Assembly (NCBI GenBank): GCA_025928645.1
Contig: JAICJD010000024.1
Coordinates: forward strand, 1 to 32,369
From: Gemmatimonadales bacterium
GTDB taxonomy: Bacteria > Gemmatimonadota > Gemmatimonadetes > Gemmatimonadales > GWC2-71-9
Direction: 5' to 3'
Length of the DNA: 32,369 nt
Both the position numbers and the translations under genes were made by a program. The notes beneath the pieces were generated by a model that was given only the letters and a program-made list of their open reading frames with translations, did not search any database and was not told the DNA's origin. This document shows positions 1 through 32,369 of this stretch, piece after piece. Each line of letters opens with the position of its first letter. Positions within the stretch are counted from its first letter, which is position 1.

Positions 1-15
1 GCCGAAACCCCCTCC

Positions 16-46
16 TTGCATGAGTTTCCGGGCTCGCGTATATTTG
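16..46 (+). promoter_or_regulatory. Putative promoter of the rpmJ-rplQ ribosomal operon
   Basis: TTGCAT at 16-21 and TATATT at 39-44 are separated by 17 bp, a good sigma-70 arrangement. The downstream box can equally be read as TATATTTG (39-46), an exact match to the TAnnTTTG element of Bacteroidota-type promoters, with TTGC 19 nt upstream. Transcription would start near 49-52, leaving a leader of about 26-29 nt before rpmJ. The window begins just upstream, so a promoter farther upstream cannot be excluded. Confidence 0.5.
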
Positions 47-77
47 CAAGCTAGTCCCAAACCGGCCTGGAGAAACT

Positions 78-194
78 GTGAAGGTTCGTTCGAGCGTCAA
101 GCCGATCTGCGAGCACTGCAAAGTCGTCAAGCGACAGGGCGTGACCCGCATCATCTGCAAGCGCAATCCCAAGCACAAGCAGCGGCAGGGCTGA
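78..194 (+). CDS. rpmJ: 50S ribosomal protein L36 (bL36)
   Basis: This 38-residue protein begins [19 protein letters not shown] and has the usual length for bL36. It is a small zinc-ribbon protein of the large subunit, binding 23S rRNA. Cys11, Cys14, Cys27 and His33 form the zinc site, so it is the zinc-containing (C+) form. The start is GTG at 78, preceded by GGAGA at 69-73; in this frame no ATG gives a family-like N terminus. The stop is 2 nt before the rpsM start, and the order rpmJ-rpsM-rpsK-rpsD-rpoA-rplQ is the classic one. It is too short for many gene finders and could be missed. Confidence 0.95.
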
Positions 195-196
195 TC

Positions 197-577
197 ATGG
201 CGCGTATCGCAGGCGTAGACCTTCCGCGCGAGAAGCGCGTCGAGACCGCCCTCACCTACATCTTCGGCATCGGCCGGCCCACCAGCAGCCGGCTCCTCAA
301 CGAGACGGGCGTCAACCCGGACACCCGGGTGCGCGATCTCTCGGACAACGAGGTGGCCCGGCTGCGCCAGATCATTGAGCGCTCGGTCAAGGTCGAAGGC
401 GCGCTCCGCACCGAAGTCGCCATGAACATCAAGCGGCTGATGGACATCGGCAGCTACCGGGGCATTCGCCACCGCCGCGGCCTGCCGGTGCGCGGTCAGC
501 GCACCCACACCAACGCCCGGACCAAGAAGGGCCCGCGTCGGGCCATCGCCGGCAAGAAGAAAGTGACGAAGAAGTAA
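197..577 (+). CDS. rpsM: 30S ribosomal protein S13 (uS13)
   Basis: The 126-residue product starts [19 protein letters not shown] and contains the family signature [16 protein letters not shown] near residues 88-103. The C terminus is Lys/Arg-rich (ending AGKKKVTKK), the tail that reaches into the decoding region. S13 sits in the head of the small subunit, contacts S19, and forms inter-subunit bridges and P-site tRNA contacts. The ATG at 197 is 2 nt after the rpmJ stop, pointing to translational coupling. The open frame extends upstream to position 20, but that part overlaps rpmJ and has no S13 similarity. Confidence 0.97.
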
Positions 578-982
578 ATGACCGCACCGACTCCTCCGGC
601 AAAGGCGCCGGCGCCCAAGCGCGGCAAGAAGGTGGTCGAGTCCGAGGGCATCGCCCACATCTCGGCAACCTTCAACAATCTGCTCATTACGATCACCGAC
701 ATGAAGGGCAATGCCCTCGCGTGGGGGTCGGCCGGCAAGGCGGGGTTCAAGGGTTCGAAGAAGTCCACGCCGTTCGCGGCCACCGTGGCCGCCGAGAATT
801 GCGGGCGCGAGGCCATGAACCTGGGGCTCCGCCGGGTGCACGTACGGGTCCAGGGCCCCGGCAGCGGCCGCGAGTCGGCCATCCAGGCGCTCGCGTCGGT
901 CGGGCTGCGCGTCGTGTCCATCCGCGACGTCACGCCCATTCCGCACAACGGCTGCCGCCCGCCCAAGAAGCGGCGGGTCTGA
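578..982 (+). CDS. rpsK: 30S ribosomal protein S11 (uS11)
   Basis: The product is 134 residues and carries the conserved uS11 core: [11 protein letters not shown] near residue 24, [19 protein letters not shown] in the middle, and the terminal block [21 protein letters not shown]11 lies on the small-subunit platform and helps shape the mRNA exit region. The start codon directly abuts the rpsM stop (TAA|ATG), and its own TGA shares one base with the rpsD ATG. The Ala/Pro/Lys-rich N-terminal 18 residues are a normal, variable extension. Confidence 0.97.
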
Positions 983-1614
983 TGGGCCGCTACGTGGGGC
1001 CGAGCTGCCGGCTGTGCCGGCGCGAGACCACCAAGCTCTTTCTCAAAGGCACCAAGTGTCTTACGGAGAAGTGCCCGGTGGAGCGGCGCGCGTACGCGCC
1101 CGGACAGCACGGTCCCACCGCGCGGCCGCGCAAGGCGTCGGAGTACGCCAGGCAGATGCGCGAGAAGCAGAAGGTCCGCCGCATCTACGGACTCAACGAG
1201 CGCCAGTTCCGCAACACGTTCGAGGCGGTCTCGCGGGAGCCCGGCGTGAAGGGCACGAACCTGCTCGTCGCGCTCGAAAGCCGGCTGGACAACGTCGTGC
1301 ACCGGATGGGCTTCGCCGTCAGCCGCAAGGCGGCGCGCCAGCTCATCACGCACGGACACGTGGAAGTGAACGGCCGCCGGGTGGACATCCCGGCCTATCG
1401 CGTCGCGCCGGGCGAAGAGGTCCGCGTGGCCGCGGCCAGCCGCGAGCTGGTGGCCGTCAAGCAGGCGCAGGAGTCGGCCTCGCGCGGGCAGCCTCCGGCC
1501 TGGCTCTCGGTGGACGCCGGCATGGCGGCGGGCCGCATGACGGAGCGGCCGGCCCGCGAGGCGATCCCGATCAACGCACAGGAACAGCTCATCGTCGAGC
1601 TCTACTCGAAGTGA
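982..1614 (+). CDS. rpsD: 30S ribosomal protein S4 (uS4), zinc-binding form
   Basis: This 210-residue protein begins [20 protein letters not shown]4 is a primary 16S rRNA binder that nucleates 30S assembly and in many bacteria also represses its own operon by binding the mRNA. Cys9, Cys12, Cys26 and Cys31 have the spacing of the zinc site in Thermus S4. The S4 RNA-binding domain is visible as the VSRKAARQLITHGHVEVNGR segment around residues 113-132. The ATG at 982 overlaps the rpsK stop by one base (TGATG). A longer frame starts upstream, but that part is an off-frame reading of rpsK. Autogenous control is family knowledge; no binding site was identified here. Confidence 0.97.
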   Translation: MGRYVGPSCRLCRRETTKLFLKGTKCLTEKCPVERRAYAPGQHGPTARPRKASEYARQMREKQKVRRIYGLNERQFRNTFEAVSREPGVKGTNLLVALESRLDNVVHRMGFAVSRKAARQLITHGHVEVNGRRVDIPAYRVAPGEEVRVAAASRELVAVKQAQESASRGQPPAWLSVDAGMAAGRMTERPAREAIPINAQEQLIVELYSK

Positions 1615-1616
1615 CC

Positions 1617-2675
1617 ATGACCATTGACCTGACCGGACTGGTGCGTCCCCACCTCGTCGAGATGACAAAGCGGGACGACAATCCCAACGCCGCCGAGTTC
1701 CGCCTCCAGCCGCTGGAGCGCGGCTTCGGCTACACGCTGGGCAACTCCCTCCGCCGGCTGCTGCTCTCGTCGCTCCGCGGCAGCGCGGTCTGGGGCTTCC
1801 GCCTCGACGGGGTGGTGCACGAGCATCAGACCGTGCAGGGCGTGCTCGAGGACGTGCACCAGATCGTGCAGCGGCTCAAGGCGCTCACGCTGGTGCTCAA
1901 CGAGGACGTGGATGAGGCGGTGCTCCACATCCGCCGCGACGGGGCGGGGCCGGTCTACGCCCGCGACATCCAGGAGCACGGCGCCGTCACCATCAAGAAC
2001 CCGGACCACCTCCTGTTCACGCTCCAGGACGACCGCGACGTCACCATGGAGCTGTACGTGAACAAGGGCCGGGGCTACGTGGAAGCCGAGATGCACCCCG
2101 CCGACCGGTCGCTGCCGGTCGATCTGGTCCGCATCGACGCCATCTACAATCCGGTCCGCCGGGCGAACTTCGCGGTGGCGGAAACCCGCGTGGGCCAGCG
2201 CACCGACTACGACCGGCTGACGGTCCAGGTGGAGACCAACGGCACCCTTACGCCCGAGGACGCCATCGCCTACGCCGCGGCCCTGGCCCAGGTCCACTTC
2301 CAGTACTTCGTGGACTTCGGCAAGGTCCCGACCATGCGCGACAGCGGCGCCGCGGCGCCCGCCGGCGGCTCGGCCAACCTGCGCCAGCGGCTCGCCCGGC
2401 CCATCGACGACTTCGGCCTCACGGTGCGGTCGCTCAACTCGCTCAAGAACTCCAATATCCGGACCCTCAAGGACCTGGTGGAGTTCACCGAGGACGACCT
2501 GCTCAAGGTCAAGAACGTGGGCGAGAAGGCGCTGAGCGAGATCGCGGAGCTGCTCCAGAAGGAAGGTCTCGCCTTCGGCATGGCCTTCGAGGAGACCGAC
2601 GGCGAGCTGCGCGTGCTGCGGCAGGGCACGCCCCCCATGGCGCATCCGCCGGGTGTGACGGGAGAGCCCCAGTAA
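1617..2675 (+). CDS. rpoA: DNA-directed RNA polymerase subunit alpha
   Basis: The 352-residue product is somewhat longer than E. coli RpoA (329) because of a C-terminal tail. The N-terminal assembly domain has the dimerisation block [19 protein letters not shown] near residues 38-56. After an Ala/Gly linker near 240-255, the C-terminal domain has [16 protein letters not shown], where the Arg matches the UP-element-binding Arg265 of E. coli, and [11 protein letters not shown], a helix-hairpin-helix. Alpha subunits scaffold beta and beta' and contact upstream promoter DNA and activators. The ATG lies 2 nt after the rpsD stop, and the TAA shares one base with the rplQ start. Confidence 0.97.
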
Positions 2676-3031
2676 TGCGGCATCGCGCCAAGGGTCGCCA
2701 GCTCAGCCGCACGTCGAGCCACCGGCGCGCGTTGCTGAACAACATGGCGACGAGCCTGTTCGAGCACGGCCGGGTCGTCACCACCGAGGCCAAGGCCAAG
2801 GAGCTCCGGCCGTTCGCCGAGAAGCTCATCACGCTGGCGCGGCGCGGCGACCTCCACGCCCGGCGCCTCGTCGAGCGGAAAATCAAGGATCGCGAGACGC
2901 TGTCGCGCCTCTTCGGCGAGATCGGCCCGCGGTTCGCCGCGCGGCCGGGCGGCTACACCCGGATTCTCAAGCTGGGCCACCGCGACGGCGACGGCGCGGA
3001 CGTGGCCCGCATCGAGCTCCTGTCCGAGTGA
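2675..3031 (+). CDS. rplQ: 50S ribosomal protein L17 (bL17)
   Basis: The 118-residue product begins [19 protein letters not shown] and contains the family blocks [21 protein letters not shown] and [17 protein letters not shown]17 is a large-subunit protein near the peptide-exit side. The ATG overlaps the rpoA stop by one base. It is the last gene of the operon, followed within 30 bp by a strong terminator. Confidence 0.97.
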
Positions 3032-3057
3032 CCGCGGTCCTGCCTCCCGGCAACAAG

Positions 3058-3083
3058 AAAGGGGACCCTGAGGTCCCCTTTTT
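3058..3083 (+). terminator. Rho-independent terminator after rplQ (probably bidirectional)
   Basis: A 10-bp perfect stem (AAAGGGGACC at 3058-3067 with GGTCCCCTTT at 3072-3081) has a 4-nt CTGA loop and is followed by a U-tract (TTTTT, 3079-3083). It lies between the convergent genes rplQ and rpmB. Read on the minus strand the stem also ends in TTT, so it may end rpmB transcripts as well. Confidence 0.92.
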
Positions 3084-3105
3084 CATGGCCGGCTTCCGGC
3101 GAAGT

Positions 3106-3315
3106 TCAGACCGTGGCGGCTGCCTTGGGCGCCTTGGTGATCCGGTTACTCTTCAGGCACTGCGTGCACACCCGGATGCGCTTGGGCGCGCCCTCGACCA
3201 GCACCCGCACCGTCTGCAAATTCGGGTACCAGCGCCGCTTGGTTCGATTGTTGGCGTGGCTGACGTTGTTGCCGGTGACCGGCCCCTTGCCGCACACGGA
3301 GCATACCCGTGCCAT
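3106..3315 (-). CDS. rpmB: 50S ribosomal protein L28 (bL28), zinc-binding form
   Basis: The 69-residue product starts [20 protein letters not shown] and includes the family core [13 protein letters not shown]. Two CxxC pairs (Cys5/Cys8 and Cys50/Cys53) make it a zinc-containing version. L28 is a small basic protein of the large subunit near the E site. The start was chosen at the ATG whose complement is 3313-3315, preceded by a strong ribosome-binding site GGTGGAG (complement of 3320-3326). The open frame extends upstream, but that part is low-complexity and includes the tandem repeat at 3341-3372. It is a single-gene minus-strand unit convergent with rplQ. Confidence 0.95.
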
Positions 3316-3340
3316 AATGCTCCACCTTCGAGTGAGACAG

Positions 3341-3372
3341 ACGGTCGGACGGTCAGGCGGTCGGACGGTCGG
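3341..3372. repeat. 8-bp tandem repeat, four units
   Basis: Four consecutive octamers read ACGGTCGG, ACGGTCAG, GCGGTCGG, ACGGTCGG, differing at one or two positions. The block starts 25 nt upstream of the rpmB start codon, so it probably lies in the rpmB leader or promoter region. It is also about 100 nt upstream of gmd. Short tandem arrays like this can change copy number by slippage; whether this one varies is unknown. Confidence 0.8.
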
Positions 3373-3398
3373 TCTGGTATGGGAGGTTCTGACCCAGT

Positions 3399-3417
3399 CC
3401 GGCGGCCGGGCCGCCGG
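3399..3417. repeat. Short GC-rich inverted repeat between rpmB and gmd
   Basis: CCGGCGGC (3399-3406) pairs perfectly with GCCGCCGG (3410-3417) around a 3-nt loop. There is no T-run on either side, so it is not a typical intrinsic terminator. It lies in the divergent rpmB/gmd gap and could be an operator or a leader hairpin; function unknown. Confidence 0.5.
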
Positions 3418-3475
3418 AAAGCCCGTAAACGTAATGGCGCGAAGCCCATGACACAACCTCCGGCAGCGAGGACCG

Positions 3476-4441
3476 ATGCCTAAGGCGCTGATCACCGGGA
3501 TCACCGGCCAGGACGGCTCCTATCTGGCCGAGCTGCTCTTGGGCAAAGGGTACGAGGTCGTGGGCATGGTGCGCCGGACCAGCCATCACAGCTACGAGCG
3601 GATCGAGCACCTGCTCGACCGGGTGGAGATCGTGGCCGCCGACCTGCTCGACCAGCATTCGCTCACCGTGGTGCTCCAGGACACCCGGCCGGATGAGGTC
3701 TACAACCTGGCCGCGCAGTCCTACGTGCCCACCTCGTGGTCGCAGCCGGTGCTCACCGGCGAGTTCACCGCCCTGGGCGTGACCCGCATCCTCGAAGCCA
3801 TCCGGCTGGTGCACCCGTCGGCGCGGTTCTACCAGGCGAGCTCGTCGGAGATGTTCGGCAAGGTCGCCGAGACGCCGCAGCGCGAGACCACGGCGTTCTA
3901 TCCGCGCTCGCCGTACGGCGTCGCGAAGGTCTACGGGCACTGGATCACCGTGAACTACCGCGAGTCCTACGGACTCTACGCGGTGAGCGGCATCCTGTTC
4001 AATCACGAATCGCCCCGTCGCGGCATCGAGTTCGTCACGCGGAAGGTGACCGATGGCGTCGCGCGCATCAAGCTCGGGCTCGCCTCCGAGCTTCGGCTCG
4101 GCAACCTCGACGCGCGGCGCGACTGGGGGTACGCCGGCGACTACGTGGACGCGATGTGGCGCATGCTGCAGCGGGAGCGGCCGCAGGACTACGTCGTCGG
4201 GAGCGGCGAGACCCACAGCGTGCGCGAGCTGGTGGAGCTCGCCTTCGCGCACGTGGGTCTCGACTACCGGAAGCACGTGGTGAGCGATCCGCGATATTAC
4301 CGTCCCGCCGAAGTGGATCTTCTCCTCGCCGATCCGGGCAAGGCCCGGCGCGAGCTCGGGTGGGCCCCGACGGTGGGCTTCGCCGAGCTGGTGGCGAAGA
4401 TGGTGGATGCCGACATGGCGCGGATGACGGCTCGCCCGTGA
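3476..4441 (+). CDS. gmd: GDP-mannose 4,6-dehydratase
   Basis: This 321-residue extended short-chain dehydrogenase converts GDP-D-mannose to GDP-4-keto-6-deoxy-D-mannose in the cytoplasm, using tightly bound NADP(H). The N-terminal Rossmann motif is [10 protein letters not shown] (Gly8, Gly11, Gly14), followed by the Gmd-specific MVRRTS stretch. The catalytic region has ASSSEMFG at residues 121-128 and the YxxxK pair Tyr147/Lys151 in [15 protein letters not shown] and the [15 protein letters not shown] block are Gmd hallmarks. It opens the nucleotide-sugar run and its stop overlaps the start of the next gene by 4 nt. That gene resembles the matching reductase, so the predicted end product is GDP-D-rhamnose. 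The ATG at 3476 is preceded by GCGAGG. Confidence 0.95.
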
Positions 4442-5388
4442 GGGTGCTGGTCACCGGGGCCGACGGCTTCGTCGGGCGGCACCTGGTCAGGCACCTGCTC
4501 GAGGCGGGAGACGAGGTGGCGGCGGGGTGCCGGCCGGGCGGGCCGCCGGTGGACTGGCTCCGGGGCGCGCCGGCGGGGGCGCGGCTCGAGGTCGTGCCGC
4601 TCGAGATCACCGACGACGGCTCGATCGCGGCGGCGCTCGACCGGTCGCCCGAGGCGATCGTCCATCTCGCCGCGGTGGCCTCGGTGCGGGAGTCGCGCGA
4701 GCGGCCCGGCGAGGCGTGGACCGTGAACGCGGCGGGCACCGCCCGGCTCGCCTCGGCCGCCGCTGCCCTGCGGGAGTCGGGGCGGCTCGATCCGGCCGTG
4801 CTCCTGATCTCCTCGGCCGAGGTGTACGGGGCCGGCGGGGAGGCGGCCCGGCGGGAGACCGATCCGGCGCTTCCGCTCTCGGTCTACGCCGCGAGCAAGC
4901 TGGGCGCCGAGATCGCAGCGCTCGAGGCCTGGCGCCGCACGCGGCTCAGGATGGTGATCGCGAGGCCCTTTCCGCACACGGGGCCGGGGCAGACCCGCGA
5001 CTACGTGGTGCCCGCATTTCTCGCGCGGCTCCGGACGGCTCGGAGAGAGGGCGCGAAGACGGTGCCCACCGGCAACCTCGACCCGGTGCGCGACCTGCTG
5101 GACGTGCGCGACGTCGTGGCGGCCTACCGGCTTCTCCTGACCGCGGAGCCGGGCGAGGTCTACAACGTGGCGCGGGGCCAGGGGGTGTCGCTGGGGGAGC
5201 TGTTCCGCCGGCTGGCCGATCTCGTCGGCGTGGACGCGGAGCCGTGGCCGGAGCCCTCCCTGGCCCGCCGTGCCGACATTCCATACCTCGTGGGCGATGC
5301 GAGCAAGCTGCGGCGCGCGACGGGCTGGGCGCCGACGATGTCACTCGAGCAGACTCTTCAGGGGCTGGTGGATGCCGAAGCGGACTGA
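4438..5388 (+). CDS. rmd: GDP-4-keto-6-deoxy-D-mannose reductase (SDR family)
   Basis: The 316-residue extended SDR begins [19 protein letters not shown], with a typical NAD(P)-binding GxxGxxG. SSAEVYG (125-131) and Tyr150/Lys154 in SVYAASK form the catalytic site. [10 protein letters not shown] (176-185) and [16 protein letters not shown] (212-227) closely match the Rmd family. Rmd reduces the 4-keto group of the Gmd product to give GDP-D-rhamnose, as in the Pseudomonas A-band pathway. The start is GTG at 4438 in a GTGA overlap with gmd, which supports coupled translation and a shared pathway. A related C-4 reductase giving GDP-6-deoxy-D-talose cannot be ruled out from sequence alone. Confidence 0.85.
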
Positions 5389-8300
5389 CCTCCAGACGAT
5401 TCTCCTCATCGGCTCCGGCCCCATCGTCATCGGGCAGGGGGCCGAGTTCGATTACTCGGGCACACAGGCGGTGCGGGCGCTGAAGGAGGAGGGCTACCGC
5501 GTCGTCCTGGTCAACTCGAATCCCGCGACGATCATGACCGATCCCGAGCTGGCCGACCGGACCTACATCGAGCCGGTCACGCCCGAGTGGGTCGCCAAGG
5601 TGATCGAGCGGGAGCGGCCCGACGCGCTGCTGCCCACGATGGGCGGACAGACCGCGCTCAACGTCGCCATGGCGCTCCAGCGCGACGGCACGCTCGAGCG
5701 CTACGGGGTGGAGCTGATCGGCGCGAACGAGCGGGCCATCCGCCTGGCGGAGGACCGCGAGGAGTTCGCGCAGGCAATGCGGCGCATCGGGCTCGCGACG
5801 CCGCAGGGCCGCACGGTCCGCTCGCTCGACCAGGCCCTCGAGGCGGTGGAGCAGACCGGGTATCCGGCGATCCTGCGGCCCTCGTTCACGCTCGGCGGCA
5901 CCGGCGGCGGCATCGCCTACAACCTCGAGGAGTTCGAGACGCTGGTGCGGCGCGGGCTCGAGCTCTCGCCCGTCGGCTCGGTGCTGGTGGAGCGCAGCAT
6001 CATCGGGTGGAAGGAATTCGAGCTCGAGGTCATGCGGGACGGCGCGGACAACGTGGTGATCGTCTGCTCGATCGAGAACCTCGACCCGATGGGCGTCCAC
6101 ACGGGCGACTCGATCACCGTGGCCCCCGCGATGACGCTGACCGACCGCGAGTACCAGACCATGCGCGACGCCTCCATCCGGATCATCCGGGAGATCGGCG
6201 TCGCGGCCGGCGGCTGCAACATCCAGTTCGCCGTGGATCCGGCGACGGGCGAGCAGCTGGTGATCGAGATGAACCCGCGCGTGTCGCGCTCGTCGGCCCT
6301 GGCCTCGAAGGCCACCGGCTTTCCCATCGCCCGCATCGGCACGAAGGTCGCCGTGGGCTACCGGCTCGACGAGCTGCCGAACGACATCACCCGGGTCACC
6401 CCGGCGTCGTTCGAGCCGGTGCTCGATTACGTCGTGGTCAAGATCCCCCGTTTCGCGTTCGAGAAGTTCCCCGCGGCCGACCCGACGCTCACGACGCAGA
6501 TGAAGTCGGTCGGCGAGGCAATGGCGATCGGGCGGACCTTCAAGGAGGCGTTCCAGAAAGGGCTGCGCGGGCTCGAGGCCGATCGCACCGGCTGGCTCGA
6601 GGGCGCCACGCCCGCCGACGACCGGCTGCCCGGCGAGGACCTCGCGACGGTGCTCGCGGCGCTCCGCACTCCCACGCCCGAGCGGGTGTTCCAGATCAAG
6701 CGCGCGCTTCGGCTCGGCGCCACGGTCGAGGCCGTGGCCGAGCGCAGCCGCATCGATCCCTGGTTTCTCCACCAGATGGTTGACCTGCTCGCGGCCGAGT
6801 CGGCCTGGCGCGCCATCGGCCCGGACGGCGAGCGGGTCGTGGGCGACGACGAGCGCCGCACGCTGCTCCGCCGGATGAAGCGCCTGGGCTTCTCCGACCG
6901 CCAGCTGGCCGATCTGTGGAGCACGGAGGAGGGCGAGATCCGGGTCCTGCGCCACCGCCTCGGGCTCCGGCCGGCGTACAAGACCGTGGACACCTGCGCG
7001 GGAGAGTTTCCCTCCTCGACGCCGTACCTGTACTCCAGCTACGACGAGGAGAACGAGGCCCGGGCCGGCGGCGACCGGACGATCGTGATCCTCGGCAGCG
7101 GCCCCAACCGCATCGGGCAGGGCGTCGAGTTCGACTACTGCTGCGTGCGCGCGGCCATGACCTTCCGCGAGCTCGGCTACCGCACCGTGATGGTCAACTC
7201 CAACCCGGAGACGGTCTCCACCGACTTCGACATCTCGGACGCGCTCTACTTCGAGCCGCTCACGCTGGAGGACGTGCTCGAGATCGTGCACGTCGAGCAG
7301 CCGCTCGGCGTGGTGGTCCAGCTCGGCGGGCAGACCCCGCTCCGGCTGGCGCGCGGCCTCGAGCGCGAGGGCGTGCGGATCCTGGGCACGTCGCCCGAGG
7401 CCATCGACCTGGCCGAGGACCGCGGCCGGTTCGAGGCGATCACCCGCGAGCTGGGGGTCGCCCAGCCGCCCAACGGGATCGCGTTCTCGGTCGAGGAAGC
7501 CGTCGGCGTGGCGGCGCGGGTGGGCTACCCGGTGCTGGTGCGGCCGTCCTACGTGCTCGGCGGCCGGGCCATGGAGATCGTGTACGACGATACGTCGCTC
7601 CGGAGCTACTTCGGCCGAGCCGCCCGGGTCGCGCCCGAGCACCCGGTGCTGATCGACAGCTTCCTGGAGGACGCGTTCGAGGCCGACGTGGACGCGATCG
7701 CCGACGGCACCCGCTGCGTCATCGGCGGCGTGATGCAGCACATCGAGGACGCGGGGATCCACTCGGGCGACTCGGCGTGCGTGCTGCCGCCGTACCTCAT
7801 CACCGAGCCGCAGGTCGAGGAGATGCGGCGCTATACTCGCGCCTTCGCCAGGCGGCTCGGCGTGGTGGGCCTGCTCAACGTGCAGTTCGCCATCAAGAAC
7901 GGCGTCGTCTACGTGCTGGAGGTGAACCCGCGCGGCTCGCGCACGGTGCCGTTCGTGTCCAAGACGACGGGCGTCCAGCTCGCGAGCCTGGCGGCTGCCA
8001 TCATGGCCGGCGCCACGCTCGACGAGCTCGGGCTGCACGACGACGTGATTCAGCCCTACGTGGCGGTGAAGGAAGCGGTGTTCCCCTTCAACAAGCTGCA
8101 GGGCGTGGACCTGATCCTCGGCCCGGAGATGCGGTCCACCGGCGAGGTGATGGGCATCGCCGACTCGTTCGGCATGGCCTTCGCCAAGGCGCAGGTGTCG
8201 GCCGACGGGGCGCTGCCGCTCGAGGGAGCGATCTTCGTTACGGTGAACGACCACGACAAGGCGAACGTCGTGCCGATCGTCCGGCGGTTTCACGGTCTTG

Positions 8301-8650
8301 GCTTCCGCGTGCTTGCCACCGAGGGCACGGCCCGCTATCTCCGCGCCCGGGGCGTCCCCGCCGAGCGGGTGCTGAAGGTCCACGAGGGCCGGCCGAACGC
8401 GATCGACCTGCTGGTCTCGGACCGGGTGCAGCTCCTCATCAACACACCGCTGGGCAAGTTGAGCCAGCAGGACGACTACGCCATCCGCCAGGCCGCGCTG
8501 CAGCACCGGGTGCCGTACACCACGACGCTCTCGGGCGCGAGCGCGGCGTCGGACGCGATCATCGCGCTCCGGAGCCGCGCGGGCGAGGTGCGTCCGCTCC
8601 AGGAGTGGCACGCGCTGGCGCGGGAGACGTCGCCCGAATGGACCAGCTGA
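5372..8650 (+). CDS. carB: Carbamoyl-phosphate synthase large subunit
   Basis: The 1092-residue protein (E. coli CarB is 1073) makes carbamoyl phosphate from bicarbonate, ammonia and two ATP, for pyrimidines and arginine. The duplicated synthetase halves are clear. The first has [20 protein letters not shown] near residue 14 and [17 protein letters not shown] near 300. The second has [17 protein letters not shown] near 573 and [18 protein letters not shown] near 850. The last ~140 residues form the MGS-like allosteric domain. The ATG at 5372 lies inside the end of rmd (17-nt overlap). The partner carA (glutaminase) is not in the window. Its position inside a nucleotide-sugar run, rather than next to carA or other pyr genes, is unusual. 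Confidence 0.96.
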
Positions 8651-9609
8651 CCGCGCGCGACCCCGCCTTCGCGCAGGCGCTCCGCGCGAAGGTGCGAGGC
8701 GAAGTGCGGGAGAACGAGGCGCTGGCGCGGTACTCGACCTATCGGATCGGCGGTCCGGCCACGGTACTGCTGCCGGCGGTGGCCGAGGACGTGGGACACG
8801 CGCTGGCCCTCGCGCACGAGGCCGGGGTCCCGTGGTTCGCCCTCGGGCTCGGCTCGAATATCCTGCTCCCCGATGGCGGGCTCGACGCGCTCGTCATCCG
8901 GCTGGGCAAGGGGCTCGACATGCTGCGCAACGACGGTGAGCGGTGGACCGTCGGGGCGGGGCTGCCCGCGCCGCTCGCCGCCCGGCGGACGGCGGCGGCG
9001 GGATACGCGGGACTCCACATCTTCGTCGGGGTGCCGGGCTCCGTCGGCGGCGGCGTGTACATGAACGCCGGGTGCCATGGCGGCGACTGGTCCGACGTGG
9101 TGGAGCGCGTCACCGTGGTCGGCCGGGCGGGCATCGACCAGGTGCTCGGCCGGGCCGAGGTGCCGTTCACCTACCGAAGGAGTGGACTCGACGGCCGGGT
9201 CGTGCTCGAGGCCACCGTGCGGCTCCGGCCGGCCGAGCGGGCGGAGCTCGACGAGCAGATCGCCGAGATGTTCGAGTGGCGACAGCGGGGCACGCCGTTC
9301 AACCAGCCCTGCTGCGGCAGCGTGTTCAAGAACCCATCGGGCCCGAGCTGGAAGCGGGAGGACGGACCGCGGACGGCGGGGCAGCTCATCGAGGCCGCCG
9401 GACTGAAGGGCGCGCGGGTCGGGGGCGCGCAGGTCTCGCCCATGCACGCCAACTACTTCGTGAACGCGGGCGGCGCCACGGCAGCCGACGTCCGGGGGCT
9501 GATCGCGCTGGCGCAGCGCGAGGTCGAGGCGCGGTTCGGCGCCCGGCTCGAGCCCGAGGTGAAGCTGATCGGCGCGGGTGGAGAGTACCTCAACGACGCT
9601 GAGCGGTGA
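8638..9609 (+). CDS. murB: UDP-N-acetylmuramate dehydrogenase (UDP-N-acetylenolpyruvoylglucosamine reductase)
   Basis: This 323-residue flavoprotein reduces UDP-GlcNAc-enolpyruvate to UDP-MurNAc, the second committed step of peptidoglycan precursor synthesis. Visible family features are [10 protein letters not shown], the FAD-binding [38 protein letters not shown] (with the catalytic Ser) and the C-terminal LEPEVKLIG (catalytic Glu). The SVFKNP arrangement is that of type II MurB enzymes. The ATG at 8638 overlaps the 3' end of carB by 13 nt. It sits apart from the usual mur/ftsZ cluster, which is common outside the Proteobacteria. Confidence 0.95.
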
Positions 9610-9613
9610 CCTC

Positions 9614-10204
9614 ATGGCCGACTATTTCGTTCACGAGTCCAGCTACGTCGACGAGGGCGCCGTCATCGGGCGGGGCACGAAGATCTGGCACTTCTGCCAC
9701 GTGATGCCGGGCGCGGTGATCGGCGAGCGGTGCAACCTGGGCCAGAATGTCGTGGTCATGGGCGGCACCAGGCTCGGCACCAACGTGAAGGTGCAGAACA
9801 ACGTCTCGATCTACGAGGGCGTCACCCTCGAGGACGACGTGTTCTGCGGCCCGAGCTGCGTGTTCACCAACGTGGTGAACCCGCGAAGTCACGTGTCCCG
9901 CAAGGCCGAGTACCGGCCGACCCTGGTCCGGCGCGGCGCCAGCATCGGCGCCAACGCGACGGTCGTCTGCGGAACCACCCTCGGCGAGTACTGCTTCATC
10001 GGAGCCGGCGCGGTGGTCACGGCCGACGTGCCCGCCTTCGCGCTCATGGTGGGAGTGCCCGCTCGGCGGGTGGGATGGATGTGCCAGTGCGGCGTGCGTC
10101 TCGAGCTGACCGGCGCTGCCGCCGCCTGTGCCGCGTGCGGGGCGCGCTATCGGGAGGAGGCCGGCATACTCCGTCAGATTGACCCTCCCCGCACGGCTGT
10201 CTAA
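9614..10204 (+). CDS. wbpD: WbpD-like UDP-sugar N-acetyltransferase (left-handed beta-helix)
   Basis: The 196-residue protein has hexapeptide repeats over roughly residues 12-150 (for example GAVIGRGTKI, LGTNVKVQNNVSIYEGV, IGANATVVCG), forming a trimeric left-handed beta-helix acetyltransferase. TNVVNPRSHVSRKAEY and the C-terminal GWMCQCG are typical of the WbpD/WlbB family, which acetylates UDP-2-acetamido-3-amino-2,3-dideoxy-glucuronate. The tail has a zinc-ribbon-like pattern (Cys157, Cys159, Cys172, Cys175). The start chosen is ATG 9614, 4 nt after the murB stop; an in-frame ATG at 9578 would add 12 unrelated residues inside murB. The genes after the short gap encode the matching aminotransferase and dehydrogenase. 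Confidence 0.85.
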   Translation: MADYFVHESSYVDEGAVIGRGTKIWHFCHVMPGAVIGERCNLGQNVVVMGGTRLGTNVKVQNNVSIYEGVTLEDDVFCGPSCVFTNVVNPRSHVSRKAEYRPTLVRRGASIGANATVVCGTTLGEYCFIGAGAVVTADVPAFALMVGVPARRVGWMCQCGVRLELTGAAAACAACGARYREEAGILRQIDPPRTAV

Positions 10205-10238
10205 GTTACACGGCTGCCAAGGGTTCCGCCTGTTCACC

Positions 10239-10283
10239 GCGCCCGCGCGGGCCGGCCGCCCGGCCGACCCGCGGGCGCTTTCT
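10239..10283 (+). terminator. GC-rich hairpin with short T-run between wbpD and wbpE (possible terminator/attenuator)
   Basis: GCGCCCGCG...GGG (10239-10251) can pair with CCCGCGGGCGC (10268-10278), with a 2-nt bulge and a further GGCCGGCC-type stem inside. It is followed by TTTCT. The T-run is short, so it may only attenuate transcription between two halves of the sugar run. A candidate promoter box follows immediately. Confidence 0.4.
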
Positions 10284-10290
10284 ACATTGG
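10283..10290 (+). promoter_or_regulatory. Candidate -7/-10 element upstream of wbpE
   Basis: TACATTGG resembles the TAnnTTTG element and ends 9 nt before the GTG start of wbpE. It sits in the only non-coding gap (95 nt) of the sugar run. No clear upstream -33/-35 box is seen because the hairpin occupies that position, so this is a weak call. Confidence 0.3.
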
Positions 10291-10299
10291 ACGGCTTCG

Positions 10300-11415
10300 G
10301 TGAACGTTCCGCTGCTGGATCTGGTCGCACAGTATCACGGCATCAAGGATGAGGTGCTCGGGGCCGTCATGACGGTCGTCGAGCGCCAGGGCTTCATCAT
10401 GGGGCCCGAGGTCGGACAGCTCGAGGCCGCCGTGGCCGCGCTGTCGCATACCACGCACGCGGTGGGGTGCGCCAGCGGCACCGACGCGCTCCTGCTGCCG
10501 CTGAAGGCGCTCGATCTCGTCCCCGGCGACGAGGTCATCACGACGCCTTTCACCTTCTTCGCCACGGCGGGCGCCATCCACAACGCAGGCGGCACGCCCG
10601 TGTTCGTGGACATCGAGCCGGCGACCTTCAATATCGCGCCGGCGGCGGTGGAGGCGGCCGTCACCCCACGGACGCGGGCCATCGTCGCCGTGGATCTCTT
10701 CGGGCAGATGGCAGCTATGGAGGCGCTGCGGCCCATCGCCGAGCGCCACGGCCTCGCCCTGATCGAGGACGCCGCGCAGGCCATCGGCGCCCGGCGGAAG
10801 ATTGACGGCACCTGGCGCATGGCCGGCGAGCTGGGCACGGTCGGCACCCTGTCCTTTTTCCCCAGCAAGAACCTCGGCGCCTACGGCGACGGCGGCATGA
10901 TCGTGACGCAGGACGACGCGCTCGCCGAGCGGCTCCGGCGGCTCCGGCTGCACGGCGGAGCGCGGCAGTACTTCCACGACGAGGTCGGGTTCAACAGCCG
11001 GCTGGACACGCTGCAGGCCGCCGTCCTGCTCGCCAAGCTGCCGCACCTGGCGGCGTGGAGCGCGGCGCGCGCCCGCCACGCCGCGCGCTACACCGAGGCG
11101 TTCGCGGGCCACGCCGACGTGTGTCCGCCGTACACCGATCCGGCCAACGATCACATCTACAACCAGTACACCATCCGGGTGCCCCGGCGCGACGCGCTGC
11201 AGGCGCACCTCAAGGCGCGGCAGATCGGGAACGCCGTGTACTACCCGCTGTCGCTGCACCGGCAGCCCTGCTTCGCGGACCTTGGTTACGGACCGGGGAG
11301 CCTGCCGCACGCCGAGGCGGCGTCCGAGCAGGTCATCTCGCTTCCGGTGTACCCGGAGCTGAGCGAGGCCCAGCAGCAGTCGGTAGTCGACGCCGTCCTG
11401 GAGTTCTACTCGTGA
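10300..11415 (+). CDS. wbpE: DegT/DnrJ/EryC1 family sugar aminotransferase (WbpE-like)
   Basis: This 371-residue PLP enzyme begins MNVPLLDLVAQYHGIKDEV. Family features include GCASGTDALLLPLKAL, TPFTFFATAGAI, the EDAAQAIGA segment, and SFFPSKNLGAYGDGGM with the Schiff-base Lys190. WbpE transfers an amino group from glutamate to the 3-keto position of UDP-2-acetamido-2-deoxy-3-keto-glucuronate. The assignment to this substrate rests on its neighbours (acetyltransferase before, UDP-GlcNAc dehydrogenase after); other UDP-sugar ketones are possible. The start is GTG 10300, since no ATG in this frame precedes the conserved N terminus. The stop overlaps the next start by 4 nt (GTGA). Confidence 0.85.
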   Translation: MNVPLLDLVAQYHGIKDEVLGAVMTVVERQGFIMGPEVGQLEAAVAALSHTTHAVGCASGTDALLLPLKALDLVPGDEVITTPFTFFATAGAIHNAGGTPVFVDIEPATFNIAPAAVEAAVTPRTRAIVAVDLFGQMAAMEALRPIAERHGLALIEDAAQAIGARRKIDGTWRMAGELGTVGTLSFFPSKNLGAYGDGGMIVTQDDALAERLRRLRLHGGARQYFHDEVGFNSRLDTLQAAVLLAKLPHLAAWSAARARHAARYTEAFAGHADVCPPYTDPANDHIYNQYTIRVPRRDALQAHLKARQIGNAVYYPLSLHRQPCFADLGYGPGSLPHAEAASEQVISLPVYPELSEAQQQSVVDAVLEFYS

Positions 11416-12698
11416 GCGTCGCCCAGGATCTCATCGCCCGCGCCGAGCGGCGCGAGCTGCTGTTCGGCATCGTCGGCCTGGGCTACGTGGGGCTGCCGCT
11501 CGCGGTGGAGCTGGCCAACGCGGGCTACCGAGTGCTCGGCTTCGACGTGCAGCAGCGCGTGGTGGACGGGCTTAACGCGCGCCGCTCGCACGTCAAGGAC
11601 GTGAGCGACGCGCAGCTCGCGAGCGCGGTCGCGGCCGGCCGCTTCAGCGCCACCACCGACATGGGCCGCCTGGCCGAGCCGGACGCGGTCTCCATCTGCG
11701 TGCCGACGCCGCTCTCCAAGTTCAAGGACCCCGACGTCAGCTACATCGTCGCGGCCACGGAGGCCATCAAGCAGCGACTCCGGCGCGGGCAGGCCATCAT
11801 CCTCGAGAGCACCACCTATCCCGGCACCACCCGGGAGATCCTGCTGCCGGCGCTCGAGAGCACCGGCCTCAGGGTGGGTGAGGACTTCTTCCTCGCCTTC
11901 AGCCCCGAGCGGGTCGATCCCGGCAACCCGACGTACGGCACACGGAACACGCCGAAGGTGGTCGGCGGGATCACCGAGGACTGCAGCCGCGTCGCCGCCG
12001 CGCTGTACCAGCCGGCCATCGAGCGGCTGGTGCCGGTCTCCACGACCGAGGCCGCCGAGCTGGTCAAGCTGCTCGAGAACACGTTCCGGAGCGTCAACAT
12101 CGGCCTCGTGAACGAGATGGCCATCGTGTGCGACAAGCTCGGGGTGGACGTCTGGGAGGTCATCGAGGCGGCGGCCACCAAGCCGTTCGGCTTCATGAAG
12201 TTTCTGCCGGGGCCGGGCTTGGGCGGCCATTGCATCCCGATCGATCCCCACTATCTCGCGTGGAAGATGCGCGGGCTCAACTACAAGACCCGCTTCATCG
12301 ACCTGGCCGGCGAGCTCAACACGGAGATGCCGCTGTTCTGGGTGCGCAAGCTGGCCGAGGCGCTGAACGGCGAGGGCAAGGCCGTTCGCGGCGCGTCGGT
12401 GCTGGTGTTGGGCGTGGCCTACAAGCGCGACATCGACGACCTGCGGGAGAGCCCCGCCCTCGACATCATCCGGCTCCTGGAAGGGCAGGGCGCCCGGGTA
12501 ACCTACCATGACCCCCACGTGCCCTCGTTCGAGGAGGACGGGCACGAGTTTCGCTCGGTGCCGCTCGATCCGGCGACGGTGGCTGCAGCAGATTGCATCA
12601 TGATCGTCACCGATCATTCATCGATCGACTACCGCACGATCCGGCGGAACGCGAAGCTCGTGGTCGACACTCGCAACGCAATGCCGAAAGAGGACTGA
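11412..12698 (+). CDS. wbpA: UDP-N-acetyl-D-glucosamine 6-dehydrogenase (WbpA-like)
   Basis: The 428-residue enzyme of the UDP-glucose/GDP-mannose dehydrogenase family oxidises a UDP-sugar C6 alcohol to the carboxylate with two NAD+. It has GIVGLGYVGLPLAVELANAGY (residues 18-38), ICVPTPLSKFKDPD, LESTTYPGTT, FSPERVDPGN and the catalytic GGHCIPIDP with Cys274. The GHCIPIDP and FSPERVDPG versions point to the WbpA/WecC branch acting on N-acetylhexosamines, not to glucose dehydrogenases. It would make UDP-GlcNAc uronate, the first step towards the substrate of the wbpE and wbpD products. The start is GTG 11412, in a 4-nt overlap with wbpE. Confidence 0.87.
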   Translation: MSVAQDLIARAERRELLFGIVGLGYVGLPLAVELANAGYRVLGFDVQQRVVDGLNARRSHVKDVSDAQLASAVAAGRFSATTDMGRLAEPDAVSICVPTPLSKFKDPDVSYIVAATEAIKQRLRRGQAIILESTTYPGTTREILLPALESTGLRVGEDFFLAFSPERVDPGNPTYGTRNTPKVVGGITEDCSRVAAALYQPAIERLVPVSTTEAAELVKLLENTFRSVNIGLVNEMAIVCDKLGVDVWEVIEAAATKPFGFMKFLPGPGLGGHCIPIDPHYLAWKMRGLNYKTRFIDLAGELNTEMPLFWVRKLAEALNGEGKAVRGASVLVLGVAYKRDIDDLRESPALDIIRLLEGQGARVTYHDPHVPSFEEDGHEFRSVPLDPATVAAADCIMIVTDHSSIDYRTIRRNAKLVVDTRNAMPKED

Positions 12699-12699
12699 C

Positions 12700-14010
12700 A
12701 TGCACGTGGCGGTGATCGGGAGCGGCTACGTCGGCCTGGTGGCCGGCGCCTGCCTGGCGGAGACCGGGAACGACGTGGTCTGCGTCGACAAGGACGCGGA
12801 GAAGATCGCGCGGCTGCAGCGGAACGAGATACCGATCTACGAGCCCGGGCTCGAGCCGATGGTGCGCCGGAACCAGGAGGAGGGCCGGCTCACCTTCACC
12901 ACCGACATCGGCGCGGCGGTGCGCTCCGCGCGCGTGATCTTCATCGCGGTCGGCACGCCGCCGGGCGAGGACGGCTCGGCCGACCTGCAGCACGTCCTCG
13001 CGGTGGCGAGGGAGATCGGCCGGAACATGAACGGCCACAAGATCGTGGTGACCAAGTCCACCGTGCCCGTCGGCACGGCGGAGAAGGTACGCGCCGCGGT
13101 CCGGGCCGAGACCGATCAGGCGTTCGCGATGTGCTCGAATCCGGAGTTCCTGAAGGAAGGCGCGGCCATCGAGGACTTCATGAAGCCCGACCGCGTGGTG
13201 ATCGGGGTGGACGACCAGGAGGCCGAGGCCGTGATGGGCGAGCTGTACGCGCCGTTCACCCGCCAGGGCGGCAACCGGATCCTCTTCATGGACATCGCCT
13301 CGGCGGAGGTCACCAAGTACGCGGCCAACGCGATGCTCGCCACCCGCATCTCGTTCATGAACCAGATGGCGCAGTTCTGCGAGCTGGTCGGCGCCGACGT
13401 CCACCACGTGCGGCTTGGCATCGGCTCGGACCAACGCATCGGGCGGGCGTTTCTCTACCCGGGCCCCGGATACGGCGGCTCCTGCTTTCCGAAGGACGTC
13501 AAGGCGATCATCCGGACCGCGCAGTCGCTCGGCCTCTCGCTCGAGGTGCTCAAGTCGGTCGAGGCGGTGAACGAGGCGCAGAAGCGCGTGGTGCTGCACA
13601 AGACCTTCAAGCACCTGGGCAAGGATCTCGGCGGCAAGATCGTCGGCATCTGGGGGCTCGCGTTCAAGGCCGAGACCGACGACATGCGCGAGAGCCCGAC
13701 CATTCCGCTCATCGAAGGGCTGCTCGAGGCCGGCGCCCGGGTGCAGACCCACGATCCCAAGGCCACCGACTCCGCGCGCGCCATCTTCGGCGACCGCGTC
13801 ATGTACGCGGCCGATCCGTACAGCGCCGCCCACGGCGCGGACGCGCTCCTGGTCATGACCGAGTGGCTGGTGTACCGGAATCCCGACTTCGAGCGGGTGC
13901 GCAAGCTGCTCCGCCGCCCGCTGCTGATCGACGGCCGCAACCTCTACGACCCGAGCCGGATGACCGCGCTCGGCTTCGAGTATCACGGGATCGGCCGGGG
14001 ACGGCGGTGA
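12700..14010 (+). CDS. ugd: UDP-glucose 6-dehydrogenase
   Basis: The 436-residue protein makes UDP-glucuronate from UDP-glucose. It begins MHVAVIGSGYVGLVAGACLA and shows VGTPPGEDGSADLQHV, TKSTVPVGT, CSNPEFLKEGAAIEDF, DRVVIGV and the catalytic GYGGSCFPKD with Cys262. These are the TuaD/Ugd versions of the motifs, distinct from the paralogous dehydrogenase just upstream. The ATG is 1 nt after the previous stop and the stop overlaps the next GTG by 4 nt. With the following epimerase-like gene it would feed UDP-glucuronate or UDP-galacturonate into polysaccharide. Confidence 0.95.
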   Translation: MHVAVIGSGYVGLVAGACLAETGNDVVCVDKDAEKIARLQRNEIPIYEPGLEPMVRRNQEEGRLTFTTDIGAAVRSARVIFIAVGTPPGEDGSADLQHVLAVAREIGRNMNGHKIVVTKSTVPVGTAEKVRAAVRAETDQAFAMCSNPEFLKEGAAIEDFMKPDRVVIGVDDQEAEAVMGELYAPFTRQGGNRILFMDIASAEVTKYAANAMLATRISFMNQMAQFCELVGADVHHVRLGIGSDQRIGRAFLYPGPGYGGSCFPKDVKAIIRTAQSLGLSLEVLKSVEAVNEAQKRVVLHKTFKHLGKDLGGKIVGIWGLAFKAETDDMRESPTIPLIEGLLEAGARVQTHDPKATDSARAIFGDRVMYAADPYSAAHGADALLVMTEWLVYRNPDFERVRKLLRRPLLIDGRNLYDPSRMTALGFEYHGIGRGRR

Positions 14011-14975
14011 CCCGGGTTCTGGTCACCGGGGCCGCGGGCTTCATCGGGTCGCACCTGGTGCAGGCGCTCGCGCGGCGCGGCGACGAGGTGGGGGGGATCG
14101 ACAACTTCGACGCCTTCTACCCCCGCCACATGAAGGAGCGGAATCTCCGGGAGGTGGGATGCCCGGCGGGCTTCGCCTTCCACGAGCAGGACATGCTCGA
14201 CGTGGAGGCGCTCCAGGCGCTCCTCACTCCCGACACGGTGATCGTTCACCTGGCGGCGAAGGCCGGGGTACGGCCGTCGCTCGCCGATCCGGTGGGCTAC
14301 GCGGAGGCGAACGTCACCGGAACGGCAGCGGTGCTCGAAGCGGCGCGCCGGGCCGGGGTGTCGCGCATCGCGTTCGGCTCGTCCTCGTCGGTCTACGGCG
14401 ACGCGACCCCGGTTCCGTTCCGCGAGGACGCGCCCGCCATTGAGCCGCTCTCCGTCTATGCCGCCACCAAGCGGGCCGCCGAGCATCTCCTGGACTCGGT
14501 GGCGCCTATCTACGGCTTCCGCTGCGCGTCCCTCCGTTTCTTCACCGTCTACGGCCCGCGCCAGCGGCCCGACCTCGCGATCCACGCGTTCGCCCGCCTG
14601 ATGAGCCGGGGCGAGCCGATCACGCTGTTCGGCGACGGCACGCAGGCGCGCGACTACACCTACTGCGACGATATCGTGAGCGGCGTGCTGGCGGCGGTGG
14701 ACTGGACGGCGCAGGCGCCGATCGGGGTCGAGACCTTCAACCTGGGCGGCAGCCACCCGGTGCGCACCGGCGAGATGGTGGCGGAGATCGCCCGCGCGCT
14801 CGGCGTCGAGCCGGCCATCCGCCGGGCGCCCATGCAGCCGGGCGACGTGCAGCACACCGCGGCCGACCTCACCAAGTCGGCAGCGGTGCTCGGCTACGCG
14901 CCCCGGACGGCGTTTCCCGACGGCATCCGGAAGTTCGTGCAGTGGTTCCGGGAGGTGTATGCCCAGTCAGACTGA
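14007..14975 (+). CDS. NAD-dependent epimerase, probably UDP-glucuronate 4-epimerase
   Basis: The 322-residue extended SDR starts MTRVLVTGAAGFIGSHLVQ. DNFDAFYPRHMKERNL near residue 33 is the pattern seen in UDP-glucuronate 4-epimerases and their relatives. Further features are HLAAKAGVRPS, the FGSSSSVYGD segment, Tyr151/Lys155 in SVYAATK, FTVYGPRQRPD and FGDGTQARDYTYCDD. The gene directly follows UDP-glucose dehydrogenase with a GTGA overlap, which supports UDP-glucuronate as substrate and UDP-galacturonate as product. A UDP-N-acetylglucosamine 4-epimerase role is the main alternative. The last 17 nt overlap the next gene. Confidence 0.8.
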   Translation: MTRVLVTGAAGFIGSHLVQALARRGDEVGGIDNFDAFYPRHMKERNLREVGCPAGFAFHEQDMLDVEALQALLTPDTVIVHLAAKAGVRPSLADPVGYAEANVTGTAAVLEAARRAGVSRIAFGSSSSVYGDATPVPFREDAPAIEPLSVYAATKRAAEHLLDSVAPIYGFRCASLRFFTVYGPRQRPDLAIHAFARLMSRGEPITLFGDGTQARDYTYCDDIVSGVLAAVDWTAQAPIGVETFNLGGSHPVRTGEMVAEIARALGVEPAIRRAPMQPGDVQHTAADLTKSAAVLGYAPRTAFPDGIRKFVQWFREVYAQSD

Positions 14976-15666
14976 GCGCCTGCTGGCGCGGGCACGCGAC
15001 CGCTTCGCCGTGCAGGACTACTACGGGGCGATCTACCTGCTCGAGGAGATCGTCGCTTCGGGGCGGGCGTTCGCGGACGTGCACCATCTCATCGGGGTCA
15101 GCCTCTCGCTGCTCGGCCGCTCGGAGGAGGCGCTGACGCAGTTCGCGCGCGCGCTGGAGCTCAACCCCCGATATCTGGAGGCGCTCATTCACCAGGGCGT
15201 CGTCCTCAACGAGCTTGGGCGCACCCAGGAGGCGGAGGACGCCTTCCGCCGCGCGGCCGACAGCGTGGCGCCTCCGTCGGCCGGACTCCCGGCGCCGGTG
15301 GCCGCCCGGCTGGCGAACCACCATGCTGAGCTGGCCGATGCCTACGCCGAAGCCGGCGCCCTCGGCCGGGCCATCGAGCAGTACGAGCACGCGCTCGAGC
15401 TGGGGCCCGCGTTTCACGACCTGCGCTACCGGATGGCTCGGGTCATGCTCGAGGCCGGCCGCGCGCTCGACGCCCGCGAGGCGCTCGAGCAGGTCCTCCG
15501 CGCGCGTCCAAATTTCGTGGACGCCGAAGCGGCGCTGGGCCTGGCGCACTTCCTGGCCGGTGACGGGGTGGGCGCGCGCGAGGTGTGGCGCTCCTGCCTG
15601 GCCCGTCGTCCAGAGAATGCGCGGGTCGAGGCATATCTGTCCATGCTGGGGCGCACGGGAGCGTGA
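14959..15666 (+). CDS. Tetratricopeptide-repeat protein
   Basis: The 235-residue protein has no signal peptide and consists of about five TPR-like helix pairs. Examples are VHHLIGVSLSLLGRSEEAL, LEALIHQGVVLNELGRTQEA, AELADAYAEAGALGRAI and AALGLAHFLAGDGVGAREV. It is probably a cytoplasmic scaffold. A GGAGG ribosome-binding site at 14951-14955 precedes the ATG at 14959, inside the end of the epimerase gene. It starts a block of TPR-type genes (this one, the next lipoprotein and bamD), suggesting a link to envelope assembly. The specific partner cannot be read from the sequence. Confidence 0.8.
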   Translation: MPSQTERLLARARDRFAVQDYYGAIYLLEEIVASGRAFADVHHLIGVSLSLLGRSEEALTQFARALELNPRYLEALIHQGVVLNELGRTQEAEDAFRRAADSVAPPSAGLPAPVAARLANHHAELADAYAEAGALGRAIEQYEHALELGPAFHDLRYRMARVMLEAGRALDAREALEQVLRARPNFVDAEAALGLAHFLAGDGVGAREVWRSCLARRPENARVEAYLSMLGRTGA

Positions 15667-16589
15667 GCGCGGGGCGAGCCCTGCGGGCCGCCACCCTGAC
15701 GCTGGTGATGCTCGCGGGCGCCGGCGCGTGCGGCGGCACGCCCACGCGTGAGCGGACCGGCGACCAGGCCTACGCGGAGGGCCGCTATGCCGCCGCCCTC
15801 GGCGAGTACATGGCCGCCGCCAAGGTCCGGAGCACTGCCGGGCTGTGGGCCAAGATCGGGGCCTCCGCGCTCCACGCCGGCGAGCTGCGCCAGAGTCTCG
15901 AGGCGTACCTGCACCTGGTGGACGAGGACCCCGGCCGGCGCGCCGAGGCGGAGGAGGGCCTCGACGGGGTGGCCCGCGCCGCCGAGCGCCAGAGCAACGA
16001 GGACGTCCTGCAGGAGGTCGTGGCCAGCCTGCGTGCGGTCGCGCCCGAGCGCGTAACCGGCAGGTATGCGCTGGCGCTCGCACGGCAGCCTGACGCCGAC
16101 ACGGCCGACTTGGTCGCGCTCCTCCCCTCGGCGCTCGCGGCGGCGGGCGAGCCGGGGCAGGTGGACTCGCTCCTCACCCGCTACGGCCAGGTGCTCCAGG
16201 CGACCGCCGGGTGCGGACAGGCATTGCTCCAGTTTCGGGCCGTGCTCCGGCGCAGCCGGGACAGCAGCACGCGGGCCCCCGCGCGGCAGGGGGCCGCGGA
16301 CTGCGCCTTCACGCTGGGCCGGGCCGCCGATTCGGCCGGCCGCACGGAAGAAGCCGCGCTGTGGTACGCCGAGGCCGCGCGAGTGGACTCGACGACGTCT
16401 ACCGGCCGGGCAGCCTTGCTCCGATACGGCGCCGCGCGGCTCGCGCAGGGAGATACCCTGGCCGCGGCAATGGCGTTTCAGACGGTGTCGGCCGGTGGCG
16501 TCGCCGATTCGGCGGGGCGCGCGGCGGCCGAGCAGCTGACCACCCTCGGGACCCCGGCGCCGGACAGCGTCGTGAACCGTGAGCAATGA
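15663..16589 (+). CDS. Putative lipoprotein with TPR-like helical repeats
   Basis: The 308-residue product begins with a short Arg-containing, then hydrophobic segment ending in a possible lipid-attachment Cys23 (LAGAGAC; the -3 residue is Ala, so the lipobox is weak). The mature part is Ala-rich and helical with TPR-like units such as DQAYAEGRYAAALGEYMAAAK and AALLRYGAARLAQGDTLAAAM. The start was taken as GTG 15663, overlapping the previous stop by 4 nt; an upstream in-frame ATG at 15585 lies within the TPR gene and would put 26 residues before the signal. I do not recognise a named family. It sits just before bamD. Confidence 0.65.
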   Translation: MSAGRALRAATLTLVMLAGAGACGGTPTRERTGDQAYAEGRYAAALGEYMAAAKVRSTAGLWAKIGASALHAGELRQSLEAYLHLVDEDPGRRAEAEEGLDGVARAAERQSNEDVLQEVVASLRAVAPERVTGRYALALARQPDADTADLVALLPSALAAAGEPGQVDSLLTRYGQVLQATAGCGQALLQFRAVLRRSRDSSTRAPARQGAADCAFTLGRAADSAGRTEEAALWYAEAARVDSTTSTGRAALLRYGAARLAQGDTLAAAMAFQTVSAGGVADSAGRAAAEQLTTLGTPAPDSVVNREQ

Positions 16590-16599
16590 CGGGAGAGTG

Positions 16600-17382
16600 A
16601 TGCTTCGACGTCGTCTCTGGATGCTCCCGCTGGGCCTGGCCGCCTGTGGCGGGTCTACTCCGCAGCCCCGCGCCGCGCCCACTCCGGTGTCGAGCGTGGC
16701 GGAGACCGCCAGCCCCGAGGAGATCAACCGTCTCTGGGAGCAGGCGCGGAACGCGGTGCGTCACGGCAAGTGGCCGAATGTGGTCAAGTATCTCGATCGG
16801 GCGCTGCTCGAGTTCCCTCCCGGCGACTCGCGGGTGACGCAGGCGCACATGTGGGAAGGCGAGGCCCAGTTCGCGCTGGGGAGCAATCTCCAGGCGGCCC
16901 GCGAGTTCCGGAAGGCGTCCGACGACACGCCCAACGATCCGCTGGCGCCCGAGGCCCTGCTCAGGGTCGGCGACGTGTATGCCGACCTGTGGCGGCGTCC
17001 CGAGCTCGATCCGTCGTACGGCCAGACCGCGCTCGCCACCTACCAGGAGCTGCTCAACCGCTATCCGGGCACGAGCGCGGCCAAGCGGGCACAGCAGCGG
17101 ATCAACGATCTGCAGGAGCGCTTCGCCTACAAGGAGTACAAGGCGGCGCTCTTCTACATGCGCCTCAAGGCCTACGACTCGGCCATCCTGTACCTCAAGG
17201 ATCTGGTGGCGACGTATCCGCGCTCGTCCGTCGCGCCCGACGCGCTGCTGCACCTGGTTCAGGCCTACCGGACGTTGGGCTACAAGGAAGACGTGCAGGA
17301 GACCTGCGGGTACATCCGGCGGTTCCACTCGTCGACGCCCGGAGTCGGGAAGGCCTGCCCCGAGGGAGCCGAGCCATCGTGA
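16600..17382 (+). CDS. bamD: Outer membrane protein assembly factor BamD-like lipoprotein
   Basis: The 260-residue product has a lipoprotein signal (MLRRRLWMLPLGLAAC, Cys16) and TPR-type repeats of the YfiO/BamD kind. Examples are WPNVVKYLDRALLEFPPGD, AQFALGSNLQAAREFRKAS, TALATYQELLNRYPGTSAA and FYMRLKAYDSAILYLKDLV. BamD is the periplasmic lipoprotein partner of BamA in inserting beta-barrel proteins into the outer membrane, so this implies a diderm envelope. ATG 16600 with GGGAG upstream was chosen; GTG 16579, which overlaps the preceding gene, would only lengthen the signal by 7 residues. Family length is usually about 240-260. Confidence 0.82.
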   Translation: MLRRRLWMLPLGLAACGGSTPQPRAAPTPVSSVAETASPEEINRLWEQARNAVRHGKWPNVVKYLDRALLEFPPGDSRVTQAHMWEGEAQFALGSNLQAAREFRKASDDTPNDPLAPEALLRVGDVYADLWRRPELDPSYGQTALATYQELLNRYPGTSAAKRAQQRINDLQERFAYKEYKAALFYMRLKAYDSAILYLKDLVATYPRSSVAPDALLHLVQAYRTLGYKEDVQETCGYIRRFHSSTPGVGKACPEGAEPS

Positions 17383-17412
17383 GCGGCGGCGCGACGCCTC
17401 TGCCAGCCCCGT

Positions 17413-17512
17413 CTTCATCCCGAGCGCAGCGAGGGACCTTGCCCGCCCGCCCGGAACTCGGGCGGATCTCCGGGACGCCCGCACAAGGTCCCTCGCTGCG
17501 CTCGGGATGAAG
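17413..17512. repeat. Long palindromic intergenic repeat (REP-like), intact copy
   Basis: Perfect 29-bp inverted arms (17413-17441 and 17484-17512) begin CTTCATCCCGAGCGCAGCGA and end GGGACCTTG. They flank a 42-bp centre that can itself pair partly (CCCGCCCG with CGGGCGG). The unit fills most of the bamD-nadD gap. Partial copies of the same arm occur at 29675-29732 and 29985-30001, so it is a dispersed family. It has no coding capacity and would need an enzyme elsewhere to move. The right arm ends in the GAAG of GAAGGAG, which supplies part of the nadD ribosome-binding site. Confidence 0.92.
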
Positions 17513-17522
17513 GAGCGGGCGC

Positions 17523-18097
17523 ATGCCTTCGATCGGCCTGTTCGGCGGCTCGTTCGATCCCGTCCACCATGGCCATCTCATCGTTGCCCAGGTAGCCGCC
17601 GAGGCCCTGAAGCTGGACGAGCTTCGGTTCGTGCCGGCGCGGGAGCAGCCGTTCAAGCGCGGCCTGCACGGCGCGTCGCCGGCCGACCGCGCCGTGATGC
17701 TCGAGCTGGCCGTCGCCGGGAGCCCGGGCCTCTCGGTCGAGCGGATCGAGCTCGAGCGGCCCGGCCCCTCCTACACGGTCGATACCCTGGAATCGCTTCG
17801 GGAGCGGGAGCCCGGCGCGGCGTTCACGCTCCTGCTCGGGGCTGACGCCGCGGCCGAGCTCGAGGCCTGGCACCGCGCCCGCGACGTGCCGGGACTGGCC
17901 CGGATCGTGGTGTTCGGCCGGCCGGGCACGCCGCTCCCCGCCTCCGCCCTCATCTCCGGCGCCATCGAGGTGCCGGCCATCGACATCTCCGCCACCGAGA
18001 TCCGTCGCCGCGCCCGGGCGGGGGCGCCGGTCCGCTACTGGGTGCCCGATGCGGTCGCCGAGTATATGGCCCGGCACCGCTTATATTTGGACCCAGA

Positions 18098-18101
<4 letters not shown>
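17523..18101 (+). CDS. nadD: Nicotinate-nucleotide adenylyltransferase
   Basis: The 192-residue cytoplasmic enzyme joins nicotinate mononucleotide and ATP to make deamido-NAD. It has the nucleotidyltransferase signature [15 protein letters not shown] (residues 5-19), [10 protein letters not shown] with the conserved Pro, and the C-terminal [13 protein letters not shown], equivalent to the ISSTxIR motif. The ATG at 17523 is preceded by AAGGAG at 17510-17515, whose first bases belong to the palindromic repeat. The stop overlaps the secA start in ATGA. Separation from bamD by the repeat hairpin could weaken transcription from the upstream run. Confidence 0.94.
18082..18089 (+). promoter_or_regulatory. 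Candidate TAnnTTTG promoter element upstream of secA
   Basis: TATATTTG within the end of nadD exactly matches the Bacteroidota-type -7 element and equals the box at 39-46. It ends 8 nt before the secA ATG, so a transcript from it would have a leader of only about 5-6 nt. No clear TTTG was found 19-21 nt upstream, so it may be chance. Confidence 0.35.
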
Positions 18102-21280
<3,179 letters not shown>

Positions 21281-21306
21281 GGCTGGCGCTGCACCGCTGT
21301 CCTCCA

Positions 21307-21343
21307 AAGGCCCTCCGCCGATCACCAGGCGGAGGGCCTTTTG
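21307..21343 (+). terminator. Rho-independent terminator after secA (bidirectional)
   Basis: A 14-bp perfect stem (AAAGGCCCTCCGCC at 21307-21320, GGCGGAGGGCCTTT at 21329-21342) has an 8-nt loop and ends in TTTT (21340-21343). It lies 27 nt after secA and 22 nt beyond the stop of the convergent minus-strand gene. The minus-strand reading also ends in TTT. Confidence 0.93.
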
Positions 21344-21364
21344 CTTGCCCGGGGAAACAGGGGC

Positions 21365-21829
21365 TCACCGCGGCGGGTCCTGGCGGCCCGGCCCGGATGC
21401 CGCGGCACATCCGCTTGGGGGAGCGACGTTGCGCTTCTTCTCGAACGCGATAGGCGGCGGCTCGATCTTTCTGGCGTCGGAGTCGATGACGGTGATGATC
21501 GAGGATCCCCGGCTTCCGTGCCAGGTGGCGACGATCTGCGCCTTGCCCGGCTTGAGCCCAAGGACGCGGCCGCCGGCGTCCACCGTGGCCACGTCCCCGT
21601 TCGAGCTGCACCAGGCGATGTCCTCGGGCATCTCGTACGCGCCGTCGGCATTGCGGATCTTCGCCGTCAGGGTGAGCACGTTCCCTCCATCGATCGTGAT
21701 CGAGCTGGGCACGACCGACATCGGCACCGGGGGATCGTCCGGCTCGCCCGGCGACTCCGCGCCGGTCTGACAACCGGTCAGGATCGCCACCGGAGCCAAC
21801 AGAAGCGTCAAGAACTGGAGCGGCCGCAT
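21365..21829 (-). CDS. Lipoprotein with bacterial Ig-like (BIG2-type) domain
   Basis: The 154-residue product has a lipoprotein signal with a good lipobox, LTGC (Cys20). A short Pro/Glu/Asp-rich linker leads into one Ig-like domain, about residues 36-115. Its pattern (SITIDGGNVLTLTAKIRNADG, then WCSSNGDVATVDAGGRVLGLKPGKAQIVAT) is that of BIG2 domains found in surface proteins. The C-terminal tail is Pro/Gly-rich. The start is the ATG whose complement is 21827-21829, with ribosome-binding site GGAGGA just upstream; the frame extends 14 codons further without signal-like sequence. It is divergent from the kinase fusion gene. It is predicted to sit on a membrane facing the periplasm or surface; ligand unknown. 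Confidence 0.75.
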   Translation of the reverse strand: MRPLQFLTLLLAPVAILTGCQTGAESPGEPDDPPVPMSVVPSSITIDGGNVLTLTAKIRNADGAYEMPEDIAWCSSNGDVATVDAGGRVLGLKPGKAQIVATWHGSRGSSIITVIDSDARKIEPPPIAFEKKRNVAPPSGCAAASGPGRQDPPR

Positions 21830-21912
21830 CGCATCCTCCGTGGTCAGCGGGAAAGCCTCGGCCGGCCCCACCGGCGCCGCCGCTGCTTGCCCTCCGGGAA
21901 CCGTGCGGTAAC

Positions 21913-21918
21913 ACTATG
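21913..21918 (-). promoter_or_regulatory. Candidate -10 box for the BIG2 lipoprotein gene
   Basis: On the minus strand CATAGT is followed by GTTACCGCACGG. Nearly the same sequence, TATAGT followed by GTACGGCACGG, lies upstream of the LysM gene at 26547-26563. The distance to the start codon is similar (83 and 73 nt). No convincing -35 box is seen, so this is a weak call based on the similarity. Confidence 0.3.
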
Positions 21919-21962
21919 GACGGAGCCTCACGCACCCCTCACGCCCACCTCATCGGAAGCTC

Positions 21963-23531
21963 ATGCTCAGGCTCGACGCGTTCGGAGGCCTGACCCTCAC
22001 CGACGACGACGGCCGCCACCTGGTCTCGCAGCGGCGCCGGCTGGCGCTCCTGGCCATGCTCGCCGCCGCGGGTCCGCGAGGATACTCCCGGGACAAGCTC
22101 ATCGCCGTGTTCTGGCCCGAGAGCGATGGCGAGCACGCGCGCCATGCGCTGGAGCAGCTGCTCTATTCGCTCCGGCGGCAGCTGCCGGGCGGGCTGCTCG
22201 AGGGCACCGATCCGTTGCGACTGGATGTCCGGCACGTGAGCGCCGATGTCTGGGAGTTCACGGCGCGTCTGGCCGAGGGGAACCCGTCGGCGGCGGTCGC
22301 GCTCTACCGCGGGCCGTTTCTCGACGGGTTCTTCCTGGGCGACGCCCCCGAGTTCGAGCGGTGGGCGGAGCGGGAACGGAGCCGGCTCGAAGGCGAGCAC
22401 GCCCGGGCGCTGCGCGCCCTCGCCCGGCAGGCCGAAGCGGCGGGACAAACGGCCGAGATCGACGTCCGGCGCCGCCTGGCCGGGGCCAATCCGCTGGACG
22501 AGCAGGCCGCGGTCGCCCTCGTTCGCGCATTGGTCGCGGCGGGCGACTGGGCGGGAGCGTCACGGGCGGCACTGGAGTTCGATGCCCAGCTCCGGGCGGA
22601 GCTGCCCGACGAGGCGCCGCGCGACCTGGCATCGGCGGTGGCGCAGCTCCGGCGGGAGCAGCAGGGCCCGAGGGGCGGCGACGCGGCCGAGCGCTACGAG
22701 ATCCAGCGAGAGCTCGGCCGGGGCGTCACCGCCACCGTGTACCTGGCGCGGGATCGGCACGTCGACCGGCCGGTGGCGCTCAAGGTGCTGCGACCCGAGG
22801 TGGCCAGTGCCACCGATGCCCGCCGGTTTCGCCGGGAGATCGCGATTCTGGCCCGGCTCCACCATCCCCACATCCTGCAGCTCTACGACTCGGGAGTGCT
22901 GCCCGCCGGGGCCGGACCCAGAGGGCTGTTCTACGTCATGCCGTACGTTCGCGGCGAATCGCTCCGGCGGCGCCTGGAGCGAGAATCGCCGCTCCCGGTC
23001 GCGGACGCTCTCGCCATTGCGCGTGACGTGGCGGAGGCCCTGGCTCATGCCCACGCGTACGGGGTCATCCATCGCGACATCCGTCCCGAGAACATCCTGC
23101 TCGACTCGGGCCACGCCCTGGTGGCCGACTTCGGGATCGCGTCGGTGCTGGAGACTGCCGGTGGGGGGCGGTTGTCGGAATCCGGGATCGTGCTCGGCAC
23201 GCCGGCCTACGTGAGTCCGGAGCAGGCTCGGAGCGACGCGGCGATCGACGGCCGGAGCGACATCTACAGCCTGGGCTGCGTCTTGTACGAGATGCTGGCG
23301 GGGGAACCGCCGTTCAGCGGCGCGACGCGCGCCGCCGTGCTGGCCCACCATCTCGGAAGCCCGGTGCCGTCGCTCCGCACCGTACGACCGGAGTTGCCGG
23401 CGAGCCTCGAGCGCGCGGTCGTCCGAGCGCTGGCCAAGCGTCCTGAGGAGCGGTTTCCGACCGCTCTCGATTTCCGGTCGGCCTGCAGTTCCTCGCCGCC
23501 GGGCGAGCCAGCAACGCCAGACTCGGCGTAA
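21963..23531 (+). CDS. BTAD/SARP-type regulator fused to a serine/threonine protein kinase
   Basis: The 522-residue protein joins two modules. Residues 1-100 look like the winged-helix domain of SARP/AfsR-type regulators (SQRRRLALLAMLAAAGPRGY, KLIAVFWPESDGEHARHAL), and about 100-230 is the helical bacterial transcriptional activator domain (AVALYRGPFLDGFFL). Residues 244-505 are a PknB-like kinase: G-loop GRGVTATV (252-259), Lys274, Glu292, HRDIRPEN (370-377), DFG (389-391) and TPAYVSPE (413-420). The catalytic-loop residue usually Lys (HRDxKPEN) is Arg374 here. There is no membrane segment, so signalling is cytoplasmic. The ATG at 21963 follows GGAAG. It is probably a DNA-binding regulator controlled by its own kinase domain; target genes are unknown. 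Confidence 0.85.
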   Translation: MLRLDAFGGLTLTDDDGRHLVSQRRRLALLAMLAAAGPRGYSRDKLIAVFWPESDGEHARHALEQLLYSLRRQLPGGLLEGTDPLRLDVRHVSADVWEFTARLAEGNPSAAVALYRGPFLDGFFLGDAPEFERWAERERSRLEGEHARALRALARQAEAAGQTAEIDVRRRLAGANPLDEQAAVALVRALVAAGDWAGASRAALEFDAQLRAELPDEAPRDLASAVAQLRREQQGPRGGDAAERYEIQRELGRGVTATVYLARDRHVDRPVALKVLRPEVASATDARRFRREIAILARLHHPHILQLYDSGVLPAGAGPRGLFYVMPYVRGESLRRRLERESPLPVADALAIARDVAEALAHAHAYGVIHRDIRPENILLDSGHALVADFGIASVLETAGGGRLSESGIVLGTPAYVSPEQARSDAAIDGRSDIYSLGCVLYEMLAGEPPFSGATRAAVLAHHLGSPVPSLRTVRPELPASLERAVVRALAKRPEERFPTALDFRSACSSSPPGEPATPDSA

Positions 23532-23582
23532 GTTCATTCGCCACAGCGAGGTAATGCCACGCCGCCCGCCTGGGCGCGAGCC

Positions 23583-23590
23583 TATGTTGG
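23583..23590 (+). promoter_or_regulatory. Candidate promoter element at radC (possible leaderless start)
   Basis: TATGTTGG lies 3 nt before the radC ATG in a 62-nt gap after the kinase gene. It resembles the boxes at 39, 10283 and 18082. No ribosome-binding site precedes the ATG, which fits a leaderless transcript, but no upstream box is obvious. Confidence 0.3.
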
Positions 23591-23593
23591 CTC

Positions 23594-24277
23594 ATGGCAT
23601 CGAGCAACGGCACCCTCGGGCAGGCCGATCTGCCGCGGGAGCGCCTCTGGTCCCTCGGCGCCGCCGCGTTGACGACCGCCGAACTTCTTGCCATCCTGTT
23701 AGGTACGGGCGGAGGCGGGACCGGTGTCCGGGAGTTGGCCGGTCGGCTGCTCCAGGTCGGCGAAGGGTCGCTGCGGCGGCTCGCCCGCCGGCCGCGCGCC
23801 GAGTTGCTCCAGATCACGGGAATCGGCCCCACCAAAGCGGCCCGGCTGCTCGCGGCCTTCGAATTGGGCGGCCGGCTCGCCCAAGAAGCGCGCCCGCCGG
23901 TGGAGCGTATCCGGGAACCTGAGGACGTCGTCAGGCTGTTCCAGGGCAGGTTGCGCGACCTCCAGGTCGAGGAGTTTCATCTCCTCGCGCTGGACAGCCA
24001 GAGTCAGGTGCTCCGGGAAGTCCTGGTCACCCGCGGGCTGCTCAACAGTTCCCTGGTGCATCCCCGAGAGGTGTTCCGTGCCGCGATCGCGGAGGCCGCG
24101 GCGGGGATCATCGTCGTGCACAACCACCCGAGCGGAGACCCGACGCCCTCGGCGGAAGACCGGTCGGTCACCCAGCAGCTCGCGGCGGCGGGCCGGCTGC
24201 TGGATCTGCCCCTGTACGATCACGTGATCATCGCGGGAGATCGATTCGTGAGCTTTGCCTGCGCCGGCCTGCTGTGA
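23594..24277 (+). CDS. radC: RadC family JAB-domain protein
   Basis: The 227-residue protein has the N-terminal UPF0758 region (LPRERLWSLGAAALTTAELLAILLGTG), a helix-hairpin-helix ITGIGPTKAARL (74-85) and a C-terminal JAB/MPN domain. Its metal-site motif is HNHPSGDPTPSAED (His176, His178, Asp189). The family is widespread; despite the name, a role in DNA repair is not established. The ATG at 23594 was chosen because the family N terminus follows it. The stop overlaps the rel start in GTGA, so the two are probably co-translated. Confidence 0.93.
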   Translation: MASSNGTLGQADLPRERLWSLGAAALTTAELLAILLGTGGGGTGVRELAGRLLQVGEGSLRRLARRPRAELLQITGIGPTKAARLLAAFELGGRLAQEARPPVERIREPEDVVRLFQGRLRDLQVEEFHLLALDSQSQVLREVLVTRGLLNSSLVHPREVFRAAIAEAAAGIIVVHNHPSGDPTPSAEDRSVTQQLAAAGRLLDLPLYDHVIIAGDRFVSFACAGLL

Positions 24278-26433
24278 CCGGAACCTTGCCTGACCTCGCG
24301 CCCGACCTGCGGGCGGTGCTGGAGCGCCACGCCGATCGGCTCGATCTCGATCTGATCGAGCGGGCGCTCCGCTTCAGCGCGTCCGCCCACCGGGGCCAGA
24401 AGCGGATGTCGGGCGAGGACTTCGTGTCCCACAGCATCGCGGTGGCGCTGATCCTGGCCGAGCAGCTGCTGGACAGCACCACGATCGCGGCGGCGCTGCT
24501 GCACGACGTGGTGGAGGACTCCGACGTCCGCACCGAGGACATCGCGCGGGAGTTCGGCGCCGAGATCGCCGGCATCGTGGACGGGCTCACCAAGATCTCG
24601 AGCCTCACCTTCCGGAGCTCCGCCGAGGAGCAGGTCGAGAACTACCGCAAGCTGCTCCTGTCGATCGCCAAGGACGCCCGTGTCATCATCATCAAGCTGG
24701 GCGACCGGCTGCACAACATGCGCACGCTCGAGCACCTGCCGCCCGAGCGGCGCGCCCGCATCGCGCTCGAGACCCGCGAGATCTACGCGCCGCTCGCGCA
24801 CCGCTTCGGCATGGCCGGCATGAAGGCCGAGCTCGAGGACCTGGCGTTCAAGTTCCTCGAGCCGGACGACTACCGCGAGCTGGTGAACCAGGTGGCCTCG
24901 AAGCGCGCCCAGCGCGAGCAGACCATCCTCAAGCTCCGGACACCGCTGGAGCACGAGCTCCGGCGCGCGGGCATCGACGGCTTCGAGGTCACCGGCCGGC
25001 CGAAGCACCTCTGGTCCATTTTCCAGAAGATGCGGAAGCGGAACAAGGGCTTCGAGGAGATCTACGACCTGATGGCCATCCGGGCCATCGTGCGCTCGGT
25101 GCCGGAGTGCTACCACGTGCTGGGCATCATTCACCACAACTGGACGCCAATCCAGGAGCGGATCAAGGATTATATCGCGAGCCCCAAGTCGAACGCGTAC
25201 CAGTCGCTCCATACCACCATCTTCGGGCCCGGCGGGCAGCTGTTCGAGGTGCAGATCCGGACGCAGGAGATGCACCGCACGGCCGAGTTCGGTATCGCGG
25301 CCCACTGGCTCTACAAGCGCGATGGCAAGCCCGACGAGCTGGACCAGCATCTGGGCTGGTTCCGCCAGCTGCTCGAGCTGCAGCAGGACACGCACAGCCC
25401 CGAGGAGTTCCTCGAGTTCCTGAAGATCGACCTGTACCAGGACGAGATCTTCATCTTCACGCCGCATGGCGACGTGAAGCGGCTCCCCAAGGGCTCGACA
25501 CCCATCGACTTCGCCTTCCACGTGCACACCGAGGTCGGCCTCAAGTGCCAGGGGGCCAAGATCAACGGCCGCATCGCGCCGCTGCACCGCGAGCTCAAGA
25601 GCGGCGACACGGTCGAGATCCTGACCGGGAGCGGCGCCAAGCCGAGCCGCGACTGGCTGAGCCACGTGCGCACGGCGCGGGCGCGGCACAAGATCAAGCA
25701 GTGGGTCAACCACGAGGAGGAGACGGTGAGTCTCACCCTCGGCCGGGAGATCCTCGCGCGGGAGGTCCGGCGCCGCCGGCTCGAGACGCCCGACGACGAG
25801 CGGCTCGCCAGGGCGGCGGCCACGCTCTCCCTCGCCGACGGGCGCGGGCTCGAGATCGCCGTGGGCCGGGGAGACGTGAACATCGGCCAGGTGATCAAGG
25901 CGATGTACCCGGATGCGGCCTCGGACGAGATCCAGGAGCCCAAGGCCACCGTGTTCGGCCGGGTGATCGACCGGATCCGGCTTGGCCGCGGCATCAAGAT
26001 CCAGGGCGTGGACGGGCTCATGATCCGCTACGCCCAGTGCTGCCAGCCGGTCCCGGGCGATTCGGTGGTGGGCTACGTGACGCAGGGGCGGGGCATCTCC
26101 ATCCACCGCTCGGACTGCCCCAATCTTCTGACGCTCTCCGCGGAGGAGCGGCGGGTGGACATCGACTGGCAGGAGACTGCGGGCGAGTCGTTCGCCGTCC
26201 GCCTGGCGGTGAGCGGGGAGGACCGGCGCGGCCTGTACGCCGACATCATGGAGGCGGTAAGCCAGACAGGCACCAACATCCGCGGCGCCGACCTCCACAC
26301 CAAGGACGGCTCGGTGTTCGGCACCATCTTCGTCGAAGTGGACAACCTCCCGCACCTCGGGAAGGTCATGAAAGCCGTCCGCAAGGTGAAGGGAGTCACC
26401 GAGATCGAGCGCCGGGAGTCGCCCGCCACCTAG
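24274..26433 (+). CDS. rel: Bifunctional (p)ppGpp synthetase/hydrolase, RelA/SpoT family
   Basis: The 719-residue protein makes and degrades the alarmone (p)ppGpp in response to amino-acid and other starvation. An HD hydrolase domain covers about residues 40-190, with His53 and His77-Asp78 in LLHDVVED. The synthetase domain follows (about 230-350) with GRPKHLWSIFQKM, EEIYDLMAIR and SNAYQSLHTTIFG. A TGS domain lies near 390-450 (FTPHGDVKRLPKGSTPIDFAF), then a Cys-containing linker (YAQCCQPVPGD), and an ACT domain at the end (DIMEAVSQTGTNIRG). The HD motifs are intact, so hydrolase activity is expected. The start is GTG 24274, overlapping the radC stop by 4 nt. The family's length is about 700-750. 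Confidence 0.95.
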   Translation: MTGTLPDLAPDLRAVLERHADRLDLDLIERALRFSASAHRGQKRMSGEDFVSHSIAVALILAEQLLDSTTIAAALLHDVVEDSDVRTEDIAREFGAEIAGIVDGLTKISSLTFRSSAEEQVENYRKLLLSIAKDARVIIIKLGDRLHNMRTLEHLPPERRARIALETREIYAPLAHRFGMAGMKAELEDLAFKFLEPDDYRELVNQVASKRAQREQTILKLRTPLEHELRRAGIDGFEVTGRPKHLWSIFQKMRKRNKGFEEIYDLMAIRAIVRSVPECYHVLGIIHHNWTPIQERIKDYIASPKSNAYQSLHTTIFGPGGQLFEVQIRTQEMHRTAEFGIAAHWLYKRDGKPDELDQHLGWFRQLLELQQDTHSPEEFLEFLKIDLYQDEIFIFTPHGDVKRLPKGSTPIDFAFHVHTEVGLKCQGAKINGRIAPLHRELKSGDTVEILTGSGAKPSRDWLSHVRTARARHKIKQWVNHEEETVSLTLGREILAREVRRRRLETPDDERLARAAATLSLADGRGLEIAVGRGDVNIGQVIKAMYPDAASDEIQEPKATVFGRVIDRIRLGRGIKIQGVDGLMIRYAQCCQPVPGDSVVGYVTQGRGISIHRSDCPNLLTLSAEERRVDIDWQETAGESFAVRLAVSGEDRRGLYADIMEAVSQTGTNIRGADLHTKDGSVFGTIFVEVDNLPHLGKVMKAVRKVKGVTEIERRESPAT

Positions 26434-26546
26434 TGCCCCAGGGCGGGCGCCGCGCTCGCTTCCTCCGATATCGCCGTTTCCCCGTGCGCACTCGCGCCCC
26501 CGCCGGGACGCCCGGACCCACCCTAGGGGGAATTCTCCGCCCGATG

Positions 26547-26552
26547 TATAGT
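26547..26552 (+). promoter_or_regulatory. Candidate -10 box upstream of the LysM gene
   Basis: TATAGT in the 192-nt gap after rel would place the transcript start near 26559 and give a leader of about 67 nt. The flanking sequence resembles that upstream of the BIG2 lipoprotein on the minus strand. The -35 region reads TAGGGG, so the promoter class is unclear. The rest of the gap (26434-26546) shows nothing I can name. Confidence 0.35.
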
Positions 26553-26625
26553 GTACGGCACGGGCGCGGCGCGCCGTCGCACGGCCGCCCCCTGCCGAAC
26601 GCGCACCCGATTCCGGAGGCATTTC

Positions 26626-26859
26626 ATGCCAGACGACAAGAACGCTGACTTCAGCGACGTCGAAGGAGGCGGCTCCTCGACCGCGCCGCCTGCCGGCCGA
26701 ACCTACACGGTCGTCAAGGGCGACTCGCTCTCCAAGATCGCCAAGCAATTCTACGGCAACGCCAGCCAGTGGAAGCGCATCTACGAGGCCAACAAGGACA
26801 TCATCAAGAACCCCGACCTCATCTACCCCGGGCAGACCTTCAAGATTCCCGAAGGCTGA
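26626..26859 (+). CDS. Small LysM-domain protein
   Basis: The 77-residue protein has an acidic, Gly/Ser-rich N terminus and then one LysM domain (about residues 26-76): YTVVKGDSLSKIAKQFYGN, then WKRIYEANKD, ending in LIYPGQTFKIP. This version is like the LysM half of YgaU/Kbp proteins, without the BON domain. No signal peptide is visible, so it may stay in the cytoplasm as those proteins do. The ATG at 26626 has GGAGG at 26615-26619; a longer frame from 26551 would add an Arg-rich stretch that reads as leader. It heads a run of five + strand genes ending at the aminotransferase. Confidence 0.88.
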   Translation: MPDDKNADFSDVEGGGSSTAPPAGRTYTVVKGDSLSKIAKQFYGNASQWKRIYEANKDIIKNPDLIYPGQTFKIPEG

Positions 26860-26877
26860 CCGCCAAGGAGCGTCACC

Positions 26878-27345
26878 ATGATCCGGCTTCGCAGGACCGC
26901 GTGGGCCGCCGGCCTCGGTCTGGCCACGATCGGCACGGTTTCGTGCAAGAAGAAGGAAGCGCCACCTCCGCCGGCCGAATCGACAGCACCGGCGCCCGCG
27001 CCCGCTCCGGCCGCGACTCCGTTCTCGGTTCAGGGCATCGAGCTCGGCAAGAGCATCGGCGCGGACAAGAAGGTGCCCAGCCCGTCGACGACGTTTGGCC
27101 GGCACGACACGATCTACGTATCGGTCGCCACCGACGGCGCCGCGCCGAGCAAGACGATCGCCGCCAAATGGACGTTCCAGAGCGGCCAGACCGTGAAGGA
27201 GCAGTCGCAGACCATCGCGCCGACCGGACCCGCCGCCACCGAGTTCCACATCTCGAAGGGCGGGGCGTGGCCCGCGGGCAAGTACAAGGTGGAGATTCTG
27301 GTGGACGGGTCGTCGGCGGGCAGCAAGGACTTCGAGATCAAGTAG
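26878..27345 (+). CDS. Putative lipoprotein, paralogue A of a small family
   Basis: The 155-residue product has an N-terminal signal with Cys23 (IGTVSC, a weak lipobox), a Lys then Pro/Ala-rich linker, and a domain of about 105 residues rich in beta-strand pattern. Key stretches are GIELGKSIGADKKV, HDTIYVSVATDG, IAAKWTFQSGQ, TEFHISKGGAW and GKYKVEILVDG. The protein at 27824-28300 shares this pattern throughout, so they are paralogues. AAGGAG at 26865-26870 supports the ATG at 26878. I do not recognise a named domain; it is predicted to be tethered in the periplasm. Its stop overlaps the EVE gene by one base. Confidence 0.78.
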   Translation: MIRLRRTAWAAGLGLATIGTVSCKKKEAPPPPAESTAPAPAPAPAATPFSVQGIELGKSIGADKKVPSPSTTFGRHDTIYVSVATDGAAPSKTIAAKWTFQSGQTVKEQSQTIAPTGPAATEFHISKGGAWPAGKYKVEILVDGSSAGSKDFEIK

Positions 27346-27752
27346 TGGCCGGGCACTGGATCCTCAAGACCGACGCGGACACGTACGCGTTCGACCAGCT
27401 CGTCCGCGAGCGGCGGACCGTCTGGGACGGCGTGAGCAACGCGCTCGCCCTCAAGCATATCCGCAGCATGGCCAAGGGCGATCCGGCCTTCATCTATCAC
27501 ACCGGCGACGAGAAGGCCATCGTCGGGCTGGCGCGCATCGTGTCGGATCCGTATCCCGATCCCAACGACTCGTCGCTCACGGTGGTCGACGTCGAGGCCG
27601 GCGACCGGCTCCCGCGGCCGGTCACGCTCGCGGCGGTGAAGGCCGATCCGGCCTTCGCCGAGCTGGGCCTCGTCAGAATGTCCCGGCTGAGCGTGATTCC
27701 CGTCCCGGCCGATCAGTGGAAGCGGCTGTTGAGCATGGCTGGCGCGCGCTAG
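27345..27752 (+). CDS. EVE domain-containing protein
   Basis: The 135-residue product begins MAGHWILKTDADTYAFDQL and contains WDGVSNALALKHIRSMAKGD, AFIYHTGDEKAIVGLARIV and YPDP. These are hallmarks of EVE domains, PUA-like folds thought to bind modified bases in nucleic acid. It is a stand-alone, full-length cytoplasmic domain. The start is GTG 27345, sharing its G with the previous TAG. Its position between two paralogous lipoprotein genes has no obvious functional logic. EVE proteins are sometimes linked to modified-DNA restriction, but no restriction genes are nearby. Confidence 0.9.
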   Translation: MAGHWILKTDADTYAFDQLVRERRTVWDGVSNALALKHIRSMAKGDPAFIYHTGDEKAIVGLARIVSDPYPDPNDSSLTVVDVEAGDRLPRPVTLAAVKADPAFAELGLVRMSRLSVIPVPADQWKRLLSMAGAR

Positions 27753-27823
27753 CGTCGTGCACGCCGGGGGGTGGCCGCCGTCACCCCAAGGCGCGTCTCA
27801 CATTCATCGGAGGAGACCACACT

Positions 27824-28300
27824 ATGGGGTTCGCTCGGATGCTGCCCGCCGCGCTCGCGGCCGTCGCGCTCATCGGCTGCGGCGGAGGCCGCGATCGGAC
27901 GGCCGAGACCGCCGTGGTCGACACCGCCGCCCGGGCGGCCGACTCGGCGGCACGCGCGGCGAGGACCGGCGAGCAGCGAGTCGCCAACATCATGATCGGG
28001 AAGCGGCTCGGCGCCGAGAACCGGATCGCCGAGCCCACGTTCCAGTTCGATCCACCGGACACCGTGTACATCTCCGCGGAGATCCAGGGCGCGCCGAAGG
28101 AGGGCACGCTGTCGGCCAAGTGGCTGGGTCAGGGCAACAAGATCGTGGACTCGACGACGCAGCCCATCGCCTCGGGCGACACGACGCGGAAGGAGTTCCA
28201 TCTGTCGCCCGCCAAGGGATGGAAGCCGGGCACCTACATGATCAAGCTCTACCTCAACGGCGACTCCGTGCAGGCCAAGACCTTCGCCGTGCGCAAGTAG
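27824..28300 (+). CDS. Putative lipoprotein, paralogue B of a small family
   Basis: The 158-residue product has a clear lipobox LIGC (Cys19), an Asp/Ala/Arg-rich linker likely to be helical (residues 25-48), and the same ~105-residue domain as the protein at 26878-27345. Corresponding stretches are IMIGKRLGAENRI, PDTVYISAEIQG, LSAKWLGQGNK, KEFHLSPAKGW and GTYMIKLYLNGDSVQAKTF. GGAGGAG at 27809-27815 sets the ATG at 27824; the frame is open further upstream through the end of the EVE gene. The linker differs from that of paralogue A, so the shared part is the folded domain. Function unknown. Confidence 0.8.
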   Translation: MGFARMLPAALAAVALIGCGGGRDRTAETAVVDTAARAADSAARAARTGEQRVANIMIGKRLGAENRIAEPTFQFDPPDTVYISAEIQGAPKEGTLSAKWLGQGNKIVDSTTQPIASGDTTRKEFHLSPAKGWKPGTYMIKLYLNGDSVQAKTFAVRK

Positions 28301-28312
28301 GGCGGCCCGCCG

Positions 28313-29674
28313 GTGGCCCTGAGCGCGCCTCCCCGGCCGGCGATGCCGGCCACGTCGCACACGCCGCGGCCCTACACGGGGCCATCGAAGGCGGAGGTGC
28401 TCGCGATGCGCCGGCAGTACGGCCATCCGAGCACCTTTCTGTACTACCGCGAGCCCCTCATGCCGGTCGAGGGGTTCATGCAGTATCTGTGGGACGAAAC
28501 CGGGCGCCGCTATCTCGACATGTTCGCGGGCATCGTCACGGTCTCCTGCGGACACTCACACCCGAAATTCGTCGAGCGGGTCACGGCGCAGATCGACCTG
28601 CTGCAGCACACCACCACGATCTACCTGCACCCCAACTTCCCGCTCCTGGCCAAGCGGCTGGCGGAGAAGCTGCCTCCGGGGCTCGACGTCACCTACTTCG
28701 TGAACAGCGGGAGCGAAGCGAACGACCTCGCGCTGCTGATGGCGCGGGCGTACACCGGCGCGAACGACGTCATCGCGGTGCGGAACGGGTATCATGGGGG
28801 CTCGCCGTCGACCATGGCGGCCACGTCGCTCCACACCTGGAAATTTCCTCAGCAGCTCAGCTCCGGCGTCCACCACGCGATCAACCCCGACCCGTACCGA
28901 AGCCCCTTCGAGGGCACGCCGGAGGAGATCGCGCGGAAGAGCGCGGCGGACATCCGGGACCTGGTGCGTTTCTCCACCCCGGGGCGCGTCGCGGCCTTCA
29001 TCGCCGAGCCGATTCAGGGCGTCGGCGGCGCCACGCACGGCGCGCCCAACTACCTGGCCGAGGCATACGCGATCACGCGGGAGTACGGCGGCCTCTGCAT
29101 CGCCGACGAGGTGCAGACCGGGTTCGGCCGGACCGGGCGCCACTACTGGGGCTTCGAGAATTTCGGGGTCGTGCCCGACATCGTCACGATGGCCAAGGGC
29201 ATCGGGAACGGGTGGCCGCTGGCCGCGGTCACCACGCGGCGCGAGATCGCGGAGGCGCTGACGCAGCGCATCCACTTCAACACCTTCGGCGGCAACCCGG
29301 TGGCCATGGCGGCGGGTCTCGCGGTGCTCGACATCATCGAGGAGGACGGTCTGCAGGAGAACGCGCGCGGCGTCGGCGCACGGCTCAAGGGCGGGCTCGA
29401 GGAACTGCAGCATCGCCACCGTCTTATCGGCGACGTCCGGGGCATGGGCCTCCTGCTCGGCTGCGAGCTGGTCCGGGACCGGGGGACGAAGGAACCCGCG
29501 ATCGAGGAGACCGTCGCCGTGTGGGAGGCCATGCGCGAGATGGGCGTGCTGGTAGGGAAGGGTGGACTCTTCGGGAACACGCTCCGCATCAAGCCGCCGC
29601 TGTGCATCACCGCCCAGGACGTGGACTTCGCGCTCGAGGTGCTGGACGCGGCGCTCGGGAGGGCCGGTCGGTAG
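28313..29674 (+). CDS. Class III PLP aminotransferase (AGXT2-like)
   Basis: The 453-residue enzyme has class III features: YLDMFAGIVTVSCGHSHP, VNSGSEANDLALLMARAYTG, RNGYHGGS, AEPIQGVGG, IADEVQTGFGRTG and the PLP-binding MAKGIGNGWP with Lys295. The closest recognisable type is alanine-glyoxylate aminotransferase 2, but the class includes omega-amino-acid and putrescine aminotransferases. The adjacent polyamine-type transporter and oxidase remnant make an amine substrate plausible; that is inference. The start is taken as GTG 28313; ATG 28343 is an alternative, and neither has a strong ribosome-binding site. The TAG stop directly abuts a repeat, and the extended potC frame on the other strand overlaps its last 68 nt. 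Confidence 0.85.
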   Translation: MALSAPPRPAMPATSHTPRPYTGPSKAEVLAMRRQYGHPSTFLYYREPLMPVEGFMQYLWDETGRRYLDMFAGIVTVSCGHSHPKFVERVTAQIDLLQHTTTIYLHPNFPLLAKRLAEKLPPGLDVTYFVNSGSEANDLALLMARAYTGANDVIAVRNGYHGGSPSTMAATSLHTWKFPQQLSSGVHHAINPDPYRSPFEGTPEEIARKSAADIRDLVRFSTPGRVAAFIAEPIQGVGGATHGAPNYLAEAYAITREYGGLCIADEVQTGFGRTGRHYWGFENFGVVPDIVTMAKGIGNGWPLAAVTTRREIAEALTQRIHFNTFGGNPVAMAAGLAVLDIIEEDGLQENARGVGARLKGGLEELQHRHRLIGDVRGMGLLLGCELVRDRGTKEPAIEETVAVWEAMREMGVLVGKGGLFGNTLRIKPPLCITAQDVDFALEVLDAALGRAGR

Positions 29675-30794
29675 CTTCATCCCCGACCCCGAGCGAAGCG
29701 AGGGAGAGGGACCTTGCCCGCCGTGCCGGAACCCGCCGCGCGTCCTCCAGCTGCCCGAGGGTGAGCGCGACCATCAGGCGGCCGGTCGGCTCGTAGTCGC
29801 ACCGGATGCCGCGTTGGCGGAGGAAGGCGGTCATCTCCGCGACGTTCGCCCTCCCGAGCGCCGCAAGCCGGCGCGCCTCGGCCGTACCGAGTGCGGATCG
29901 CGAGATCGTGGCCGTGGTCCACCGATTCGGACAGCATCCCTGCGTTGCGTCCGCGGGCGCCGTGGGCCGCCCGCGTGAGGCGATCTTCATCCCGAGCGCA
30001 GGGCCGCGTTGGCGAAGCGTGCGCTGCTGCCAGAGCACGGTCGCGGCCAGCACGATCAAGCTCAGGAACAGGATGGCGGTCGCCAGCACGTTGATCTGCG
30101 GGGGGAACGCGGCGCGACGCGCGCCGTAGACGTAGAGCGGGTAGGTGACGCGGCTGCCCGCGTTGAACAGCGTGATGATGAAATCGTCCATCGAGAGGGC
30201 GAACGCGAGCATCGCGGCCGCCGCGATGCCCGGCGCGATGAGCGGCAGCGTGATCCTGGTGAAGACACGCGCCGGCGTGGCGCCGAGGTCCATCGCCGCC
30301 TCCTCGAGCGTCCAGTCGAAGCCGCGCAGCCTGGCCCGAACCGTGAGCGCGACGTAGCTCACCGAGAACATGATGTGGGCGATGACGATGGTCGTGAAGC
30401 CGGTCGGCGCGTCGAGGTCCAGGAACAGGCTCAGGAGCGACGACCCGAGCACGACCTCGGGCGTCGTGAGCGGCAGCACCAGCAGCAGGGCGACCGCCCC
30501 CCGGCCGCGGAAGCGGTAGCGGGTGAGCGCCAGCGCGACGAGCGTGCCGAGCACGGTGGCCACGGCCGTGGACACCGCGGCCACCCGGAGGCTCAGCAGC
30601 ATGGACTCCGTGAGGGCCTCGTAGGCGAAGGGGTGGCGCCAGGCGTCGAGCGAGAACGCCTTCCATACGAAGTTGAACCGCCCGGCCGGCCGGTTGAAAC
30701 TGTAGAGCACGATCACCGCGATGGGCAGGAACAGGTACAGCAGGACCAGAGCCGCCGCGCCGTCGAGCAGCCATCCCCCGAGGCGCCGGATCAC
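29607..30794 (-). CDS. potC: Spermidine/putrescine ABC transporter permease PotC, with run-on C-terminal tail
   Basis: The 395-residue reading frame is about 130 residues longer than usual PotC. Residues 1-264 are a normal inner-membrane permease with six hydrophobic segments and the ATPase-contact loop EEAAMDLGATPARVFTRITLPLIAPG (about 164-189). After LRQRG at 260-264 the frame enters the palindromic repeat (30001-29985), then the oxidase remnant, then antisense to the aminotransferase 3' end, with no stop until 29607. The tail is therefore accidental coding, and the normal stop appears to have been lost. The start is GTG (complement of 30792-30794) in a 4-nt overlap with potB. It would pair with PotB to import polyamines; whether the tail is tolerated is unknown. 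Confidence 0.85.
   Translation of the reverse strand: MIRRLGGWLLDGAAALVLLYLFLPIAVIVLYSFNRPAGRFNFVWKAFSLDAWRHPFAYEALTESMLLSLRVAAVSTAVATVLGTLVALALTRYRFRGRGAVALLLVLPLTTPEVVLGSSLLSLFLDLDAPTGFTTIVIAHIMFSVSYVALTVRARLRGFDWTLEEAAMDLGATPARVFTRITLPLIAPGIAAAAMLAFALSMDDFIITLFNAGSRVTYPLYVYGARRAAFPPQINVLATAILFLSLIVLAATVLWQQRTLRQRGPALGMKIASRGRPTAPADATQGCCPNRWTTATISRSALGTAEARRLAALGRANVAEMTAFLRQRGIRCDYEPTGRLMVALTLGQLEDARRVPARRARSLSLASLGVGDEATDRPSRAPRPAPRARSPRPGR
29675..29732. repeat. Degenerate left half of the palindromic repeat
   Basis: It starts CTTCATCCCC directly after the aminotransferase stop. It follows the intact copy at 17413 through GAGCGAAGCGAGGGA and GGGACCTTGCCCGCC to GCCGGAAC, with two short insertions (about 5 and 6 nt). 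The matching right arm is absent. It ends exactly where the oxidase similarity begins. Confidence 0.8.
29733..29979 (-). pseudogene. Remnant of a FAD-dependent amine/D-amino-acid oxidase (DAO family)
   Basis: Read on the minus strand, one frame gives AAHGARGRNAGMLSESVDHG and then HDLAIRTRYG (about 29970-29881), matching the GASGRNAG region of DAO-type flavoenzymes. After a frame change near 29880 the next frame gives EARRLAALGRANVAEMTAFL and then IRCDYEPTGRLMVALTLGQL, ending at 29733. Together these correspond roughly to residues 40-125 of a typical ~400-residue oxidase. The N-terminal FAD dinucleotide motif and the whole C-terminal half are missing, and GASGRN has become GARGRN. It is flanked by repeat copies on both sides. 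Such oxidases often accompany polyamine transporters and aminotransferases, so it was probably part of that pathway. Confidence 0.72.
29985..30001. repeat. 17-bp partial copy of the palindromic repeat arm
   Basis: CTTCATCCCGAGCGCAG is identical to the first 17 bases of the arm at 17413, in the same orientation. It lies at the point where the potC product departs from the PotC family and just outside the oxidase remnant. A 17-bp exact match to a repeat found elsewhere in the window is unlikely by chance. Confidence 0.75.
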
Positions 30795-31636
30795 GCCAGG
30801 TCCTCGGTGCCGAGCACGCGGGCGTAGATCGTCACGCCGATGGTGATCGCTGCCATCAGCACGAACGAGAGGGACGCGGCCAGCGGATAGTCGCGCACCT
30901 CGAGGAACTGGTTCTGGATCACCGTTCCGATCATCTGCTGGTTGGGGCTTCCCAGCAGCTGCGCGTTGATGAAGTCGCCGGCCGCCGGAATGAAGGTGAG
31001 CAGGCTGCCCGCGAACACGCCCGGGAGAGAGAGCGGGAGCACCACCTTCCGGAATGCCGCCACCGGCGTGGCGTAGAGATCCTGCGCCGCCTCGACCAGG
31101 CGGAGATCGATCTTCTCGAGGCTGACGTAGATCGGCAGGATCATGAACGGGAGGAAGTTGTACGTGAGGCCGCCGACGACGGCCGCGGCCGTGTCGAGCA
31201 GCCGTCCCGCGCCCCCCAACAGATGGAGCTGCCGAAACAGCCAGACGGCGGGACCGTCGTCGGCCAGGATGGTCTTCCAGGCGAAGGTACGCACCAGGAA
31301 GCTGGTGAAGAACGGCAGCATGACGAGGCCGAGCAGCAGATTCCTGAGCCGGCCGGCGCGAAAAGCGATGCAGTACGCGAGCGGATAGCCGGCCGCGAGG
31401 GCCAGCAGCGTCGCTGCGAGCCCATAGCGCAGCGATCGGAGGAAGTGCGTGCCATAGTCGGCGAGCGCGCGAGCATAGGTCGCGTACCAGGCACCGCCTG
31501 TGTCGGTCACCGAGGTCTGGGCGAGCGTGACGATGGGCACGACGAAGAACGCGAGGAGCCAGACGACCCCGGGCGCCACCAGCAGATACGGGGCGAGACG
31601 GTGTCGCCTCGCTTCGCCGATCCCCGTGCGGGACAT
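30791..31636 (-). CDS. potB: Spermidine/putrescine ABC transporter permease PotB
   Basis: The 281-residue inner-membrane permease has a first hydrophobic segment near residues 16-40 (YLLVAPGVVWLLAFFVVPIV), further segments, and LPFFTSFLVRTFAWKTIL, a PotB-type motif. The cytoplasmic loop that docks on the ATPase reads VEAAQDLYATPVAAFRKVV, with Tyr where the EAA loop normally has Gly. The ATG (complement of 31634-31636) is 6 nt after the potD stop, and the TGA overlaps the potC GTG. The gene order potD-potB-potC lacks potA, which may lie beyond the window edge. Confidence 0.92.
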   Translation of the reverse strand: MSRTGIGEARRHRLAPYLLVAPGVVWLLAFFVVPIVTLAQTSVTDTGGAWYATYARALADYGTHFLRSLRYGLAATLLALAAGYPLAYCIAFRAGRLRNLLLGLVMLPFFTSFLVRTFAWKTILADDGPAVWLFRQLHLLGGAGRLLDTAAAVVGGLTYNFLPFMILPIYVSLEKIDLRLVEAAQDLYATPVAAFRKVVLPLSLPGVFAGSLLTFIPAAGDFINAQLLGSPNQQMIGTVIQNQFLEVRDYPLAASLSFVLMAAITIGVTIYARVLGTEDLA

Positions 31637-31642
31637 GGGCCG

Positions 31643-32369
31643 CTACGCCCCGATCGCGTCCTGGAAGATCTGGTTGAAGTCGCGATCCTCGGCGTCGGAC
31701 AGCGACCGGAAGACGTGGAGGCGCGCGCGCAACGCATCCGGCGGGTTGACCAGGGGGCTGGCCGCGAGCGCGGCCGCGATCTTGCGCAGCTCCTCGCCCG
31801 CCCCTTTGACAGGGGACACGTACGGAGCCGCGGCGACGATCTGCGCGGAGTGCCGCGGGTCGTACACGTAGTTGATCCAGGCCATGGCCAGGTCTTCCCG
31901 GTCCGAGGTCTTCGGGATCATCATGTTGTCGGAGTAGAGCATCGCTCCTTCTCTGGGCGCGATCCAGCGCAGGTCCGGATTGTCGGCCGCCAGGCCCTGG
32001 ATGTCTCCCGACCACGCGATCGCTGCCGCGATGTTCCCGGCGGCGAGATCCTCAGCGTAGTCGTTCCCGGTGAATTTCCGGATCTGCCCGCTCTGGCGCC
32101 CCTGCTTGATCCTCGCGGCCGCCGCCAGCACGTCGGCGCGGGTGGCCCGGCCCGGGTCATTCCCCATCCCCAGCATCACGAGCCCGATCGTATCCCGCAT
32201 TTCCGTCAGCATGGTCACCCGGCCCTCGAGCGCCGGATCGAACAGGTCGTTGATGCTGGTGAGCTCGCGGCCGGTCTTCGCCGGATTGTAGCCCACGCCG
32301 GTCATGCCCGAGAGCCAGGGTACGCTGTATCTCCGCCCCGGATCGAAGCTCACGTCCTTCACGCCGTCC
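31643..32369 (-). CDS. potD: Spermidine/putrescine ABC transporter substrate-binding protein PotD, 5' end cut by the window
   Basis: About 242 C-terminal residues are visible; the N terminus, including any signal peptide, lies past position 32369. Family features are YSVPWLSGMTGVGYNPAK, INDLFDPALEGRVTMLTEMRD, GNIAAAIAWSGDIQGL, the segment with REGAMLYSDNMMIPKTSDRE, MAWINYVYDP and AAAPYVSPV. PotD binds polyamines in the periplasm and delivers them to PotB-PotC; AWSGD and the SDNMMIP Asp are in the region that holds the ligand in relatives. Full-length members are about 350 residues. The in-frame GTG at 32362 is internal, not the start, because coding pattern continues upstream of it. Confidence 0.92.
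   Translation of the reverse strand, partial: DGVKDVSFDPGRRYSVPWLSGMTGVGYNPAKTGRELTSINDLFDPALEGRVTMLTEMRDTIGLVMLGMGNDPGRATRADVLAAAARIKQGRQSGQIRKFTGNDYAEDLAAGNIAAAIAWSGDIQGLAADNPDLRWIAPREGAMLYSDNMMIPKTSDREDLAMAWINYVYDPRHSAQIVAAAPYVSPVKGAGEELRKIAAALAASPLVNPPDALRARLHVFRSLSDAEDRDFNQIFQDAIGA

Follow-up and report, generated by a model that had tools for sequence, protein, structure and literature searches.

What is the long palindrome that lies between bamD and nadD in a Gemmatimonadales bacterium, and what could have carried it there? Within the window, by which we mean the whole 32,369-nucleotide stretch of contig JAICJD010000024.1 (assembly GCA_025928645.1) that was analysed, the original prediction had singled out two perfectly complementary 29-bp arms around a 42-nt centre, had noted two further partial copies, and had proposed an abundant, REP-like, non-autonomous family whose copies sit at gene ends. 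These structural claims hold (Table 1): the arms match without exception, the copy at 29675 aligns, apart from two insertions, with an arm and the beginning of the centre, the copy at 29985 is an exact 17-nt match, and all three lie at or near gene ends. Two hairpin units in inverted orientation make up the element, a REPIN-like piece of non-autonomous mobile DNA whose mobiliser, we infer, is probably a small single-domain GIY-YIG nuclease supplied by rarer full cassettes.

Table 1. Features of the palindromic element, its partial copies and its neighbours (positions in the window)
Feature	Position	Strand	Remarks
Complete long-form element, head-to-head pair of two REP-like hairpin units	17413..17512	.	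between bamD and nadD
Left arm	17413..17441	+	CTTC tag 17413-17416, hairpin ATCCC-GA-GC-GCA-GC-GA-GGGAC, tail CT, then TG; predicted hairpin, outer-stem covariation across phyla
Centre of the long form (42 nt)	17442..17483	.	partly self-pairing
Right arm	17484..17512	-	perfect reverse complement of the left arm
Partial copy	29675..29732	+	left arm and start of the long-form centre, without the right arm
Truncated arm	29985..30001	+	17 nt, identical to the arm; a permease-like ORF on the minus strand reads through it in frame
bamD (YfiO, PF13525)	16579..17382	+	left neighbour
nadD (CTP_transf_like, PF01467)	17523..18101	+	right neighbour

The main copy is tightly fitted between its neighbours, with 30 bases separating it from the bamD stop (17382) and 10 from the nadD ATG (17523), and the copy at 29675 begins directly after the stop of an aminotransferase gene (29674). 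In this latter copy, read by eye, matched insertions (CGACCC and GGGAGA) occur on both arms of the hairpin in such a way that the stem stays paired; they repeat the GA/GA motif, as if the hairpins can grow symmetrically. A permease-like ORF, also recognised by eye on the minus strand (29607-32015), runs in frame through the truncated arm, then through an apparent gene fragment with an FAD-oxidoreductase-like look, and on into the second partial copy. As this one frame traverses both partial copies, the repeats seem to have altered the 3' end of the permease-like ORF.

Folded as single-stranded DNA, the 100-mer has a predicted energy of -52 kcal/mol (z -11.1 against 200 shuffles). A single 29-nt arm, on the other hand, is no more stable than its shuffles (z -0.11), which leaves covariation, not energy, as the argument that each arm forms a hairpin of its own. 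Each unit follows a common plan. An outer tag, which is CTTC in the window's family and TGTC or CGTC in most of the other genomes examined, is followed by an outer stem of ~5 bp, by GA/GA mismatches that face each other, by an inner stem with its GNA triloop, and by a CT tail. In a set of 105 units (54 loci) that share the core GAGCGNAGCGA, the five positions flanking the core pair at frequencies of 0.76, 0.74, 0.69, 0.74 and 0.60, as against 0.39, 0.56, 0.35, 0.43 and 0.37 upon shuffling, counts that, given the kinship among the units, are not independent. Where the tag and tail begin, at positions six and seven, pairing falls to 0.22 and 0.24 (shuffles 0.16 and 0.15). The outer stems thus covary across phyla.

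In other families the GA/GA mismatch pair is kept while the inner stem varies in length, as in GGCGC-GAA-GCGCC (locus L089) and GCC-GCA-GGC (L139), and long perfect stems are seen at L103 and several plasmid loci. A CCA tail is present at L103, L202, L206, L207, L212 and L214, in place of the CT of the window's arm. The arm core GCGNAGC is the same motif as the mini-hairpin d(GCGAAGC) and related GNA-loop hairpins, of which GCGAAGC is described as extraordinarily stable, with a Tm of 78 C (PMC4686876); that work, in the part consulted here, concerns synthetic DNA and draws no tie to genomic repeats.

The window's genome (G000; 3.89 Mb in 294 contigs, completeness 97%) contains 81 forward and 80 reverse matches to the 25-mer arm core at up to 3 mismatches, and a reversed-pattern control gives none on either strand. 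Copies therefore occur throughout the genome, well beyond those in the window. Seventy fetched loci or stretches, together with the window, yielded 117 distinct arms (up to 5 mismatches); 50 of the 51 adjacent pairs closer than 400 bp are head-to-head and one is tandem. Measured between the TCAT ends, the 49 elements with full flanks fall into two main size forms, 27 of 79–82 bp and 20 of 94–99 bp, the remaining two being of 108 bp and of 368 bp, the latter a copy that holds a GIY-YIG gene. The copy between bamD and nadD belongs to the long form. Immediately before TCAT, C at position -2 and T at position -1 are each found in 37 of the 49, giving the tag CTTC; seven left ends read GTC, and relatives in other phyla often carry TGTC or CGTC. 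An inverted repeat at the end of a contig (L001/L002, first 135 bases of G000:C13) extends perfectly into its flanks and is probably an assembly artefact.

That the family is mobile, as had been proposed, is borne out by these 161 arm matches together with empty orthologous sites. Ten genomes of the genus were compared at the bamD-nadD gap. Seven of the nine congeners have next to none (-2 to +1 bp); G227 has 59 bp and no element, G206 has 153 bp that include a TGTC-tagged element, and the window's genome has 140 bp. The position is thus not fixed, the repeat filling the gap in only two of the ten, and since the gap is nearly nil in seven congeners, the element is an insertion in this lineage and not a fixed terminator. 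A classical MITE of a DDE transposon, with target duplication, was considered and rejected, direct repeats of at least 6 bp flanking 5 of 49 elements versus 5% of mismatched pairs, and those of at least 8 bp flanking 1 of 49 versus 0.2%. One locus (L065) has a 9-bp direct repeat that may be due to chance.

The 368-bp element, on contig C68 (L053/L072), points to a candidate mobiliser. Its arms stand 343 bp apart, and between these two halves of one repeat pair lies a 111-aa ORF whose stop codon falls inside the right arm and whose product is a stand-alone GIY-YIG domain protein (PF01541, E 9.7e-13). Another stand-alone GIY-YIG gene of this genome (C250, L073) is bordered left and right by arm-like core hairpins, which share one orientation, and fails a looser hairpin test on both sides. 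The other three PF01541 matches in the genome comprise one within a 325-aa ORF, one read as UvrC and one that is weak. Alignment of 21 such proteins (set A2; a further set, A3, has 8), picked for conservation and partly from hairpin-bearing loci, gives 11 invariant columns, with E68 conserved in at least 90%. Only two solved structures match the GIY-YIG profile below an E-value of 0.01, 1zg2 (E 2.4e-10) and 1ywl (E 1.2e-6); these UPF0213-type stand-alone proteins share the GIY-YIG domain, yet are named hypothetical proteins, with no tie to repeats in their entries. To our knowledge, no activity is known for this single-domain nuclease.

Tagged hairpins flank such genes well beyond this genome. 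Of the 249 genomes in the phylum that were searched for GIY-YIG proteins, 40 have matches at E <= 1e-10; 30 loci (L076-L105; not one per match) were taken from these, and a scan of GTDB contigs contributed the best 80 of at least 574 confirmed loci from many phyla. Inverted repeats across the gene score 18 or more at 30 of 79 loci, and in none of 371 windows displaced inside those loci; a cross-locus null was set aside, the repeat being common to unrelated loci, and shifted windows took its place. Under strict rules (a GTC tag, a 5-bp stem, inner GA/GA or a long stem, and a C tail), which replaced looser ones (two-sided 51 of 124, control 18 of 513), 43 of the 107 loci out of 124 that have full 260-bp flanks bear hairpins on both sides of the gene, compared with 2 of 513 shifted windows (p 3e-34) and 1 of 250 neighbouring ORFs. 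On one or both sides the figures are 64 of 107, 17 of 513 and 35 of 250, respectively. The 43 loci with no strict hairpin on either side include some with other or degenerate hairpins and others with nothing recognisable. A physical association of the hairpins with GIY-YIG genes is, on this evidence, very likely.

Among the 67 scan loci with full flanks, two-sided cases occur under 14 of 22 phylum labels, of which Patescibacteria and Parcubacteria may be one phylum. The four Pseudomonadota scan loci with full flanks have no strict hairpins; inverted repeats scoring 20 to 41 are found at the scan loci of Lysobacter, Caulobacter, Hyphomicrobiales and one alphaproteobacterium. The simple hairpin class is present, at the locus or elsewhere, in 26 of the 30 genomes behind selected scan loci (30 of the 80, many picked for a core in the flank), with none in the reversed control. 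No strict hairpins lie within 600 bp of the other GIY-YIG genes examined (L071, L074, which is read as UvrC, L075, L224 and L225). At L090 (G195) the gene is flanked by inverted repeats of ~130 bp that hold a differently stemmed hairpin around a GAGCGCAGCGA core, and at L092 (G044) units of GTCGCCCTGAGCG type recur several times to either side of the GIY-YIG gene.

The same arrangement is met with classical CGTC REPs. A tblastn search of plasmids with the proteobacterial type of GIY-YIG protein matched 32 records, of which 13 were read. In eight of these, namely Azospirillum lipoferum, Novosphingobium aromaticivorans, Sphingobium, Shinella, Rhizobium CIAT894, Neorhizobium, Neisseria gonorrhoeae and an Aeromonas-labelled record, inverted REPs of CGTC type flank the gene. 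The Spirosoma and Planktothrix loci have GA-type hairpins, that of S. meliloti has an inverted repeat rejected by the hairpin rules, and those of R. tumorigenes and Photobacterium have no flanking hairpins. Strict two-sided hairpins are found in 8 of the 13 records versus 2 of 78 shifted windows; three of the 78 score 26.5–29 as plain inverted repeats, because these records are rich in REPs. The A. lipoferum REP has 10 copies in its own record and 29, with a variant stem, in that of N. gonorrhoeae, and is absent from five others searched; the Shinella REP has 12 copies in Shinella and 3 in Neorhizobium, and is absent from nine others. The arms thus occur in those records whose GIY-YIG gene bears them and not in the others searched. 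Both A. lipoferum and S. meliloti figure among the species of a survey of CGTC REPs, which treats Neisseria CGTC-1 as identical to dRS3 and, in the portion consulted, describes such repeats, including dRS3 and Rickettsia RPE-4/RPE-6, as apparently lacking a dedicated transposase (Di Nocera 2013, PMC3733652).

Gene and repeat also go together across genomes. Over the 249 genomes of the phylum, with kinship handled to genus level only, GIY-YIG gene and repeat pattern divide as 24 with both, 16 with the gene alone, 16 with the pattern alone and 193 with neither (p 7e-13); 9 of the 11 repeat-rich genera (at least 10 copies) have the gene (p 1.5e-5), as do 12 of the 14 genomes with at least 20 copies. 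The pattern, which covers one hairpin class only, is missing from 16 of the 40 gene-positive genomes. Three genomes with many copies, G122 (75), G241 (33) and G118 (11), have no GIY-YIG match even at E 1e-5, and G090 (13) and G008 (9) have only weak matches inside frames of ~330 aa.

The nuclease clade, moreover, follows the hairpin type. In a tree of 119 of the 124 proteins over 91 columns, 70 of them labelled by hairpin (62 of type A, 8 of type B, with L203 labelled by hand), the types require a single change, against 7.7 in shuffles and with none of 500 as low; the SH-aLRT value for the A/B split is a moderate 87, and two extreme branches, L078 and L080, perhaps wrong frames, were kept. All type B rows come from proteobacterial plasmid records, and the unlabelled L099-L101, of the window's own phylum, fall in the same clade.

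Finally, the REP-GIY-YIG-REP cassette is itself a presence/absence insertion. In A. lipoferum, the gene with a REP pair on each side fills a 617-bp gap between sufB and sufC; in A. oryzae and A. ramasamyi, 95–96% identical to A. lipoferum there, the gap is of 87 and 91 bp, and these two together with A. thermophilum (55 bp), A. argentinense and A. brasilense have neither gene nor tagged REP. In Azospirillum B510 (L217) the gap is of 129 bp, without the gene, and is filled by a long untagged palindrome (read by eye). The corresponding gap of Shinella PSBB067 is occupied by a further cassette whose REP differs, and the site, with these two different cassettes (L202 and L221), is a possible hot spot. 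At the C68 site, five of seven judged congeners (G206, G227, G250, G251 and G065) lack both the gene and the core hairpin; of the other two, G249 carries a GIY-YIG cassette of another kind and G008 shows a decayed repeat. G090, at a contig end, was not judged, and G231 gave no match.

The linkage of hairpins and GIY-YIG genes is therefore tight, repeated, type-matched and mobile. As for how the nuclease might act, the nearest model is the RAYT system of REPs and REPINs (the REPtron), which likewise features short tagged hairpins, head-to-head pairs, high copy number and a hairpin-flanked nuclease gene. E. coli REPs need a mismatch in the stem, and TnpA_REP, in the part of that work consulted, is described as cutting single-stranded REPs at CT beside the hairpin, making use of the tag and bulge (PMC8266576). 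The systems differ in their tags (CTTC/TGTC/CGTC here, GTAG there) and in their enzymes, a GIY-YIG protein here as opposed to an HUH tyrosine transposase, Y1_Tnp being absent from the window's genome. By analogy with TnpA_REP, we suppose that full hairpin-gene-hairpin cassettes would supply the nuclease, the C68 cassette being one that carries the window's repeat in the same genome; that units would extrude as hairpins when single-stranded, in replication or as a cruciform; that the nuclease would recognise the tag, mismatch and loop and cut at the ends of the unit; and that a released or templated copy would be joined at a new site without target duplication. The cleavage, where it falls and the nuclease's role in driving the spread are all inferred. 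The same nuclease family accompanies classical CGTC REPs in Proteobacteria, and whether it is the dedicated mobiliser of TGTC/CGTC-tagged REP hairpins across bacteria at large we regard as an even call.

GIY-YIG nucleases are classical homing enzymes, and the main rival to this reading is that the gene homes: its product would cut REP pairs and the gene would be copied in by repair, the REPs themselves spreading by another route. A REP-flanked nuclease gene would arise in this way too, the C68 gene does sit between the halves of one pair, and the gene-less B510 allele has an untagged palindrome. The alleles that homing would require, with the REP in place and the gene missing, are nonetheless not what is mostly seen: the empty sufB-sufC alleles of five Azospirillum species and those of five of the seven congeners at the C68 site argue against homing because the tagged REP is missing as well, with B510 and G008, one at each of these two sites, not clean. 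A. lipoferum, furthermore, has a whole REP pair on each side of the gene, and the gene is carried by most repeat-rich genomes, so that we consider homing unlikely.

We think it more improbable still that an unrelated factor, such as a lost or distant tyrosine transposase, IS machinery or replication slippage, moves REPs and gene alike, leaving the nuclease a passenger or a REP-processing host enzyme. Two genomes with more than 20 copies (G122 and G241) do lack the gene, and Y1_Tnp is present in 63 of the 249 relatives. The REP-associated tyrosine transposase that the original prediction had put forward as a possible mobiliser was, however, rejected for this genome, with no PF01797 match in it and no association with repeat number (3 of 14 repeat-rich genomes; odds ratio 0.80, p = 1). 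No strict tagged hairpins lie within 600 bp of the six Y1_Tnp loci examined, and it is the nuclease clade that tracks hairpin type. Least probable are non-mobile transcription terminators or mRNA stabilisers, which the gene-end positions of the three window copies would suit, and which the presence/absence data and the sheer number of arm matches mostly refute; nor does 16500-18200 give any Rfam match at gathering score (the sole candidate, MIR918, at 38.5 bits versus 268, was judged a hairpin artefact), and the sequence read around the palindrome has no adjoining T-run on either strand.

The CGTC superfamily is among the known systems closest to the window's repeat, as far as the consulted part of its description goes (Di Nocera 2013). 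The two share AT at the stem base and head-to-head pairing. For the tag the picture is mixed: the superfamily has CGTC, with variants TGTC and CCTC, and the window copy has CTTC, with GTC at 7 of 49 left ends in its genome and often TGTC or CGTC in relatives from other phyla. The superfamily's stem of 8–9 bp, loop of 4–5 nt and CCA tail differ from the 4–5-bp outer stem, GA/GA, 2 bp, 3-nt GNA loop and CT tail of the window's family. Our literature searches, thin on subscription journals and preprints, found no link between GIY-YIG proteins and REPs, nor is there one in the portions consulted of PMC3733652, PMC6006769, PMC12306157 and PMC5082802.

If the proposal is correct, RAYT would not be the only REP-nuclease system: a second would have evolved independently, its hydrolytic enzyme picking out hairpin DNA by the tag, the tandem GA mismatch and the GNA loop and moving it, with nuclease and hairpin type diversifying together. 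Such a system would explain dRS3, RPE and the GAGCGAAGCGA-type repeats found in many phyla, and genes at present annotated no further than “GIY-YIG nuclease family protein” would acquire a function. A candidate mobiliser can now be named for CGTC REPs, found in many phyla beside both these classical repeats and the GAGCGNAGCGA class. It can be put to the test directly at the bench, by combining a small purified protein with an oligonucleotide, and it offers a new enzyme class in which to study the mobility of hairpin DNA.
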